Part shown: positions 1-64,000 of the stretch, piece after piece
Position numbering within the stretch: position 1 is the first letter of the stretch
How the letters are laid out: the number at the start of each line of letters is the position of its first letter
Assembly (NCBI GenBank): GCA_018065145.1
Contig: JAGHTW010000054.1
Location: forward strand, 1-64,000
Direction: 5' to 3'
DNA length: 64,000 bases
Source: Candidatus Prevotella equi
GTDB lineage: Bacteria > Bacteroidota > Bacteroidia > Bacteroidales > Bacteroidaceae
Made by a program: the position numbers and the translations under genes
The notes under the pieces: generated by a model
What the model was told of the DNA's origin: nothing
The model's database searches: none
What the model saw: the letters and a program-made list of their open reading frames with translations, nothing else

Positions 1-199
1 CTAACCTCTGTCTATCGCTCTGTCTCTCGCTATGGCTCTGCCTATGGCTATGCCTAGGCCGACGGCTAGGGCTCAGGCGAGGGCTATGGCTCTGGCGATG
101 GCTATGGCGATGGCTATGGCTCTGGCTCTGGCTCTGGCTATGGCTCTGGCGATGGCTATGGCGATGGCTATGGCTATGGCTCTGGCGATGGCTATGGCA
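1..199. repeat. Hexanucleotide simple repeat (NNYGGC type)
   Basis: From about position 70 to 199 the sequence is an almost pure run of hexamers of the form TATGGC, TCTGGC and GATGGC. Read on the + strand in frame 1 it encodes a Gly-Tyr-Gly-Ser-Gly-Asp low-complexity segment that runs without a stop into the gene ending at 660. Positions 1-69 look like the same repeat carrying many substitutions, including two in-frame TAG codons at 55-57 and 67-69. The repeat is probably the linker of the following protein. The decayed left end may be real decay or poor sequence at a contig end. Confidence 0.85.
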
Positions 200-222
200 T
201 AAAAGAGTTTAATCACCAGAAG

Positions 223-660
223 GTGTATATAGTTGACGATACACCTACACTCATTGATAGCGTGCATGGCAACTATGCAATAGGCAAGAGACTTAATAGT
301 GACCTCACAACGACACCATGCTACATAGCAAAGGTAGGCGACTTCTTCGCTCATGGCGAAACGCTGAAAGATGCACTCGCTGACGCACAGAAGAAGTATG
401 AGGACAACAAACCTATTGAAGAACGAATAGCAGACTTCAAGAAGCAATATCCATCGCTTGACAGTGTAGCAGAGCACAGTGACTTGTATCATTGGCATAA
501 CAAGCTCACAGGCTCATGCACCTTCGGACGTGTTGCTTTCGCAAGAGACCATGACCTTGACAAGGACAACGGCACAATGACGATTCAGGAGTTCATCAAC
601 CTCACTCGCAATGCCTACGGTGGTGACATCATCAGACAGTTAGAAAAATCATACAAGTAA
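223..660 (+). CDS. Gly/Tyr/Ser/Asp-repeat phage protein, C-terminal domain (DUF7666-like), probably 5'-truncated
   Basis: GTG at 223 is the first usable start, giving 145 aa, but the same frame is open back to position 70 through the Gly-Tyr/Gly-Ser/Gly-Asp hexamer repeat. I recall phage and prophage proteins of Bacteroidales in which such a repeat is fused directly to this globular domain (VY.VD..PT.I..VHG near the start, WHNKLTGSC and NAYGGD..I..LE near the end). The likely native protein therefore begins further left and reads through the repeat; in-frame TAGs at 55 and 67 block that in this sequence. The C-terminal domain itself is intact. Function is unknown. The frame and family resemblance are fairly sure, the start is not. 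Confidence 0.75.
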   Translation: MYIVDDTPTLIDSVHGNYAIGKRLNSDLTTTPCYIAKVGDFFAHGETLKDALADAQKKYEDNKPIEERIADFKKQYPSLDSVAEHSDLYHWHNKLTGSCTFGRVAFARDHDLDKDNGTMTIQEFINLTRNAYGGDIIRQLEKSYK

Positions 661-665
661 TACCT

Positions 666-697
666 TCTCCCCATGTTGGGTTACTGGCATGGGGAGA
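666..697 (+). terminator. Hairpin after the repeat-protein gene
   Basis: A perfect 10-bp stem (TCTCCCCATG at 666-675 with CATGGGGAGA at 688-697) encloses a 12-nt loop directly after the stop at 660. It is followed by TAAAAAG rather than a T tract, so it is either a weak terminator or an mRNA-processing or stability hairpin ahead of the gene at 713. Confidence 0.5.
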
Positions 698-712
698 TAA
701 AAAGACAAACGT

Positions 713-892
713 ATGAAACCATTAAGAAGATTACTCTACCTGCTTTTTGCATTATTCGGCTCATGTGTGTTTGCTGCGTCAATAATGTTTTTAGCACCAT
801 TGCAATTTCTGTTTACAGGCAAGACTACATGGATAGATGATATCTGCGATTGGATTGATAATATTGCAAACAAAATAAATCCCGACAAATGA
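713..892 (+). CDS. Small single-span membrane protein (59 aa)
   Basis: The ATG at 713 opens 59 codons. A positively charged start (MKPLRR) leads into a long hydrophobic stretch (about residues 7-37, LLYLLFALFGSC...IMFLAPLQFLF) and a short polar tail with two Trp residues (WIDDICDWI). The stop overlaps the next start in an ATGA arrangement, which supports translation. It could be a holin-like or toxin-like small membrane protein; nothing in the sequence decides this. The Cys at residue 18 after Gly-Ser is only loosely lipobox-like. Confidence 0.55.
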   Translation: MKPLRRLLYLLFALFGSCVFAASIMFLAPLQFLFTGKTTWIDDICDWIDNIANKINPDK

Positions 893-1083
893 GTTATATA
901 GTATTTTCAAGGATAAATCCATTCTGTAACAGGGATGTTCATTTCGTTATTGACTGTTCATTAGACTACAAAAGTATGAATATTTATCAACTTTACGACA
1001 ATAGCGTAGATGCAAATTTTAACAGAAAAGCATCAGCAAGAATCGCTATAAAACTTAACTTAAAGAATAAACAAAGATTATGA
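889..1083 (+). CDS. Hypothetical protein (64 aa)
   Basis: Start overlaps the previous stop (ATGA at 889-892) and its own stop overlaps the next start (ATGA at 1080-1083), so it sits in a translationally coupled chain. The product is Asn/Lys-rich with a basic C-terminus. No family recognised. Confidence 0.6.
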   Translation: MSYIVFSRINPFCNRDVHFVIDCSLDYKSMNIYQLYDNSVDANFNRKASARIAIKLNLKNKQRL

Positions 1084-1265
1084 GTACCGAAGATAAAGAA
1101 ATGATATTGGAATGGTTTCAAACCATTCACGACAACCTTGATAAGCATTTTCCTACAAGACTCAATGAGAAACTTGTAGGTCAAAGAGGTATCGAACTTG
1201 ATAGTGTAAATGATGAAATCGCACGTTGTGAAAGATGTATTCAATATATTAAAGAATTTATGTAA
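1080..1265 (+). CDS. Hypothetical acidic helical protein (61 aa)
   Basis: Coupled to both neighbours by 4-nt and 1-nt overlaps. The protein is short, helical and charged with two closely spaced Cys residues near the end (RCERCIQYI). No domain recognised. Confidence 0.6.
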   Translation: MSTEDKEMILEWFQTIHDNLDKHFPTRLNEKLVGQRGIELDSVNDEIARCERCIQYIKEFM

Positions 1266-1639
1266 TGGAAAAATATAAAATATACTGCACAGAAGAGCAG
1301 ACACGCAAGGCTTTTGAACTTGGTGTTCTGATAGAAACGTTGCCACATTCTTTTTCTTTGCCCAAAGAGACTTTAGATAAATGTAAATTTGTTGATATAA
1401 CAAATGCTTATCTGAAAATTCCTACCGCAGAGCAACTCATTGAACGGTTGGAATCTAAAAAAGAAATACACGAGATTGAAATAGCAACTGTCGACGATGA
1501 ATATGGTCAAGGATGGTATTATTGTGTTTTTGATAAAGACATCTGTAATGTTAGATTTGACAGAGATTTTTCTTCTCAAAAGGAAGCAACGCTCGCTGCA
1601 ATAGACGCAGCGTTGGAGTATTTAACGAATAAGAAATAA
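1265..1639 (+). CDS. Hypothetical protein (124 aa)
   Basis: Starts on the last base of the previous stop codon. The sequence MEKYKIYCTEEQTRKAFELG followed by a GWYYCVFD strand resembles short phage-borne proteins of Bacteroidales whose function is unknown. It has a helical N-terminal half and a mixed C-terminal half, with no catalytic motif. Confidence is for being a gene. Confidence 0.7.
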   Translation: MEKYKIYCTEEQTRKAFELGVLIETLPHSFSLPKETLDKCKFVDITNAYLKIPTAEQLIERLESKKEIHEIEIATVDDEYGQGWYYCVFDKDICNVRFDRDFSSQKEATLAAIDAALEYLTNKK

Positions 1640-1677
1640 CAACTATGGCAAGCATTCAACGGACAAGGCTTTAGCGC

Positions 1678-1794
1678 ATGAACTCAAAACCGATAGTAGG
1701 AGATTATCACATTGCTATCATAGGAACGTCACCCTATGCTACAATGTTAAAACTACCAAGGGTAATTGTTCTGACTACGATGGTTAGTAGGTAA
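1678..1794 (+). CDS. Possible 38-aa peptide
   Basis: This is the only reasonable ORF in the 208-base gap 1640-1847. It encodes a beta-prone hydrophobic peptide (start MNSKPIVGDYHIAIIG). There is no overlap with a neighbour and no start signal, so it may be chance. The rest of the gap holds an abortive start at 1645 (nine codons) that shares 16 identical bases with the true start region at 1839-1854. Confidence 0.25.
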   Translation: MNSKPIVGDYHIAIIGTSPYATMLKLPRVIVLTTMVSR

Positions 1795-1847
1795 CAAGGC
1801 GGTGGGATGCGAGTGGTTAGAGTGCTTGCTTTATTTTGATAACAACT

Positions 1848-2105
1848 ATGGCAAAGACTATTGAAGAAAGAGCAGATGAATTTGCTGAGCGTGAATACAT
1901 CAACGACCAGTACGAGAAAGAACGTATATCATTTGGTTACTATCATGGTGCAATTGAACAGCGGAAGAGAGATATTGAGCTGTTTGGTGAGTGGTTGGAA
2001 GAGCATGTAATGGACTATGTTTCGTATGACCATTTGAATGGTATAGATATAGACTACAGCAATATCACGAAAGGACTGCGTAAAGCACTGGAGGAAGAAC
2101 GATGA
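1848..2105 (+). CDS. Hypothetical acidic helical protein (85 aa)
   Basis: ATG at 1848 is preferred over an in-frame TTG at 1836. The product (MAKTIEERADEFAERE...) is highly charged and helical, with a sequence like GYYHGAIEQ..DIELFGEWL in the middle. I have seen similar small proteins in Bacteroidales phages, but no function is assigned. Its stop overlaps the next start by ATGA. Confidence 0.65.
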   Translation: MAKTIEERADEFAEREYINDQYEKERISFGYYHGAIEQRKRDIELFGEWLEEHVMDYVSYDHLNGIDIDYSNITKGLRKALEEER

Positions 2106-2428
2106 TTTTATCTGGCATTAAGCAAATATATTTCGGTAACAAACCAATAGTAGAAGCAGAAACTTGCACAATATCCTGTGATACATCGAGTGAGGGTAGC
2201 AAGGATTGGAGCAGTATCGTGCCTATGTCATTTACCGCAACAATAGAGAACCCTATATATCTTCTCGCTTTCAGACTGCGGTATGGTGTCTCCGACTGGC
2301 TTGAATGGCGCGATGGATTATTCAAAAGATTTTGGTATGAATATGTACCAAGACCTGTATGGCAATCCGTAGAAGAAGATATAGCACGATACGAAGAATT
2401 ATATTCAAAGCAAATGAACAATGGATAA
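2102..2428 (+). CDS. Hypothetical protein (108 aa)
   Basis: Translationally coupled to the gene before it (ATGA) and overlapping the start of the primase-helicase by 8 bases. The product is Trp/Tyr-rich (DWLEWRDGLF, FWYEYVPRPVW) with beta-rich N-terminal sequence. No domain recognised; its place in the operon suggests a role in early replication. Confidence 0.65.
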   Translation: MILSGIKQIYFGNKPIVEAETCTISCDTSSEGSKDWSSIVPMSFTATIENPIYLLAFRLRYGVSDWLEWRDGLFKRFWYEYVPRPVWQSVEEDIARYEELYSKQMNNG

Positions 2429-4520
2429 ACTACTCAACATAGAAGAAATCAGAAAATGGCATAGTGTGTTCAAGCCTAATGGAGAACTCTTTGAGATACG
2501 CATATTGGGCGATAAGACGTATAGCGGTTATTTCTTCGATATAGAGAAAGCCTTACCGCTTATGAGCCGTTTTGACGTAGGACATAATCAGTTCTACTTT
2601 ACCGTCAACGCAATCAATCCTGCGTGCGCCAGTCGTGCGCAGTTTGAGAGTTTTCAGATAGTCAAGGGTAGTTCCACAAGTGACAACGACATCGTAAGGC
2701 GTAACTGGCTTCCGATAGATATTGATGTAGAGAAACCTGCAAATGTCAGTTCATCAAACGAAGAAAAAGAATATGCACATCAAAAAGCGTTGTCTATCTA
2801 TAAACTGTTGCGTAAGTACGATTTTCCAGAAGCAGTTGTGTGCGACTCGTCTTCGGGCTACCACATGTATTTCCCGATTGATATGCCAAACGATAGTGAC
2901 ACCAAGAAATTGATAGAAACTTTCTATACGGCATTATCGAACATTTTTACCGATGAAAGGGTTAAAATAGATAGAGTGATAGCGAATGCCGCACGTATCA
3001 TGAGATTGTATGGCACATGGGGCAGGAAAGGACGTGACAGCGAAGAAAGACCGCATAGATTGGCAAGAATACTCCTTACACCGAAGGAAAACAAGATTCT
3101 GACAAAAGAGGTTATAATGTCTTTTTCTTCTAAGTTTTCAATGGAGGAAGAAAAGAAACAAGCACCCCGACAGCGCGATTATCGTGGCGGTAACGAAGAC
3201 TTTGACCTCCGAAAGTTCCTCGTAGAGAACGGTATCAAAGTTGCTCGTGAATTACCTTTTGATAACGGCGGTACTAAGTTCGTACTTGAAGAGTGTCCAT
3301 TTAACCCAGAGCATAAAGCCCCAGATAGTGCGATATTCCTCTTCAGTAGCGGTGCAATCAGTTTCAAGTGCCTTCATAACACCTGTGCCGACCACGACTG
3401 GCGCGAGTTAAGACTCATGTTCGACCCTCATGCCTATGACCGCGAAAACAATCAGCAACAATATCAGCAGAGAGGTTATCAGCAACCACTACCACAGAAG
3501 CCAAAGTACCAAATCAAGGAAGAAAATCCAGAGTTGGGTAAGAAGTGGTTTTGTATGTCTGACATCAAGAAGTTAGACCTTTCTGAGATTAAGACCGTCA
3601 AGACAGGCTTTGACGAACTTGACAGAGCAATCGTAGGTCTCGCAGAGGGCGAGGTCTCTATTTTGTCTGGTAGCAACTCTTCGGGTAAGAGTTCTTGGAT
3701 AAACTCTCTCTGTCTGAATATAATCAACCAAGGTGGTAGGTGTGCTCTGTGGAGTGGCGAATTACGTCCAGACATATTGAAGACGTGGATTCAACTCGTA
3801 GCCGCAGGAAAACGCAATCTGAGACCGTCAAAAGTTGAGGGCAAGTATTATGTCCCAACGCCAGTTGCCGAACGCATAGACCAGTGGTTAGATGGCAATC
3901 TGTTTATCTATAACAACGAATATAGTTCCAAGTGGGAGCAGGTCTTTAACGATATGCAGGAGCTGCTTAAAATGGGTGTAGGTCTCTTTGTACTTGACAA
4001 CCTCTTCTCTCTGGACATAGACGTTCTCAGTGGCGACAAGAACAACAAGCAGAAGGAACTCATATTGCAGATATGCCAGTTTGCCAAGAAGAACCACGTC
4101 CATATTATTCTCGTCGCCCACCCCCGAAAGGTTTGTACGTTCCTCCGCAAGAACGATATTAGCGGTAGCTCCGACCTCACGAATGCTGTCGATAACGTCT
4201 TCATTGCCCATCGTGTCAACAATGATTTTATGAAGGGTGGCGCAGACTTCCTTGGTGCGAATACCATTGCGCAGTATGCAGGTTACGGAAACGTCATAGA
4301 GGTAGCCAAGAACCGTATGTACGGCGTTGTAGACCGAATGTTCGGAATGTACTACGAGATAGAGAGCCGACGCTTTCTTAATGCGCAAGAAGAAGACATC
4401 GTGTATAGTTGGGAGGACACGGCACAACAGACCTCTTTCGTAGTGAACAACGAACCTACTGTAAGCGAGGAAGAATACGAGAATGGCGTTGATGCAAATG
4501 GTAATATCGTACCATTTTAG
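2421..4520 (+). CDS. Primase-helicase: AEP-type primase fused to RecA/DnaB-like ATPase
   Basis: Bifunctional replication protein of 699 aa, expected to prime and unwind phage DNA. The N-terminal third matches archaeo-eukaryotic-type primases: an acidic metal site LPIDIDVE (about residues 97-103), the SSGYHM strand with His (about 144-149), and a basic RIMRLYGTWGRKG segment (about 192-204). A zinc-ribbon-like C-x5-H...C-x4-C cluster follows (C292, H298, C317, C322). The C-terminal half is a RecA-fold helicase core with Walker A GSNSSGKSS (about 417-425), Walker B LFVLDN (about 522-527) and a downstream ILVAHPRK motif. The linker around 340-365 is Gln-rich. It closes the first + strand operon. 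The two-domain call is firm; the exact subfamily is not. Confidence 0.9.
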   Translation: MDKLLNIEEIRKWHSVFKPNGELFEIRILGDKTYSGYFFDIEKALPLMSRFDVGHNQFYFTVNAINPACASRAQFESFQIVKGSSTSDNDIVRRNWLPIDIDVEKPANVSSSNEEKEYAHQKALSIYKLLRKYDFPEAVVCDSSSGYHMYFPIDMPNDSDTKKLIETFYTALSNIFTDERVKIDRVIANAARIMRLYGTWGRKGRDSEERPHRLARILLTPKENKILTKEVIMSFSSKFSMEEEKKQAPRQRDYRGGNEDFDLRKFLVENGIKVARELPFDNGGTKFVLEECPFNPEHKAPDSAIFLFSSGAISFKCLHNTCADHDWRELRLMFDPHAYDRENNQQQYQQRGYQQPLPQKPKYQIKEENPELGKKWFCMSDIKKLDLSEIKTVKTGFDELDRAIVGLAEGEVSILSGSNSSGKSSWINSLCLNIINQGGRCALWSGELRPDILKTWIQLVAAGKRNLRPSKVEGKYYVPTPVAERIDQWLDGNLFIYNNEYSSKWEQVFNDMQELLKMGVGLFVLDNLFSLDIDVLSGDKNNKQKELILQICQFAKKNHVHIILVAHPRKVCTFLRKNDISGSSDLTNAVDNVFIAHRVNNDFMKGGADFLGANTIAQYAGYGNVIEVAKNRMYGVVDRMFGMYYEIESRRFLNAQEEDIVYSWEDTAQQTSFVVNNEPTVSEEEYENGVDANGNIVPF

Positions 4521-4538
4521 CAAAAATATCAAAAAAAA

Positions 4539-4570
4539 TTTGGCAGATTGATAAAAAGTTAATACCTTTG
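4539..4570 (+). promoter_or_regulatory. Bacteroidetes-type promoter
   Basis: TTTG at 4539-4542, a 20-nt spacer, then TACCTTTG at 4563-4570, matching the primary sigma factor consensus TTTG/TAnnTTTG of Bacteroidetes. The ATG of the next gene begins only 5 nt after the -7 box, so transcription should start at or next to the start codon. Confidence 0.85.
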
Positions 4571-4575
4571 TACCC

Positions 4576-5043
4576 ATGATAGAAATTGACGAACTGAAAC
4601 ATAGAGTAGAAGCGCATGGCATGATGTGTGAGAGATATGGCAATATCTGGAATAGTTGCCAGTCTCGCAAGCAGCTTTTTGATATGGCGGCAAGTGTCCA
4701 AGGCAGTGAAACGCTGTGTCGTGCCATTGCTGAAGGTTGGGGGCTTGATGTCGGTTATATCTCTGATAAATTCAGGCACTACATCAACGATAGATACATA
4801 TCGGAGCAGGACGGTTATACGTCAAAATTGTATGCTGATTTCTGTGAGCCAATGATAGCGGACACAACTCTTGTGATTATCATAGGTTGCAACAGTTCTA
4901 TCGAAATCCCCGACAATACAGTCTGCGAGGTCAAACTTGTAAATAGTAGTGTTACGTTTACAGGTGACGGTATCTGTAACGTGAAAACCTATGGGGATTG
5001 TTCTGTTATTTATAAAGACAACGTAAGACACCATGAGTTATAA
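4576..5043 (+). CDS. Hypothetical protein with beta-rich C-terminus (155 aa)
   Basis: First gene of a new transcription unit and apparently translated from a leaderless or near-leaderless mRNA. Residues 1-80 are helical and Cys-containing. Residues 95-150 are a run of short beta strands (LVIIIGCNSSIEI, VCEVKLVNSSVTFTGDG) of the kind seen in repetitive beta-helical or head-decoration-like folds. No family recognised. Confidence 0.65.
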   Translation: MIEIDELKHRVEAHGMMCERYGNIWNSCQSRKQLFDMAASVQGSETLCRAIAEGWGLDVGYISDKFRHYINDRYISEQDGYTSKLYADFCEPMIADTTLVIIIGCNSSIEIPDNTVCEVKLVNSSVTFTGDGICNVKTYGDCSVIYKDNVRHHEL

Positions 5044-5542
5044 CTTCTATATACAGCGATATCCGAAGACGTATTTTGATTCTTCAAAGAATGACTTTGT
5101 TACTGATGATGGTGATAAAGTGCGTTTGGATTTGGAGGAGGTATTCAAATGTAAGTACGTCCGAATGGGGGGTATAAGTGAGAACGGTAAAGCGAAGAAT
5201 ATCTACACCGAGTCTTATGCGGAGACAGAAGAACTCCGTATGCACATACCAAAGGATATTCTCTACGAGAACACCGACCTTGCTCTAACGTTGATATTTC
5301 TGCCAACGTCTTCTTCGGAAGACGACATACAGACAGCCGAACGTAATTTCTTCGATTTTATTTCTGGACGTAAGGTAGAATACGTTGACACCTTTAGAAA
5401 CAGATATGTCACAATGTTGCTCATAAACAAGCCAGAAGTAGTCGGAGAAGTCCTATATGGTGGCAGTAGGTACAGAGAGGTCAAATATACTTTCAAGAAT
5501 ATCTACGGTAGGAGTTTTGCTGAATCACAAATAAAAAAATAG
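5033..5542 (+). CDS. Hypothetical protein (169 aa), possible virion protein
   Basis: Overlaps the previous gene by 11 bases. The protein is beta-rich and polar without membrane segments. The final third (FISGRKVEYVDTFRNRYVTM and YREVKYTFKNIYG) resembles tail-associated beta-sandwich proteins of Bacteroidales phages, but this is a weak impression. Confidence 0.6.
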   Translation: MSYNFYIQRYPKTYFDSSKNDFVTDDGDKVRLDLEEVFKCKYVRMGGISENGKAKNIYTESYAETEELRMHIPKDILYENTDLALTLIFLPTSSSEDDIQTAERNFFDFISGRKVEYVDTFRNRYVTMLLINKPEVVGEVLYGGSRYREVKYTFKNIYGRSFAESQIKK

Positions 5543-5544
5543 AT

Positions 5545-6114
5545 ATGACACAAAAAACAGAATTGATTTTTTACGTAACACTGATAGTAACTCTAATAGG
5601 ATTGATATGTGGATGTTTATATGCAGGTTATAGGCTTCATGATGTACTCCATCCTTACGAGGAAGTATACACTGACACCGTAGAAGTAGTAACTACAACA
5701 ACAAAGATAGATACGGTTTATCAGTACAGACCTCAATATTGCGCTAAAAAAGTCATAGATACAGTCTACATTCCTTGCAAAGAAGATGTCTGTGAGATAC
5801 CAATGGAACAGGTTGAATACATGGACAGTCTGTATCATTTGTGGATTAGCGGATATAAGCCTACGCTTGATAGCATCAAGATTTGCAAATGGACTGATTA
5901 TGTTGAGCGTATCAGAACCGTCACGAACACCAAGATTGTTCGTGACACAAAGGGGCAAGTGTTTGCTGGAATAGGAGTTCAGAAATATCAGAAATCTTAT
6001 GTTCCAAGTATCAATGTATATTACTCTAAGAAAGACTTTCTTATAGGCGTAACGGCAGGCTTGTTCGATAACAAGCCCATATATGGCGTAAATGTAAATT
6101 ATAAGTTAAGATAA
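5545..6114 (+). CDS. Membrane-anchored protein, DUF6808-like
   Basis: One N-terminal transmembrane helix (about residues 8-30) is followed by a periplasmic-type region containing the repeated DTVxxV pattern (YTDTVEVVTTTTKIDTVYQY), then a C-terminal beta hairpin region ending in alternating hydrophobic residues (GVNVNYKLR). The layout resembles small anchored proteins of Bacteroidales phages that I associate with DUF6808. Being an envelope-spanning or spanin-like protein is an inference only. Confidence 0.6.
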   Translation: MTQKTELIFYVTLIVTLIGLICGCLYAGYRLHDVLHPYEEVYTDTVEVVTTTTKIDTVYQYRPQYCAKKVIDTVYIPCKEDVCEIPMEQVEYMDSLYHLWISGYKPTLDSIKICKWTDYVERIRTVTNTKIVRDTKGQVFAGIGVQKYQKSYVPSINVYYSKKDFLIGVTAGLFDNKPIYGVNVNYKLR

Positions 6115-6116
6115 AA

Positions 6117-6695
6117 ATGTTAGAAAAAAACTCACTTGATGAAGTTCTGGGTTACACCAAGTGTACCGAACTTCCAAAACCACTTAAAAAGACCGATGTG
6201 TTTGTGAGGGGCATTGCTCTGGTTCGCAAACTCAACAACCGCGAGTCTTACTGTATCGTGGTTAATGACGGCACTGGCAAACCACTCGTAAAGAAGACCT
6301 TTGGCAGTATTTCTGTTATCAAAGAGGTTCTGGAAATCTATCCCCTTTCCACGCTTGCAGCAAGCGTTGTTCCAGATTTTCGCAAGAAACAGGACGTAAT
6401 AGATTTTCTTGTTCGTTGCGGAGAGAATAGGGAAAACGTTGAGAAGATGTTTGAGAGTGGTGATGCCGACGTTAAGGCTAAGATTAAGAGTCTTGTCTAC
6501 AAGTATTGCATTAACCATCAACTCAGACGTGAACAGCAGGAGGCAAAGTTGAATGCTAAGCCATTACCAGAATCTCCAGCCGCAGTAGAAAACAAAGAAA
6601 CCAAAAACGAAGAAAACAATGAAAGAGAACAAGAAACCAAAGAGCCTACAGGAGAAACTGGAGGAGAAGAAAAAGCAACTGGTAGCGATTTCTAA
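6117..6695 (+). CDS. Hypothetical protein with disordered acidic C-terminus (192 aa)
   Basis: The N-terminal 140 residues form a mixed alpha/beta domain. The last 45 residues are Glu/Lys/Asn-rich and low in complexity (ENKETKNEENNEREQETKEP). That tail is encoded where the next gene already runs in another frame (6619-6695). Function unknown. Confidence 0.65.
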   Translation: MLEKNSLDEVLGYTKCTELPKPLKKTDVFVRGIALVRKLNNRESYCIVVNDGTGKPLVKKTFGSISVIKEVLEIYPLSTLAASVVPDFRKKQDVIDFLVRCGENRENVEKMFESGDADVKAKIKSLVYKYCINHQLRREQQEAKLNAKPLPESPAAVENKETKNEENNEREQETKEPTGETGGEEKATGSDF

Positions 6696-7239
6696 GGATG
6701 CTCACTTTGCTAAGTCGTTAATCGAAGACCTGCTTAGTCTTCAGTCGCAGAAATGTATCGAACCTACGGAACTTCACGTGCCCGTGTCTGATGTCATAGA
6801 CACTCTCGATTTAGACGCGGTGTCGTTTAAGGTCTGCAAGACAGGCATATTATTCCATGCCAAGTCTGGTTATACCGCATGGATTGAACCACGATGTCGG
6901 GCGTTATTCGGCGAACTCTTTGAAATACTTAAAGCCAAGAAAGAACTTCTCGAAAAGTCGCCAGAGGAAATCAAGGAAATGGACGAAGACGAGGTTGATA
7001 TGCGTGAACAGTATTTCAGTGCGTGGGTTCACACACTTGAAATGCCTGTGGCTTCTTCTATCAGTCCTGCGATTTTGTTTACGGTTGCGTCTGCGTTCCT
7101 CAAAGTATTCGGCGAGGAAAGTGAAAGAATGCTTAACCAACCTTTGAAGGAAGAGACGGCAGAAGACCTTATAGCCAATGACGACGCTCAGAAGCAAGAG
7201 GCAGTGCTCGACGCTATGGCAGAGCAACTTAATGAATAG
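6619..7239 (+). CDS. Hypothetical helical protein (206 aa)
   Basis: Starts 77 bases inside the preceding gene. The overlapped part encodes a Lys/Glu-rich helix (SLQEKLEEKKKQL), and the first ATG is the only start before the conserved-looking body. The body is helical with an acidic stretch (EIKEMDEDEVDMRE). Tandem order with the preceding gene suggests the two products act together. No domain recognised. Confidence 0.65.
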   Translation: MKENKKPKSLQEKLEEKKKQLVAISKDAHFAKSLIEDLLSLQSQKCIEPTELHVPVSDVIDTLDLDAVSFKVCKTGILFHAKSGYTAWIEPRCRALFGELFEILKAKKELLEKSPEEIKEMDEDEVDMREQYFSAWVHTLEMPVASSISPAILFTVASAFLKVFGEESERMLNQPLKEETAEDLIANDDAQKQEAVLDAMAEQLNE

Positions 7240-7264
7240 TCTTCTTTTTGTGTAGTGCATATAT

Positions 7265-7308
7265 AGGGGAGAGACGTGATGTATTTCTCGTCTTTCCCTC
7301 CTTTATTT
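7265..7308 (+). terminator. Probable intrinsic terminator
   Basis: GGGAGAGACG pairs with CGTCTTTCCC (one G.T pair) around a 12-nt loop, followed by a T-rich tract TCCTTTATTTTG. It separates the unit ending at 7239 from the small gene at 7315. Confidence 0.55.
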
Positions 7309-7314
7309 TGAGAT

Positions 7315-7452
7315 ATGGCAAAGCGAGGAATTAGAATTAGGGCGACGGCAAAACATCGTCCAGTCAAACCGAAATTGAGTAGTGGTAGAGGTGGATTTAA
7401 CACCTTCAAACTCGCACAAATGCAGAGCAAACGAATAAAAAACAATGGATAA
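7315..7452 (+). CDS. Small basic protein (45 aa)
   Basis: Strongly basic peptide (MAKRGIRIRATAKHRPVKPK...) with a Gly/Ser patch and a basic end. It overlaps the following membrane protein start by 8 bases, which supports translation. It could bind nucleic acid; no family recognised. Confidence 0.5.
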   Translation: MAKRGIRIRATAKHRPVKPKLSSGRGGFNTFKLAQMQSKRIKNNG

Positions 7453-7831
7453 ACTACTATTAAGGCTCACGATAATATACACAGCAATATATTTCTTGGC
7501 TGTATTCGTTTTGGCTTATAACGGTATAGCGTATTTCAACGATTTTTACATAGTGTTATTCGAGATATGCGCTTGTAACATGATGTCCAGTCAAGGCAAG
7601 TATCATTGTAGGTATATGAAATATACCGCTTATGGTGTTACATTTGGAGATACTATAACCAGACTTGATAACTGTTACGATTGGCTTCCAATAGAAATGT
7701 TACTTTTATTGGTTACTTCAGTAGTATCATTAGGGGTTGCAACATCTTTTACGCTTGCACTCCGACACTTCTATAAAGTCAAACAATTAAAACGCAGAAA
7801 AGATGAACTTCACAGAGGAAGAACAGAGTAA
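7445..7831 (+). CDS. Membrane protein with three predicted spans (128 aa)
   Basis: Hydrophobic segments lie at about residues 5-28, 31-48 and 80-107, with a basic C-terminal tail. A Cys/His-containing stretch (CNMMSSQGKYHCRYMKYTA) sits between them. The topology and the short HxC.../H...C motif recall the protein at 12663-13058, so the two may be paralogues flanking the DGR. A holin-like role is possible but unproven. Confidence 0.65.
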   Translation: MDKLLLRLTIIYTAIYFLAVFVLAYNGIAYFNDFYIVLFEICACNMMSSQGKYHCRYMKYTAYGVTFGDTITRLDNCYDWLPIEMLLLLVTSVVSLGVATSFTLALRHFYKVKQLKRRKDELHRGRTE

Positions 7832-8183
7832 ATTAGACCGACTGCCTTTGGTTTTCAAGTTGGCAATCAACGCCTTGCTCGACGCAGTTAGACGTATATT
7901 GGACGGCGATTGTAACGAAAACGCGATAACCGACACAATGGCAACACTTAATAACAACTCACAGGGTAGGTACGCCGACGAAGACCTTGTCAACTACGAG
8001 GAAGCCGCAAGAATACTTGGTATAAGTGCTACCAATAGAATGAAGTTGAAGCTGTTGCTCGACATGAATAATATCGAACAAGTTACACTTCACAACCAGA
8101 AAGTAGGCTTCAAAAGGTCTGAAATTATGGCTCTGAGGTCAAAAATGTACGATAAACGTAAGAAAAAGCGTAAAAAACTTTGA
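7803..8183 (+). CDS. Helix-turn-helix DNA-binding protein, excisionase/MerR-like
   Basis: 126 aa, overlapping the previous gene by 29 bases. Residues about 65-110 (VNYEEAARILGISATNR then a short wing VTLHNQKVGF and RSEIMAL) match a winged helix-turn-helix of the type used by excisionases and small phage regulators. The N-terminal half is helical and the C-terminus is very basic (KRKKKRKKL). The gene ends inside the palindromic promoter at 8179-8209, so autoregulation or control of the DGR unit is plausible. Confidence 0.7.
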   Translation: MNFTEEEQSKLDRLPLVFKLAINALLDAVRRILDGDCNENAITDTMATLNNNSQGRYADEDLVNYEEAARILGISATNRMKLKLLLDMNNIEQVTLHNQKVGFKRSEIMALRSKMYDKRKKKRKKL

Positions 8184-8209
8184 TAATCAAAAGATTTTGA
8201 TTATATTTG
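8179..8209 (+). promoter_or_regulatory. Promoter with a perfect palindromic operator in the spacer
   Basis: TTTG (8179-8182), 19-nt spacer, TATATTTG (8202-8209). The spacer contains ATAATCAAAA-GA-TTTTGATTAT (8183-8204), a perfect 10-bp inverted repeat that also covers the start of the -7 box. A dimeric regulator bound there would block RNA polymerase. It drives the unit holding the DGR target gene. Confidence 0.8.
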
Positions 8210-8230
8210 CAACCAAAATACATTACAGCA

Positions 8231-8518
8231 ATGAAAGAACTCGAATTTACAAAAGACAAAAAAAGAAACGTCTGGGTTGCTACTGCTGAAGTAGCAGCTG
8301 ATTTCGGTATTAAGGTAAAACGAACAATACCAAGTAGGCTTGTTATTAGTGTGTCAATGACCGAACCAGAAGACGAGGACGACTACGACGCTGCTTGGGA
8401 CAAAACTGAACCAGCAGTGTTCAGCCATGATTTTGACTCAAAGGTCTACCCTAAGTATCTCAAAATCGAAAGTTACTCTGAGGTCGTCAAAGGTTTCATT
8501 AAAGAAGTGGAGGATTAA
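8231..8518 (+). CDS. Hypothetical acidic protein (95 aa)
   Basis: ATG at 8231 is chosen because the upstream in-frame extension lies inside the promoter. Beta-rich with a strongly acidic patch (TEPEDEDDYDAAWDKTEP). It is the first gene of the DGR transcription unit and may be a virion accessory for the fibre downstream. No family recognised. Confidence 0.65.
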   Translation: MKELEFTKDKKRNVWVATAEVAADFGIKVKRTIPSRLVISVSMTEPEDEDDYDAAWDKTEPAVFSHDFDSKVYPKYLKIESYSEVVKGFIKEVED

Positions 8519-8520
8519 CA

Positions 8521-8679
8521 ATGCTGCAAAGTCCGTTAAATTACAGTCCGCTAAATTGGTCTCACCTTGACTACGACAGTGAATTTAGCGGAAACATAGA
8601 TACCACAGGCGGCGATGAAATAGAATGGTTTACACTCGACCAGAGCCGACTTGATAGCGACGCAAAACTTAAATTGTAA
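8521..8679 (+). CDS. Small acidic protein (52 aa)
   Basis: The ORF begins 2 nt after the previous stop and ends 5 nt before the DGR target gene. The start MLQSPLNYSPLNWSHLDYDS contains a short internal repeat (SPLNYSPLNW). Its exact fit between two genes supports it; function unknown. Confidence 0.5.
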   Translation: MLQSPLNYSPLNWSHLDYDSEFSGNIDTTGGDEIEWFTLDQSRLDSDAKLKL

Positions 8680-8684
8680 CTTAT

Positions 8685-10541
8685 ATGGAAAAAATGAAAA
8701 AATTTGCATACAAGGAGAAACTGACATCTACCAAACTCAACAAAATGGTCGACGCAGTAAATGCGAAGCCAGATGTCGTGTTTCTCAACGAGTATGAGGC
8801 AGGAGGTAAGGTATTGCCGACACTGAAAGCGAAATTCCTGTATTTTGACGAGGAAATGGGCGACGGTGAGACTTATATGACACACGGTCGTACTATCTAC
8901 GATATTCACAACGAAATCGCAGAAACACCAAAGTATTACCATGTCTTCTGTTGCGCCCACGACAAGGAGCAGAGTGGTGACGGTAATGGCTACATCTACA
9001 TCGTCTACGACGACACGCTTAACTACGTCCGTACATACCGTATTGAGCAAGGTATTGGGGAAATTCCTATGGTAATCCTCAGAGCGTTCGGAGAAGATAA
9101 CGCTTTCTCCGACCTCTCCAACCTTTCGGCAGAAGGAGAGGAGAAGATAAAGGACTTGATTGGTGATATTGCTTTCAAAGAGGAGCGTATCGAAATATCT
9201 CTTTCTACTGATTTCGGCGTAATAAATTGGTTGGGCAAGAATGTTAAAATAACAGTAGGTTCAACGGAGAAAATTCGTCCACTTGATGCACATGGTCATT
9301 TAGTGCTATGGGTAAGATTTGGCGAGACTTATACAATCACGTTCCCAGAGGTTGAAGGATATAATGCTGTTGACCCTGTTTCGTACACAGCCGAAGAATA
9401 CGTCAGAGTTGTTGCTGCTCACTACAGAAAGCATTACGACGACCTGCGTGATGTAGCACGTTCCTTTGTGGTAGAAGCAAGTCCTAACCCAGAGATTGAG
9501 GTTACAGGCAGTGAGGAGGTGATTGACCGCATACTCTCGCATGGTGCATACGTCATTGACGAGACGAACAAGAAGTACGCTCGCTTGTCAGAGACTGACA
9601 GCAACACCTTTGAGGATGGAACACCTTGGAATGGCATCTACGGCAACGCTTTCCGCTATCTGCCACAGATATACGTTCTTCGTGACAAGGACTACACCGA
9701 TGGTGGCACGAAGTATTGGGTTAGCGATAAGCCGATAGGCGATGTAGAGCCACTGCCAGAGTCATGGATTGGCATGTATAAGGGCAGTTACATGGATAAC
9801 GTGCTGCGCTCTATCCCTAACGTAATGACGCAAGAGACTCAAACGATGTCGCAATTCTGGAATGCAGCGCAGCGTTTAGGTGCTGACTATGGTCTTGTAA
9901 ACTATTTCGACCATCAGAAGCTCAACGCTCTGCATCTTGCGAAGTTCGGTAATATGAATAGCGATGTTACTGTAGGTGAAGGCTTGTGCAACGCTGGTCA
10001 AGGATATTGGAATCACCGAACAGGCACAACGGCAGCACTTGGCAACGGAACAGGCACTGCGCCATATCTCAACACATCATTCCGAATGGTTAGGCTCTTC
10101 GGCATTGAAGACCTATTCGGCACAACGTGGGAGTTCAGACCAAACATTCGCTTCGATGGTGGCAACGCCATTGTCTATGATGGCAACGTCGTAAGCAATT
10201 CAGCACAGGGCAAGCGTATCTTTGGAAGATTGCAGACTGCGAGTCAACAGTACATAATGAATATGGCTCTTGGTGACGATTTCGACTTGGTGGCTGTTAA
10301 TGCAAATGGTGCAAGTGCAAGTACATACTGGTGTGACGGAACATGGGCTGCAAGTACAGGACAGATCCTTCGCGTTGGCGGTGACTCGATTCGCGGTTCG
10401 ATTTGCGGTCTCTCGTGCTCGGAATCGGATGGCGTGTTCTCGCTCTCGTCTGCGTCTGTCGGTGCTCGCTTGGCTTTCAAAGGCGATATAAACGACTACG
10501 AACTCGTAAGCGGTGCAGAATTGGCGGCACTTCATTCATAA
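8685..10541 (+). CDS. DGR target protein: tail fibre / receptor-binding protein with C-type-lectin (FGE-sulfatase-like) fold
   Basis: 618 aa. The N-terminal 300 residues look like a virion-attached shaft and beta domain. From about residue 370 the sequence has features of the formylglycine-generating-enzyme type C-lectin fold used by DGR target proteins (SFRMVRLFGIEDLFG, WEFRPNIRFDGGNAIVYDG). The variable repeat covers about residues 561-599, close to the C-terminus, with invariant core strands (GGxSxxGSICGLSC and GARL.F) between variable positions. Followed by TR and RT, this is a complete cis arrangement. The role in host attachment is inferred from other phage DGRs such as BPP-1. Confidence 0.9.
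   Translation: MEKMKKFAYKEKLTSTKLNKMVDAVNAKPDVVFLNEYEAGGKVLPTLKAKFLYFDEEMGDGETYMTHGRTIYDIHNEIAETPKYYHVFCCAHDKEQSGDGNGYIYIVYDDTLNYVRTYRIEQGIGEIPMVILRAFGEDNAFSDLSNLSAEGEEKIKDLIGDIAFKEERIEISLSTDFGVINWLGKNVKITVGSTEKIRPLDAHGHLVLWVRFGETYTITFPEVEGYNAVDPVSYTAEEYVRVVAAHYRKHYDDLRDVARSFVVEASPNPEIEVTGSEEVIDRILSHGAYVIDETNKKYARLSETDSNTFEDGTPWNGIYGNAFRYLPQIYVLRDKDYTDGGTKYWVSDKPIGDVEPLPESWIGMYKGSYMDNVLRSIPNVMTQETQTMSQFWNAAQRLGADYGLVNYFDHQKLNALHLAKFGNMNSDVTVGEGLCNAGQGYWNHRTGTTAALGNGTGTAPYLNTSFRMVRLFGIEDLFGTTWEFRPNIRFDGGNAIVYDGNVVSNSAQGKRIFGRLQTASQQYIMNMALGDDFDLVAVNANGASASTYWCDGTWAASTGQILRVGGDSIRGSICGLSCSESDGVFSLSSASVGARLAFKGDINDYELVSGAELAALHS
10366..10480 (+). repeat. DGR variable repeat (VR)
   Basis: 115 bp aligned without gaps to the template repeat at 10601-10715 (constant offset 235). 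I count 18 differences: 15 fall at template adenines (22 adenines in TR) and 3 at other template bases. The adenine bias is the signature of DGR mutagenic retrohoming. It is in frame at the 3' end of the target gene. Confidence 0.95.
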
Positions 10542-10600
10542 GGTGTTTAATTATGCAAAATAATAATCATATCATTTAATAATAGGCAGAAGAGTGTAGC

Positions 10601-10715
10601 TCCTTCACGTTGGCGGTAACTCGAATAACGGTTCGATTTGCGGTCTCTCGTGCACGTACTCGAATACCGTGTTCTCGCACTCGTATGCGAATATCGGTGC
10701 TCGCTTAACTTTCAA
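10601..10715 (+). repeat. DGR template repeat (TR)
   Basis: Noncoding template between the target gene and the reverse transcriptase. Its adenines are concentrated at AAY-like and single positions that fall in the first two codon bases of VR, and a stretch of 22 bases in the middle is identical in both copies. The flanks 10542-10600 and 10716-10866 show no gene and are expected to be part of the TR RNA. Confidence 0.95.
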
Positions 10716-10866
10716 CATATTTACAAGTTGAGTACACTCTTTTTTGCCTTCTGCTACTTCTCTACTTTGTGTAGGAATGTCAGAAAACATAGGACAAGCC
10801 TGTTTATAGGCATTGCGTAAGTAAGTGTTACAGCCGAAAGCCCGATAGTCCAAGCAAACGAAAGCC

Positions 10867-12204
10867 ATGCGTGGAAAGAACAGAAAGATAACACTCGCAC
10901 AGGTATATGACATCAACAATGTCAGAGCTGCTGATTTAGAAGCGAGGAAAGGCAAGGCACAGAACTATGGTGTAAGGAAATTCGACAGGAACAAGGAAAG
11001 TAATCTGATTGCTATTTCCGAAGCCATAAAGAACGGTACTTTCAAGACAATGCAACCAGTCTTTGAAGAGCGATACTGCGACAAGAAGGTACGTGTGCTT
11101 TCAAAAGTACATTATCCTTATCATGTGGCACATCATGCGTTAATGCGCGTTATAATGCCAGTTCTTGAAAAAGGCTATTACTACGAGAGTGCTGCAAGCA
11201 TTAAAGCCAGAGGTATTCATTACAGTGTAAAACATGTGCGTAAATGGATAGATTTGCATAGGTCACAGGCTTTATGGTGGGCGCAGGTTGACTTTAAGAA
11301 GTTCTATCATCACATCAACCGCCAGAAACTCTACGACCGCCTTTGTAAGACGTTCAACGATGAAGGTATAAGGTGGATGCTCCATGATATAATATGGGCG
11401 TTAGGAGAACACAATGGTATAGAACCGTCCGATGGGACTGAGGGCGTTGGTATAGGACTGTACCCTATACAACCTCTTGTTAATTTCTATACAGGAGATA
11501 TGGTGCGAGACGTTAACAGTATCAAAGGAATAAGACTGTTTGTGTATTGCGACAATAATCTTATATTGGGTACTTCTCCTGATTCTGTATGGGAAGCAGT
11601 AAACAGGATAAGATTTTGGGCAGACAATATACTGCGTCAACCTATTCACGATAATATAGGAGTCCAGAGGCTTGATGAAGTCCATCCAGTAGATTACTGC
11701 GGTTATCTATTCTTTCGTGAGCATACGCTTATAAGAAAATCCACGAAATACAAATTCAAGAAGAGATACAAAAAGACTATTAATGACGAAGTTAAGCATA
11801 GACAGGTGTTGGCATCGTATAAAGGTTGGCTTGAACACTGCAATGGTTTAACTCTTTGGCAGAAAGTTACTGGTATGAAACGATTTAGCGAATTAGGAAT
11901 ACAGCGTGGCACTATGCTACGTGACGGAAAGAAATTCTTTGACGTACCTTCGGTATCTGCGTCATTTCTTGTTGACAGAGATATAATAGTGAAAGACTTC
12001 GCTGAAAATTGCGACACTGGAAATGGTAAAGGACGAATGTATGTATTGGTGGAAGAGAACGGAAAAGAAATGAAGTTCTGTACTAACAATCCACGCTTAA
12101 AAGATACACTAAAACAAGTACAAGAACTTGGAGAATTACCTTTCAAGGCGACATTTCACGTTCGTAATACGCAAGGTGGAAGACCAGATTATTATTTTGA
12201 ATAA
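10867..12204 (+). CDS. DGR reverse transcriptase with non-canonical YCDN active site
   Basis: 445 aa. Copies the TR RNA into adenine-mutagenised cDNA that replaces VR. The RT palm is recognisable: IKARGIHYS...V..W (about 112-128), motif A WAQVDFKKFYHHI with D142, a GIGLYPIQ segment (about 195-202) where DGR RTs usually carry a GxxxSQ-like motif, and the catalytic loop FVYCDNNLILG with D229 and Asn230. Canonical RTs have a second Asp at 230. A single G-to-A change would account for GAT to AAT at 11554. The domain beyond about 300 is a thumb-like basic region plus an extra C-terminal extension. No Avd gene is obvious nearby. Confidence 0.9.
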   Translation: MRGKNRKITLAQVYDINNVRAADLEARKGKAQNYGVRKFDRNKESNLIAISEAIKNGTFKTMQPVFEERYCDKKVRVLSKVHYPYHVAHHALMRVIMPVLEKGYYYESAASIKARGIHYSVKHVRKWIDLHRSQALWWAQVDFKKFYHHINRQKLYDRLCKTFNDEGIRWMLHDIIWALGEHNGIEPSDGTEGVGIGLYPIQPLVNFYTGDMVRDVNSIKGIRLFVYCDNNLILGTSPDSVWEAVNRIRFWADNILRQPIHDNIGVQRLDEVHPVDYCGYLFFREHTLIRKSTKYKFKKRYKKTINDEVKHRQVLASYKGWLEHCNGLTLWQKVTGMKRFSELGIQRGTMLRDGKKFFDVPSVSASFLVDRDIIVKDFAENCDTGNGKGRMYVLVEENGKEMKFCTNNPRLKDTLKQVQELGELPFKATFHVRNTQGGRPDYYFE

Positions 12205-12206
12205 TT

Positions 12207-12530
12207 ATGACAGGAACATCAACGAAACCAGTTCCATTCGTTCAGAACGAAGGGCTGACAACAACAATCTCATTTAACGAGAATATTATTACAGAAAAAG
12301 ACGGTCAGAAGACTTACGAGTATGAGACGGTCATAGTGAACAACCCTTTAACCTATGGTGGCATTGTGTCTACTATTGTACGTGACAAGTACAGTGGGGA
12401 CGATGTAGAGGCAATCATCCTCAATGGCACTGACACCGCAGAGCATAAGGCAGAGTACGAGGCACTACAGAAGTGGCGCAAGACAGCGAAAGAGATAGCG
12501 CATAAGATATTAGAGAACGAAGCAGAGTAA
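12207..12530 (+). CDS. Hypothetical protein (107 aa)
   Basis: Two bases after the RT stop. Beta-rich N-terminal half and helical acidic C-terminal half (EYEALQKWRKTAKEIAHKIL). I recall similar small proteins beside tail genes in Bacteroidales phages. It is not visibly an Avd-type four-helix bundle. Probable tail accessory; function unproven. Confidence 0.6.
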   Translation: MTGTSTKPVPFVQNEGLTTTISFNENIITEKDGQKTYEYETVIVNNPLTYGGIVSTIVRDKYSGDDVEAIILNGTDTAEHKAEYEALQKWRKTAKEIAHKILENEAE

Positions 12531-12679
12531 TGACTCAACAAGAACACGACATATTAGTTGAGAACAATATGCTGTTAAAGGCTATCTACCAGAAGTTATT
12601 GGAGAACGAAAGCAATGACTTCCAGACAAATGTAGCCGCTAATATATTCGCAGATATGCTATATGGCAAGAGACAATAA
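12530..12679 (+). CDS. Small helical protein (49 aa)
   Basis: Starts on the last base of the previous stop and overlaps the next gene by 17 bases. The product is an amphipathic helix (ILVENNMLLKAIYQKLLE) with a short tail. The tight packing supports it as a real gene. Because it is short and helical and follows the RT, it deserves a check as a DGR accessory factor. Confidence 0.5.
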   Translation: MTQQEHDILVENNMLLKAIYQKLLENESNDFQTNVAANIFADMLYGKRQ

Positions 12680-13058
12680 CACAAACAACAACTCACAGAC
12701 CCCCGACGGCAGATGTGTAACGGTTAAGACACTGAAGTTCCTACCAGTGGTAGCAACGCTTATGTCAGTCGTCCACGTTGCATTCCTGCTGATGGGTGTC
12801 AACGAGGTCTATACGGAGATAGCAGTTGTCTGTGGCGGCTTCTATGTCGTACATAGGTTCTCGCATACCCTGCATTTCTGCGTTCTGCATAAATTGCTCA
12901 CATATTATTCCTACGCTATGATGTGCTGTGTATGGTGGCAGAGACACGGCTTCGGCTTCGGGGAATACCTTGAAATCGCCCGTGGTGTAATGTTTTTTGT
13001 TGGTCTCATTCTCTTGTTTCTCCTCGCATTAAAACGGCTCTATGAGTTAAGAAAGTAA
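12663..13058 (+). CDS. Multi-span membrane protein, holin-like topology (131 aa)
   Basis: Asn-rich N-terminus, then hydrophobic segments at about residues 25-45, 48-62, 70-92 and 105-127. A His/Cys stretch (HRFSHTLHFCVLHKLLTYYS) lies in the middle. Topology resembles the protein at 7445-7831. Many Bacteroidales phages carry such a protein near tail genes; a holin role is a guess. It ends just before a strong terminator. Confidence 0.6.
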   Translation: MARDNNTNNNSQTPDGRCVTVKTLKFLPVVATLMSVVHVAFLLMGVNEVYTEIAVVCGGFYVVHRFSHTLHFCVLHKLLTYYSYAMMCCVWWQRHGFGFGEYLEIARGVMFFVGLILLFLLALKRLYELRK

Positions 13059-13107
13059 AAAAAGTCCCCGATTTCCTTTGCGGTTTCGGGGATTTTTTGT
13101 ACCTTTG
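13056..13107 (+). promoter_or_regulatory. Composite terminator-promoter
   Basis: Stem TCCCCGA (13065-13071) pairs with TCGGGGA (13086-13092), extended on both sides by an A tract and a T tract, making a bidirectional intrinsic terminator. The loop carries TTTG (13077-13080), and TACCTTTG follows the T tract at 13100-13107 with a 19-nt spacer. The same DNA thus ends the DGR unit and starts the tail unit. Confidence 0.85.
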
Positions 13108-13131
13108 CACCAAACAATATCTATTTTGAAA

Positions 13132-16100
13132 ATGAATGTTATGAAGATATACACGCTCAACGAGGAGAACGGCATAAGTACCCCATTTCCAAACGAATAC
13201 GAACAGGCAGAGTTCGACGACTACGAATACACCGCTGCGAGAATGGGCGGTGCGCCCTCTATTACGGCTAAAATCAAGCACAGGCTATGTCTTGACGACC
13301 TCTGGACGGAGAAGCAGTACGTAGAGTTCCGTGGCTGCAAGTATTTCGTCAGAGACACGCCAAGCAGTTCAAAGGATAACAACGACACAAGGTATGAGCA
13401 CGACATTACGTTCCTCCATGAGCGTTTTGTCTTGGAGAACGTGTATATGCTCGACAGCGTCTTCACAGACGAGGAACACCCCGACGCACAGCCAGAGACG
13501 GACAAGTATGTCAGCAACAGCACCAAGGTCATATTTTGGGGCGATATACATGAGTTCGTAGGACGCTTCAATGCGTGTCTCCATGCCGCAGGTCTTGGAG
13601 GTTCGGAGAAAAGCGGCGGCTTCTACGTTGTAGTTGACGAGGGCGTGACATCGGAGGAGACCTTGGTAGCCTTTGAGGATAAGTTCTTCAGTGAAGCCCT
13701 ACAGGAGATTTTCAATACGTTCAAACTGCCATACTATTGGGTGGGTAACTGCTGTCATATCGGTCTTGCGCCAGAGGAACTTTCGGAGGTCTTTGAGTAT
13801 GGTAGGGACTATGCGCTTCTGTCAATAGAGAAGCAGAATACTAATCAAGGATATTGCAATCGTGCTACTGGCGTAGGTAGCAGCGATAATATTCCGTATT
13901 ACTACCCTAACGTACAAGCACCTGATGCAACAATTCCTCATGCTGTAGAGGGTAATAAAGGCATTACCGACGACAGACAACTCTCTCTTGTTGCAGACGA
14001 AAACGCAAGGAAGAGGTGGAATGATATGGATAGCGTTGCGGACAATGAAAGACCGTGGAAAAACAGAGGTTTGGTGTATATCGCAGGTTCTTCTCAAGGT
14101 TTGAATTTTAATGATACGTGGTCTGTATATGACGATGTTGATGCGTATTCAATTCCTATAGGTCATACAACCAATGTGTTTCTTAGCGGAAAATCTACTG
14201 CGAATGACTTAGTCAAAAGGAAATGGTGGGAAAAAGTTACTAAAAAGATTTACGACTATGACCAAAGCGAATTTGCAAAAAAAATGACACCGAAATCCTT
14301 TTACGGTAAGACTATATATGGTTGGTCGGTATGGCAAAATCATTTTTTACCTATTTGGAATGTTGAGTATTCTGGTGATTTTGGCAAAAACGAATTTGAT
14401 TGGGTCGTAGGGTCTAATATATGGTCTTTGGTGAGGTTTGCTATTCCGTTTAAGTTTACAGATTCCAAGGGCGGTTCAAGAGTGTCCGTCGAATTGCAGG
14501 TGATGTTGTTTGAGACAAGTTGGGATGGTACCTTAGAAAAATACAAGCCACAAGCATTGTCTGTAGACAGCGTTACTATTTCTCCAGATGTGCAAGGTCA
14601 AGCAGCTTTGCAAATAGTATCTTTTAATCCAAAAGACGATAATGGCAGATATATTTTGACTTTTGATGTCTATGATGTAATTCGTTCTACGGAGACAACA
14701 TACCAATTAAACATTTCTCTGAACAATGAAACAGGGAAACTCGAAGAATATCAAAACGGACTGTATCTCTATCGTGCTGCGGTGTTTGATATAAAACAGG
14801 CTTCTTCGCCAAGTGGATGGTATAAAGAACCTCTATCTAATTTGAATGAGCGTTTTTATCATAGAGACCTTTCATATTGGGGCGTTGAGTCTACGCAGAC
14901 CCCAACAAACGGCGATAGGATTGTAAGGATGTTCAACAAATCTGTTAATGACAAGATTATTCCTGTCAGCACAAACCTTATGCCGACCATATATAGGGAA
15001 ACATCTGGAGAAAAAGTTTTTTACAATGCACTTAATGAGGATAGGCTGACAGTAGATGAAGAATATAAAGTTTATTCTAATTTTTACAAGGACGAACACG
15101 GCAACTCTTTAGAGTTTGAGCACGAGTTCGTGGCTGACAACCAGCGAGAGGCAAAGTATACGTTTGACGATATTAAGCCGACGATAAAAGGAATGGTCAG
15201 CACAACTCGCGTGGACGGTAAGAACATACCGATGAATACATTCATTGACGTTGCGTATGACTATGCAGATAATGATTATTTGAATGTAGAGGGTGACGAT
15301 GAAGACGCAGAGTTTGCTCATTCTTATTTCTTCGTTAAACTGCCGAAAACAAAAACAAAAACAACTGGTAGGAGTTTCAATCTTTTCGCAAGTGCTGACG
15401 AGAATGGTAATGACATGGTTTTTTCTGTGACAAGCGGAAGTTGTGGTGGCTGCAACTTTAAGGTCATGGTTGACGAGAAAACCAAGTCTAAAAACCCTGT
15501 GTTGGTAGGTGCAGATGGTGAATTGCTGCGTGACCCAAAGACAGGTAATGTGTTACTTGTAGGTAGCAAGGCTGCAAGTGGATATACGTACCAAGACCGT
15601 CAGCAGAATACAGAGACCAATGAGGTTTGGATTGCGTTGAAAAAAGAGACGGACACCTATGGTATTATTATGCCTAACGCTTCTTCCGAATTAAGGGTAA
15701 AAAAGCATGATACGTTCGTAATACTTAATATACACCTTCCTCTTGTTTATATAGAAGATGCGGAAGACAGATTGTCGAAGGCTATCATAGCGCAGATGCA
15801 GAAAGATAATTCCGAGCGTTTTTCTTTCAATATTTCCTTTAGTAGAGTGTATATGGAAGAGAACCCGATTATTGCACGGTCTTTGACGGAAAACGCAAAG
15901 ATATACGTGAGGTATAACGGTCTCTCTATTGCTTTGTATGTCAATAATTACTCGTTCAAGATGTCAAGTGGTAGTCCTCTACCTGAGATTTCTGTTGACT
16001 TGAATGATGAAATAGCAATCGGTAGTACCTATTCACAAAATAGACAAGGAGATATTTCTGAACCCATTTCTTCTATCATGGGTGGAGGTGGCGGTCAATT

Positions 16101-17484
16101 TTTACCTGTTATAACATCCACGGATAAAGTCACCAATCCATCTGACGGCAACGTCTTTTCTTCTTTGTATTCCTACTTGAATTTCTTATCCAAGAAAAAA
16201 GACGACAACGTAGAGGGAAACGTCCATTTTCACAGAGGAATAAAAGTAGATGAACTTATAACCACCCAAAATTTGAGGTCTCAAAATATAGAAGTGGGAG
16301 ATTTCTTGCGCGGTATGACAGGTGCTAACCGTGGATTGCGTATGACGGAAGACGGAGACATATTCGCCAAGAATTTGTTCTTGGAAGAGGGTATGTCTGT
16401 CCCATCACTCAAAATGAATCGTGCTATGGGAATACTTGGTTATTTCATAGTTTCGATTGCTGGGGGAAAAGTCAAAGAAGTACAAAAGGATGCCTTAAGA
16501 AACGAACAAAAAGAAGTCTTATACCAGCAGGTCGACCAAAATGGTGAAAAGAAGTATGACGGAAATGGTAATCCTTTGACTACCACTATCCCTACTGATT
16601 TTCCGTTGTATGCTAATTCTGGATGGGTTACACTCGACTTAGAGAATGGCGAACTTGGTGCAGTTGAGGTTGGCGATATGTTGTTGGGCTTCTGGCATGG
16701 GTCATACGACAATAATACCATTAACGCAGACGGAGTCACAGAAGACGGTGATTTAGTTCGTAACGGCGATATAATGATAGGCGGCTTTCAAAGTATTTAC
16801 TTTTATGTAGATGAAGTTGATGAAGAAATTTATAACAATGGACGTTTTCATTATACACTGCGATGTGAAAAAGACGCTTCGTGGAGATTTGCTTATCATC
16901 CGCAACCAGAACTGAATTTCTACGGGTTTGGAAACCAAATCCTACAGAAAAAAGACCGCCAGAGCATTACAATTATGTCTCGTGAATATACTGTTCGTCT
17001 GATAAACAAGAGCACTTGGACTTATGACGAGAATAATATCATAGAGATACATGGAAAACTTGATGGTTTCTCCATGTTTGCAGTGAACGACCAAGGCGAG
17101 ACCTACGTCAAGCGTTTCACTGGTTATGGCAATGTCATGGGTAACGCTTACATATTCGGACAAATAGACCAGTTCGAGAGAGTGGCTTACAAAATGGAGA
17201 TAGATACAGGCGGTGACACTTTCATCGGTGTCGGCGAGACCAAGACACTGAAATTCTCAGTGGTAAACGGCTACGGGGTAGAACAAACGCCGAAAAAATG
17301 GTCTGTGACAAGAAGTAGCAGCAAGCCAAACGATGATAGGGCTTGGAACTCTCAACACAAGTCTTTCTCTGGCACTCTTGAACTTACGCTCGAAAACGAC
17401 TTCTATGGCATAGACAGAGCCACGTTTACAGTGGTAGCGACGATGTCGGACGAAAGAACGGCAGAAATGATTGTCAATTTGTAA
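13132..17484 (+). CDS. Large tail-tip / baseplate-hub protein
   Basis: About 1450 aa, starting at ATG 13132 or 13141; upstream in-frame codons lie within the terminator and promoter. The N-terminal 300 residues (MKIYTLNEENG..., then CLDDLWTEKQYVEFRG) look like the hub or Dit/Tal-type domain that docks fibres on the tail tip. A long beta-rich central region follows, then a predicted fibre-like C-terminal part (about 1050-1250 with GDIFAKNLFLEEGM). It heads the tail-fibre operon. The exact structural role is inferred from size and place. Confidence 0.7.
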   Translation: MNVMKIYTLNEENGISTPFPNEYEQAEFDDYEYTAARMGGAPSITAKIKHRLCLDDLWTEKQYVEFRGCKYFVRDTPSSSKDNNDTRYEHDITFLHERFVLENVYMLDSVFTDEEHPDAQPETDKYVSNSTKVIFWGDIHEFVGRFNACLHAAGLGGSEKSGGFYVVVDEGVTSEETLVAFEDKFFSEALQEIFNTFKLPYYWVGNCCHIGLAPEELSEVFEYGRDYALLSIEKQNTNQGYCNRATGVGSSDNIPYYYPNVQAPDATIPHAVEGNKGITDDRQLSLVADENARKRWNDMDSVADNERPWKNRGLVYIAGSSQGLNFNDTWSVYDDVDAYSIPIGHTTNVFLSGKSTANDLVKRKWWEKVTKKIYDYDQSEFAKKMTPKSFYGKTIYGWSVWQNHFLPIWNVEYSGDFGKNEFDWVVGSNIWSLVRFAIPFKFTDSKGGSRVSVELQVMLFETSWDGTLEKYKPQALSVDSVTISPDVQGQAALQIVSFNPKDDNGRYILTFDVYDVIRSTETTYQLNISLNNETGKLEEYQNGLYLYRAAVFDIKQASSPSGWYKEPLSNLNERFYHRDLSYWGVESTQTPTNGDRIVRMFNKSVNDKIIPVSTNLMPTIYRETSGEKVFYNALNEDRLTVDEEYKVYSNFYKDEHGNSLEFEHEFVADNQREAKYTFDDIKPTIKGMVSTTRVDGKNIPMNTFIDVAYDYADNDYLNVEGDDEDAEFAHSYFFVKLPKTKTKTTGRSFNLFASADENGNDMVFSVTSGSCGGCNFKVMVDEKTKSKNPVLVGADGELLRDPKTGNVLLVGSKAASGYTYQDRQQNTETNEVWIALKKETDTYGIIMPNASSELRVKKHDTFVILNIHLPLVYIEDAEDRLSKAIIAQMQKDNSERFSFNISFSRVYMEENPIIARSLTENAKIYVRYNGLSIALYVNNYSFKMSSGSPLPEISVDLNDEIAIGSTYSQNRQGDISEPISSIMGGGGGQFLPVITSTDKVTNPSDGNVFSSLYSYLNFLSKKKDDNVEGNVHFHRGIKVDELITTQNLRSQNIEVGDFLRGMTGANRGLRMTEDGDIFAKNLFLEEGMSVPSLKMNRAMGILGYFIVSIAGGKVKEVQKDALRNEQKEVLYQQVDQNGEKKYDGNGNPLTTTIPTDFPLYANSGWVTLDLENGELGAVEVGDMLLGFWHGSYDNNTINADGVTEDGDLVRNGDIMIGGFQSIYFYVDEVDEEIYNNGRFHYTLRCEKDASWRFAYHPQPELNFYGFGNQILQKKDRQSITIMSREYTVRLINKSTWTYDENNIIEIHGKLDGFSMFAVNDQGETYVKRFTGYGNVMGNAYIFGQIDQFERVAYKMEIDTGGDTFIGVGETKTLKFSVVNGYGVEQTPKKWSVTRSSSKPNDDRAWNSQHKSFSGTLELTLENDFYGIDRATFTVVATMSDERTAEMIVNL

Positions 17485-17498
17485 AACTAAAATAAAAA

Positions 17499-18896
17499 AT
17501 GGGTAAAACGATTTTATTACGTAGATTGTATAGTCCAGCAACTATTTCTTCATCTTACGAAATAGACGCAGGTACTTTGACGAGGGTGTATGGTGAGGGC
17601 TACGTGTTCGATAGGCATGATTGGGAATTAGTTGTATTCCCTCTTTTCTATGCGTCTTCTGCGGACGGAACGCTAAAGAACAAATTAATCAACAGAGAAT
17701 TGTCTAAGGTGAAATTGATGTACGCCATAGGCAACACAAACAGATGGTATGACATAACAGAAGTTCCGAAGTTTTCAGAACTCGACTACTGGATTGACGA
17801 CACCGAAAGCGATACTTGCGGAGCTTTTATGTTCTGCGGTAAGACAACGGTGGGGCAGCAGATGCTTTTGAAGGTTACAGCAGAATGGGTTGACAAACGT
17901 GATAACAAACTCTACAAAGTGGAGACGGAAGACATAAGTATTGTTACGATTGAAGAAATGGAAGACGAAAAACGCTTCTTTATTACTGAAGGAACTAACA
18001 ATATCGAATACAATCCTTTTATTTCCCGTGGAGGTGCTGTTCAGAGTTTTTCCGTAGGTCTGCATAGTGGTGCGAAGAAAAAGAATCTCAGAGAAGAGAT
18101 TGAAAGCGGTAGACTGAGACTCGCTGTAACAGATGTAGACAACAACAATCTGTTTGACAAGAAACCGATTGTAATGAATGTCCTTGATGCAAGCATATCA
18201 TATAATCCGATGTACAGGTATTCGTATATGCTTGGCGACATTGTGGGAACTAACGATGAAATAAAGAAAAATTCGCAGGGATATGTTATAGCACCTAATG
18301 GAGCACAGTTAAACGTTGATTTCGTATCAATCGAAGGATATGCCCGTTTTGTGTTACAAGGCGGCAGCAGCATAGATGTCTTTCCAGATGGTAATGGAAA
18401 ATGTACATATTATCTCGAAAATTTTGACGTATTGCAGACTGTCACTATTTATGGCTTTGAAACAAGCAGCATAATAAATCTGAATTTTATTGGAAGTTCT
18501 GACTACTTGTCTGTCAATGTAAACTGCGGAACAGAAATTAAGGATTTCTTTTGTTTCGTACAATTAAAGAAAAAAGACACCATTCTTGACACATTACCTG
18601 TATCTATGAAACGTGTAGAGCCAGTGTTTGACGTAGTGATGGAAAACAATGCACCTCTGGAGACAGGCGTGAGAAAAATACCGTATAGCATATACGTTGA
18701 CGGTAACAAGGTTGACAATCCGACAAAATACTTTAACGTATCTTTTTCCTGCGTTAAAGAAAAGGCGACGGGGTTATTTGTCCCCAGTATTTTGACTGCA
18801 ACAAATGATAGTTATCTGGAGATAACTATTGACGACGAAGACGTTGCGCTCGAATTGACAGACTCTACAACATACAAAAAACATATTAACGATTAA
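17499..18896 (+). CDS. Tail-associated structural protein (465 aa)
   Basis: Beta-rich, no membrane or enzyme motif, directly after the hub protein. Repeated short Asp/Asn-rich strands suggest several beta-sandwich domains. It probably belongs to the tail tip or fibre complex. Confidence 0.6.
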   Translation: MGKTILLRRLYSPATISSSYEIDAGTLTRVYGEGYVFDRHDWELVVFPLFYASSADGTLKNKLINRELSKVKLMYAIGNTNRWYDITEVPKFSELDYWIDDTESDTCGAFMFCGKTTVGQQMLLKVTAEWVDKRDNKLYKVETEDISIVTIEEMEDEKRFFITEGTNNIEYNPFISRGGAVQSFSVGLHSGAKKKNLREEIESGRLRLAVTDVDNNNLFDKKPIVMNVLDASISYNPMYRYSYMLGDIVGTNDEIKKNSQGYVIAPNGAQLNVDFVSIEGYARFVLQGGSSIDVFPDGNGKCTYYLENFDVLQTVTIYGFETSSIINLNFIGSSDYLSVNVNCGTEIKDFFCFVQLKKKDTILDTLPVSMKRVEPVFDVVMENNAPLETGVRKIPYSIYVDGNKVDNPTKYFNVSFSCVKEKATGLFVPSILTATNDSYLEITIDDEDVALELTDSTTYKKHIND

Positions 18897-18901
18897 AAGA
18901 T

Positions 18902-19912
18902 ATGGCAACAACAACAGGAACGTGTACCATTACACGATTAAGAAATGGCGATACCATATACGCCACACTCAAATTTAACAGGGCAACAAATGTCAGTTAT
19001 GAAGGAAGCATTATTACAGGCGGATTCAGTGAGAAGCCGCTTGTTGTAGAACCGCTTTTCGCCAGTGCCAGCGGCAGTGTCGTTACATTAAAGACGGGAG
19101 TGTGGAAATGTGACGATGTGGACATTTCTGAATTATCAATAGGCAAGGTCGACGCAGGTGGCATTCTCACGATTTTTTCCAATGATTTCATGGATGCGTC
19201 TGAACCTCGCAATCACAGATTCGCATTTCAAGGAACAGTCGTACTTGGAGGAATAGAACATACAATTACCAAGACTTTTGAAGTTACGATGATTAGTTCT
19301 GGCGGCAATTCTTTTTGGGGAAGTATCATACCCGACGGCTCAACCATATTAAGCGATAGCAATCCAGATGTCACACTTAAAGCTTCTTTGACAAAAGGAG
19401 GTGAAGAGGTTTCTGACGCGGATTATTACGTAAAGTGGTATAACAATGATATGGAAGTTCACACAGGTAACAGACTTACGGTTGAGAGAAAAGACGTTAA
19501 TGGTGCTGCACTCTTCCGATGTGAGTTCTATTCTACAGATGGCGACCATTTGCTTGAAGCGGATGGTATAAGTGTGCTTGATGTTGCAGACGATTACCAG
19601 ATTGTCCTTAACACCGAATATCAAGTCAGCATAAACGGAGAAGTCGTGATAACTCCTCAGTTGTATAGTGCAAGCAAAGAGGATTTCGTAAGTTACGGGG
19701 TGTCTTGGAGTGCGAAAGTCAAGAACAACTACACGCTTGCTGACGTGCCGTCAACTGTTGGACATTGGAACGTTGACTCTGGAACAGGAAAGTTCACGAT
19801 GAACGAAAAGGATATGTATTATACCCCAGCGTTAGACGACCCTAATTACGGATTGTCCAAAAGCACACCTATAGAATATAATCCAATCGTGATATTCACA
19901 GCAACAATTTAG
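18902..19912 (+). CDS. Minor tail / fibre protein with TTGTxTITR N-terminal tag (336 aa)
   Basis: Starts MATTTGTCTITRLRNGD, which closely matches the start of the next protein (MAQTTGTTTITRKPKDGK). The rest looks like a chain of Ig-like beta domains. The shared N-terminal tag may be a docking peptide for a common partner on the tail tip. Function inferred from position. Confidence 0.65.
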   Translation: MATTTGTCTITRLRNGDTIYATLKFNRATNVSYEGSIITGGFSEKPLVVEPLFASASGSVVTLKTGVWKCDDVDISELSIGKVDAGGILTIFSNDFMDASEPRNHRFAFQGTVVLGGIEHTITKTFEVTMISSGGNSFWGSIIPDGSTILSDSNPDVTLKASLTKGGEEVSDADYYVKWYNNDMEVHTGNRLTVERKDVNGAALFRCEFYSTDGDHLLEADGISVLDVADDYQIVLNTEYQVSINGEVVITPQLYSASKEDFVSYGVSWSAKVKNNYTLADVPSTVGHWNVDSGTGKFTMNEKDMYYTPALDDPNYGLSKSTPIEYNPIVIFTATI

Positions 19913-19916
19913 TCTC

Positions 19917-21227
19917 ATGGCACAGACAACAGGAACAACGACGATAACACGTAAGCCGAAGGACGGTAAAAGTCCTGTGGCTTACGAGATAGTACCCGAC
20001 AGGACACTATATACAAGTGGAGAAACCGCAGTATTACCTTTCAAGGTGTACAAGATTGTCGGTGAAGAGAGAACTCTGCTTCACGAAGAGATAGAGAGAG
20101 GAATATATACTCTGGTGTCTCTTTCTTCTGGTGACGTTGCGTATGACAAAGATACTGACAACTATATCCTAAATGAACAGTACAAATTTGCTTACGGTGA
20201 CAACTGTACGGTAAAACTCTATAATAGTGAGCATACTGAAATCGCTACATTCACTTGGGGGTTCACAAAAGAGGGAGCAGACGGCAAGCAAGGTGCTACG
20301 TTCTCAATCCGTAAATGGGAGGACGTGAGAATTGGCGATAGATTCCGTGTAGAGAGTGCGGAGGACGGAGTTCTTATCTCTGACATCGTGATATACAAAG
20401 ACACAGAAACTGGCGTAACATCAAAGTGGATATGTAAGAAAGCGTTTACGGTCACAGAAACAACGAGAGACGATACGCATATATCACTCGCCGATGCAAA
20501 CCCTACAAAGACTGGCTCTGCGTACTGGAAGCCTTTCAATAACTTTCACAATGTTGCTACTGACCTCGTCCTCGCCGACAAGGCTATCATTGACAATCTC
20601 CTGCTGAATAATATGAAAGCCTACCCGAAGATAGACGGAGAGTGGGATACGGATAATCCTACGGTGGAGATTGACGGTAATAGTGGAGAGATAAGACTCA
20701 AAGGCGAATTAATAGTTAAAGTATTCAGAAATACTATAGGCAATGTTAAAACTGAGGGCAATGTTAATATAATAGATTTGGAATCGGGGGGAAATGTTTT
20801 TTTTACAGACAAATTACAAAATTACATACCTCTTGCAAAAAAATTTGAAGGCGTAGAAATTACTATAATAGGGAACAATAATGTAGTAATCCACTCTTAT
20901 TCTGAATCCGACGATGTTCCTTTTGCTTCTACAACATATTTTAAGGAGCATTTTTTGTTTTTCGATGCTTTTTGGAGTTTAGGCAATACAATAGTAAAAC
21001 TGATGTCAGTTAGAATTGAACATAATGAAGGAGACCCAGATAGCGATTGGAAATGGATGATAGTATCAATAGGTGGACCTGTAGTCGTAGAATCACCTGT
21101 TAGTAGAATGAAATATAATGGTGTTTATGTAAGAAAAACCAACTCGTTAGCTATACGGCTTGAAGCGGATGGAGCTTGCGAATATGGTAGTAATGGCAAA
21201 CAACGTATAAGTATAGAACCTATATAA
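19917..21227 (+). CDS. Minor tail / receptor-binding candidate with TTGTxTITR N-terminal tag (436 aa)
   Basis: Shares the N-terminal tag with the protein before it. A GADGKQGATFSIR segment (about residue 120) resembles the collagen-like or hinge motif common in tail fibres, followed by a domain with WKPFNNFHNVATDLVLADKA and a beta-rich C-terminus. The 3' part (about 20720-21220) is visibly more A/T-rich than the 5' part, hinting at a separately acquired tip domain. Confidence 0.65.
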   Translation: MAQTTGTTTITRKPKDGKSPVAYEIVPDRTLYTSGETAVLPFKVYKIVGEERTLLHEEIERGIYTLVSLSSGDVAYDKDTDNYILNEQYKFAYGDNCTVKLYNSEHTEIATFTWGFTKEGADGKQGATFSIRKWEDVRIGDRFRVESAEDGVLISDIVIYKDTETGVTSKWICKKAFTVTETTRDDTHISLADANPTKTGSAYWKPFNNFHNVATDLVLADKAIIDNLLLNNMKAYPKIDGEWDTDNPTVEIDGNSGEIRLKGELIVKVFRNTIGNVKTEGNVNIIDLESGGNVFFTDKLQNYIPLAKKFEGVEITIIGNNNVVIHSYSESDDVPFASTTYFKEHFLFFDAFWSLGNTIVKLMSVRIEHNEGDPDSDWKWMIVSIGGPVVVESPVSRMKYNGVYVRKTNSLAIRLEADGACEYGSNGKQRISIEPI

Positions 21228-21265
21228 GTATTATTACACAATTACAATAACAATGCTTTATTTTT

Positions 21266-21308
21266 TCGGACATTTCTTTGGAGGTGTCCGATTTTTTTTG
21301 TAACTTTG
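21266..21308 (+). promoter_or_regulatory. Composite terminator-promoter
   Basis: Stem TCGGACA (21266-21272) pairs with TGTCCGA (21285-21291), followed by eight T residues. TTTG lies in the loop (21277-21280) and TAACTTTG at 21301-21308, with a 20-nt spacer. The architecture is the same as at 13056-13107. It ends the tail-fibre unit and starts the packaging and head unit. Confidence 0.85.
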
Positions 21309-21335
21309 CACGCAAAGTTAGTTATATAATATATA

Positions 21336-21407
21336 AAAGACGGAGATAGTTGGGAGTAATTAACCCAGCGACAAGAGGTTTGTTCTCGTTCCCTCTTCTC
21401 CGTCTTT
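21336..21407 (+). promoter_or_regulatory. Structured 5' leader upstream of the terminase gene
   Basis: AAAGACGGAGA (21336-21346) is perfectly complementary to TCTCCGTCTTT (21397-21407). Two shorter hairpins lie inside (TTGGG with CCCAG near 21350-21368, AGAGG with CCTCT at 21374-21396), giving a three-way junction that ends 9 nt before the start codon. It could regulate translation, or be a packaging or processing signal. The pairing is seen directly; the function is not. Confidence 0.6.
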
Positions 21408-21416
21408 AACTTAATT

Positions 21417-23024
21417 ATGAGAAGAATACGAGATATGGCAGAAGAGAAAATCATACAACCGCAAAAAGGAGGTCAGGACTACTTCGTTCGGACTAACGTA
21501 GACGTGGCTATATACGGCGGCGTGCTCGCGGCTGGAAAGACGTTCGCTTCCATTCTTGCTGTTGCTGAACCTGCGAAAGACCCTAAATTCCGTGCAACTT
21601 TCTTCCGTAGAACATTTGGTCAGCTGAAGCAAGCAGGCGGTATTGTGGACGACTTTAAGAATGCCTACGGAAAAGAGATAAGCATGACTATCTCAGAAGC
21701 CCCACGTGCAACATTCAGTAGTGGTGCTTATGCGGAAATGCAACAGATACAGGACGAAAACCCGAAGAAAGTCATAGAGAAATTCAAGGGTCTTCAGTCC
21801 GACGCAATATTCTTTGACGAGTTGACTGGTTTCGAGTGGTTCACGTTCACTTATCTTATGTCTCGTTGCCGTGGTAAGGGTAAGTGGAGTGGCAAGGTAA
21901 GAGCGACTACCAACCCCTCAAAGCGTCATTGGCTCAGAACATTTCTTGATTGGTATATCAGACCCGACGGTACGATTGACCCTGCTAAGAGTGGTTGGGT
22001 GAGATATTTCTATATTTACGGAGACAAGGTAAGTGAAGTTGCTTGGGGTGACACAAAGGAAGAGGTTTACGAGAAATGCAAGATTGCCATTGACCGCAAA
22101 CTGGCATCGTTCAACGGAAAGTTTACCTACAAGGATTTGATTAAATCATTTACCTTTATTCTTGGAAACCTTGCAGAGAACTCCGCACTGACAGACGGTA
22201 ACGCAGGTTATGCAGGTAATGTAGCGGCGACTGGTGGTAAGATGTCAGACGCTTTGCTCAGTGGTAACTGGAATGTAGATGTTGACCTTGACGAAGATGC
22301 TCCTATATCAAGTGTAGCTGCTAACAGCGTATTTACCGCCGACCCTCAGATGAACAACGACAGGTGGATTACCTCAGACCTTGCAGACACGGGTACTGAT
22401 AACTTCTTGGCTATTGCGTGGAATGGTTTTCATATAATGGATATCCTTATTCTTACAAGAACTACCCCACGTCAGAACGCCGAACACTTGAAGATATTTG
22501 CTCAGAAGCACGATGTGGCAGACGACCATATAATCTACGATGCCATCCGAGGAACGTATATCAACGACTACATAGAAGACGCTGTGCCATTTGTTAGTTA
22601 TCGTGCTCCTATGGGAATGTACGCAAGACTTGCTTACAACCTAAAAGCTGAGTGTTACCTACGTCTGGTAAAGATGATAACTGATGGCAGACTAAGCATG
22701 AACGAAGTCGTAGCAGCGAGCCGATATATTCATGCGAAACTCAATCAGAATGTAATGATTGCAACGGAGTTCGTTGAAGAATGTGGTGTAGTGCGTTTCA
22801 AGGATATGCCGTCGGGTAAGAAGCAGTTGCTTTCCAAGAAAGAAATGAACGCAATGCTTGGTAAGGGTCGTTCAATGGACTTGCTTGACCCTATTGCTAT
22901 GCGAATGCTTCCAGTGCTTGACGTACCTTATGGCGATGAACTCACATTTGGCTTAACAAATATGTTTGAGGACGAGAAAGAGGAGGAAGACGAGAATATA
23001 TACGAAGATAACTTTTGGGCATAA
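21417..23024 (+). CDS. terL: Terminase large subunit
   Basis: DNA-packaging motor, 535 aa. The ATPase domain shows a Walker A variant GGVLAAGKT (about residues 34-42), Walker B DAIFFDEL (about 129-136), and the following ATTNPS coupling segment. The nuclease domain begins around residue 300, with acidic residues (TADPQMNND, YDAIRG). An alternative start at 21435 (MAEEK) would drop six residues. It heads the packaging and morphogenesis operon. No obvious small terminase precedes it; the next gene is a candidate. Confidence 0.92.
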   Translation: MRRIRDMAEEKIIQPQKGGQDYFVRTNVDVAIYGGVLAAGKTFASILAVAEPAKDPKFRATFFRRTFGQLKQAGGIVDDFKNAYGKEISMTISEAPRATFSSGAYAEMQQIQDENPKKVIEKFKGLQSDAIFFDELTGFEWFTFTYLMSRCRGKGKWSGKVRATTNPSKRHWLRTFLDWYIRPDGTIDPAKSGWVRYFYIYGDKVSEVAWGDTKEEVYEKCKIAIDRKLASFNGKFTYKDLIKSFTFILGNLAENSALTDGNAGYAGNVAATGGKMSDALLSGNWNVDVDLDEDAPISSVAANSVFTADPQMNNDRWITSDLADTGTDNFLAIAWNGFHIMDILILTRTTPRQNAEHLKIFAQKHDVADDHIIYDAIRGTYINDYIEDAVPFVSYRAPMGMYARLAYNLKAECYLRLVKMITDGRLSMNEVVAASRYIHAKLNQNVMIATEFVEECGVVRFKDMPSGKKQLLSKKEMNAMLGKGRSMDLLDPIAMRMLPVLDVPYGDELTFGLTNMFEDEKEEEDENIYEDNFWA

Positions 23025-23025
23025 T

Positions 23026-23598
23026 ATGATTACACAAGAAGAAATAAAAGCATGTAAAAACTATTGCGCAGAGCATGGTTTTCGCATAGACGACAAGGAG
23101 ATAGCCTATCTTTTTGTCAACAGAGAGTTACGCAATCCAGTGGTGGCTTACAAGATGGTTATCCGTGAGGGTCTATCAGACGAACTCATAGAAAAGTACG
23201 ACAAGTCTCCACGTCTTGCTTGTCTACGCCAGTATATGAACGATAACTGGTCAAAGCGCAAGACAGAAGAGCGTGTTGCAACGGTTGCAGGGAACATAAG
23301 TTTTGAAGAAAACCGTGACGCTCTGGTCGGTATGTTGGCAGACATAGAGACAATGATGAACGCCAATCAGATTGAGAAGAAAGATGCGATGAAGATGATG
23401 ACTGACATTCGTATCAAACTCAACGATAAGTTCAATATGAAAGAACAACAGGTCGAACAGCGTATCATTGTGCAGCCTAAGTTCAATCATATATGCGAAC
23501 ATACTCACAAGGAATGTTGGTTGCAAACGAGGCAGTATGCAATGGAACACTGGCACTTAGTACCCGACCCTAATTACCACGAGGAAGAAACTAATTAG
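23026..23598 (+). CDS. Hypothetical protein between terminase and portal (190 aa)
   Basis: ATG at 23026 lies just after the terminase stop. Helical and charged, with a His/Cys cluster near the end (HICEHTHKECW) that could bind metal. It sits where some phages place a small terminase-like or head accessory factor; no sequence match recognised. Confidence 0.65.
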   Translation: MITQEEIKACKNYCAEHGFRIDDKEIAYLFVNRELRNPVVAYKMVIREGLSDELIEKYDKSPRLACLRQYMNDNWSKRKTEERVATVAGNISFEENRDALVGMLADIETMMNANQIEKKDAMKMMTDIRIKLNDKFNMKEQQVEQRIIVQPKFNHICEHTHKECWLQTRQYAMEHWHLVPDPNYHEEETN

Positions 23599-23619
23599 TA
23601 AATCTTAAAATATTTTGTC

Positions 23620-25164
23620 ATGACAAGAAAAGAAATTGTAACCGCATTACTTGCAGACCCCGACAAGTTGCTCTCGAAGAAGCCATTCTTCCGAGAACTT
23701 GATGTGCGTACTCCAAGTATGACCTCCGACGTAGAGGTGGGGCAGAAACTACGTGTTAAACTGCCGTCTATCAGATATACGGTGGTAGACCAGTCTCAGT
23801 ACCTCAAAGAACTTGACCCTTACAGTCACAGTGTCTTATTTGATACAAACATACCATCGGTTTGTGTCAAGACACAGAACAACGGCTATCAAGAGATTAA
23901 GGAGGTGAGGATGGCTTTGCCGTACCAAGAGACCATTCGTGATAAGCACGTTCTGCATTTGTGCGCCAATTCTATGCAGCACACTTTGCTTGATAGTGAA
24001 CCCTCCGACGTTGTAGCCAAGGATTTCGATACTATCAAGAAGTATTGGGAACTCCGAAATATGGAGGGATTAAAGACTCAAATGGTCAGTGCCCAGAAAT
24101 CTGTCGGCGATGCAGGTATGTTGTTCTATTTAGACCACAAAAACGAGGTACACGCAAGAATACTTCAGTACCCCGAATACACTATCATAACCCACAAGGA
24201 CGACAATGGAGACCATTGCCTTGAATGCGTGTATTACAGCGATGGAGAGCACGAATACGTTGACTGTTATGACGACAACTATTTCTACCGACTGACAACA
24301 GACGACAGTCAAGGCGTTCACGACCCTCAGACAGGTTGGTCTTACCTGCCGCCTGTTAAGCATGGCTTCTCTGAAATCCCACTTATTACCAAGCGTGGCA
24401 GCGTGGCATGGGACAGAGTGCAGACTCTCATAGAAATGTTCGAGACGCTTTACAATATATTCTATGTCATTCAGAAGCGTCATGGTTGGGGCATTCTTTA
24501 CGTCAAGGGTAAGTTTACCGATACCGCCAAGAAAATCGCAGGTTCGGTTATTCTCAACGACAAGTCAATGAACGACAAATCAGACGCTAAGTTCCTCACA
24601 GCACCTACCCCCGACGGTACGATACAAACGCTTGAAAAAATGTTCGACGAAATACAGATAGGAGGAGGTGCAACCATACTTTTGCCAAAGGACATCAAGG
24701 CAAGCGGAGATATATCTGGTATTGCCATACAAATGACACAGAGCCGAGATATTGAGACTGCATTGGACGGCGTAACAGAGTGGCAGAATGTCGCTAACAA
24801 GATGATGCGATTATTCAAGGAAGGACTTGGTCGGGAATTTGTTTTGAAAGGCGAAGACCAAACAGCACTTACTCGTTTTGTCAAAATGCCGATATGCAGT
24901 AAGTTCCGTATTTGGAAACCATTCTCCGAGAGCGAGTACAATCAAATGCTTGGAACACTCAAAGGCGCAGGTCTTCTCTCTACCAAGACAGGCATTGAAC
25001 TAAATACGGTTTCTGCGCCAGACGAGTTAAAGCGTGTCAATAAAGAGACAGAAGAGACGTTCCAGACAACACTTAAACAGCAGGAAGCCACAAAGAAGAT
25101 GGAGGCGAAATACGCTACCCAGAATACAACTACATCTACAAGTTCAACCTCTAAGAAAGAATAA
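23620..25164 (+). CDS. Portal protein
   Basis: 514 aa, the portal position after terL. It has a wing-like alpha/beta N-terminal part, a long helical segment (about 265-290, WDRVQTLIEMFETLYNIFYVI), a crown-like region containing ILLPKDIKASGDISGIAIQM, and a Gln/Lys/Thr-rich tail (about 480-514). This matches the SPP1/HK97-like portal layout. It forms the dodecameric DNA channel at one capsid vertex. Confidence 0.85.
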   Translation: MTRKEIVTALLADPDKLLSKKPFFRELDVRTPSMTSDVEVGQKLRVKLPSIRYTVVDQSQYLKELDPYSHSVLFDTNIPSVCVKTQNNGYQEIKEVRMALPYQETIRDKHVLHLCANSMQHTLLDSEPSDVVAKDFDTIKKYWELRNMEGLKTQMVSAQKSVGDAGMLFYLDHKNEVHARILQYPEYTIITHKDDNGDHCLECVYYSDGEHEYVDCYDDNYFYRLTTDDSQGVHDPQTGWSYLPPVKHGFSEIPLITKRGSVAWDRVQTLIEMFETLYNIFYVIQKRHGWGILYVKGKFTDTAKKIAGSVILNDKSMNDKSDAKFLTAPTPDGTIQTLEKMFDEIQIGGGATILLPKDIKASGDISGIAIQMTQSRDIETALDGVTEWQNVANKMMRLFKEGLGREFVLKGEDQTALTRFVKMPICSKFRIWKPFSESEYNQMLGTLKGAGLLSTKTGIELNTVSAPDELKRVNKETEETFQTTLKQQEATKKMEAKYATQNTTTSTSSTSKKE

Positions 25165-25167
25165 GCC

Positions 25168-25572
25168 ATGTTAGAGAATTTAGATTTGACTGCAATCGTG
25201 GCTTCTATTGTAAGTCTGATTGGCGGTGGTTGGCTGTTTAATCTTTATTCTGCCCGACCACGGAAGACGAGTATCGAATTGGAGAATGTTGGTAAGGCTA
25301 TGGACGAAATGAATGGTGTCATTGCTACGATGAAAGAAAGTAGTCGCACATATCGCGAAGACACTGACAGAACAATCCGAGGTCTTAACGCCAAAGTTGA
25401 AAATCTCGAAAAGGCTATCAAGGTAAAAGACGAAGCAATTTATTCTGCCTACGATTGCCCTTTTCCTCAAAAAACCTCAGAATGTGTCGTTCTGAGAGTG
25501 TATAAACAATGTAAAAGTTGCACAGTAGATACAGAAGTAATAAAAGATGAAGATAACGAAGGAAATGATTAA
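25168..25572 (+). CDS. Membrane-anchored coiled-coil protein (134 aa), possible lysis factor
   Basis: One N-terminal transmembrane helix (about residues 7-27), then a coiled coil (about 35-90) and a Cys-containing end (CVVLRVYKQCKSC). It overlaps the endolysin gene by 26 bases, so a holin or spanin-like role in the lysis cassette is reasonable but not shown. Confidence 0.65.
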   Translation: MLENLDLTAIVASIVSLIGGGWLFNLYSARPRKTSIELENVGKAMDEMNGVIATMKESSRTYREDTDRTIRGLNAKVENLEKAIKVKDEAIYSAYDCPFPQKTSECVVLRVYKQCKSCTVDTEVIKDEDNEGND

Positions 25573-26134
25573 GGCTGTTATGCCTAATGCTGAACGTAAT
25601 ATCAAGGCTAATCCTCACACCAAGGGGGAGAGCCTTGATAGGTTTGTAGATATTCTTAATCAGTATGGAACGACTTTCGGTTTAACAACACCGATGCGTT
25701 GGGCTTACTTTCTCGCCCAGATAGCACATGAAAGTCTGGAACTCCGATATACTGAGGAAATTGCGAGTGGTGCTGCCTATGACACAGGTTCTCTGGCGGT
25801 ACGCCTTGGCAACACGCCTCAGAAAGACGGTGACGGACAGAAGTACAAAGGACGTGGTTATATACAGATTACAGGTATGTCGAATTATGCTGCTTATGGT
25901 CTGTATCTAAAACAGCATGGCATTAATGTTGATTTGTTAAAGAAACCCGAACTCCTTGCGCAGATAATAGGCGCGACAAAATCTGCGATGTGGTTCTTCT
26001 GGAAGAACGACCTAAATAGGTACGCGGACAGTGCTGATTTCCGAACACTTACACGTAAGGTCAACGGTGGTTATAATGGTTGGGAAAGTCGTTGCAAATA
26101 CCGTGACAGAGCGTTAAAAGCACTCGTAAAATAA
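25547..26134 (+). CDS. GH19-family endolysin
   Basis: 195 aa, single glycoside hydrolase family 19 (chitinase/lysozyme-like) domain. The catalytic Glu is in AQIAHESLELRYTEE (E62 with a second acidic residue near 70-71). The substrate loop GDGQKYKGRGYIQITG (about 95-110) is diagnostic. It cleaves peptidoglycan at lysis. No signal peptide is seen, so it depends on a holin, possibly the overlapping gene upstream. Placing a lysis gene between portal and scaffold is unusual for lambdoid order but fits Bacteroidales phages. Confidence 0.92.
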   Translation: MKITKEMIKAVMPNAERNIKANPHTKGESLDRFVDILNQYGTTFGLTTPMRWAYFLAQIAHESLELRYTEEIASGAAYDTGSLAVRLGNTPQKDGDGQKYKGRGYIQITGMSNYAAYGLYLKQHGINVDLLKKPELLAQIIGATKSAMWFFWKNDLNRYADSADFRTLTRKVNGGYNGWESRCKYRDRALKALVK

Positions 26135-26172
26135 CTTTTTCGTACTTAAAAGTGATTTTTTTGTAAAAAAAT

Positions 26173-26203
26173 TTTGTAGATTGCATATTTTTCGGTAAAT
26201 TTG
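26173..26203 (+). promoter_or_regulatory. Bacteroidetes-type promoter for the capsid unit
   Basis: TTTG (26173-26176), 19-nt spacer, TAAATTTG (26196-26203). It is preceded by a weak A/T hairpin with a long T run (ACTTTT at 26134-26139 with AAAAGT at 26148-26153), which may end lysis-gene transcripts. It should boost scaffold and capsid expression. Confidence 0.85.
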
Positions 26204-26236
26204 CACCGACACTTTCAAAATAATATATAGTTAAAC

Positions 26237-26905
26237 ATGAAGTTTACAAAAGAACAGGCTTTTGAAATCCTCAGAAGCTTTCTGACAAATGGCGGCAAGA
26301 AGACCTTGCGCATGTCAGAGAAAAGTATGAATGCGCAATTAGACACCCTAATTCCGCTTGTAGCTAACGACGAAATGGAGTTGAATAACTTCGTGGAGAA
26401 GGTGAAGCCCACTTTTACTACGATGAACAGCAACGCTGAGAAAGACAATTCCGACTTCATCAAGCAGTGGGAGAAAGACCATCCAAGTCCTAACCCAGAC
26501 CCAGACCCTAATCCAAATCCAAATCCGAAGCCAAATGAGCCTAACCCTGAGTATAAGGCTCTCCTCGACCGCTTGGAGAAACTGGAAAAGGAAAACAACG
26601 AGGTTAAGGCACAGCGTGAAATCGCTGACAAGCGTTCCGAACTCGTGGCAAAGATGAAGGAAAAAGGTATCACTGATACCGAGTGGATTGACTCTTTCCT
26701 CTCCGAGGTCAGTATAACTGCTGACATTGATGTAGATGCAAAGGCAGATTCATTCCTTAAAATCTACAACAAGACACTTGCAGGTGGCGACCCTCCAACT
26801 CCAAGACAGCCAAACGCGCCACAGCCAACCGACAACCCTCTCAAAGCGGCTTCTGATTTCGCTAAGGCACAGCGTGAGGCTCGTGAAAAGTTAGCAGAAC
26901 TCTAA
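26237..26905 (+). CDS. Capsid scaffold-like protein
   Basis: 222 aa. Helical ends flank a Pro-rich linker (about residues 82-103, built from Asn-Pro-Asp/Lys-Pro units) and a coiled coil (about 108-140). It lies right before the major head proteins and has its own promoter. Such composition and place fit a scaffolding protein; I see no protease motif. Confidence 0.7.
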   Translation: MKFTKEQAFEILRSFLTNGGKKTLRMSEKSMNAQLDTLIPLVANDEMELNNFVEKVKPTFTTMNSNAEKDNSDFIKQWEKDHPSPNPDPDPNPNPNPKPNEPNPEYKALLDRLEKLEKENNEVKAQREIADKRSELVAKMKEKGITDTEWIDSFLSEVSITADIDVDAKADSFLKIYNKTLAGGDPPTPRQPNAPQPTDNPLKAASDFAKAQREAREKLAEL

Positions 26906-26932
26906 TCGCAAACTTTTATCAAAAACAAAACA

Positions 26933-27667
26933 ATGGCAACAAAAGACAATTACACAGGCTATTTTGCAGGACGTACACTCGTCCAGCAGCGCGGTTCTAT
27001 TGGCGGCGCACGTAGCGTATTCGTAAAGTTGCAGGGTAACAAGAACGAACTCGTGTTCCCTACTTTTGGCGGTCAGATTAAGAACCCATTTAAGGGTAGA
27101 GCAAAGCTCTACGCTGGCGACCTTTGCGAGTATCGTACTAACGACAACGGCGTTAAGCCAGAGATTTTCATTCTGAAGACCTATGAGGTCGTTTCCGCTT
27201 CTGGTAAGACCGTTAAGATTGTTCGCGACGGCTATCGCCACATTCCTTTCGTTGGTGACATCCTTGGTGTTGCGCCAGAGACTATCGGTGGTGCAATGAC
27301 TGCTGCAACCGTTGTTGGTGTAAAGGCAACCTCTGACGCATGGGAACTCACTCTTGACACAACACTGACAGCAGCACAGGGCGATGTCCTTGTAGAGGCA
27401 GACAAGGCTGGCGAGGGAGCTAAGATGCTCGTCGGCAACATCAATACCGTATGTTCTTGCGACTACGACATGCTCTACGAGCCAGTAGCAGAAACAAACC
27501 TCACTGAGGAGAATGCTGACTACGAGAACGCTCGCTATTTCTTCACTCCTTGCCTTGGCGGTCTTATGTACACGCACAAGATGTCGCCAATACCAGCATG
27601 TATCAAGGCTCTTAACACTTCAAAGGTTAACGGCTGGTTCAAGGTTGGCGCATGGGGTAACTTCTAA
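26933..27667 (+). CDS. Head protein, probable capsid decoration or fibre-base protein (244 aa)
   Basis: Beta-rich, Gly/Ala-containing and strongly biased codon use, as expected for a highly expressed virion protein. It precedes the major capsid gene by 21 bases. The middle (VVSASGKTVKIVRDGYRHIPF...) resembles a beta-sandwich decoration domain. Structural role inferred from place and composition. Confidence 0.7.
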   Translation: MATKDNYTGYFAGRTLVQQRGSIGGARSVFVKLQGNKNELVFPTFGGQIKNPFKGRAKLYAGDLCEYRTNDNGVKPEIFILKTYEVVSASGKTVKIVRDGYRHIPFVGDILGVAPETIGGAMTAATVVGVKATSDAWELTLDTTLTAAQGDVLVEADKAGEGAKMLVGNINTVCSCDYDMLYEPVAETNLTEENADYENARYFFTPCLGGLMYTHKMSPIPACIKALNTSKVNGWFKVGAWGNF

Positions 27668-27688
27668 TCCTTAAAAACAGATTAAGAA

Positions 27689-28843
27689 ATGAAGTACGAT
27701 TTCCAAAATTCAACCTATTCAAAGCTTTGGGATTCCAAGGAGGGTGGTGCTCTCCTTACCTATCTCCTCAACGACCCAGAGCTGATTCGCAGTAATCACA
27801 ATTTCTGGAGACAGAAGTTTACTGTCGACCCTAATATCACTCCAACAGCTGCAGACGGTACTGCAACCTTTACCTCTCGCCTTCGTAAGCTTGAGTCTGG
27901 TTCACTACTCCACATGAGAGCACCTATGGGCGATACAATCGTTCGCGATAAGCAGGGCGTTGAGTTCTATACTGGTATAGTTCCAGATTTTATCTCTGAT
28001 GGCTTCCGTGAGCAGGCTATGGAGCGTGAGTACAAGGAACAGCAGTTCGTTGAGAACTTCGGTAACGACGCTATGATTATCGCTCAGTTCGCCAACGAGG
28101 TACAGGCTCTTGTTGACAGTGCCGACCAGACCCTCTCTAATATGGGCGCACAGGTAATGACCAAGGGACACATCTACTACAACTTCGGACAGGGTATCAC
28201 AGGCGGTCTCTACAAGGCTGAGATTCCTGCTGAGAACTTTATTACCGCAGGTGCGAAGGTTTGGGCAGACCCAGACTGTAAACTCCTCGACCAGATGCGT
28301 GAGATTGAGAACAAGTTCAAGGAGGCGTGGGGTCTTGAGTTCCCAATGCAGTGGGAAGTTCCTTACGACATGTGGCACAATGTCATTCTGAAGAACAATC
28401 AGATTCGCACATGGGTGCTTGAAAACCGCAAGCTCAACAATCAGGTTGTCGTTGACGATATGGTTGTTACCGAGGCAATGGTTAAGGAGTATATCGGCAC
28501 ATTCGAGGGTGTATCTCCTATCGTAGTTATCGAGGAGAAGCAGAAGGACGAGGGCGTTACCGTACACGGCTGGAAACAGAATATAGCCGTTCTCCGTCCA
28601 CGCGGTTATGCAGGTGTTATTCGCCACACTACTATCCTCGACCAGAAGATGTACCAGAAGTACGGTTCAAACCTTATTTCTCGCGTCTTCGCAAAGACCC
28701 TTAACGGTCTCTGTACCGTTGAGAACATTACTCTGAACAATGGTAACATGAAGGAATGGCAGACACATCTTATGATGTCCGCTATACCGTCTCTGGACGA
28801 GTTCCTCTGGCATGTGATTTGTGATACAACCACTGCGGACTAA
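27689..28843 (+). CDS. Major capsid protein (HK97-like fold)
   Basis: 384 aa, lying after scaffold and decoration genes and before connectors. The order of an N-arm, a helix-rich spine (about residues 105-160) and a beta-rich A-domain-like C-terminal half fits HK97-type shells, as do a single Gly-rich loop (YNFGQGITGG) and strong codon bias. The family is inferred; a structural comparison would settle it. Confidence 0.8.
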   Translation: MKYDFQNSTYSKLWDSKEGGALLTYLLNDPELIRSNHNFWRQKFTVDPNITPTAADGTATFTSRLRKLESGSLLHMRAPMGDTIVRDKQGVEFYTGIVPDFISDGFREQAMEREYKEQQFVENFGNDAMIIAQFANEVQALVDSADQTLSNMGAQVMTKGHIYYNFGQGITGGLYKAEIPAENFITAGAKVWADPDCKLLDQMREIENKFKEAWGLEFPMQWEVPYDMWHNVILKNNQIRTWVLENRKLNNQVVVDDMVVTEAMVKEYIGTFEGVSPIVVIEEKQKDEGVTVHGWKQNIAVLRPRGYAGVIRHTTILDQKMYQKYGSNLISRVFAKTLNGLCTVENITLNNGNMKEWQTHLMMSAIPSLDEFLWHVICDTTTAD

Positions 28844-29616
28844 TCCGTAATATCCACTTGATACTCCATGAGGGCTTGGTATACTCTCTGAGTTATCTTT
28901 CCCTCTTGGAAGTATTGGGTAGCGAGTTCTTTGACATATATTTCTTTCGCACTTTTGTAGGCTTGAAATGCTTCTTCGGGAGTATCAAAAAATCCCAAAT
29001 GCACATTACGCAATTTGTGGATAGTTGCAGAATATTTTCCCGAACGCTTGATATAGCAAACGCCGATAGGTTGTTTCCCTCTGTCGTTTTGTCTTTTCGT
29101 GAAGAGCGTGTTTATTTCTGGTGGAACTAAGCAACAGGTCTCTGGAGAATAGACTTTGTTGTTTTTGACAAGAATATCTTTATCAAGATGATAATCTGGA
29201 TAGTTAAAACTTTCGTACCAACGCTTAAAGTTGCTAAAAACTAACCATTCTTTGCAACACAAACAGTTTGTGTATGTAGGGCTTTCTTTCTTGTATTTTT
29301 CGTCAAAACATCGAGCGAGCATGTTTCTCCAATGAATGTAAGCGTTTGTGTGGCTATCTCCGTCGCAATCGTTGTGGGCAACTCCGAAAATGAGTTTAGA
29401 CCTTGATTCTTCTTTTGCGCACTTACTACAACCCCTACCATTAAGATGGCTATATGCTTTCTGCAAGAAATCGCCATGTTTGGAACACGTTATAGTTATA
29501 TAGTCGTGCATTTTAGTATACACAACCTTGGAATAGTCATACTTATCGCCATGTATTTCACGAGCCTTAGCGACAAATTGCTCAGTAGTAAGCTTTTTTG
29601 GCATATCTGCTAACAT
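28840..29616 (-). CDS. HNH homing-endonuclease-like protein (DUF723 + AP2 domains)
   Basis: 258 aa on the strand opposite to the morphogenesis operon. The N-terminal part has the DUF723 pattern (F..KA..IHGDKYDYSKV.Y, C..HG.F.Q, GRGCSKC). Cys pairs (CLCC) and the ETCCLVPPEINTLF segment look like an HNH-type metal site. The C-terminal half ends in an AP2-like DNA-binding region (PIGVCYIKRSGKYSATIHKL). Typical of free-standing phage homing endonucleases inserted between conserved genes. Its stop overlaps the capsid stop by 4 bases. An alternative start lies at 29604. Confidence 0.85.
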   Translation of the reverse strand: MLADMPKKLTTEQFVAKAREIHGDKYDYSKVVYTKMHDYITITCSKHGDFLQKAYSHLNGRGCSKCAKEESRSKLIFGVAHNDCDGDSHTNAYIHWRNMLARCFDEKYKKESPTYTNCLCCKEWLVFSNFKRWYESFNYPDYHLDKDILVKNNKVYSPETCCLVPPEINTLFTKRQNDRGKQPIGVCYIKRSGKYSATIHKLRNVHLGFFDTPEEAFQAYKSAKEIYVKELATQYFQEGKITQRVYQALMEYQVDITD

Positions 29617-29636
29617 TTTAATGACGCTAACAAAAA

Positions 29637-29735
29637 GAAAAAAGGGAAGGGCTGTTAGCTTACCCTTATCAGTGGCTCATGACTTCCACCTATCCCGACT
29701 GCAAAAGTACGAAGAATAATTTGAATAAGAGCAAA
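29637..29735 (-). promoter_or_regulatory. Promoter-like sequence and attenuator hairpin upstream of the HNH gene
   Basis: On the - strand, TTTG (29732-29735) and TACTTTTG (29702-29709) are spaced by 22 nt, slightly long for a promoter. Between this and the gene, AAGGG pairs with CCCTT (29647-29667) followed by CCCTTTTTTC, a terminator-like hairpin in the leader. Expression of the endonuclease is thus probably attenuated. Confidence 0.45.
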
Positions 29736-29774
29736 ACTATATAAACATTTAATACTTTTTAACCATACAAGACA

Positions 29775-30134
29775 ATGGCAGCATTTGACATTATAAGATA
29801 TATGAGTTCTCTTACGGGTTACGTTTTTGACGAAGCCGTATTGGAGCGCATAGCCTTGGAGAGGGGTGTGTCAGAAGTTACAGACTTTGCGCAACTCACT
29901 CAAAGGGACAAAGACTTATGTTTGGCAGACATGCTATTAGTCTTGTTCACATCGCCGAGCATAACTGCAAGTATATCTAAGAAGCACGGTCAATTCTCAC
30001 AAAGCATTGGAAGTCAGACAATCTACAATAAAGAACATATATATGACCTCATGATGCGCCTCTACAAGAAATGGGGAGAAGAAATCGCAGACGACCTTGA
30101 AGGCATGGGCGGTGTTGAATGGATACCGATGTAG
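29775..30134 (+). CDS. Head-tail connector-like protein (119 aa)
   Basis: First gene after the HNH insertion when the head operon resumes. Helical, with the head-completion pattern of a small adaptor (DLCLADMLLVLFTSPSITASI). Its position after the major capsid protein fits an adaptor or head-completion protein. Inferred. Confidence 0.65.
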   Translation: MAAFDIIRYMSSLTGYVFDEAVLERIALERGVSEVTDFAQLTQRDKDLCLADMLLVLFTSPSITASISKKHGQFSQSIGSQTIYNKEHIYDLMMRLYKKWGEEIADDLEGMGGVEWIPM

Positions 30135-30138
30135 CACT

Positions 30139-30573
30139 ATGACAGTAGATAGAAGATTACTCGAAGAATATCCGTTTGACGGAGTTTTCTACGAATATCG
30201 CACAGACACTTCTGAAGGTCTTCTCAACCAGAAGACGGAAGAGGTAGAGGTACTACGAACTAAGTGCGACATTCAGCAGACCTCGCAGATAGGCAATGCA
30301 GGATTTCTCGCGAGTTCCTATACGATATATTTCCCCTTGGAGTCCAATGACTCGCTGTTAGGCTCACCAAGCGATGAAGCCGACGGCGGTATAGGGGAAG
30401 TTCCGAGTGACAAAGAACTTGTTGACGACAAGGCTTTCAAACCTATTGCGATAAAGCGTGGAATGTATTTCAGAGGTACTATATATGGTTACGAGGTAAA
30501 TGGAAAAGTAATCGGTGTCGCGCCATCAATGCTTGGTGGGTGCGCCTGTCAAATCAAGGACTTGGATGAGTAG
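30139..30573 (+). CDS. Head closure / connector-like protein (144 aa)
   Basis: ATG at 30139 follows the previous stop by 4 nt; a longer in-frame form from 30097 would overlap needlessly. Beta-rich C-terminus (AIKRGMYFRGTIYGYEVNG). It lies between the adaptor and a gp10-like neck gene. Function inferred from gene order. Confidence 0.6.
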   Translation: MTVDRRLLEEYPFDGVFYEYRTDTSEGLLNQKTEEVEVLRTKCDIQQTSQIGNAGFLASSYTIYFPLESNDSLLGSPSDEADGGIGEVPSDKELVDDKAFKPIAIKRGMYFRGTIYGYEVNGKVIGVAPSMLGGCACQIKDLDE

Positions 30574-31252
30574 GAACTATGTTAACATATCTGGTTCTAT
30601 CAGTCGTAAGGGACGCAGCGGACTTTTTAGTAAAAGAATGCTTGAAGCCGCAGAAGCACATAGGGACAAAATTCTAAAAAAACTTATAGAAGACGGTAAA
30701 GACTTATGTCGTGAAGCGGAAAGAACCAAGAACACAAAGAACCAAACAGGAGCACAAAGAGACGCTTATTTCTACGTGGTGTGTTACAGTGGTGCTATAC
30801 GTGCAGTTGGTAACGCTTATGGTAGTGGCGATGAAGCTCCGAGCTCTGGCGGTGTTCATAAGGGACTTGAAGGTACTTGGTGGTCGGATGGTTCTGGTGT
30901 TGATTGGTGGGTGGATTTCGCAGAATCTCTTGGCAAGTTAATGCGCAGTGTTCCGAGTAAAGCCCGAACGTCAGTTGCAAAATTCGACTTGTTCATTCTG
31001 AACGCCGCCTACTATACGACTTGGCTCGAAGATGGCTCTTATGCTATTGGTCTGGCAAAAATATTCGGACATCCTATAAACGTCAAGCATTGGCAGGTTA
31101 TCTCTCAGATAGAAGGTAGTTGTCGTGCAGTCGCAAGCAAGTACGGCAAGAACTCGAAAGTTACAAAGGTGGGAATCCATGGTGAACCTATGAGACCTGC
31201 CAACGGCTTCAGCAGAGGAAGTTTCAACACGAACGGAGGTGATTTAGTATAA
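30566..31252 (+). CDS. Neck / tail-completion protein, HK97 gp10-like
   Basis: 228 aa, ATG at 30566 overlapping the previous stop by 8 bases. The segment FILNAAYYTTWLEDGSYAIG is the N.A.Y...LE.G signature often seen in gp10-like neck or tail-completion proteins. The N-terminal region is basic (ISRKGRSGLFSKRML). It probably joins head and tail. Confidence 0.7.
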   Translation: MSRNYVNISGSISRKGRSGLFSKRMLEAAEAHRDKILKKLIEDGKDLCREAERTKNTKNQTGAQRDAYFYVVCYSGAIRAVGNAYGSGDEAPSSGGVHKGLEGTWWSDGSGVDWWVDFAESLGKLMRSVPSKARTSVAKFDLFILNAAYYTTWLEDGSYAIGLAKIFGHPINVKHWQVISQIEGSCRAVASKYGKNSKVTKVGIHGEPMRPANGFSRGSFNTNGGDLV

Positions 31253-31259
31253 TTATCAC

Positions 31260-31652
31260 ATGACACAGAAATGGCTTAACATATCATATATTGAAGACTT
31301 CTTCTACACTTTGTTTCAGAACAAGGCGTTGGGAGAGGTCAACGTCGGTGACAAATTGCCAGACACTCTGTCCAAGAACGTCAGTCGTATGACGTTAATC
31401 AGTTGTGGTAATATGCGAGACCTTCACGCTTATGGCAGTGGCTCTGTCCTCGTATTCCTCTTCTGTAAATCTGACGGCAAAGGCAAGAAGAATGTCCCTG
31501 CGATGGCAGAAATGGAGGAGACCGTAAGACAACTCGTCGACGCTTGTAGACATGAGCACTACAATATCGAAAGAGGTTCTACTTATACCAATTACGATTC
31601 TAACTATGACATGCACTGCAACATTGTGCAGGTAAATATAACAATTATTTAA
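31260..31652 (+). CDS. Tail terminator / completion-like protein (130 aa)
   Basis: Small alpha/beta protein directly before the tail tube gene, the usual place of a tail terminator. Strand-helix pattern (SVLVFLFCKSDG..., then a helix and NIVQVNITII) fits. Inferred from order. Confidence 0.65.
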   Translation: MTQKWLNISYIEDFFYTLFQNKALGEVNVGDKLPDTLSKNVSRMTLISCGNMRDLHAYGSGSVLVFLFCKSDGKGKKNVPAMAEMEETVRQLVDACRHEHYNIERGSTYTNYDSNYDMHCNIVQVNITII

Positions 31653-31686
31653 TTCATTCATAAACTTCAAAAAAAACTTAAAAACT

Positions 31687-32277
31687 ATGGCAAACATTAA
31701 GTCAATGATTGGAAAGGACAAGGTTCTTTCAGGTGTAGAGCGTATCGTATTTGTACCTTGGGAGCAGGACGAGGACACTGGTGATTGGGCAAAGGCTGAT
31801 TCTGGTTTCGCTCTTGACAGCATCGTCGCAGACACCACTACTATTTCGCAGGACGAGGCAGAGACCAATGCTATCGACTGTGAGACACGTGACGAGCCAA
31901 TCGTGGAGAACATCACTCTTGGTTCTTACCAGTTCTCTTGTGAGTCTGCGAGTGTCGCCCCAGAAATCCTTGAGCACTGTCTTGGTTTCACTGTTGTTAA
32001 GGACAGTGGTGGCAAGCTTACCGCCGCTTATGCACCTGCAACCTATCAGGAGCGTTGGGCAGAGGTTGAGATTATGTTCAAGCAGGGCTACTCTATGGTT
32101 CTTCCTAAGATTAAGCTCTCTTCTAACATCGACGGCTCTTCTCTGAAGACTGGTGTTCCTCGCGGTATTATCTCTGGTACAGCCTACACTACACAGGTGA
32201 AGGGTGCAGACGACAAGACCTATGAGACCCCATTCTACATGAGTGGCACGCCAGTTAACACTATTGCAACTGCATAA
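31687..32277 (+). CDS. Major tail tube protein
   Basis: 196 aa, followed by a terminator and the frameshifted chaperone and tape measure, the canonical order for siphophage tails. Beta-rich with strong codon bias for high expression. The end (ISGTAYTTQ, YMSGTPVNTIATA) is consistent with a tube protein of Bacteroidales siphophages. Confidence 0.8.
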   Translation: MANIKSMIGKDKVLSGVERIVFVPWEQDEDTGDWAKADSGFALDSIVADTTTISQDEAETNAIDCETRDEPIVENITLGSYQFSCESASVAPEILEHCLGFTVVKDSGGKLTAAYAPATYQERWAEVEIMFKQGYSMVLPKIKLSSNIDGSSLKTGVPRGIISGTAYTTQVKGADDKTYETPFYMSGTPVNTIATA

Positions 32278-32298
32278 TTTCCTTTCCGCGTACAACAT

Positions 32299-32336
32299 AA
32301 GGGTGGTGGTATAATGCCACTACCCTTTATTTTTTT
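32299..32336 (+). terminator. Intrinsic terminator after the tail tube gene
   Basis: AAGGGTGGTGG pairs with CCACTACCCTT (one G.T) over a short loop, followed by TATTTTTTT. Partial termination here would give more tail tube than tape measure. Confidence 0.85.
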
Positions 32337-32342
32337 AGATAT

Positions 32343-32849
32343 ATGAACAAAGAACCGAAGTATAAATCAATATACGAGTCTGTATCTGACGAGGCTATGG
32401 AGCGTCTGATAGACGTTATGAACGACACCCCTACCCTTGTAAAATTGGCAGATGCAGATTGGGAGGTAACGGCATTAAAACCAGCCGTTATGAATTTGAT
32501 AGCCAAGGAAGCCTGTACTATCAACAAGGTAGAGAACGCTTCTATGGGCGATGTCTTGAAGAGTTTTGACGGCAATCTACCTTCTGTTGTAAGGATTATT
32601 ACCCTTGCTCTTCTCAACGATAAGGAGCGCATTGCCAGAGACTACGACAAGGTCTATGACACTCTGATGTGGGAGTCTGAAATGAAGGATTGGGGAAAGT
32701 TGTTATTCGAGGTCTTGAATTTGCTCGATGTCGGCTTTTTTTTTCAGATTACCGATGCAACACAGACGTTTCGCCAGATGTCCCTTCAAAGAAAGACGAC
32801 GATGGAAGAAGCAAGGAAATTATCGCAAGGACAGAATGGGGGCAAATGA
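32343..32849 (+). CDS. Tail assembly chaperone (gpG-like)
   Basis: 168 aa in the zero frame, helical and acidic, placed between tail tube and tape measure. Near codon 132 it runs over nine T residues (32736-32744), where a -1 shift enters the next ORF. The non-shifted product ends at 32849 (RKLSQGQNGGK). Together with the fusion it is expected to coat the tape measure during tail assembly, as gpG and gpGT do in lambda. Confidence 0.85.
   Translation: MNKEPKYKSIYESVSDEAMERLIDVMNDTPTLVKLADADWEVTALKPAVMNLIAKEACTINKVENASMGDVLKSFDGNLPSVVRIITLALLNDKERIARDYDKVYDTLMWESEMKDWGKLLFEVLNLLDVGFFFQITDATQTFRQMSLQRKTTMEEARKLSQGQNGGK
32736..32744 (+). promoter_or_regulatory. Programmed -1 frameshift slippery site
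   Basis: Nine consecutive T residues in GGC TTT TTT TTT CAG. Slipping back one base converts FFFQITD to FFFSDYR and continues to the stop at 33061. The -1 direction and the place before the tape measure match the conserved G/GT mechanism of long-tailed phages. Confidence 0.85.
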
Positions 32850-33061
32850 TAGACTTCTTACGTGCTAACCCTTATGTTAGCCGTGAAGACTATCTCTGGA
32901 AGTGGACAGTACCCCAGATAAAACTTGCGAGTTACGATTATTCCCACGTGGAATATCTTACCGAGGAACAGGCAAAGGCAGACAAGCAGAAAGATAGCAC
33001 TGTTGTTATTGAGCACGTTATGGAGTATATGACCGACCTTGGTGTTCCTGTTTTCAATTAG
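32745..33061 (+). CDS. Tail assembly chaperone T part (expressed as gpGT fusion)
   Basis: Read only through the -1 shift at 32736-32744, giving a fusion of about 239 aa that starts at 32343. The T part contains FLRANPYVSREDYLWKWTVPQIK, a helical Trp-rich pattern typical of T-domain proteins that bind tape measure and tail tube. An independent start within the frame (32690) is unlikely to be used because it lies within gpG. Confidence 0.8.
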
Positions 33062-33087
33062 AAACAACTTAAATCACAATATATAAT

Positions 33088-36000
33088 ATGGCACAAGCGG
33101 ATATAGATGGATTTAGAATCAACATTGACGACACACTTGCGAGTGACATTCAGAAAGTGGATAAGGCACTTGCAGGCATCGCAGCGTCTGGCGAAAAAGC
33201 TGCGACAGCGATTAACTCTTTTGCACATGCAGTTAATGGTATAGACCTAAACACTATCCAAAATACCAAAAATTTAGCAACGGCATTTGGCGATATAAAA
33301 TCCTCTTTGGATGGTATGAAGAAAAAAACACTTTCGGATATGGCTACCAGCCTTTCAAGCATATCCAAAAGTATGAATACGATGCAATCTGACAAACTGC
33401 GCACTATGTTTAGCGATGCCGAGTCTCCTGCTGCAAAGATTTTCGAGTTGGTAAACAATATGGCTGTTGTTATCAATGGATTACAATCGCGGTCTTTGAG
33501 TAAAGCCTTATCAGAAGTTGCAAATACACCTATTGATAGCGAGGGTAAACAAAAAGGCAGTAGAAATACAGTACCCTTAAAAGGTAAATTTGAGAGTGAT
33601 TCTGATTTTAACAGTCAGATGGAGACTCTAAGGCGTAAAATTGTAGAGTATTTTCAATCTCATCCAATTCCAGTTAAACTTGACGATAGGGTTAATCTTG
33701 AAGGGTTTGTGCAAGTTCGCAAAGACCTTGAAAAGATGTTTAAGAACATATCGGTTACATTAAAAACGACGGAAATAGGCGAAAAAGGAACAAGAAAAAC
33801 TAAAGAAAAGACCGCAACGAGTGTAGAAAATGTTCCTGTTGTTGATAATGCCGATAAAAAGGCACTTGACGAAGTAAATGAAAAACTTCGTACCCAGATT
33901 GCTTTGCTTAGAGAAAAGCGTAACGCTATGCAAGGCAGTATTAGGTCAACAGGTACGGGAGATTTTTTTATACAAGGTGACATTGATTCTATTACGAAGA
34001 AAATAGAGGAATTATACAAAGCACGTCACGAACTTCTTACAAAAATACGTGGTGTGTCTTACGATGAATCTATCGCGAAGGCTAATCAGACCGAACTTGA
34101 ACTTATTAAGAATATAGAAAAAGAAGGTACGGCTCGTCAGCAGAATATCGCTTGGCTTACTCAAATGAGAAGTCTTCTCGAAAATATTCTTACAAGGGGT
34201 CAGGGTGTTGATATGTTCTCTGGTATGCAGCAACATATTGTTGATGCTCGTGGTGAACTCGAAAAGTTGCTCAAAGAACAGAGGACTACTACCGAACAAA
34301 AAAACGACAGATGGTACAAAGAGGGCGTACAATACTATGACAACCTTGCAAAATCACGACAGAAAACTGACGAGGAGTTGGACAAAGCATTAGCAAAAGC
34401 AGATGCAAATAGAGAAAAACGCTCAGAAGACCTGTACTACGCCGAAATGCAACGCTTAAAGAGTCTGTACGCCGAGCGTCTTCGCCTCGAAAAGGAGTTA
34501 CAGACTCTGTCAAACAAGGAAACTCTGAGCAAGAAGACTGAGGGTAAAACTCCTGCTTTGACACAAGATGAAATTGCACTCACACAAAAACTCCGTGAGC
34601 AGATTGCGTACAACAGGTCTCAAATTGCAGAAGTTATAAGTATCTATGGTAGACAGGAAGATGTAGCACGTGCATATTATTCCTACGAAGTAGGTGCGCT
34701 GCGTCAGAAGATAGAACTTACGGAAAAATACAACAAGTTACTGGAAAAGGCAACTACACCAAAAACGACTACTACGTCTACTGACACCTCCAACAAGGAG
34801 GTAGATATGCAGCGTCTAAAGAAGTTGTACTCCGACCGTCTGCGCCTTGAAAAAGAACTCGCAGGTCTCAACAATAAGCAAGACCTCAGTGTGAAGACCA
34901 ATGGTCAGACTCCTGCTTTGACACAGGAAGAGATAAATCTGCAAGAAAAGTTGAAGGCACAGTTAAGTGCTACACGTAACGAGATAGCACAAATCATAGG
35001 AGAGTACGGCAGACAAAAAAGCGTCGCAAAAACGTATCACTCCTATGAGATAGAGGCGTTACGTCAGAAAATCGCTTTATCCGAAAAGTATAACTCTACC
35101 TTAGCAAAGGCACAGAGTGGTACTTCTGCGCCTACTATATCTCCTATTCAAGCGCAGATTAACGAACTTAATGCGGCTGCAACCACAAAACTCACTTCGT
35201 TGCAGCAGGAAATGAATCAGTATTCTGCAAGTATTACTCTGTTAAGTTCTAAAATAGCAGAGTTACAGGCTCAAACTTCATTCTTCGAGCAGAAGAACAG
35301 AGAGGAGTACGACAAGACCAATGCCAAGATAAGGGAGAACGAAGAACTTCTTCAACTTGCTAAACAACAGATAGCAGAATATCAGGCGAAGATGTCCGCA
35401 AGTTCTGATAAGTTTGAACGTGCTGCATACCAGTCTGGTATTGAGGGTTGGACAAAAGGTATACAGAGAATTGAGGCAGAGAACAAGACTCTCATTGAAA
35501 AACTCAATACTATTGCAACTAACGACCAGCAAGCAAGGCAGAATGCTATTTCTCAAATGCAAGGTCAGATAGCAGGTGAAAATCTTCTTTATCAAACAAC
35601 GCTTGACCAGATTGAAAAAGTCAAGAAAGAGAATGACGATATGATTGCTCGTTTGAAGCGCATAGAGGAAATCAAAGGTCTCCTTAAAGAAGTTGAAGAC
35701 GAGTATCGAAAACTTGTTCTCTTGGGCGAAGCAGTCAACTCTGAGGGTAAAACATCCGCAGAAGCAAAAGCACTTATAGAGCGTAAGCAAGGCTATGAGC
35801 AGGAACTTGGCTTGTTACAGCGTAATATTGCCGAAGCCGAGAAGATGGCACAGGCAGAGGAGTTGACCAATGCTCAAATAAAGCAGATGCAGAACGAGTA
35901 CGCTCGTCTTCTTGTGGAGATTGACAAAGTAACCGCTTCTCGTCAGAAAATGAGAGACCTTCGTGATTCCTCAGAGTGGGGTAGCGAAATCCGAAGCAAA

Positions 36001-39000
36001 ATGATTTCTGGTATTAGCAACGCCAATACTGAGTTGGATAAACTTGAAGAGCGTAAAAAATATATCGAAGAAAAACTTGAAGACGAACTCGACAAAATCA
36101 AAGCAACTCATGAGCGCAAGCGTGCCGAGCAGTCATTAAAGGACTTTGAAGACGCTGAGAAAAAGAAGACCGAAGCCGCAAAGAAAGCCGCAAGGGAGCG
36201 TGCTGATGAAGAGAAGCGTCAGTCTCAAGCAAAGAGTGATTGGCTTAAAAAGCAAGCAGAATACACCGAGCAGTACCGACAGACATCGTTAGGTGCTTCT
36301 CTCTTTGGAAAATCCGCGCTTACTTCTGGTACTTATAACGACACAACAAAAGCCCTGAAGTATTTGCAGACTGCGATGGCAAATGTCAAGCCAAATACCG
36401 AGGAATGGAATAAGATGAACACTATTTATCAGCAGTTAAAAAGGAATGCTGATGAATATCGCAAGGCTATGGAGGGCGTTAAGACACAGTCTCTAAACCT
36501 TATACCTACCCTCAACAACCTCGCTATGCAGGTAGGTCTTGTATTCAGTGTCCAACAGGTTAGACAATGGATAAAGCACATGGCAGAGGTTCGTGCTCAG
36601 TTCGAGTTGCAGAATATTGCATTGCAGAGTATTCTTGCTAACAAGGCAGAGGGTGATAGAATATTCTCACAGGTACAGCAACTTGCGTTGAAGAGTCCAT
36701 TCTCTATTATGCAGTTGACTACCTACACCAAACAGATGGCTGCATACCAGATTGAGTCTGAAAAACTCGTAGACACAACTAAGAGGTTGGCTGATGTATC
36801 AGCAGGACTTGGCGTAGATATGGGTCGTCTCATCCTTGCATACGGACAGGTAAAATCTGCTAACTACCTCAGAGCCACTGAGGTTCGTCAGTTTACCGAG
36901 GCTGGACTCAATATCTCGCAGGAACTCGCAAAATACTTCTCTGAACTCAAAGGCGAAATGGTATCTGTTGCAGATGTTACAGATATGATTACCAAACGTA
37001 TGGTTATGTTCGAGGACGTAGAAGAAGTATTCCGTAGAATAACAAGTGCAGGCGGTATGTTCTATAACATGCAGGAGAAGCAAGCCGAGGGACTTGCAGG
37101 TCAGATACAGCGTATCTCCGACGCTTATGCTATGGCTCTAAATGATATTGGAAAGTCAAATCAGGGCTTGTTGTCATTAGTTCTTACTTTAGCGCGAGTA
37201 TTGCTGAACAACTGGCGTATTCTCGAAAATATGGGTATAGGTGTAGCAGCAGCGTTCGCTACGTATGCAGTAAAAGCAACACTGGCGGCACGTGCAAACA
37301 ACACATTTAATGCAAGTGCGACTGGTGTCGTTGGTTCTATATTCAAGATGAAGACAGCGTTGGTTTCAGTAGGTAATTTTATAAAGAATAATTGGTCGTT
37401 AGTTGTTGTGGCAGGTGTTACTGCTGCTGCGGCGGCTTTATGGGATTTCGGAAAATCTATTTATCAAATAGAAAAAAGATATTCTGATTTCAACTCTGGA
37501 ATTGCTTCACAAAGCGAAGCATTTAATAAAATACGTTATAATATAGAGACCAATAATAGTCTTATAAATATATACGGAAATTACTTAAAAGATGCAAGCA
37601 AAGGCACATCCGAATACTCTTCTGCTCTGTTAAAAATGCAAAAGGCTGTTGCGTCTAATAATACTTCCGTACAGGAATTGATAAATAAATTCCCATTTCT
37701 CCGAAGCCAAATAGAGCAGTCCAAGGATGGCATTATAGACCTTGTTAAAGTGCAAGAGGCTTTCAATGAAATGCAAGGTCTTCAGCAGTATATTAACACA
37801 AAACAAGATGATAGTCATTTCTTTTCTGATGATATTATCGAAGATATGCAGGAATACTCCGAGTATATGGACAAGTTGAACGCAAAACTTGTAGACCATC
37901 GCGCGGAAATATCTGCAACAGTTGTAGAAATGCAACAGTGGGCAGCAGAACAAAAAAACATTGGTGTAAATGGTGACGATGCTCAAGAAGTACAAAAACT
38001 GGCTACTTTGTGGGGTGATGTCGTAACTTATATCAACCGAGCAAAGGAGGCTGGTGCTTCAAATACTGAAATATATAGTCATATATATAACGAATATGTA
38101 AAAATAAACAAAGAGGTAGAGAACTACGCAAAAAAACAAGGGGGTATAAATTCTGAATTGAGCAGATATTCCTCCGAGTTGATTGAACAGTTACTCGAAA
38201 TGTCTAACGCCTATAAGGAAACGATACAAGGTGGAACTTCTATACTTGACTGGCAAAATCACGTTTCAGAAGTAGACAAAGAAGTAAATAAACTCTTTGA
38301 TAGCATAGCCACGTATTACGGAACAACTACCGACAAATTAAAGAAACTTACGGACGACCAGAAAAAAATGGCGACCGAAGCTGCCCGTCACTGGTTTCAA
38401 GAGCATAAACTTGCACTTGATGATTACCAAGTCGAATTACTTAACAGAAAATGGCAGATTACGGTAGGTGTCAAGTTTAAGGAGGATGACGTGTCTGGCG
38501 ATTTGGACTTTTTGCAGAAGCAGATAAACAATTACGTTAGTTCTCATAGTCTACTATCTGTAGATGCATCTTTCAATCTGCGAGACAAAGAGAAATCAGA
38601 CGATTATTTCAAGCGTCTTAATGCTAATGTCAAAGACTTGGAGCAACAAATAAATTCTACCAGTCGTGCAACTGCGCAATTAAACGAAGGCATAAGCAAT
38701 AAGGAAAAAGTAAAAGAGTTACAGAAGCAGAAAGATGAAACTATTGCCTTACTGAAGTATTTTGGTCAGTACGAAGATAAGACAAAAGGCGGTGATAAGA
38801 CCGAGGAACTTATGCGCAAGCGTATCGACCTTATCAAGAAAGCCAACTCCGAGTACGAGAAGATGTCCAAGGAAATGGATAAGGTCAACGCTCGTAATAG
38901 GGTACTGAATGCTTTTGTCAAAGAAGCCAAGACCTTGGGTATTGAGGACATCTTTAAGGCTGATATGTTCGACGACAAATCTACACTTTCTGCTATGCAG

Positions 39001-41445
39001 AAGGTAGAGCAGAGATTTGCGGCTACTCTTGCTAACCAGAAGTACATCGGTGCAAAGCGTTACGTCGAAGAGCAGATAGGCGAAGCCGAACTCAATGTAT
39101 TCGTAAGTGTCAACAAAGAAAGTCGTGAGCGTGTAAAGCGTGAAATGGACGAAATGTTTGGCAGTTATGAACTCTTTGTCGAACTTGATAAGATGGGTGT
39201 AAAGACAGATGTTGCACAGGCGTTGTTTGGTAATCTTACCAATAGTCTGGACGCGGTCGAGTCTTCTTGGAAGCAGAAGTTTGTCTCAATGATGGACGAA
39301 CAATATCGTCAGATGGACGCAAACTTTGTAGGTTTCAAATCTTACGAGGAAGCCAAGCAGAAAGTAGCAGAGGACAATCTAAACGAGAACTTAAAACTTG
39401 CTGAGGATATGGAAAAGAAGATAACCGATGCAAGGAACAAGGAGTTGCAGACACGTCTGAAGGACTACACCAAGTATCTCAAATCTGCGTATTCCGAAGC
39501 TGTAAACGTAGAGGTAAATGCCTATAAGGAACTCGCACAGCAGGAAACCGATAGAGAAGCACTCGTATTGAAAGTCAAAGTTAATCCAGAACTCTCTCAA
39601 ACAGAGAAAGATGCTGCTATTAAGAATATCAACGCGCAGTTTGCTTCTATGCGTCTGGCATTGCAGAAAGAGACTAACAACAAACTTGGAGAAATCAAGT
39701 TTAAGGAGTTCAAGGAAAACCCTATCTTTGTAGAGTTGTTCGGCGACCTTGATACTTTGGGTAAGAAAGTCATTGATATGCTTATCAAGAAAATTCACGA
39801 CTTGAAGTCTGAGATTGGTTCTTTAGACCCTAAGCTTATCAAGGAACTCACTCAGTACGAGACAAAGTTGTTCGAGGCAAGAGCCGAGAAGAATCCTTTT
39901 GGAGAGTATATTTCTGCGCTTAAAGAGATTCATAAGTTGCACAAACAAGGTCTTAACAAGGAAAAACTCGAAGAGCAACTTATCTCACAGGAAGCCGAGA
40001 GGCAAGCAGCACAAGACCAATACAATATGTATTCAAAAATGCTCGCTATCAAGGAAGGTCTTATTAAGGTTGACGGCAAACTCTCTACTGAAGAACAAGC
40101 CATACTGAAATATTCATCTGAAAAGATACAAAAGTATCTGAATACGGCTGAAGAAACACTAAATACTAAGACAGGTTTAGTCCAGAAGACCCAAGACCAA
40201 CTTAGTGCATACGAAAAAGCAGTAATCGCCGCTAATAAAGCGTCTAAAAGATTGCAAGATATTTCGCAGTTGACGAGTGGTGCTTTTGGTGCTCTCAATG
40301 AGGGAATAAGGCTGTTTGGCGGTAGTCTTAGTGATGCCGACCAAGCATGGATGGATTTTGCCGAACAGGCAATCTCTTCTACCATTCAGTTGATAGCCCA
40401 AATGGTACTACTTGGTGTTGCTGTAAACGAGGCAGCTGGTATCATAGGTATCATTGCAACCGCCTTAACCGTTGTTGCAGGTCTTTTTAAGGCTATTTTT
40501 AACGCACATGAGGCTAAATTGCAAGAACAGATTGAGGATATGCAAAGACAAGTTGACAAGTTGCAACGCTCATTTGACGACCTCAAAGATTCTATTGACA
40601 ATGCTTTTAGCAGTGCCGCTTTAAGTGCTGGTATGGATGCTGCAATACGCAACCTTGAAGAACAGAATAGGCAATATGAGCGTATGATACGTCTCGAAAG
40701 AGAGAAAAAGGACGCAGATGAAGACAAGATACAGGGATATTTGAATGCTATTGATGACAACAAGAAGAAGATGAAAGAACTTCAAGAAGATTACATCACG
40801 AACCTTGGAGGCTTCGGTAGCGGCTCTGATGTTGCACAAGCGGCTCAATCATTTGTAGACGCTTGGACGGATGCGTTCGGGGAAACAGCGGAGGGTTTAT
40901 CTGGATTGCAAGATACTTTTGATGATTATATCAAGAATATAATGAAGAAACAGGCATATCTAAAAGCTGCTGAGTTCTGGATTAAGCCTCTTACTGATAA
41001 GATAAACAGTGCTTTCAATAAGTATGGCGGTGTGGATTTCAATCAACTCAAAGCAACCTACGAGGAGTTCAAAAACAATGGTATGATTCAAATGGACGCT
41101 TTTATGGAGGACTTCACGAAGATGTTTGAGGATTTATTCGGAATGTCATGGGGTGACAGTGCAAGTCAACTTAGTGGTTTGGCAGCTGGCATACAAGGCG
41201 TAACAGAGGAGACAGCACAGGTGCTTGAAGCCTTGCTTAACTCTATGAGGTTCTATGTTGCAGATAGCAACAAGGATTTGAAGACTATAATGCTTACGCT
41301 CACCAATCCTCCGTCAGACAATGTCTTCCTGTCAGAGTTGAAGGCGCAGACGGCTCAACTGGAAATGCTTAACAAGACACTTAACGGACTTGTAAGAGCA
41401 GGTCACAGAATGGGTGGACACGGTCTTAAAGTATTCACGAATTAG
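33088..41445 (+). CDS. Tail tape measure protein
   Basis: 2785 aa, by far the longest gene. It is predominantly coiled coil (about residues 250-1150 and 1500-2400) and sets tail length. Hydrophobic segments occur at about 1380-1410, 1440-1455 and 2430-2475 (IISSTIQ...VLLGVAVNEAAGIIGIIATALTVVAG), as in tape measures that form a channel at DNA ejection. Two modules beginning MQRLKSLYAERLRLEKEL (about 34447) and MQRLKKLYSDRLRLEKEL (about 34807) are a roughly 120-residue internal duplication. Length implies a long flexible tail. Confidence 0.95.
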   Translation: MAQADIDGFRINIDDTLASDIQKVDKALAGIAASGEKAATAINSFAHAVNGIDLNTIQNTKNLATAFGDIKSSLDGMKKKTLSDMATSLSSISKSMNTMQSDKLRTMFSDAESPAAKIFELVNNMAVVINGLQSRSLSKALSEVANTPIDSEGKQKGSRNTVPLKGKFESDSDFNSQMETLRRKIVEYFQSHPIPVKLDDRVNLEGFVQVRKDLEKMFKNISVTLKTTEIGEKGTRKTKEKTATSVENVPVVDNADKKALDEVNEKLRTQIALLREKRNAMQGSIRSTGTGDFFIQGDIDSITKKIEELYKARHELLTKIRGVSYDESIAKANQTELELIKNIEKEGTARQQNIAWLTQMRSLLENILTRGQGVDMFSGMQQHIVDARGELEKLLKEQRTTTEQKNDRWYKEGVQYYDNLAKSRQKTDEELDKALAKADANREKRSEDLYYAEMQRLKSLYAERLRLEKELQTLSNKETLSKKTEGKTPALTQDEIALTQKLREQIAYNRSQIAEVISIYGRQEDVARAYYSYEVGALRQKIELTEKYNKLLEKATTPKTTTTSTDTSNKEVDMQRLKKLYSDRLRLEKELAGLNNKQDLSVKTNGQTPALTQEEINLQEKLKAQLSATRNEIAQIIGEYGRQKSVAKTYHSYEIEALRQKIALSEKYNSTLAKAQSGTSAPTISPIQAQINELNAAATTKLTSLQQEMNQYSASITLLSSKIAELQAQTSFFEQKNREEYDKTNAKIRENEELLQLAKQQIAEYQAKMSASSDKFERAAYQSGIEGWTKGIQRIEAENKTLIEKLNTIATNDQQARQNAISQMQGQIAGENLLYQTTLDQIEKVKKENDDMIARLKRIEEIKGLLKEVEDEYRKLVLLGEAVNSEGKTSAEAKALIERKQGYEQELGLLQRNIAEAEKMAQAEELTNAQIKQMQNEYARLLVEIDKVTASRQKMRDLRDSSEWGSEIRSKMISGISNANTELDKLEERKKYIEEKLEDELDKIKATHERKRAEQSLKDFEDAEKKKTEAAKKAARERADEEKRQSQAKSDWLKKQAEYTEQYRQTSLGASLFGKSALTSGTYNDTTKALKYLQTAMANVKPNTEEWNKMNTIYQQLKRNADEYRKAMEGVKTQSLNLIPTLNNLAMQVGLVFSVQQVRQWIKHMAEVRAQFELQNIALQSILANKAEGDRIFSQVQQLALKSPFSIMQLTTYTKQMAAYQIESEKLVDTTKRLADVSAGLGVDMGRLILAYGQVKSANYLRATEVRQFTEAGLNISQELAKYFSELKGEMVSVADVTDMITKRMVMFEDVEEVFRRITSAGGMFYNMQEKQAEGLAGQIQRISDAYAMALNDIGKSNQGLLSLVLTLARVLLNNWRILENMGIGVAAAFATYAVKATLAARANNTFNASATGVVGSIFKMKTALVSVGNFIKNNWSLVVVAGVTAAAAALWDFGKSIYQIEKRYSDFNSGIASQSEAFNKIRYNIETNNSLINIYGNYLKDASKGTSEYSSALLKMQKAVASNNTSVQELINKFPFLRSQIEQSKDGIIDLVKVQEAFNEMQGLQQYINTKQDDSHFFSDDIIEDMQEYSEYMDKLNAKLVDHRAEISATVVEMQQWAAEQKNIGVNGDDAQEVQKLATLWGDVVTYINRAKEAGASNTEIYSHIYNEYVKINKEVENYAKKQGGINSELSRYSSELIEQLLEMSNAYKETIQGGTSILDWQNHVSEVDKEVNKLFDSIATYYGTTTDKLKKLTDDQKKMATEAARHWFQEHKLALDDYQVELLNRKWQITVGVKFKEDDVSGDLDFLQKQINNYVSSHSLLSVDASFNLRDKEKSDDYFKRLNANVKDLEQQINSTSRATAQLNEGISNKEKVKELQKQKDETIALLKYFGQYEDKTKGGDKTEELMRKRIDLIKKANSEYEKMSKEMDKVNARNRVLNAFVKEAKTLGIEDIFKADMFDDKSTLSAMQKVEQRFAATLANQKYIGAKRYVEEQIGEAELNVFVSVNKESRERVKREMDEMFGSYELFVELDKMGVKTDVAQALFGNLTNSLDAVESSWKQKFVSMMDEQYRQMDANFVGFKSYEEAKQKVAEDNLNENLKLAEDMEKKITDARNKELQTRLKDYTKYLKSAYSEAVNVEVNAYKELAQQETDREALVLKVKVNPELSQTEKDAAIKNINAQFASMRLALQKETNNKLGEIKFKEFKENPIFVELFGDLDTLGKKVIDMLIKKIHDLKSEIGSLDPKLIKELTQYETKLFEARAEKNPFGEYISALKEIHKLHKQGLNKEKLEEQLISQEAERQAAQDQYNMYSKMLAIKEGLIKVDGKLSTEEQAILKYSSEKIQKYLNTAEETLNTKTGLVQKTQDQLSAYEKAVIAANKASKRLQDISQLTSGAFGALNEGIRLFGGSLSDADQAWMDFAEQAISSTIQLIAQMVLLGVAVNEAAGIIGIIATALTVVAGLFKAIFNAHEAKLQEQIEDMQRQVDKLQRSFDDLKDSIDNAFSSAALSAGMDAAIRNLEEQNRQYERMIRLEREKKDADEDKIQGYLNAIDDNKKKMKELQEDYITNLGGFGSGSDVAQAAQSFVDAWTDAFGETAEGLSGLQDTFDDYIKNIMKKQAYLKAAEFWIKPLTDKINSAFNKYGGVDFNQLKATYEEFKNNGMIQMDAFMEDFTKMFEDLFGMSWGDSASQLSGLAAGIQGVTEETAQVLEALLNSMRFYVADSNKDLKTIMLTLTNPPSDNVFLSELKAQTAQLEMLNKTLNGLVRAGHRMGGHGLKVFTN

Positions 41446-41464
41446 TTCTTTTTCATATATCTCA

Positions 41465-41504
41465 AATCCGACGTATTGCGAAAGTGGTGCGTCGGATTGC
41501 TTTT
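41465..41504 (+). terminator. Intrinsic terminator after the tape measure
   Basis: Perfect 9-bp stem AATCCGACG (41465-41473) with CGTCGGATT (41490-41498), followed by GCTTTTC. A TAATTTTG box lies downstream at 41590-41597 without a clear -33 TTTG, so a promoter for the next gene is possible but weak. Confidence 0.8.
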
Positions 41505-41641
41505 CTACACGTGGTGGTATATCTAACTATCTGAAAAACATACCGAAAATATTTTTTAATACTCCATAGTTTTACCCCTTATATAGTAGTAATTTTGTGG
41601 CACGGTTGATATTGACCGAATTACTAAATCCAATTAAAACT

Positions 41642-42598
41642 ATGGACAGAACTTTAGTCTACGACAGTGGTAGCAACGAAAAGTGTGGTTGCTCTCCACT
41701 TGAAGCAGTTGCTCTTGGCAACGGCGGCTTCGGAGGCATGAACTCTATGCTTCCAGCAATGATGATGGGTGGCTGTAACGGTGGTTTCGGAGGAGGTATG
41801 TGGAATAACCCGATTTGGGCTATAGTATTCCTTGCATTCCTTCGTAACGGTGGTCTGTGGGGTAATGGTGATGGTAACGGCAACTGCGGTTGCGGTATAC
41901 AGAGCCAGCTTTCTCAGATTCAGGAGACCCTTACAACCCAGAACGGCAATCAGATGTTGATGTCTGCAATCACTGGCAACGCTACTTCTATTAAGGAGCT
42001 TGCAAGCACAATCAACTGCGACTTCAACGCTGTACAGACAGCAATCAACGGTGTGCAGTCTGCTATCTGCAACCTTGGTAGCAAGAACGACATGAATGCT
42101 ATGCAGATTGTCAATGCTATCAACGGAGGTAACGCCGCACTTGCTAATCAGCTCTCTTCTTGCTGCTGTGACGTAAAGCAGCTCGTTACAAACCAAGGCT
42201 ACGAGAATCGTCTGGCAACTTTACAGCAGACAAACGCAATCCAGAACGGCTTTGCACAGGTAGGTTATGCAGCAGCAGAGCAGACTTGCGCTATCAAGCA
42301 GAACACTACCGACAACACAAGTCGTATTCTCGCAAAACTCGACGCTATTGAGGATTCTCGCAAAGACCGTGAGATTGCTTCGCTTACTGCGGCTCTCACA
42401 GCTGCTAACTCTCGTGCGGAGCGTGCTGCCGAACTTGCACCTATCAACAAGGCTCTTGCTGATATAGCTTGCAAACAACCTTCAACAGTAACCACTGCGT
42501 ATTCGCCATTTGTTGCTGTACCTAACTGTGTTGCGTATAATGCAGGTCTCTACGGCGCAGGTCAGTTCGGACTTGGTGGTAGCGGTATCTTTGGCTAA
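41642..42598 (+). CDS. Gly/Asn/Ala-rich conserved phage protein with one hydrophobic segment (318 aa)
   Basis: ATG at 41642 is chosen; the upstream in-frame extension runs into the promoter-like region. Residues 25-90 are Gly-rich with Cys (MMMGGCNGGFGGGMW) and contain a hydrophobic stretch (IWAIVFLAFL). The middle is Ala/Asn/Gln helical with a CCC motif (SSCCCDVKQLV), and the end is Gly-rich. I recall such proteins after tape measure genes in Bacteroidales phages. Virion role likely, function unknown. Confidence 0.75.
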   Translation: MDRTLVYDSGSNEKCGCSPLEAVALGNGGFGGMNSMLPAMMMGGCNGGFGGGMWNNPIWAIVFLAFLRNGGLWGNGDGNGNCGCGIQSQLSQIQETLTTQNGNQMLMSAITGNATSIKELASTINCDFNAVQTAINGVQSAICNLGSKNDMNAMQIVNAINGGNAALANQLSSCCCDVKQLVTNQGYENRLATLQQTNAIQNGFAQVGYAAAEQTCAIKQNTTDNTSRILAKLDAIEDSRKDREIASLTAALTAANSRAERAAELAPINKALADIACKQPSTVTTAYSPFVAVPNCVAYNAGLYGAGQFGLGGSGIFG

Positions 42599-42607
42599 TC
42601 GTGATAT

Positions 42608-42663
42608 TAAGAGTTTTATGACTTACTGAGGGATTTTTTCTTTTCAGTAAGTCACAACTCTTA
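42608..42663 (+). terminator. Long hairpin between post-tape-measure genes
   Basis: Outer arms TAAGAGTT (42608-42615) and AACTCTTA (42656-42663) and inner arms TGACTTACTGA (42619-42629) and TCAGTAAGTCA (42644-42654) are all perfectly paired. The T run lies in the loop, not after the stem, so it is more likely an RNA stability or processing element than a normal terminator. Confidence 0.6.
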
Positions 42664-42680
42664 TCAATCACACAAATAAT

Positions 42681-42686
42681 AGGAGG
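42681..42686 (+). promoter_or_regulatory. Strong Shine-Dalgarno sequence
   Basis: AGGAGG lies 8 nt before the ATG at 42695. Almost no other gene in the window has a recognisable Shine-Dalgarno sequence, in line with Bacteroidetes translation, so this one is notable. Confidence 0.7.
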
Positions 42687-42694
42687 ATAAAAAT

Positions 42695-43096
42695 ATGGCT
42701 TACAGACGTATTTTACCGTTTAACCGATTTGGACTGTTCGGCTTGGAGACTATTGGCGCAAAAGTAGAGAACAACGCTCTTATTTTTGAGTTTGAAAATC
42801 ATCCATACGTAAACGCTCCGTTCAACGGACTGCTTCTTATTCATTTCAAGAGTCCTGTACCTGCGACAACGACGGCTACTATGCCAGTGTACTTTGAGAC
42901 AAGCGGCTTAGCAGGTTCTCGTAGGGCAGTAACAAAGGCAGGTGGTGTCCCAATGACAGCAGCAGACATTACGATTCCAAGTTACAATCTCTTCTTCTAC
43001 GACTTTAGCACAGGCGTACTGGAGGGAATAGCAGGAGTACAACCAGATGCACCTGTAACGGTTGCACAGCGAACGGTTACACAATCAAACAAGTAA
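42695..43096 (+). CDS. Conserved virion-type protein (133 aa)
   Basis: Beta-rich single domain (RFGLFGLETIGAKVENNALIFEF...) without enzyme motifs, and a Thr/Gln tail. The strong Shine-Dalgarno sequence and the upstream hairpin suggest high expression. I associate it with the same Bacteroidales phage block as its neighbours; a decoration role is possible. Confidence 0.7.
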   Translation: MAYRRILPFNRFGLFGLETIGAKVENNALIFEFENHPYVNAPFNGLLLIHFKSPVPATTTATMPVYFETSGLAGSRRAVTKAGGVPMTAADITIPSYNLFFYDFSTGVLEGIAGVQPDAPVTVAQRTVTQSNK

Positions 43097-43125
43097 TTCA
43101 ATTTTAATTATTAACTTTTCTTCGT

Positions 43126-43647
43126 ATGTTCGGACAACTAAGAGCAAATAATCCATTGTATATCTTAAACAGACAGGGTACACCAAGTCTGGAAATAGGA
43201 ACAGTAGTAAGTGTCACAGCCCCTATGCCACAACTCAGTGCGATAGGACAGCCGACGATGTACACCGTAGACGTTACGGCACGTATAGGCGACCAGAACG
43301 TAACCTATCAGAAGTTACCTGCCAACCTTGACATCGCTGACTTTGCAGGAAATGGAAATGTCGTGATTGCGTCACAGCGTTCTGCGATGAATGCCGAATT
43401 GCAGTCTATGCGTCAACGCAGTGTTGACATTGTGAAGAGTGTAGACTATCACAATGGCATTATTCAGACCATCGACAAAATCATTCAAGACCTCAACCCA
43501 GAGGAAGCTGAAAAAGTTGCGCAGCAACAAGAGATAAACACCTTGAAGAATCAGATGTCACAGATGTCACAGAATATGGCAGAAATGATGAAGATAAACA
43601 AGGAGTTGATGGAACAACTCAAGGCTGAACGAGGTGCGAAGAAATAA
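43126..43647 (+). CDS. Conserved phage protein with C-terminal coiled coil (173 aa)
   Basis: The N-terminal half is beta-rich (PLYILNRQGTPSLEIGTVVSV). The second half is a Met/Gln/Lys-rich coiled coil (about 125-170, NTLKNQMSQMSQNMAEMMK). Probably a virion-associated trimer or fibre base; no family name assigned. Confidence 0.7.
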   Translation: MFGQLRANNPLYILNRQGTPSLEIGTVVSVTAPMPQLSAIGQPTMYTVDVTARIGDQNVTYQKLPANLDIADFAGNGNVVIASQRSAMNAELQSMRQRSVDIVKSVDYHNGIIQTIDKIIQDLNPEEAEKVAQQQEINTLKNQMSQMSQNMAEMMKINKELMEQLKAERGAKK

Positions 43648-43662
43648 AAAAAAGTTTCAGAT

Positions 43663-43956
43663 ATGAGAATTTGGGAAGTATTTGATTCTCCATACGACGA
43701 GCGTCGTGGTGGAGGTCGTCGTGGAGGTTCTTACAATCAGCACGACAGCAAGGTCTCAGAGGCTTACGAGTGCGGAATTGAGGATGGCTACCGCGAGGCA
43801 ATGAAGCACGTCTACGGCGAACGCTCTATTCATCGTAGCGGTGTAGGTCTTGGAAGAGAGGTCTACATGCGTGGCGGTGACGAAATGTGGGGTGACGAGG
43901 ACGACGAAATGTACAATATGCGTCGTCGTAGGGACAGCCGTGGCAGATTTATGTAA
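43663..43956 (+). CDS. Small Arg/Gly-rich protein (97 aa)
   Basis: Arg/Gly-rich at both ends (ERRGGGRRGGSYN and RRRRDSRGRFM) with an acidic centre (GDEDDEMYN). Composition suggests nucleic-acid or virion surface binding. Ends just before a terminator. Confidence 0.65.
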   Translation: MRIWEVFDSPYDERRGGGRRGGSYNQHDSKVSEAYECGIEDGYREAMKHVYGERSIHRSGVGLGREVYMRGGDEMWGDEDDEMYNMRRRRDSRGRFM

Positions 43957-43996
43957 TATTTGCCCCGTTTTCGCCCCTCTGAGCGATTTTTACCTT

Positions 43997-44029
43997 TGGG
44001 GTGGGCAGTTGTTCCACCCCATTTATTTT
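43997..44029 (+). terminator. Intrinsic terminator
   Basis: Perfect 8-bp stem TGGGGTGG (43997-44004) with CCACCCCA (44014-44021), followed by TTTATTTT. A TACCTTTG box overlaps the left arm (43991-43998), but the -33 position has TTTC rather than TTTG, so a promoter is not claimed. Confidence 0.8.
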
Positions 44030-44049
44030 AACGTCTTAAACAAGGAAAA

Positions 44050-44478
44050 ATGAAAGAAAATCTTTTAATGTTCGACGGCATTCCAACGGAAGCCAAGAAA
44101 TATCTGGCGAATTATGGCTTTTGCTTTAACAAGAAAGCCTGTGATTTTGCTGTTTCCATGATGAAGAAATCCGAGGACGGTTCTTCTGATAAAAAGAAGA
44201 TGAAATCCATAGACCCTATGACGAAGTCAGAGGTAATGGAACTTCTGAAGAAGCATGGTGTTACACTTGAACACGACTGTATGTATGATTCGACATACGT
44301 TGCCAACATGCTTATGGCAGATATGTACAAGTCTGGTATTCCAGACGAGGCGCACCTTGCTCTTGCAATCAAGGACGTAATCGACGACGTGGATGCCAAG
44401 GAGGGTTCGATATTCGTCAAGTGGTATGCTTGCTGCTTGTATAATGGTTGTCCTATTGACTGGAGTGAACTGATATGA
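44050..44478 (+). CDS. Conserved phage protein, DUF7841-like (142 aa)
   Basis: Helical protein (LMFDGIPTEAKKYLANYGFCFNKKACDFAV...) that I recall from the post-tape-measure block of Bacteroidales phages, under a DUF7841-like name. Its stop overlaps the next start by ATGA. Function unknown. Confidence 0.7.
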   Translation: MKENLLMFDGIPTEAKKYLANYGFCFNKKACDFAVSMMKKSEDGSSDKKKMKSIDPMTKSEVMELLKKHGVTLEHDCMYDSTYVANMLMADMYKSGIPDEAHLALAIKDVIDDVDAKEGSIFVKWYACCLYNGCPIDWSELI

Positions 44479-44876
44479 TAAAACAGAACATTTATATACC
44501 AGAAATCGGCTGGAGACTTAGGATTTTCTATTGTCCTAAGCCCAGCCAATCTCGTTACGTTTTAGACCAGCTTTTCAAGGCTGGCTGTGTTGGCAGCAAT
44601 TATTGCCGTGCTACATCGTTACTGAAAAGCGGAGCGTTCAATACAGGTCTCACCTATACCAACAAAGAGGAACGCCAGACTATTATGGTAATAGGTAGGT
44701 CTTCCGACATCGCGGAGTTTCTAAACACTATGACACACGAGGTAAACCACTTTGTTGAGCACGTTATGGAACGCCTTGGTATCGAAGGCGGCGACGAAGA
44801 CGAAGCCTACTTTACGGGCGAACTCTACGAACTTATTTTTCGTGACGCTGTCGCAAGCGTTCTTCCTTTGCTCTAA
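44475..44876 (+). CDS. Small HExxH zinc metallopeptidase-like protein (minigluzincin-like)
   Basis: 133 aa. THEVNHFVEHV contains HExxH (H88-E89-V-N-H92), the zinc and catalytic site of gluzincins. An acidic DEDEAYFTGEL segment 18-25 residues later could give the third zinc ligand Glu. Single short domain without signal peptide, as in minigluzincins. A second, unrelated-looking HExxH protein lies at 50714-51082. Last gene of the + strand half; its 3' end overlaps the convergent - strand gene by 44 bases. Confidence 0.75.
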   Translation: MIKQNIYIPEIGWRLRIFYCPKPSQSRYVLDQLFKAGCVGSNYCRATSLLKSGAFNTGLTYTNKEERQTIMVIGRSSDIAEFLNTMTHEVNHFVEHVMERLGIEGGDEDEAYFTGELYELIFRDAVASVLPLL

Positions 44877-45417
44877 GTCGTTCTTGTGTGTGAATAAACG
44901 AACGGATGTAAGGTAGAGCTGCGTCCACTACTTTGTCGGAATACTTGCAGTAGATGTCCTTGTTTTTATCGTTGGAAGCATTGAGAATCATACCTACTTG
45001 CGTCTTTACTTCTGCGCCGAGTTGCTTAAGATTTTGGTAGGTGTCTATACTTGAGTCTGGGAAGTATTTATTGACTACACTCTCCACATCTAAGATAAAG
45101 TTGTCAACGATGTCACACATGAAGACAACGCCATGCAGTCTGACTTGAAGATACTCTCTGTCTTCTTCTGTCATTCTCTGCATAAGGTCGTGCAGCGTGG
45201 TTTTTTCTTCTTCGATACTCTGCAAATAGTTTGCGATGCTGTCGTCTTCAAGTTTGTCAAGAATGTCTTGCATTTTGCGTGCGCCAGACAAATTATTTTT
45301 CTTCCTATATTCCTTGAGTCGTTGCTCGTAGTATATCCACTTTTGGTTTTTGTGTAGTATTGCAAGAATTTTGTTTCTTACTTCGAGTGGTAGTTCTGCC
45401 ATAATATTACTCTCCAT
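44833..45417 (-). CDS. Hypothetical helical protein (194 aa)
   Basis: Last gene of the - strand operon, convergent with and overlapping the metallopeptidase-like gene. Charged and mostly helical or coiled coil, with a basic end (RLRAKEERLRQRHEK). ATG at 45417 overlaps the dUTPase by 11 bases; MAELP at 45402 is an alternative start. No family recognised. Confidence 0.65.
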   Translation of the reverse strand: MESNIMAELPLEVRNKILAILHKNQKWIYYEQRLKEYRKKNNLSGARKMQDILDKLEDDSIANYLQSIEEEKTTLHDLMQRMTEEDREYLQVRLHGVVFMCDIVDNFILDVESVVNKYFPDSSIDTYQNLKQLGAEVKTQVGMILNASNDKNKDIYCKYSDKVVDAALPYIRSFIHTQERLRAKEERLRQRHEK

Positions 45418-45928
45418 TCATTTTGCCGTAGCCGCCTTTACGTTCGGTTTCTTCGAGTTCTTCGACTTCTTCAAAGATGGTGTCAATACGGAAACCAAAA
45501 TTGAGTTGTCCGATTGCTTGTCCACGATGAACGTACAAATCCAAGTATTTTACACGCTCGTCTCTTACGTGAACGATAGCACCGATAGCGTCAGTATAGT
45601 CGCTGTCTATTAGACCTAATATGAGGTCTGCGTCCAATCTATACTCCTTGCCGTCCTTGTCGTAAGCCAGTATTCCCTTTGCTGCATAACCTGCGCGAGT
45701 TCGTGAGTCGAGATACAAATACTCTGGCATAGACATAGCGATGTCAAGAGGTAATATCTGTCTTCCAAATTCGAGTTTGTAATCACGAGGCAGTTTCGCG
45801 TCGTAGGCTGCTGAACCTTTGGTTATGCGCTCTGGAATAAATGCTTCCTCTGATAACTTCTTGATTTTTACAATGTGTTTTGTGAGTAAAATCCTCATTA
45901 AAAAAACACCAAATTCTTCTGGTTTCAT
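45407..45928 (-). CDS. dut: dUTPase
   Basis: Hydrolyses dUTP to dUMP, keeping uracil out of phage DNA and feeding thymidylate synthesis by the ThyX encoded at 58116. All five trimeric dUTPase motifs are visible: GSAAYDA (1), SRTRAGYAAKGI (2), GLIDSDYTDAIG (3), HRGQAIGQLNF (4) and the Gly-rich ETERKGGYGK (5). 173 aa, slightly longer than usual because of the N-terminal extension before MRILLTKH. Confidence 0.92.
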   Translation of the reverse strand: MKPEEFGVFLMRILLTKHIVKIKKLSEEAFIPERITKGSAAYDAKLPRDYKLEFGRQILPLDIAMSMPEYLYLDSRTRAGYAAKGILAYDKDGKEYRLDADLILGLIDSDYTDAIGAIVHVRDERVKYLDLYVHRGQAIGQLNFGFRIDTIFEEVEELEETERKGGYGKMNGE

Positions 45929-45929
45929 T

Positions 45930-46133
45930 TTACCTATTTTTTAATTGTTCGACTAATTCGTTTAGTTTTTCTTCAGATGTAGCACATACACGCATTTTAT
46001 TAACCGTTGTGCAAACCATAGGCATTTCTGCTTCTATTTTTTTGCATTTCTTCAATGCGCGTAATGCTTTTTCGTGTTCGTAGTTCCTCTCTTCCGAGAT
46101 AGTACGTTTTACTTGTATTGGTGTGTATGCCAT
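45930..46133 (-). CDS. Small hypothetical protein (67 aa)
   Basis: Lies between the resolvase-like gene and dUTPase with 1-2 base gaps, so clearly operonic. Lys/Glu-rich helix with two Cys. No family recognised. Confidence 0.6.
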   Translation of the reverse strand: MAYTPIQVKRTISEERNYEHEKALRALKKCKKIEAEMPMVCTTVNKMRVCATSEEKLNELVEQLKNR

Positions 46134-46135
46134 AG

Positions 46136-46660
46136 TTACAGATTTTTACGTCTTGCGTATTCCGACATAAGGGTTGCATCAACCTTGTTGTCGTCAATAT
46201 TCTTACAACGCTCATTGCGTCTAAAATCTATTGTAGGGAATAGACGTTTGGCAGTATTGATAGATGTTTTCTTGGTGTTGACCGTCTGTTTTGTGACCCA
46301 CATTCCTTTCTTGTCTTGTACCATCTTACTATCGTATTCCTTGTCTGAAGCCTCCCATATAGTCTGCCATTTTTTAGGCAGAACCAATGTATAGGGAATA
46401 TTGAACGCGCAGAGCATTCCGATAAGGAAACCTTTATTTTCTCCGAATGCAAATGTTGCGGTTGAAGCCGAACCGTGTATGGCTCGCACGTCTTCAATTA
46501 CGCAAGCAATGTCTTCATACTTTTCTCTGAGGGTTCGGAACACATTTGCTATCTGGTAGTAATCCATTTCACAGATGTAATACCATTCCCATTTGCCGTC
46601 GCATTGACATGCAATACAGCCGCGATTTCCTACGTCTACGCCTAAATATGCTTTATTCAT
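46136..46660 (-). CDS. RuvC-like Holliday junction resolvase (RNase H fold)
   Basis: 174 aa. GVDVGNRG (Asp at about residue 9), IEDV (Glu at about 56) and IDDNKVDATLMSEYAR near the C-terminus give the Asp/Glu/Asp pattern of RuvC-family resolvases, as does the helix AIHGSASTATFAFGENKG. It should resolve branched replication and recombination intermediates before packaging. Start overlaps the methyltransferase fragment by 4 bases. Confidence 0.85.
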   Translation of the reverse strand: MNKAYLGVDVGNRGCIACQCDGKWEWYYICEMDYYQIANVFRTLREKYEDIACVIEDVRAIHGSASTATFAFGENKGFLIGMLCAFNIPYTLVLPKKWQTIWEASDKEYDSKMVQDKKGMWVTKQTVNTKKTSINTAKRLFPTIDFRRNERCKNIDDNKVDATLMSEYARRKNL

Positions 46661-47052
46661 AATAATGATATTTGTTGTGGTTTATGTTCTGTTTTATCTA
46701 CAAACATGCGCTTGAAGACCGCAGTAAGGACTGGTACGCAAATGCTATTCCCTGCCATTTTGTAATGTTGTCCTCTTGCGATGTCAGTTGCAAGCAATTT
46801 GTCTATATAGTCTTCGGGAACTCCCATAAATCGGTAGCACTCCCTATTTGTGAGTTTTCTAATCCTCACATTTTTCATTTTTGATTTATCTAACTTTTCC
46901 ATAGGTTCGCATTCCATTATGCAAGGCGCACGCAATCCGTCTTTTGTTTTACGGAGAAAGTTTGCCAGACCTTGCTTGTAATAATTGGCTTTAAGGGTCG
47001 GTAAAATTACCCCCCCCATTCCTGCACCGTTAATTATTATCCGTTTCTTCAT
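46657..47052 (-). CDS. C5 cytosine methyltransferase, C-terminal part (motifs IX-X) with module C
   Basis: 131 aa. RKLTNRECYRFMGVPEDYID is motif IX and GQHYKMAGNSICVPVL is motif X of C5-methyltransferases. Ahead of them lies a short module ILPTLKANYYKQG...APCIMECE that resembles the segment after the target-recognition domain. The catalytic motifs I-VIII are on a separate ORF at 47320-47991. It must pair with that part to be active. Confidence 0.85.
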   Translation of the reverse strand: MKKRIIINGAGMGGVILPTLKANYYKQGLANFLRKTKDGLRAPCIMECEPMEKLDKSKMKNVRIRKLTNRECYRFMGVPEDYIDKLLATDIARGQHYKMAGNSICVPVLTAVFKRMFVDKTEHKPQQISLL

Positions 47053-47200
47053 AGTCGCATTCTAAAACGTATTGAACAGCTGTACCAAAACTACCGCCAG
47101 TAAACGTAGTGAGGCAGTTTACACTTTTGACAGGATGCCTATTAACAACCTTTCCTTTTTGGTCTCTTGACCAACCGAGTATTATTTTCTTCTTCATCAT
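47030..47200 (-). CDS. C5 methyltransferase module B (56-aa ORF)
   Basis: Start MMKKKIILGWSRDQKG, end YVLECDYEETDNN. Its end has the same V-[IL]-E-x-D-Y-x-E-E pattern as module A, and its start arises in another frame from the codons for that very pattern. It overlaps module A by 59 bases and module C by 23. It contains no catalytic motif. It is either a recognition module or a fragment of one broken gene. Confidence 0.55.
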   Translation of the reverse strand: MMKKKIILGWSRDQKGKVVNRHPVKSVNCLTTFTGGSFGTAVQYVLECDYEETDNN

Positions 47201-47348
47201 AGTCATATTCTATTACGCAAGGTAGTGCATAACCGTTTTGGTAAACGCAGAAATCCATAAAACTCCCTTTGTTGTAACACGCTTTTAGCGTAGGTATAGA
47301 GCCTTTATGTATTTTTCTCTTATACCACAAGTTCTTGCCATACTTCAT
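47142..47348 (-). CDS. C5 methyltransferase module A (68-aa ORF)
   Basis: Overlaps the catalytic ORF end by 29 bases and module B by 59. The core KGSIPTLKACYNKG...ALPCVIEYDY matches PTLKANYYKQG...APCIMECE of module C. In intact phage C5-methyltransferases a PTL.A segment lies between the target-recognition domain and motif IX, so this belongs to the same enzyme. Confidence 0.6.
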   Translation of the reverse strand: MKYGKNLWYKRKIHKGSIPTLKACYNKGSFMDFCVYQNGYALPCVIEYDYDEEENNTRLVKRPKRKGC

Positions 47349-47991
47349 CTACTTTTTGTTGGTTGAGGTAATACGTTTCGTCGTCAGTGTCTTCGAGATA
47401 ATCAACACCTTCACATTGCAGTTCCGTAAGTTGCGGAAACTCAAACTCTGGGTCTGGGTCGTCTTCTGTGCAAAGAATTGAGACCATTATTACACGTTCG
47501 CGATGTTGTGGTACTCCATAGTATTCGGCATTCATTATCTGATAGAAGTTCTTGTAGCCAAAGTCTTCAAGGGTCTTGCACCACTTATCAAAGACTTCCT
47601 TATGTCTTTTACCGAGGAGGTTGCGAACATTTTCCATAAGTAGATACTTTGGACGTTTGATGTCAATTACTCTTCTGCATTCCCATAAGAGAGAACTTGC
47701 TGTGCCACTGCCTTCTACTGCACCTGCCTGTGTACCAGCTGTGCTGATATTTGTGCATGGGAACGAGTAAGTTAGTAAATTGATACCAAAATCTGTATTG
47801 TTCCAGTCAATTCTTGATACATCACCAAGATTACGGTCTGCCCACTGAGGGTAGAGTGCATTATGCGCTTTTATCGCATGTTTGTCTATCTCTGCCCACG
47901 CAACCAACTCGTAGTCAATGCCTACTTGGTCGAGGGCGATACATTGTGAGTCGTAGCCCGAAAACAAAGTACATACTTTTAGTTTGTTCAT
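47320..47991 (-). CDS. C5 cytosine methyltransferase, catalytic part (motifs I-VIII)
   Basis: 223 aa. Motif I TLFSGYDSQ (about 8-16), motif IV SFPCTNIS with catalytic Cys79, motif VI MENVRNL (about 119-125) and motif VIII QHRERVIMV (about 162-170) are all present. The ORF ends after YYLNQQKVDEVWQEL, where related enzymes continue with the recognition domain; motifs IX-X are at 46657-47052. Likely role: methylating phage DNA at cytosine to evade restriction, provided the parts assemble. Confidence 0.85.
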   Translation of the reverse strand: MNKLKVCTLFSGYDSQCIALDQVGIDYELVAWAEIDKHAIKAHNALYPQWADRNLGDVSRIDWNNTDFGINLLTYSFPCTNISTAGTQAGAVEGSGTASSLLWECRRVIDIKRPKYLLMENVRNLLGKRHKEVFDKWCKTLEDFGYKNFYQIMNAEYYGVPQHRERVIMVSILCTEDDPDPEFEFPQLTELQCEGVDYLEDTDDETYYLNQQKVDEVWQELVV

Positions 47992-48335
47992 TTCCTTTTC
48001 TCTATTTTATGTAGTGTATCTTGAATGTCCTTCAGTTGTTTGTATTGTTTGTATTGTGTGGAAACAATATTAAGAATTTGTTTCTGAATGTCTGTAGTTC
48101 TCTTGAGCATTACATCTTTGTAAGTCCTATTGTCCTCCTCCATTGCGTATATTAAGTCCGCATTAGTCTGGAGTTGCGTAATTTGGCTGTTTACTTCTTT
48201 GAACTTATTCTCTGCCCAATTATTACTTTTGTCCATGAATTTCTTGGACTGAATGTACTGGATTATTCTGATAAAGTCGAAGAATATCGCAATCGCAAGT
48301 GCGAGGATTAGGAGTGTAGATAGAATTGTATTCAT
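47988..48335 (-). CDS. Membrane-anchored coiled-coil protein (115 aa)
   Basis: Transmembrane helix at about residues 4-27, then a coiled coil to the end with Gln/Lys/Asp-rich heptads. Overlaps neighbours by ATGA-type junctions. Function unknown. Confidence 0.65.
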   Translation of the reverse strand: MNTILSTLLILALAIAIFFDFIRIIQYIQSKKFMDKSNNWAENKFKEVNSQITQLQTNADLIYAMEEDNRTYKDVMLKRTTDIQKQILNIVSTQYKQYKQLKDIQDTLHKIEKRK

Positions 48336-48682
48336 TGTTTTGGTAATTTTAATTGTTCAAGAAGTGCGGCACTTGCACCTAAGTTAATCTGATGTTTTTC
48401 TGCAATACCTGCAATACTTTGTAACTCCGATATTGCTTTACTCATTATAAATTCGGCTTCCGCTTTCAGTTGCTCTGCGAATGTTGCTCGTAGGTCTTCT
48501 TCGCCATAAGGCGTTCGTTCACGTGGAAAGTAGTATTCAATGCGCCATTTGCCTTTATACTCTTTGACGAAAACACGACTTACAGGCTCTGGGTGATGAA
48601 ACCAAATTCCTGCCCAACACCTGTACACCAAGTCACCTTTCTTGAAACGTGGAATTGGTTTATAATCGTAGTATATTGCCAT
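48332..48682 (-). CDS. Hypothetical protein with SH3-like N-terminus (116 aa)
   Basis: The N-terminal half (FKKGDLVYRCWAGIWFHHPEPVSRVFV) looks like a small beta-barrel domain; the C-terminal half is helical. No family name assigned. Confidence 0.6.
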   Translation of the reverse strand: MAIYYDYKPIPRFKKGDLVYRCWAGIWFHHPEPVSRVFVKEYKGKWRIEYYFPRERTPYGEEDLRATFAEQLKAEAEFIMSKAISELQSIAGIAEKHQINLGASAALLEQLKLPKQ

Positions 48683-48698
48683 GTTAAAAAATCTTTGT

Positions 48699-48887
48699 TT
48701 AGGTGATAGTCAGAGTTATGACTTCTTTCTCGTAGTCAAAGCATACTGTATGTACCAATGCGACAAAACCATCTGGTAATTTTACTCTATCACCTTCACG
48801 CGGAACTGGCATACCTTGCTTCAAGACGATATACTCTTGCACATCGTCTTCAAATATGCAAGTTGTATTTACAAATTTAAGTTTCAT
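48699..48887 (-). CDS. Small beta-rich protein (62 aa)
   Basis: Beta-rich throughout (PREGDRVKLPDGFVALVHTV), resembling tiny barrel proteins found in phage accessory operons. Function unknown. Confidence 0.55.
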   Translation of the reverse strand: MKLKFVNTTCIFEDDVQEYIVLKQGMPVPREGDRVKLPDGFVALVHTVCFDYEKEVITLTIT

Positions 48888-48918
48888 AGTTAAAAATCTG
48901 ATTCGTTTAATTCTCTGT

Positions 48919-49263
48919 TTAACCCTTTGCTTCTTCGGGGAATACGAAATTACCCCGAAGGTCTACGTCTGGTCTTTTTTGTTTCAGAAAATCCTTTCCC
49001 TCATAAGTTGTTAAGTCAAAAGGTGCATCCTTTGACCAAGATATTTTGAAGAAGTGGAAATCTGCAAGATATGACACTCTGACTGTCCTGTATGATTTGT
49101 ATAGGAAACCCCTTATTATAGGAATAGGTTTCATTTGTCCTATATTCATACGTCGATGCGGATAGAACCATACGGCATAATTACCGATGAGATACCGACG
49201 GTCTCCTGCGTTGTTTGTTTCTAATAACTTAAACATATCAAAAATCCGATTCGTTAATTTCAT
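48919..49263 (-). CDS. Hypothetical protein (114 aa)
   Basis: Start MKLTNRIFDMFKLL overlaps the end of the metallo-beta-lactamase-fold gene by 26 bases; an internal Met at 49233 would avoid this. Aromatic-rich centre (NYAVWFYPHRRM) and a C-terminal acidic tail. No domain recognised. Confidence 0.55.
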   Translation of the reverse strand: MKLTNRIFDMFKLLETNNAGDRRYLIGNYAVWFYPHRRMNIGQMKPIPIIRGFLYKSYRTVRVSYLADFHFFKISWSKDAPFDLTTYEGKDFLKQKRPDVDLRGNFVFPEEAKG

Positions 49264-49964
49264 AAGTTTGTCCTTTTGTTGCGCAGAGAACCTTGGAGAC
49301 GCACAGTCCTCTTATAACTCCCTTTGCCCTGTTTATAAAACGCATTTCATTGCTCAGTCCATCACTAAGATGCAGGAGCAATACGAGTTTTGTTTTCTCA
49401 CAGACATTGTTGTAGAGGGCGTTCATACAATCATTGAGTTCGAGGTGATTTTCTGACTGGCTTCGGATATCCTTACCCTCTACCATTTTGTCAACTATTA
49501 TGTCTTCGCTGTAGTTGCACTCCATCATGATTACGTCACAACCTTTTACCCTATATTTGAAGTAGTTTAGGTCGGTGGCAAATAGTATTCTTTCGCCCGA
49601 CGGACAGTCAATGACGTATGCGTAGCAAGGCGCATTGTGAGGTACTTCGAGACACTGGACTTTGAACTTTCCGATAGAGTAGCGGAAGTTTAATGTAAGG
49701 AGATTGACGTATGGGTATTTATCTACTACGTTACGATTGCCGTACACAGGTATCTGATACTCTAATGCCTTGGGAACATAGGCTGCATGGTCTCCGTGGC
49801 GGTCGATGGCTGACCAAACAGCCAGCCACACTATACACCTCCCAATTTAGGACTGCAAGCACCTCTTGAAACTTACAGCCAAGTTCTACGATAAGTTTTT
49901 GCCCAAGACTTTCTATGACGTAGCAGTTACCCGATGAAGAACTGCCGATGCAATGGATTTTCAT
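49238..49964 (-). pseudogene. Metallo-beta-lactamase-fold hydrolase (YycJ-like), frameshifted in the metal site
   Basis: Two overlapping ORFs make one protein. The first (49731-49964) gives MKIHCIGSSSSGNCYVIES...AGCLVSH. The second (49238-49831) gives DRHGDHAAYVPKAL...MMECNY...LLHLSDG. The zinc motif HxHxDH spans the junction: a 4-base insertion after the CAT at about 49802 would turn an original VSHRHGDHA into the present broken form. Other motifs downstream are intact. Either a recent mutation, a sequence error or a frameshift signal. Fold assignment is firm, substrate unknown. Confidence 0.8.
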
Positions 49965-49979
49965 ATTATTCGTCGTTTT

Positions 49980-50096
49980 TTAATTTACATTGACATCACA
50001 CCGCTTAAAACAATACATAGAGCCTACTCGCTCCGTATCTTTTGCGGTTCGCTCTTTCCAATAAAATGATAGGGTAAAATTTTCGTTCTTATTCAT
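49980..50096 (-). CDS. Microprotein (38 aa), paralogue of the one at 50190-50312
   Basis: Encodes NKNENFTLSFYWKER...RVGSMYCFKRCDVN. Pattern and length match the neighbouring 40-aa ORF (KKNENFTISFGWGER...RVGAMYCFKYCTVN). Two diverged copies preserving the protein pattern argue that both are real. Function unknown. Confidence 0.55.
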   Translation of the reverse strand: MNKNENFTLSFYWKERTAKDTERVGSMYCFKRCDVNVN

Positions 50097-50189
50097 TGTC
50101 TATCCTCCAGTGCTTTAATTGTCAATTTCTACAAGAAATATAGTATGTAATTCATTAAATCATATAACGTATTTTTTTATATTCATTAA

Positions 50190-50312
50190 TTATGAATTAA
50201 AAGTGTTTACGGTACAATATTTGAAGCAATACATTGCCCCTACTCTTGTAGTATTTGTAAGTTCTCTTTCTCCCCAACCGAAACTGATAGTAAAATTTTC
50301 GTTCTTCTTCAT
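50190..50312 (-). CDS. Microprotein (40 aa), paralogue of the one at 49980-50096
   Basis: ATG at 50312 fits the paralogue start; a longer in-frame reading upstream lies inside the next gene. Conserved positions are ENFT.SF.W.ER, T.RVG.MYCFK.C.VN, with two Cys three residues apart. Possible metal-binding or phage-host interaction peptide. Confidence 0.55.
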   Translation of the reverse strand: MKKNENFTISFGWGERELTNTTRVGAMYCFKYCTVNTFNS

Positions 50313-50316
50313 AATT

Positions 50317-50733
50317 CTAAATATTTTTGCTAATAATTTCTTTAATTTCAATGTCATTTCTATGGTTGTACCCCTCGCACGCATTTTTTAACCAGTACAA
50401 GTCTTCTTCGTTTACTTCTTCAAAGTTTACATCTTGTGTATTTTGGAATGGTTGCTTAAACGAATTGAACTCATAATTATAAAAAACAACGGAATAGTGT
50501 TCTGCGCCATAAAAGTTGTTTCTTTCTTTTGTATGATATGCTCTTATTTTTACCTGCAAACAATACTTTCGTATTTGTCTGCATAATAAGACTGCAAACA
50601 TCCCACAACCTCCAAAATTTATTTCGTAAGGTTGACATAAGGGAATAATGGTTGAATTAACCCTATTTGCTATTCTTATTATAAGTTCTTCCTTCATTTC
50701 TGTCGCGTGATTATTATTCTTCTGTTTTACCAA
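50317..50733 (-). CDS. Hypothetical protein with Cys...His arrangement (138 aa)
   Basis: INFGGCGMFAVLLCRQI followed 45 residues later by GAEHYSVVFYN gives a helix-borne Cys followed by a strand-borne His, as seen in papain-like and NlpC/P60-type cysteine peptidases. Only this loose pattern supports it. Overlaps the next gene by 20 bases; Met at 50697 is an alternative start. Confidence 0.5.
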   Translation of the reverse strand: MVKQKNNNHATEMKEELIIRIANRVNSTIIPLCQPYEINFGGCGMFAVLLCRQIRKYCLQVKIRAYHTKERNNFYGAEHYSVVFYNYEFNSFKQPFQNTQDVNFEEVNEEDLYWLKNACEGYNHRNDIEIKEIISKNI

Positions 50734-51082
50734 GTTTTACGTCTTCACAACCGCGTGCAATCCACTGCAAAAGATATGCCGCAGGTTCTGAGGTTGTTGC
50801 TGTTACTTCACAACCAATGTAGTCAAAAATGAACAATGCTGCATGTAAGGCTTCGTGGGCTACAACCTCCATAGTTATGGCTTTCTTGTTCGCAAAACGT
50901 ATTAGCACACATTTTTTGCCTTCTTTTGTTTGTGTATCGTATGTCCTCGCACGCACATCGTCTTCCAGTTGGCGATTACACAACTCGTCAAAATCGTCGT
51001 TGTGCCAATCCCTGCCCACCGCTATGCACAGTGGGCAAGGATATATGCCATTGTTATACTCAAAGTATTGTGTATTCTCCAT
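50714..51082 (-). CDS. Small HExxH zinc metallopeptidase-like protein (minigluzincin-like)
   Basis: 122 aa. VVAHEALHAALFIFDYIG contains HExxH (H76-E77-A-L-H80), and TSEPAAYLLQW 19 residues further supplies the Glu (E99) expected of gluzincins. The N-terminal PCPLC may bind a structural metal. Downstream of RecT and ending before a possible cysteine-peptidase-like gene. Confidence 0.8.
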   Translation of the reverse strand: MENTQYFEYNNGIYPCPLCIAVGRDWHNDDFDELCNRQLEDDVRARTYDTQTKEGKKCVLIRFANKKAITMEVVAHEALHAALFIFDYIGCEVTATTSEPAAYLLQWIARGCEDVKLGKTEE

Positions 51083-51948
51083 TAGAAGTCGCTGTCGTTA
51101 TTCTGTGTCTGAGCCTGTGCAGGTGCTTCTGGCGCAGGGTCGTTCTTGATTTCACCTGTTTCCGCGTCTACGTTTACAGGTGCTTCTGGAAGTGCTTCTG
51201 GAGCGTCTACAACCTCTTCATAGTCCGCTATCTCGTCGGTAGATTCTGGGGCGTTAGGGTCGTCAGAATTATCAGCAAACCTACTGTTTTCTGGGTGTGA
51301 ATTGACGAGCATATTACATACAGAGTTAATGATAGTCTTCTGCACCATACGTTCCTCGAACTGCTTGTGGACAGATTGGGTCTTACTTGAACTTTTAGAC
51401 CATGCCGCCAGTATTTGACGTTTGGTCATAATATGGAGTTCGTTGTGGCTGCCATCAAGGGTTGGGGCGTAGAGATAAGCACCCACAAAATCATTATCAA
51501 GGTTTTCGAGTTTTTGTTCATGCTTGACGAGTTTCTTTTCTCCTGTTGCTGGGTCTACTTCAAACAAAAACTCGTCTCCTTCGCGAACAACAACCGCACG
51601 CGGATTCCACTGAGGGTAGATACGTCGAGCCTCTTTTACACGACCAAAATACGAAGGGGTCATACATAGTTTGTTGCCTCTAACGACCATATAGCAAGAT
51701 TTATCTGCAACAGACAGACCTCTGAGACACATTTCAAAGAGTGCTGACTGAATACTTGCAGTAGTACAAACGTCAAGTGCTGGCTTACCGTCTTTGTCTT
51801 TTACCTCCTGTAAAGTAAGGAGTGATGCTTTTACTGCGTTGGTAACATTGTAACCCTCTGGGAGGCAAAGACCAACTTTTGACATGTCGTCAATGCGACT
51901 AAGTACCAAGTCGCCTACGTTTTTAGAACTTTGTTTTACGTCTGCCAT
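51082..51948 (-). CDS. recT: RecT-family single-strand annealing protein
   Basis: 288 aa. Promotes annealing of complementary strands in phage recombination. The RecT core is visible from about residue 15 to 215 (CTTASIQSALFEMCLRGLS, YFGRVKEARR, MTKRQILAAWSKSS, FEERMVQKTIINSVCNML). The last 70 residues are an acidic Ala/Pro/Glu/Asp linker ending in DSDF, which may contact SSB. It is grouped with the Rad50-like ATPase and the SSB, forming a recombination module. Confidence 0.92.
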   Translation of the reverse strand: MADVKQSSKNVGDLVLSRIDDMSKVGLCLPEGYNVTNAVKASLLTLQEVKDKDGKPALDVCTTASIQSALFEMCLRGLSVADKSCYMVVRGNKLCMTPSYFGRVKEARRIYPQWNPRAVVVREGDEFLFEVDPATGEKKLVKHEQKLENLDNDFVGAYLYAPTLDGSHNELHIMTKRQILAAWSKSSSKTQSVHKQFEERMVQKTIINSVCNMLVNSHPENSRFADNSDDPNAPESTDEIADYEEVVDAPEALPEAPVNVDAETGEIKNDPAPEAPAQAQTQNNDSDF

Positions 51949-51950
51949 AG

Positions 51951-52166
51951 TTATCCGTTGTTTGAAGGGTCTTCACTTACGTCAACCATACGGTCTGCGA
52001 TAGCGTATGCACGACTGGCGATACGAGTAGGGTCGACTCTTACGAAAGAGTAGTACGAAAATCCGAACATTCTCTTGATACGATTCCACAGTGTAATGTG
52101 AGTCTTGCATTCCTCCTTGAGGAGTACCTGCATTGCACAAAGTGCGAGGTTGTCTCTGTTTGTCAT
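51951..52166 (-). CDS. Small hypothetical protein (71 aa)
   Basis: Two bases upstream of RecT. Basic, helical, with Cys pairs (LALCAMQVLLKEECKT). No family recognised. Confidence 0.55.
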   Translation of the reverse strand: MTNRDNLALCAMQVLLKEECKTHITLWNRIKRMFGFSYYSFVRVDPTRIASRAYAIADRMVDVSEDPSNNG

Positions 52167-52195
52167 AATTGTTGTTTTTTTTTAGAGTTTATGAA

Positions 52196-52573
52196 TTAAA
52201 AATCACCATAAAGTATTTGGTCGAGTTTTTTAAGATTGCCGTCTCTGTGTTTCTCCTTTTTACGGAATACGCACTTCATAAATCCGAAGATATTACGTGG
52301 CTTATAGCCAAGTTCTATCAACTCTTTCTGTATCTCTTCCTTTGGACTTTGTACGAGATAATGGCTTTGTCCGAATTGACTTATTTTAGTAGGCATAGCC
52401 GAGGCATAGAAGAATATGCCACGGTTGCCTTTTTTCTTGGAGAGATACATACCATTGAGGCGCATAGGAATAACCAGACAGTCCTCCATTATTCCGTTGA
52501 CCTCACGCTTTTCAATTTCTGCGCCAAAGAAATCTGCGAAGTTCATCTTTAGGCTATATCCTATTGCGTCCAT
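52196..52573 (-). CDS. Hypothetical protein in the recombination module (125 aa)
   Basis: Starts just after the ATPase stop. Residues 20-75 are beta-rich (DCLVIPMRLNGMYLSKKKGNRG) and the C-terminus is basic. I recall short proteins of this look between RecT and SbcC-like genes in Bacteroidales phages, but no function is known. Confidence 0.6.
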   Translation of the reverse strand: MDAIGYSLKMNFADFFGAEIEKREVNGIMEDCLVIPMRLNGMYLSKKKGNRGIFFYASAMPTKISQFGQSHYLVQSPKEEIQKELIELGYKPRNIFGFMKCVFRKKEKHRDGNLKKLDQILYGDF

Positions 52574-52574
52574 A

Positions 52575-54539
52575 TTACATTTCTGTTAGAGTTAAATCTG
52601 AGTTGTCTACTTTGAGGGCGATAATCTGGCGGTCAGATACAATCTCTCTGTCTGCGCTCACGCTTTCGTAGTCGTCTACGAAGAGAGGAAGGTTGAGACC
52701 ATAGAACTTACAGAAGGCATTGCTGACATCAACACCTGCGGTAATCGTGCCCTCCTTGTTGAGTGTAGCAGCCCGTCTACCGTCCATCGTGATTACGCAG
52801 TTAGGAGCAAGGCTACCGTCCTTCTTGACGGAGAACATAGACACGTGGCACTTGTCGAAGAAGTTGTTGACGCGCTTGCCTACAATATCGGCTTTCTCCT
52901 GTTCGTATGCCACAAGTTGCTGTTCAATCTTTTCGAGTGAAGCGCGTTCCTGCGCCATTGCCTTCATTTCTGCCTTTACTGCGTCAATTTGTTGTGTCTG
53001 TCGGGTATAGAGACCACGTTGACCTGCGACACGAATTACCTCGTCAATCTTTTCGTTGAGTTCCTTGATACGAGTGTCCTGTGCGGTTGTATCAATGGTA
53101 GGCAGTTCTGGCATAGTCTTTTGAGTATCTTCAATAGATTTCTGAATTTCGTGGCACTTGTCTGTGTTCTCGAAAGGAACAGTATCCATTATAGCCTTAT
53201 GAAGTTTCACGCGGACATCGTCTACGTTGACGTATGTATGTTGTTGCAGTCCTGCGTCCACATCCTTCTGAGCGAGTTCAATGTCAGCTTTGAGGGTTTC
53301 GATACTCTGTTTGAGTTGCAGTCCCTCATTCTTGTTATTCTCACGGTCACGCTCTTTCTGTGCATCGAACTTAGCCTTGTTTTCAGCTATCTTTTCCTCG
53401 CTGAGAGGAGCACCGCAATAAGAGCAGACATTGTCGGAGAACTCACGAGACTTAATTGCGATATTCTCAGTACGAAGTTCCTGTAATCTGACTTCCATTT
53501 TTTCCAAACGAGCCTTATTGCTTATAATAGACTGTTGTTTCTGTTCGTAGAGACGCTTGGAGGCAGCGTTTTCTCTTGCAAGAACATCGTTCTTTGCGTT
53601 GGCAGTTGCTATCTCGTTCTCCATACCCGAACGCAACTCCTGTTGCTTCTTATTGTAGGCAATCTTTGCTTCACGCAAGTCACGTTCAAGTTTTTCTATT
53701 TCCTTGTAGACTTCTTCACGCTTCTTTGCGATGTCTGCAATAGGTGCTTGCATATCACGGATTTCTGCCTGTACCTTGTCACGCTCTTCTTTGAGAGTGT
53801 TGAGTGCGAGTTCGGCATCTACAATACTTTTGAGGTCTATGAGGTTCTTCTGCAAGACCTCTAACTCTACGGTCTTCTCGCCCTTTGTATTCTCAGTACC
53901 CAAGGCTTTCTTTAATGGCAGGAGTAATGTCTTCAGACGTTCAAGGAGTTCTTCTGCGGTATACTTCTTGAACTGGTCGAAAAGTTCCGTGTAGTCGCCT
54001 GTGTAGTCGCTATCAGAGATTTTTCCTGCGATATTTGCGAGATACTTGCGCTGAACCTTCCAGTCCTCTACGAGATAGAGGAAGTGCTGAGTGTTAAGCA
54101 TACACTTGACCATATCAACAGGAGCAAGGTTGTCTTCTACCCACTTCTTGAACTCCGTTGCTGTGCGGTCAATGCCGTCAATGCTGAATGAGTAATCATC
54201 GGAGTTCTTGCGCTCGAACTCTTCCTTGCCACGTGGACGTGTCCAACCCATACGTGCGCTACGCTTTAACTCGTACTCCAAGTCGTCTATCTGGAGTACG
54301 GCAGATACTTCCGCAGGAATGGCTGTGTCGTGGGTGTATTCAACCGTTGTGTCGAAGAGATTGAAGTTAGCACGGTCTTCATCGTCATAGCCTGTGAGAA
54401 GCCACAGAAAGGCGTTCTTGACCGTTGATTTACCACAACGATTACGTCCAGACAATACATTCTTCTCGCCGAAGGCAAATTCAAAGGACTTGCTTCGGAA
54501 GTTCTGGACACTAATCTTTTTAAGAATTACTTTTTTCAT
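52575..54539 (-). CDS. Rad50/SbcC-like ATPase with zinc hook
   Basis: 654 aa. Walker A GRNRCGKST (about 31-39), long coiled coil (about 220-560) interrupted by a CSYC hook (C372, C375), and Walker B LPLFVDDYESV (about 617-627). This is the SMC/Rad50 layout used with an exonuclease to process DNA ends; the partner nuclease may be one of the PD-(D/E)xK proteins further on. The start codon lies 4-5 nt after the -7 box of a promoter, so the mRNA is probably leaderless. Confidence 0.9.
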   Translation of the reverse strand: MKKVILKKISVQNFRSKSFEFAFGEKNVLSGRNRCGKSTVKNAFLWLLTGYDDEDRANFNLFDTTVEYTHDTAIPAEVSAVLQIDDLEYELKRSARMGWTRPRGKEEFERKNSDDYSFSIDGIDRTATEFKKWVEDNLAPVDMVKCMLNTQHFLYLVEDWKVQRKYLANIAGKISDSDYTGDYTELFDQFKKYTAEELLERLKTLLLPLKKALGTENTKGEKTVELEVLQKNLIDLKSIVDAELALNTLKEERDKVQAEIRDMQAPIADIAKKREEVYKEIEKLERDLREAKIAYNKKQQELRSGMENEIATANAKNDVLARENAASKRLYEQKQQSIISNKARLEKMEVRLQELRTENIAIKSREFSDNVCSYCGAPLSEEKIAENKAKFDAQKERDRENNKNEGLQLKQSIETLKADIELAQKDVDAGLQQHTYVNVDDVRVKLHKAIMDTVPFENTDKCHEIQKSIEDTQKTMPELPTIDTTAQDTRIKELNEKIDEVIRVAGQRGLYTRQTQQIDAVKAEMKAMAQERASLEKIEQQLVAYEQEKADIVGKRVNNFFDKCHVSMFSVKKDGSLAPNCVITMDGRRAATLNKEGTITAGVDVSNAFCKFYGLNLPLFVDDYESVSADREIVSDRQIIALKVDNSDLTLTEM

Positions 54540-54543
54540 AGTG

Positions 54544-54575
54544 CAAAGTTACTAAAATTTTATGAATTATGCAAA
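54544..54575 (-). promoter_or_regulatory. Bacteroidetes-type promoter for the Rad50-like/RecT operon
   Basis: On the - strand TTTG (54572-54575), 20-nt spacer, TAACTTTG (54544-54551), and the ATG at 54539 four bases beyond. It overlaps the end of the recombinase gene. Confidence 0.85.
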
Positions 54576-55286
54576 TAATTTCTTACATTTCGCATACATA
54601 GCACGGAAGCGAGGTATATCGTATTCCATACCTGTAGCGGTCTTGATGTTGTTTCGGTTGAGTTCGTCTACGAATACCTGTGCGTCCTTTGCCTTGTAAG
54701 CACGTCCGTACATCTTTTCAAGGGTCTTGACGAACTGCCAGAAACGCTTGTTGTTTTCGTTTGACTTAGCGGCTTCTTTCTTTGCCTTGCAGGAAGCCGT
54801 GTTAGCCGCCTTACAAGCCACGGCACGAGTAGTACCCGTATTCTTGCCGTAGTTCTCACTCCAAGTCTCGCCACGGTCTTTCTTTGCTTTCAGAGCTGCC
54901 TTGGTACGTGAACTAATAAGTTCTCTTTCATACTGAGCAACAGAAGCAAAAACACCGAGTATCATTGTGTTTACAACTGGCATATCTACAAAGTGAATAT
55001 CAATACCAGTGTTAATAACCTTAAAGGTAAACTCGACATCGCGTGCCAATCTGTCTAATTTGTTTATAACCAGCGTATTACCCGTTTCTTTACAGTAATC
55101 TATTGCCGCCCACAAACCCTTACGTGTGCGAGATTTGCCACTTTCAATGTCTTGAAAGACTTTATCAACACTTCCGTTCTGAGAATTAATGTAATTAGTA
55201 CAAGCTGCAAGCTGACCTTCCAAGCCTAATTTTGAATCTCCTTGCTTGGTTGTACTAACACGAATGTAAATTGCGAATTTTTTCAT
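54567..55286 (-). CDS. Serine recombinase (resolvase/invertase family)
   Basis: 239 aa from MKKFAIYIRVST at 55286; an upstream extension to 55328 is unlikely. The catalytic Ser is in IYIRVSTTKQGDSKLGLEGQ, followed by the active-site region INKLDRLARD and the long helix YERELISSRTKAALKAKK. The C-terminal 80 residues are a small basic DNA-binding region, so it belongs to the short resolvase/invertase class, not the large serine integrases. Acts on DNA sites for integration, resolution or inversion; no att or inversion sites were recognised nearby. Confidence 0.9.
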   Translation of the reverse strand: MKKFAIYIRVSTTKQGDSKLGLEGQLAACTNYINSQNGSVDKVFQDIESGKSRTRKGLWAAIDYCKETGNTLVINKLDRLARDVEFTFKVINTGIDIHFVDMPVVNTMILGVFASVAQYERELISSRTKAALKAKKDRGETWSENYGKNTGTTRAVACKAANTASCKAKKEAAKSNENNKRFWQFVKTLEKMYGRAYKAKDAQVFVDELNRNNIKTATGMEYDIPRFRAMYAKCKKLFA

Positions 55287-55390
55287 ACTAAAAAAATAAG
55301 GCAAGGTGTTCATTAAGGTCTCGCACACCTCAACTACTTACCATGCCCATTATGTTTCTGTTCGATAGGTGCGAGCTATCTTTATATTTG

Positions 55391-55464
55391 TATGGGAAGA
55401 GAGACTCGAACTCCCGACCACCTCAGCCCAAGTGAGGTACGCTAACCAACTGCGCTATTCCCAT
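55391..55464 (-). tRNA. tRNA-Pro (anticodon TGG)
   Basis: Cloverleaf with acceptor ATGGGAA/TTCCCAT, D stem GCGC/GCGT, anticodon stem CCTCA/TGAGG around loop CTTGGGC, T stem GGGAG/CTCTC. CCA is not encoded. First gene after the recombinase in the - strand order, last of the tRNA cluster. Confidence 0.9.
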
Positions 55465-55470
55465 AAATAG

Positions 55471-55544
55471 TTGCGAAGGGGAGGCTCGAACTCCCGACCT
55501 CAAGGTTATGAACCTTGCGAGCTACCAACTGCTCTACCTCCGCG
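55471..55544 (-). tRNA. tRNA-Met (anticodon CAT), initiator-like acceptor
   Basis: Anticodon stem CAAGG/CCTTG around TTCATAA; T stem GGGAG/CTCCC. The acceptor reads CGCGGAG/CTTCGCA with a C1-A72 mismatch, as in initiator tRNAs, but the anticodon stem lacks the three G-C pairs. There is one extra base between the acceptor and D stem. A CAT tRNA could also be a tRNA-Ile2. Confidence 0.8.
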
Positions 55545-55550
55545 ATATTG

Positions 55551-55626
55551 CGCCCCTTGCAGGACTTGAACCTGCGCCATCCAGACAGATAACTGCCACG
55601 GCTCTAACCAACTGAGCTAAAGGGAC
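55551..55626 (-). tRNA. tRNA-like gene with abnormal anticodon arm
   Basis: Acceptor GTCCCTT/AAGGGGC, D arm GCTC/GAGC and T arm GCAGG/CCTGC around TTCAAGT are normal. The anticodon arm is not: the best fold is GGCAG/CTGTC with a four-base loop TTAT, plus two surplus bases. A reading with anticodon TAT (Ile) is the closest normal option. It may be a decayed or modified tRNA. Confidence 0.65.
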
Positions 55627-55633
55627 TGGTGGG

Positions 55634-55709
55634 TGATGAGAGTTGGATTTGCACCAACGACCTTCGGAGTTACAATATCCGACGCTCTAACTAACTGAGC
55701 TATCTCAAA
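55634..55709 (-). tRNA. tRNA-Thr-like (anticodon TGT), divergent
   Basis: D arm GCTC/GAGC, anticodon stem TCGGA/TCCGA with a 9-nt loop containing TTGTAA (anticodon TGT), T stem GTTGG/CCAAC. The T loop reads TGCAAAT, with G at position 55 in place of the nearly invariant T. The acceptor stem is incomplete (TTTGAGA against TCTCATC). First gene of the cluster after the promoter. Confidence 0.7.
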
Positions 55710-55716
55710 ACCGATG

Positions 55717-55749
55717 CAAAGTTACGACTTTTTTTCTGATACCACCAAA
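55717..55749 (-). promoter_or_regulatory. Bacteroidetes-type promoter for the tRNA cluster
   Basis: On the - strand TTTG (55746-55749), 21-nt spacer, TAACTTTG (55717-55724), just upstream of the tRNA-Thr-like gene. It could also transcribe the serine recombinase beyond the tRNAs. Confidence 0.8.
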
Positions 55750-55763
55750 AAAGTTTATAACTC

Positions 55764-56069
55764 TTAACTTTCTTTAACGCTTTGTTTCTGGTATTCGATT
55801 TCTACCAGACCAAGCACGGCGTAAACAGCGGTGTCAAGTATAGTCTCTTCAATACCTTCGTCAGTAACCTGCAAATCGCCAGTTTTGGCAAAGGCGGTCA
55901 ACCTGTCAACTTTGTCACCTAAACGTATGGCGAGACTGGTCAAACCGAAGTTCTCAAAACCTTTCTCAAAACTTGATTTACCGTTCACGCTGTAATCGTG
56001 ATTTTTCTTCTTGTAGGTCTCAAACATCTTGCCCAAGATGTCGGCGAATATTTCTGGCTTTGTTTTCAT
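55764..56069 (-). CDS. DUF1599 protein (nucleotide-modification-associated domain 1)
   Basis: 101 aa. The pattern YKKKNHDYSVNGKSSFEKGF, FGLTSLAIRLGDKVDRLTAF fits DUF1599, a small helical domain often found near phage nucleotide and DNA-modification genes. Role presumed in nucleotide metabolism; biochemical activity not established. Confidence 0.8.
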   Translation of the reverse strand: MKTKPEIFADILGKMFETYKKKNHDYSVNGKSSFEKGFENFGLTSLAIRLGDKVDRLTAFAKTGDLQVTDEGIEETILDTAVYAVLGLVEIEYQKQSVKES

Positions 56070-56190
56070 AGTTATCGCAATCTGTTATGTTTTGATATTC
56101 AACGTATGCTTTCTTCGATGTGCAATACGCACCGCCGATACATTCACGTTTATGACGGCACGTATTGCATAATGAGTTGTTATGCTTCAT
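56020..56190 (-). CDS. Cys-rich zinc-finger-like protein (56 aa)
   Basis: MKHNNSLCNTCRHKRECIGG then YCTSKKA and DCDNYE: two CxxC-like pairs suit a small zinc-binding domain. Overlaps both neighbours (50 and 11 bases), which lowers confidence, but the Cys pattern supports it. Confidence 0.55.
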   Translation of the reverse strand: MKHNNSLCNTCRHKRECIGGAYCTSKKAYVEYQNITDCDNYENKARNIRRHLGQDV

Positions 56191-56626
56191 GCTCGAATAC
56201 GTCAAGAATGTTAGTTTCTGAAATCTTGGCGATTTCAAAGTCCATCATGGTCTTATCATAGACTTCAGAGATATTTTTTCTGGCGTTCTCGAAGGTGTTA
56301 CTTTGAACGAGGTGATGGATAATGTTCTTCTTTTCCTTACCTGTCTTTTCGTCAACGGTGATTAAGTTTATTTTGGCGTGATACCACTTGTCGTCAGCAG
56401 GTTTCTCTGTGAAGAACACCTCACGGTAAGGTGCAATCTTTTCGGCTACGATGTCGAAATCTCCGTTGATAAATGCTGAAACTTCGTCCGTCACACATGC
56501 TTCGGCTTCGGAGAAACCGAGTGCGTCTACTACGAACTGTTCAGTTACTTTTTTGGTAGTGCCGTCCTCCGACATTTTATCGTAGCGCACTTTACACTCA
56601 AACCATTTAGAATTTAATGTCTTCAT
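56180..56626 (-). CDS. DUF4494 family protein
   Basis: 148 aa. WFECKVRYDKMSEDGTTKKV followed by TEQFVVDALGFSEAEACV and WYHAKINLITVDEKTGKEKK are the hallmarks of DUF4494, a family common in Bacteroidetes and their phages. Two-domain beta-rich protein. Function unknown; its neighbours are SSB and DUF1599. Confidence 0.88.
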   Translation of the reverse strand: MKTLNSKWFECKVRYDKMSEDGTTKKVTEQFVVDALGFSEAEACVTDEVSAFINGDFDIVAEKIAPYREVFFTEKPADDKWYHAKINLITVDEKTGKEKKNIIHHLVQSNTFENARKNISEVYDKTMMDFEIAKISETNILDVFEHEA

Positions 56627-56646
56627 TGTACTTTTCTTTTATATGA

Positions 56647-57045
56647 TTAAAAAATGTCGTCGCTTGCTGGTTGGCTGGAACTAACAGAAGTTCCTTGATT
56701 AGACTGATTAGGGCTTTGATTCGAGGGGGGTGGTGCTGGCTGTGCCTGTTGCTGCTGTGCTGCATTAGCATCAACGTGTTCTACCTTCCACGCTGTGACA
56801 TTGTTGAAATACTTACCGTTATACTCACGGCACTCTATTTCAAGATGCGCTTCTACGAGGTCTCCGCTATGTATGGCGAACTCGTTAATCTTATCCTCGC
56901 CGAAGACGTTGAACAACACCTTTCTTGGGTATCTCTCTTCGGTCTGAATGATGTACTCGCGGCTCTTCCATTCCGTACCGCGTTGACTTACTCCAGAGCG
57001 TATAGGCAATGCCATAATCGCTCTACCTGTCACAATTAAATCCAT
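56647..57045 (-). CDS. Single-stranded DNA-binding protein, DUF3127-like
   Basis: 132 aa. OB-fold pattern GTEWKSREYIIQTEERYPRK, VLFNVFGEDKINEF, LEIECREYNGKYFNNVTAWK as in DUF3127 SSB-like proteins of Bacteroidetes. A Gln/Pro/Ser/Asn linker ends in the acidic tip DDIF, like the SSB C-terminal peptide that recruits partners. Likely the phage SSB acting with RecT and the primase-helicase. Confidence 0.88.
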   Translation of the reverse strand: MDLIVTGRAIMALPIRSGVSQRGTEWKSREYIIQTEERYPRKVLFNVFGEDKINEFAIHSGDLVEAHLEIECREYNGKYFNNVTAWKVEHVDANAAQQQQAQPAPPPSNQSPNQSNQGTSVSSSQPASDDIF

Positions 57046-57050
57046 TGTTG

Positions 57051-57578
57051 TTAATTTTTGTTGTCGTTATTGTTTTGGTAATTTTCTAATACTTTGTCTG
57101 CGAGTGTCCAGTAACGCATATTGCCAAGTCTTGCAATCTTTAACTGTTCTTCAATGTAGAGTTTATTGCTTTCCTTGTTTATACCTTTCAGCATAGAGAT
57201 AGACGGTGCTGGAGCGTACACTTGTATAAAACCTCCTTCAGAATATGTCAGCATTCCACATTTAGGCTTATTGCCGTGGAATGACCTCAGTATGGCTTCC
57301 CAACTTTTCTCTGCGATAGACTTTGGGACTGCGTAGTACATGTGCTCCACTTTGTTCTCGTAGTGGTTGGTTGTCTTTGCAAAGTCTGCCAAGAGGTCTT
57401 GATAACTTCTCTTGATTTCTATCTCTGTAAGGTAGCCTGACGGTGTCATAACAAGCAGGTCGGCTTCGTGGGTATTGAAGAACCCCCAAGACACGTTAGG
57501 CACAACGATGTTCTTGCGCCAACCAGAGTATGTTGCGAGATAAAATTCTATCTCATGTATATTCAGTTTGGTATCCAT
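57051..57578 (-). CDS. PD-(D/E)xK nuclease-like protein (MmcB/DUF8052-like)
   Basis: Start MDTKLNIHEIEFYLATYSGW at 57578 leaves one base after the previous stop. HEADLLVMTPSGYLTEIEIKRSYQDLLADF contains the Asp...Glu-x-Lys core of restriction-like nucleases. 175 aa. It could be the end-processing nuclease for the Rad50-like ATPase or a DNA repair enzyme. Confidence 0.78.
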   Translation of the reverse strand: MDTKLNIHEIEFYLATYSGWRKNIVVPNVSWGFFNTHEADLLVMTPSGYLTEIEIKRSYQDLLADFAKTTNHYENKVEHMYYAVPKSIAEKSWEAILRSFHGNKPKCGMLTYSEGGFIQVYAPAPSISMLKGINKESNKLYIEEQLKIARLGNMRYWTLADKVLENYQNNNDNKN

Positions 57579-57579
57579 A

Positions 57580-57798
57580 TCAAGAAAGGCTTTGAATAGC
57601 TGACTTACGGCATTCCTGCACAATTTTACATATATCTCCGTTCAACTGGTCTTGTCTTACAAGTGGGATATCCTTGTAGCAGATATAAAGTTGTCCGTTA
57701 AACTCTCTAACTTGAATACTGTCGTTGTATTCGCGCTTCTTGTCGTTTAGGTCGTTTTTGTTAACCCAATCGAGGTAGATTTTGATAGGATTTCTCAT
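57580..57798 (-). CDS. Small hypothetical protein (72 aa)
   Basis: MRNPIKIYLDWVNKNDLNDK at 57798 is preferred over an upstream start in the Lys-rich leader. Basic N-terminal helix, Cys-containing C-terminus. No family recognised. Confidence 0.55.
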   Translation of the reverse strand: MRNPIKIYLDWVNKNDLNDKKREYNDSIQVREFNGQLYICYKDIPLVRQDQLNGDICKIVQECRKSAIQSLS

Positions 57799-57823
57799 TT
57801 TTTTCTTCTTTTTTTTGTGTAAA

Positions 57824-57855
57824 AGAAGACCGCAAGACAATCTTTACGGTCTTCT
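57824..57855 (-). terminator. Leader hairpin upstream of the nuclease unit
   Basis: AGAAGACCG pairs perfectly with CGGTCTTCT (9 bp), followed on the - strand by TTTTAC. It lies between the promoter at 57898-57928 and the gene start at 57798, so it may attenuate transcription. Confidence 0.6.
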
Positions 57856-57897
57856 GCTAATTAACTTAATAACTTATTAAACTAACCTAAACATTTG

Positions 57898-57928
57898 CAA
57901 AGGTAGTAAAAGTTTTTTATACGGCAAA
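57898..57928 (-). promoter_or_regulatory. Bacteroidetes-type promoter
   Basis: On the - strand TTTG (57925-57928), 19-nt spacer, TACCTTTG (57898-57905). It starts the unit containing the PD-(D/E)xK nuclease, SSB and DUF4494 genes. Confidence 0.85.
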
Positions 57929-57933
57929 ATTTA

Positions 57934-58119
57934 TTAACTATTTTTTAGGATGTAACAATCCTTTTCCGCACCAAATGTGAGTAGAGAACCAGACGGCTCA
58001 CTGCGTACATCAATAACCATTATCTCATTAAAGAGGTCGTACTGAACTCTGTAGCGGCTCTCCTTGTAACAAACTATCTGCTTGTTATCAAGTGCTTCTT
58101 TGATTTCTTCTCTTGTCAT
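57934..58119 (-). CDS. Small hypothetical protein (61 aa)
   Basis: Start at 58119 gives an ATGA overlap with ThyX; a Met at 58128 is possible. Mixed alpha/beta (MTREEIKEALDNKQIVCYKE). Unknown function. Confidence 0.6.
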   Translation of the reverse strand: MTREEIKEALDNKQIVCYKESRYRVQYDLFNEIMVIDVRSEPSGSLLTFGAEKDCYILKNS

Positions 58120-58670
58120 ACCTTCCAATATTCTTTAAGTTCATTCTGAAATGCTTCTGTTTTGTCGTAGCCACAACACTGTGCTTCTGGACATCGCCCA
58201 CGGTAGCAACACTCACGTCTCATAACGCTTGCAACCACAGGGTCTATTTCTTCAATAGCCTCCCTAATCTTATACCAAGCCAAGCGCGTCTCTGGGTGCG
58301 CTTTGTGGCACAATCTTTTGCGGCTAATATTAACGAGTGCCTGTGCGTTGGCAGAAAACTGTACTCCTACCAGTGCGTCCTGCTTTAACTCGCTTCTTGG
58401 AGTGCCAGACGTTGTACGGTCTTCTCTCTGGGTGGTTACGAATTTCTCAACACCCATAAAATGTCTTACGAGGTGCATGACTACGTAGTAGGGAACATCT
58501 GTCAACTGAATGTCGAACTCAAGCAGACGGAAAGGAGAATGTTCACTTAATGCAATCTTTTTCTTCCATTGGTCGGAGGGTTCGTGACCCAACTCTTCTT
58601 TGTGTGCGGTAAAACGTGCGGCATTTACTACACGTTCCCAACCTGTGATTTTTTTGACTTTTACTTTCAT
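58116..58670 (-). CDS. thyX: FAD-dependent thymidylate synthase-like protein
   Basis: 184 aa. ALSEHSPFRLLEFDIQLTDVP and HLVRHFMGVEKFVTTQREDR correspond to the ThyX core; the usual RHRxxSxNExSxRY signature is diverged, and the substrate-binding end CHKAHPETRLAWYKI is recognisable. A Cys-rich tail (MRRECCYRGRCPEAQCCGYD) is an addition not typical of ThyX. It would make dTMP for phage DNA, fitting with dUTPase. Confidence 0.75.
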   Translation of the reverse strand: MKVKVKKITGWERVVNAARFTAHKEELGHEPSDQWKKKIALSEHSPFRLLEFDIQLTDVPYYVVMHLVRHFMGVEKFVTTQREDRTTSGTPRSELKQDALVGVQFSANAQALVNISRKRLCHKAHPETRLAWYKIREAIEEIDPVVASVMRRECCYRGRCPEAQCCGYDKTEAFQNELKEYWKV

Positions 58671-58687
58671 AAGCGTTGTTTTCGTAT

Positions 58688-59488
58688 TTAATCGAATAAT
58701 GATATTTGAGATTCTTCTTTATGTATTCTTTCGCTTGCCTTGGAGAAATACTCTTGGTTCAACTCGAAGCCGATGTACTTGCGCTTCTCTCGTATGGCGG
58801 CTATGATTGTAGAACCACTACCCATCGTATTATCTAATACGACCTCGCCTTCATTAGTGTACGTTCTTATGAGCCAACGGAGTAAGTCTACGCTCTTCTG
58901 AGTTGGATGGAATACTTCTTTGCCGTGTTCTTTCTTGAAATGCAGTACGGAATGAGGAAATGATTTGCCAGTCGGCGGTACAACTTTGATACTGCTTTTG
59001 TCGTAGTCGTAAAGTTGTCCTACTTTGTTTCGCTTTATTTCTCCGTAGCACTGGTTGGTTTCCTTATGTACGCCGTTACCTGTGCTATGACTTTCTCCGT
59101 CACGCCACTGCGGATTGTAGGTAGGTTGACTGCGGTAGAACACCGCTATATCCTCATGGCTACGCATAGGCATACGATTGGCGTTGAGGAAGCCTGTGGC
59201 TCTGCTTTTCTCCCAGATAAGGTTGTACTTCCAGAGTTTAGGCTGTGACATCATGAGTTGCGCGGTAAACATTCCTTGGCAGAATAATACTATGGCTGCA
59301 TTAGGCTTTGCTATGCGTAGGTATTGCTCCCACAGAGGCTCAAAAGGGATTATTCTATCCCATTGAACGTGTTTGTTGTTCCGATGGAGCACAGAATATG
59401 GAGGGTCTGCTAATATCATGTCCACGCTTGCGTCTGGTATTTCTTTCATGAGTTCCAGACAATCACCTTGTTTGATGTAACTTTCCAT
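58688..59488 (-). CDS. N6-adenine / N4-cytosine type DNA methyltransferase (DPPY)
   Basis: 266 aa. ADPPYSVLH (DPPY at about 28-31) is the catalytic loop of amino-methyltransferases; LDNTMGSGSTIIAAI near residue 222-236 is the AdoMet-binding motif. DPPY preceding the AdoMet motif places it in the beta class. The HPTQKSVDLLRWLI segment is conserved in the family. Probably methylates adenine in phage DNA against restriction; specificity unknown. Confidence 0.92.
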   Translation of the reverse strand: MESYIKQGDCLELMKEIPDASVDMILADPPYSVLHRNNKHVQWDRIIPFEPLWEQYLRIAKPNAAIVLFCQGMFTAQLMMSQPKLWKYNLIWEKSRATGFLNANRMPMRSHEDIAVFYRSQPTYNPQWRDGESHSTGNGVHKETNQCYGEIKRNKVGQLYDYDKSSIKVVPPTGKSFPHSVLHFKKEHGKEVFHPTQKSVDLLRWLIRTYTNEGEVVLDNTMGSGSTIIAAIREKRKYIGFELNQEYFSKASERIHKEESQISLFD

Positions 59489-59489
59489 A

Positions 59490-59630
59490 TTACGCCTCCT
59501 TTGCTTCTATTGTAGCCTTGCAGGGCATACATATCTTGATAGTTTCGAGTGCATCTTCAAAAGTCCTAAACGTCATGTTGTTCATCACTCCCTTGATTTG
59601 CACGATATACTTATATGATTTTATTGTCAT
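59490..59630 (-). CDS. Small hypothetical protein (46 aa)
   Basis: Ends one base before the methyltransferase start, begins MTIKSYKYIVQIKGVMNNMTF. Contains MPCKA with one Cys pair (CMPC). Tight junctions support it. Confidence 0.45.
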   Translation of the reverse strand: MTIKSYKYIVQIKGVMNNMTFRTFEDALETIKICMPCKATIEAKEA

Positions 59631-59757
59631 ATCTTTGTCTGTAAGTTTTCCAAGTTTTCAATCTTCTGTTAATCTCTGACAATATACGACTAAGATATTC
59701 GTCGTCGTATTCGAGGTCGATAACGTCAAGTACGCATATAAGTTCGTTCTTTGTCAT
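59611..59757 (-). CDS. Small hypothetical protein (48 aa)
   Basis: ATGA overlap with the gene upstream and 20-base overlap with the next. Acidic N-terminal half and basic C-terminal half. Probably a real small gene in a coupled chain; function unknown. Confidence 0.45.
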   Translation of the reverse strand: MTKNELICVLDVIDLEYDDEYLSRILSEINRRLKTWKTYRQRYDNKII

Positions 59758-60038
59758 TGCTTGTCCTCCCATGCTTTACGATAACCTGCTTCGTAACCTC
59801 TATCAAAATAGTTTACGCCAATAGATATTGCTGCAAGTCTGTAAGGATTATTATGGTCTTTTTTTAATTTTGTTATATTCGCACGTATTCTATCCCTGTC
59901 AACAGGTTCTTCAAGTTTTTTCTTTAACTTTTTGTAGTTTGACTCCCACAGAGAGACCTGTGAGAGATAGCGCATGTGCAAAGCGTCTAATTCGTCTCGG
60001 AGTTGTTCATTTTCCGCTTCAAGTTCTTCTATTGTCAT
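59754..60038 (-). CDS. Coiled-coil protein (94 aa)
   Basis: MTIEELEAENEQLRDELDALHMR is a leucine-zipper-like coiled coil; the C-terminal part has ISIGVNYFDRGYEAGYRKAWE. Common layout for phage accessory proteins of unknown role. Confidence 0.6.
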   Translation of the reverse strand: MTIEELEAENEQLRDELDALHMRYLSQVSLWESNYKKLKKKLEEPVDRDRIRANITKLKKDHNNPYRLAAISIGVNYFDRGYEAGYRKAWEDKQ

Positions 60039-60457
60039 TGTTTACCCTCCATTTCTCTAAGCGCGATGTCGCTTACATTGTCCATTATTATACCGTTGTT
60101 TCTTTTTGGAGTAAATATCACTTCTACGTCAAGGTGTCGTGTTATCTTTACCTCGTAGAATTTTTTAACAAACTCGTCATTTGCATAACCCTCAACGTAG
60201 GTTTCGTGCTTGATAGCGTGGTAGAGACTGTTGTCGTTGGTGCTGAGTCTAACCCTGCTTCTGGGGTCTACGTGGAACAACGCCGACCATGCACAGATTA
60301 ACTCTATCTCGTGGGCAGATTTGCGTGTGTTCGGGGCAAAATGTTTACTCTTGAGAACTGCCTCGTCTGGATTGCCGTTATATACAGCGTAGCAACCTCC
60401 TCCGTTACCTGTTTCTCGGTCAAAATGACCCTTTACATAGATTTCGTATTCGTTCAT
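60035..60457 (-). CDS. RNase H-like protein
   Basis: 140 aa. YVKGHFDRETGNGGGCYAVY, followed by HEIELICAWSAL and VRLSTNDNSLYHAI, has the order of RNase HI (strand with acidic residue, Gly-rich turn, Glu helix, strand with Asp). Several catalytic acidic residues are replaced or shifted, so it may be a diverged or inactive RNase H fold. Confidence 0.6.
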   Translation of the reverse strand: MNEYEIYVKGHFDRETGNGGGCYAVYNGNPDEAVLKSKHFAPNTRKSAHEIELICAWSALFHVDPRSRVRLSTNDNSLYHAIKHETYVEGYANDEFVKKFYEVKITRHLDVEVIFTPKRNNGIIMDNVSDIALREMEGKQ

Positions 60458-61425
60458 TGTTCAAAAAGATTTGTTTGTTGTATAAATTGCTCGTCTGGTA
60501 AAACTTTGCCAGTAACTGCTAACATCTTTCTTACGGCTTCCCTATATGTAACGCCATTATTGGTGTAATTCATTATGGCTTTGTAGTATTTAGGGTAGTA
60601 GTGATAAAGAAGGTCAAATCTTACATCGTCGTTGTGATACGCTCCCATAGCGCAACCGACACAACCTGTACGTTCTACGCAACCATAGTATATCTTTGGA
60701 ATTTCCACTTTGTACTTCTTTATGTAATCCCATATATCCTTGTCTGTCCATATTGACAAAGGCAGAGAACTTGACTTTTCTATCGTATCACCGAAGACAT
60801 TGCAACCACCGCGTCTGATATAAGTCTTTTCTCTCAACTGGCTTTCACTTGCCAATGTACCAAGAATAGGTGCAAGTCCATATTGCTTTGCTATACGATG
60901 TGACGGCTCTTTCTTCAATTTGTCGCAACACATATTACTTGTATGATACGGCTCGTCTATTAGGTATCTCCATCGTTTTGCAAGTTTGAACCTACTATCT
61001 GGATTTATAAGACCCAATGCTTTTTTAGACTTTATACAGTTTGGATTTATACGGATAGTATGCACATTTTCCCCCACCTCTTTGCTTACCAGAGGGAAAC
61101 CGTATTTTGCCCAGACTTGTTTCGGTGTTAGTAATGGTCTAATTATCAGTAGTTTACCCCCCCCTAATTCTATTTTCTTTTGTTGTTCTCTGGCAAAATA
61201 TACGAGGTCGGGGTACTCACAACCAGTATTTACGAACACACAAGTCACGTCTGGTTTTACTCTTCTTACGAGGTCTACCAATACACAAGAGTCTTTTCCC
61301 ATGCTCCAAGCCACATAAACCTTACCATTCATTCTTGCAATAAAGTTATCTATGACTTCCAGACTATGATATATTTTCTGGTCGAGCGTCCAATTTTGTC
61401 TTTCCTGTAATGTTTTTAAGTCCAT
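60454..61425 (-). CDS. PAPS-reductase-like PP-loop protein
   Basis: 323 aa. YVAWSMGKDSCVLVDLV is the SxGKDS pyrophosphate-binding loop of adenine-nucleotide alpha-hydrolases. CCDKLKKEP and CVERTGCVGCAMG provide Cys clusters like those of PAPS reductase and phosphorothioation protein DndC. Phages often carry such genes; possible roles are sulfur metabolism or nucleotide/DNA modification. No other dnd gene is visible, so DNA phosphorothioation is not claimed. Confidence 0.85.
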   Translation of the reverse strand: MDLKTLQERQNWTLDQKIYHSLEVIDNFIARMNGKVYVAWSMGKDSCVLVDLVRRVKPDVTCVFVNTGCEYPDLVYFAREQQKKIELGGGKLLIIRPLLTPKQVWAKYGFPLVSKEVGENVHTIRINPNCIKSKKALGLINPDSRFKLAKRWRYLIDEPYHTSNMCCDKLKKEPSHRIAKQYGLAPILGTLASESQLREKTYIRRGGCNVFGDTIEKSSSLPLSIWTDKDIWDYIKKYKVEIPKIYYGCVERTGCVGCAMGAYHNDDVRFDLLYHYYPKYYKAIMNYTNNGVTYREAVRKMLAVTGKVLPDEQFIQQTNLFEQ

Positions 61426-61436
61426 ATTTCTTTATT

Positions 61437-62165
61437 TTAACAAAAGGCATTCATAACTCTATTTTCACACTCGCTTTGAGTATATGCTAAAACGTATCGT
61501 CTATTTCCTATACGATTGTAGTCACATTCTTCAAGCATATACAGAAAGTCTTCAATAGTATGTCCTTTACCAAGGGTTACTTTTAGTTCGATGATATTAT
61601 CAAATACAAAATACTCCCCTATAAAATGGTCGTATAGATATACTTTCTTGTCCATATCTATCCTATCCCATTTTACTCTGGTGACATTTTGGCGAATACC
61701 CTCCTGTACGTCATTGACTTGTGAAAGATATTTTTCACGAATGACATCAAAGTTTCTGTGCTTTTTCTTTCTCTTCATAGCACATTGAACCATTCTGTCT
61801 ATGATAAAGTCTTCTGATATTTCGTTCATCTGAAGAACTTCCTCGTTTGTAAAACGAGCGACATACATTTGTTTGTCGTGTATTATCTTTTCTTTTTCTC
61901 GGTCTATTTGTTGCTGTTCCGCAGTATTGTGTTCAGCACCGTCTATTTCGACGTATATTCGCAGTTTTGGAAGCCAAAAATCAAAGAAACACCACCTTGT
62001 ACCAAACTTGTAGTTTGTCTTCTCTCTCATAAAGTAGACATTCGCTTTTGTTAAAAGTTGGGCAAACTTTGTTTCTGCTTCACTCTTTTTGTTCTGGAGT
62101 TTCAATCTTAATTGATTCGTATTCTCCTTAATAAACTTTTCTGTACTTTTACTGTTATTTATCAT
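61437..62165 (-). CDS. DUF559/Vsr-like PD-(D/E)xK endonuclease protein
   Basis: 242 aa. SEAETKFAQLLTKANVYFMRE, FFDFWLPKLRIYVEIDGAEH is the DUF559/very-short-patch-repair-like core with the D...E-x-D/G catalytic strand. The C-terminal 130 residues add a second domain of unknown function. It is the first ORF downstream of the structured noncoding region and is probably transcribed through it. Confidence 0.75.
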   Translation of the reverse strand: MINNSKSTEKFIKENTNQLRLKLQNKKSEAETKFAQLLTKANVYFMREKTNYKFGTRWCFFDFWLPKLRIYVEIDGAEHNTAEQQQIDREKEKIIHDKQMYVARFTNEEVLQMNEISEDFIIDRMVQCAMKRKKKHRNFDVIREKYLSQVNDVQEGIRQNVTRVKWDRIDMDKKVYLYDHFIGEYFVFDNIIELKVTLGKGHTIEDFLYMLEECDYNRIGNRRYVLAYTQSECENRVMNAFC

Positions 62166-62656
62166 ATTCTCTATATTTTAAGAAATAAAAACTGAAACAT
62201 CTAAGACTCGGTTGTAAAGACCCCTTAAGGCGATGAAAAATCGTCTTTTTTAACCTCAAAAGGTCTAAACTCTTTCTGACGACACCGTCGACTTCGGAGG
62301 GGACGACCACAAACTACTGCTTCTTCCCATAACGGCTTTGTTGTTAGCTCAACCTGTACACGCTTCCGTTCTTAACCTGCGTTGCCCTTGGTACAGTTCC
62401 CTGTAGGCTTCATCGTTTGCAGTCCCCAGTGGCTTCTTACTTCACGTTGACAAAAAGACTGCGATGGTCTAATGTGACGGTATTCTCCTTTGTTCCTTCT
62501 CCATTTCGCTCGGTTGGGACACAAAAAGAGAAGCCGTCTTCGGACAAGTAGCGGATTGTCTTCGGACGGCTTCGTATATGGATGTGCCTCTTATGTGGCT
62601 TCACCTTGTTTCTTAACCTATCTCGTGATTACGACCGCTACTCCGTATCATTTGAC
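62166..62656 (-). ncRNA. Structured noncoding RNA candidate (about 490 nt)
   Basis: No credible ORF on either strand for 490 bases, a promoter directly upstream, and dense complementarity. Strongest element: GAAGCCGTC (62565-62573) with GACGGCTTC (62530-62538), a symmetric CGAA/CGAA internal loop (potential tandem G-A pairs), a GACAA/TTGTC inner stem and a loop holding CCGCTAC. An upstream AGTAGCGG (62635-62642) complements that loop, a probable pseudoknot. TCTTTTTG follows the hairpin, suggesting partial termination giving a short RNA of about 130 nt. Further paired segments (GGGGAC with GTCCCC, CTGTAC with GTACAG, GCAGTC with GACTGC) lie downstream. It is no RNA class I can name with certainty; GOLLD, ROOL or a leader RNA are alternatives. 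Confidence 0.6.
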
Positions 62657-62660
62657 GGTG

Positions 62661-62691
62661 CAAAGTTACGACTTTATTTCTTGTCGTCAAA
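62661..62691 (-). promoter_or_regulatory. Bacteroidetes-type promoter of the noncoding region
   Basis: On the - strand TTTG (62688-62691), 19-nt spacer, TAACTTTG (62661-62668). The spacer holds the short inverted repeat ACGAC...GTCGT, a possible operator. Nothing but the structured region follows for almost 500 nt. Confidence 0.85.
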
Positions 62692-62737
62692 ATATTTTTA
62701 CAATTTTTAAGAAAAAAAAGTTTCTCGGTTATTAGCA

Positions 62738-62754
62738 CCCCTACATAGTAGGGG
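62738..62754 (-). terminator. Probable terminator hairpin
   Basis: CCCCTA pairs with TAGGGG (6 bp) over a 5-nt loop. It is flanked by A/T-rich sequence with eight T residues 20 nt downstream on the - strand, and lies between the gene ending at 62759 and the promoter at 62661-62691. Confidence 0.5.
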
Positions 62755-62758
62755 CTGT

Positions 62759-63022
62759 TTATTCAATAAAATACGCTTCACAGGAAACGAGTTTACCTTT
62801 ATGACTGCGGACGTGCTTACGGAAGCCAATCTGTGTTCCAAGGAGGTAATTTTCTACGTTTCTCAAATCCTCTCTGATAAGATTGACGATTGCTCTGGTA
62901 TAGACTTTGTCTTTGCTGTGCTTACCACTGACGAACATAGTCATGCCGTCGTCGTCGTAGAGTTTTATGAGCATCAGTCTCGCGCCTTGCATTCTGTTGC
63001 TCCAATCATGTAGATTTTCCAT
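62759..63022 (-). CDS. Small hypothetical protein (87 aa)
   Basis: Overlaps the sigma-like gene by 17 bases. Basic and alpha/beta (MQGARLMLIKLYDDDGMTMFVSG). No family recognised. Confidence 0.6.
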   Translation of the reverse strand: MENLHDWSNRMQGARLMLIKLYDDDGMTMFVSGKHSKDKVYTRAIVNLIREDLRNVENYLLGTQIGFRKHVRSHKGKLVSCEAYFIE

Positions 63023-63881
63023 TTTCGTAATAATTTAAGTATCGTTTTAAGAATTTCATTGCCCTACTGCATTCCGACCTAACAGTAGAAGTTTTTGAGT
63101 TTGTTATTTTTGCTATTTCAGAGTGGCTGTAGCCTTCGATGTAGTGTCGGACGTAGTTTTGTCTCTTAGTGCCGTGTAAGACGGGTATGAGGTCTATTTC
63201 AAATCCTTTATCCTTTGAGTGGCATAAATCAGCATCATATACATTCATTTTTTTGTGGTCAAAGAAGTCATAAGAACGTCTGACCCCTTGCTTCTTCCAG
63301 AGTCCAACAAAGTTGTCGTCAAGATAGACGGTGGAATTATAACCTGTGGTGGTGAGATAAAGGAATACTTCAGACGTTATGTCTTTTGCGTCTTCAAAGT
63401 TTATTCCTGTACGCCATTGCAAGAAGTAGCATACCTTTCTGAAATTATCCTTGTAAACATCTGCAAGCAGGTTCATCCTGTCAACGTATTCTTGGTGGAA
63501 CACCTTCTCTGGTATATACAAGTTTGATAATATGCAGTTGTATTGATTACCGTCCTTGAATGAGGGTAGGATTTTATCTTGCCATGTCTTTACTACGAAT
63601 GCGTTATACATACAGAGGCACAGGTCTGTCTGGTGGTCTTTTGCATCTGAACTCCACCGCATAGACCATCCTCTTTTTAGCCTTATGTTCTTCTTCTGTC
63701 TGACAATGTACCTATCTCCGATTTTCTGTACTCCGAACGTGTGCCCTTTGTCGGATATGTAATACATAATGTTGCCGTTTACAGGAAGAGGAACGAGAGC
63801 CACATTTGACTGTGCTCTCAATTCCATTTCCTGTATTGCGTCAGGCAGAGTATCACTGAAGAAGCCATTGCCTATAACCAT
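63006..63881 (-). CDS. Sigma-factor-like protein with HNH/NUMOD-like N-terminus
   Basis: 291 aa. The C-terminal part has a sigma region 2-like helix (NFEDAKDITSEVFLYLTTTG) and a clear region 4 helix-turn-helix (YIEGYSHSEIAKITNSKTSTVRSECSRAM). The N-terminal 120 residues (YYISDKGHTFGVQKIGDRYIV, then FKDGNQYNCILSNLYI) look like a degraded NUMOD4/HNH domain. It may redirect host RNA polymerase to phage promoters. The fusion is uncommon. Confidence 0.7.
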   Translation of the reverse strand: MVIGNGFFSDTLPDAIQEMELRAQSNVALVPLPVNGNIMYYISDKGHTFGVQKIGDRYIVRQKKNIRLKRGWSMRWSSDAKDHQTDLCLCMYNAFVVKTWQDKILPSFKDGNQYNCILSNLYIPEKVFHQEYVDRMNLLADVYKDNFRKVCYFLQWRTGINFEDAKDITSEVFLYLTTTGYNSTVYLDDNFVGLWKKQGVRRSYDFFDHKKMNVYDADLCHSKDKGFEIDLIPVLHGTKRQNYVRHYIEGYSHSEIAKITNSKTSTVRSECSRAMKFLKRYLNYYENGKST

Positions 63882-64000
63882 TGCTTTACATACAATTTGA
63901 TGTTATACCTTTTCTTCATCAAGTCGTGAACCCATTGCGGACACTCCTTTGAGCCTTCAAGTTCCTTGACGTAACCTTTCAGTACAGAGGCAAATTCTGC
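63872..64000 (-). CDS. Partial gene at the right edge
   Basis: The last 42 codons of an ORF that enters from beyond 64000 and stops (TAG) at 63872-63874, overlapping the sigma-like gene by 10 bases. Sequence includes KECPQWVHDLMKKRYNIKLYVK. Too short to name. Confidence 0.5.
   Translation of the reverse strand, partial: AEFASVLKGYVKELEGSKECPQWVHDLMKKRYNIKLYVKQWL

Follow-up and report, generated by a model that had tools for sequence, protein, structure and literature searches.

A DGR reverse transcriptase with Asp-Asn in motif C from a tailed phage of Prevotella

The DGR cassette and its phage context

The stretch of DNA analyzed here (referred to below as the window) comprises the first 64,000 nucleotides of JAGHTW010000054.1, a 70.7-kb contig from the assembly of Candidatus Prevotella equi. 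It carries a DGR cassette, all elements of which lie on the forward strand. The target gene of the cassette (8685–10541) encodes a 618-aa phage tail protein, which matches phrog_5302 (tail protein, 2.2e-36) and is about 29% identical to LoVEphage tail proteins over positions 254–615. The part of this gene that encodes the C-terminus contains the VR (115 nt, 10366–10480), which forms a repeat pair with the TR (115 nt, 10601–10715). The TR is followed by the gene of the DGR reverse transcriptase (RT), an intact open reading frame of 445 aa (10867–12204).

A preliminary description of this DNA stated that the VR differs from the TR at most adenines. This is borne out: 15 of the 22 TR adenines are changed in the VR, as are 3 of the 93 non-adenine sites. 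In the whole host assembly, one TR and one VR of this cassette were found, and no related copy of either elsewhere. Among the neighboring ORFs tested for Avd, no bAvd-like match was found. A 21-nt inverted repeat (95%), with arms at 10548–10568 and 12187–12207, brackets the TR and the RT gene; of 25 simulated sequences, one contained an equally good repeat. On visual inspection it is absent from L046, the nearest relative found, which is described below.

The surrounding ORFs encode primase/helicase, terminase, portal, and tape measure proteins, and thus point to a tailed phage or a prophage. The cassette of the window makes up a complete DGR in a tailed phage of Prevotella: the RT is an RVT_1 protein closest to DGR RTs, the TR/VR pair is adenine-biased, and the VR lies inside the target ORF. 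We therefore treat it as a variant DGR on the basis of its TR/VR pair, the fold of its RT, and its phylogeny, despite the YCDN motif discussed below.

Two further observations concern the phage and its host. One gene of the phage (60454–61425; phrog_424, 1.4e-46) is phosphoadenosine phosphosulfate reductase-like. The host assembly holds two other DGR-type RTs: a hankyphage-like one with YCDD and its own TR/VR on C218 (L002), and one with GNLTSQ and YVDD, accompanied by a bAvd-like gene, on C79 (L003).

The reverse transcriptase and its active-site motifs

The RT of the window matches RVT_1 of Pfam (2.5e-07) and PHROG 1423, reverse transcriptase (3.5e-57). Its AlphaFold model has a mean pLDDT of 92.9, and the best fold match of this model in the PDB is the active-state BPP-1 DGR RT 8UB7 (TM 0.85 by target). 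The C-terminal extension of the RT, residues ~337–445 (11875–12201), is not present in the 328-aa Bordetella RT. It matches phrog_19665 (1.4e-15), a family with function unassigned, is modeled mostly as a confident alpha/beta region, and is common to hankyphage RTs. This long extension may stand in for Avd.

In a DGR RT, motif C is expected to read YxDD. In the window, codons TAT TGC GAC AAT AAT at 11545–11559 encode Y227, C228, D229, N230, and N231, i.e., the first Asp of the motif is kept (Asp229), and the second catalytic Asp is replaced by Asn230 (AAT, 11554–11556). In the alignment with 41 other RTs, N230 stands in the column of the second Asp of YxDD, and a phmmer alignment places "ycdn" of the window over "ymdd" of the Bordetella DGR RT 8UB7. 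The reading of the active site as YCDN, made in the preliminary description, is thereby confirmed from the codons and from the alignment column. The next residue, N231, is atypical as well: an Asn where a hydrophobic residue is expected, found in the window RT alone. The first catalytic Asp of motif A, D142 (11290–11292), is kept and is invariant in a 57-row alignment. In the AlphaFold model, strands 222–227 and 230–235 form an intact motif-C hairpin. Across 155 DGR RTs, both Asp residues of motif C are 100% conserved (PMC3521204).

Motif 4 is unusual too. Instead of (I/V/L)GxxxSQ the window RT has GVGIGLYPIQP (11443–11475), in which IGLYPIQ keeps the IG and the Q and loses the S. The counterparts of GLYPIQ are GFYPVQ in L046 and GRYPIQ in L047, a further relative, and the motif occurs, exact or slightly altered, throughout the clade, in all the YCDD members too. 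It is thus a clade-typical substitute, and GLYPIQ as a mark of decay is ruled out. The preliminary description had read this segment correctly; the idea of a second defect is not supported, since all the YCDD relatives in the clade have the same motif or a close variant. According to DiGReF, the last two residues of the GxxxSQ motif vary in 15 of 155 DGR RTs (PMC3521204).

Relatives of the RT and the rarity of YCDN

The first searches yielded only relatives at 39–45% identity; their motif 4 is of the same kind, and they all have YCDD. Profile searches added L046, L047, and a group at 45–48% identity. L046 is the nearest relative found. It comes from an IMG/VR contig of a different metagenome; its RT is 56% identical to the RT of the window and also reads YCDN, and the stretch encoding this motif is the same 12 nt in both, TATTGCGACAAT. 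L047, whose RT is 52% identical to that of the window, is the third member of the clade and reads FCDD. Relatives beyond these three have xDD. Directly before motif 4 (11407–11439) there is an insertion of about 11 residues, EHNGIEPSDGT, present only in the window, L046, and L047; among the sequences compared, this insertion is the mark of the three-member clade.

In a census of the loci fetched up to that stage, motif C read YCDD in 104 entries, YMDD in 16, YADD in 10, YVDD in six, FCDD in two, and YCDN in four. The four YCDN entries correspond to two distinct genes, and one FFDE match counted in the window is not an RT motif. Besides the two distinct YCDN genes, the census contains no loss of a motif-C Asp. 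When IMG/VR was scanned for the exact pattern P[IV]QP...YCDN, the L046 contig was the sole match. Among canonical GNLTSQ DGR RTs of IMG/VR, a pattern of low recall gave no exact match with YxDN, while the equivalent, similarly low-recall pattern with YxDD gave at least 120 matches. No close copy of the window RT was found in single-protein scans of viral contigs and genome contigs, and no further members of the clade were found among 393 genomes of the order or among 398 genomes of the genus.

The preliminary description proposed a comparison of homologues: YxDD in most of them would indicate a mutated copy, and YxDN in many of them a new variant of RT. Most homologues do have YxDD; YxDN is present not in many but in two distinct genes, both in the one three-member clade. 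At the level of sequence, the Asp-to-Asn change is real, rare, and limited to this clade.

A separate observation concerns LoVEphage. Its RT (L004, OY725593.1, 2860–4403) is split over three reading frames, the middle one of which carries YCDD, and in six LoVEphage-type records the RT match falls into the same two pieces. The split is due either to two frameshifts that became fixed in the lineage or to recoding.

Constraint and phylogeny

Across 41 other RTs, 24 columns of the alignment are invariant. The window RT and L046 each depart from them only at D230N and I87V. The latter substitution is also present in L047, which departs at four of the 24 columns with its DD intact. Apart from I87V, no stops, frameshifts, or other lost conserved residues were seen in the YCDN RTs. 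Between the window and L046, pN/pS is 0.35, with saturation at synonymous sites; this value lies inside the range of the other pairs (0.21–0.46). The branches of the window and L046 are shorter than that of L047.

The best tree joins the window with L047 (FCDD), with weak support (85/80). Trees that place the two YCDN RTs as sisters are not rejected (p-AU 0.19 and 0.31), and at site 230 a two-state model shows no preference for either topology. The Asn may have arisen twice, or once with one reversion.

Copying from TR to VR in the two YCDN lineages

Like the 15 of 22 TR adenines mutated in the window, the 16 of 31 mutated in L046 are a normal fraction among cassettes. At 15 sites the TRs of the window and L046 differ and neither has A; both VRs match their own TR at 13 of these sites, and at none does a VR match the TR of the other lineage. 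In a comparison of eight TRs, six of the eight TR states unique to the lineage of the window are found in the window VR. The VRs track their own TRs, and so TR-to-VR transfer occurred in each lineage after the split. If the Asn is older than the split between the window and L046, then the Asn enzyme did the copying. The trees do not fix the order of these two events, and from the sequences we infer that the copying may have been performed by the Asn enzyme.

By one scoring scheme, the window has three non-A mismatches between TR and VR, which is the highest number among about 50 cassettes; most have none, and L046 has one. At two of the three sites the TRs of all seven relatives keep A, so the window TR was altered after the last writing of the VR. 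This pattern fits slow or recently stopped activity and is compatible both with a weak enzyme and with a dead one. The last rewriting of the window VR may be old.

The window TR also lacks four adenines that are kept in the TRs of all seven relatives (lost by transversion in each case, to T, C, C, and T). These losses look as if adenine mutagenesis struck the template itself.

Interpretation of the Asp-Asn motif

To our knowledge, the Asp pair of motif C is generally treated as indispensable in RTs. The preliminary description left three options for the window: a recent inactivating mutation, a sequence error, or an RT that tolerates Asn. The last of these is the best supported by the sequences, as YCDN is shared with L046, the other conserved residues are kept, and the VRs track their TRs. 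We consider it probable that the window RT represents a small lineage of DGR RTs working with Asp-Asn, probably more slowly or with changed metal use. On balance, and with less confidence, we would go further and regard it as a natural RT lineage whose motif C is Asp-Asn and which nevertheless performs mutagenic retrohoming, possibly with a metal preference, rate, or error spectrum of its own, i.e., as an RT counterpart of the GDN RNA polymerases. We rank a functional Asp-Asn RT first, followed by inactivation, action in trans, and error.

In a functional cassette, the RT would copy TR RNA with adenine-specific errors, and the resulting cDNA would replace the VR in the tail-protein gene. Asp142 of motif A and Asp229 of motif C would supply the essential carboxylates, and Asn230 would act as a neutral ligand at the second position of motif C. 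The cost of Asn230 would probably be a reduced rate or altered use of Mg/Mn, by analogy with the GDN and ADN sites of mononegavirus and birnavirus polymerases; for the Asn enzyme, both catalytic competence and metal preference are inferred here.

Mutation of the first motif-C Asp abolishes polymerase activity; an enzyme mutated at the second is usually not dead but less active or different in its use of metals, and Asn occurs naturally in place of the second Asp in birnaviruses and Mononegavirales (PMC4634563). The inactive D185N/D186N form of HIV-1 RT (PMC5498913) speaks against a functional Asp-Asn RT, although it is a double mutant and not a single change of the second Asp; the dead control in DGR work, SMAA (PMC12875486), is not a single second-Asp-to-Asn change either. 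The small number of distinct YCDN enzymes found (two) and the failure to find a close copy of the window RT also weigh against a functional enzyme. On balance, we favor a functional Asp-Asn RT.

The strongest competing explanation, which we regard as unlikely, is that a recent Asp-to-Asn change, independent in the lineages of the window and L046 (or single and late), abolished the activity, so that the adenine changes in the VR would date from a time when the enzyme was active and had YCDD. The complete conservation of both Asp residues in the DGR RTs surveyed previously speaks for inactivation, as do the top rank of the window in non-A mismatches, the two sites where the TR changed after the VR was last written, and the trees, by which a parallel origin of the Asn is not rejected. 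Against a coincidental loss in both lineages stands an indirect argument: the identical residue is changed in two of the three clade members, and no other distinct RT in the census has lost a motif-C Asp. Random loss would bring stops, frameshifts, and further lost residues, none of which is seen, and L046 has just one non-A mismatch. A recent inactivation of the window copy alone, as the preliminary description had it, is made improbable by the change shared with L046; parallel loss in both lineages keeps some probability.

Still less probable is action in trans, in which a non-catalytic YCDN RT would be kept as an RNA-binding or structural partner, and a YxDD DGR RT of another element in the same cell would copy the TR. 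The host assembly does hold two candidates, the RTs of C218 and C79. However, they are only 24–28% identical to the window RT, a TR or VR related to those of the window was not found elsewhere in the assembly, and a phage cannot count on a host with another DGR. Moreover, conservation in the YCDN RTs covers the catalytic core, beyond the RNA-binding parts. As for a sequencing or assembly error at 11554, a single wrong base would suffice, and the host genome is a draft of 243 contigs, but the same codon in an independent contig with a protein only 56% identical (L046), together with a codon after N230 that is non-canonical in the window too, effectively excludes it.

If the preferred reading is right and the DGR works with Asp-Asn, it would reveal the role of the second Asp in RTs. 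The window RT would then also offer a naturally occurring enzyme with which to ask if metal coordination plays a part in adenine-specific infidelity. The case is a warning for annotation pipelines in which RTs without xDD are discarded.

Comparison with known systems

The best PDB match of the window RT, both by sequence (E 1.1e-19) and by fold, is bRT of Bordetella phage BPP-1 (8UB7 and related entries). In both systems the TR adjoins the RT gene, the VR lies in a tail-protein gene, and the differences are adenine-specific. The motifs differ: YMDD in bRT corresponds to YCDN in the window RT, and SQ in motif 4 to PIQP. The window RT also has about 110 more C-terminal residues, and no Avd-like gene was recognized in the adjacent ORFs tested.

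The RTs of hankyphage (Bacteroides phage p00), LoVEphage, and crAss-like phages belong to similar cassettes of Bacteroidales phages and are about 25–33% identical to the window RT. In the hankyphage RT the long C-terminal part is present as well (91% coverage), but the RTs of this group that were read (L005, L004) have YCDD. Closer still are the DGR RTs of Prevotella phages with the PIQP motif (L006/L074, L026/L078, L027/L077, L079, L110–L114, L133, and others), which form one clade with the window RT. At 37–48% identity, their motif 4 reads GL[YF]PIQP or nearly so and their cassette order is that of the window, but all of them have YCDD.

The GDN/ADN enzymes of Mononegavirales and Birnaviridae are RNA polymerases of RNA viruses, unrelated to the window RT below the level of the palm fold, and the analogy with them is one of mechanism only: like the window RT, they are palm polymerases in which motif C is naturally Asp-Asn.
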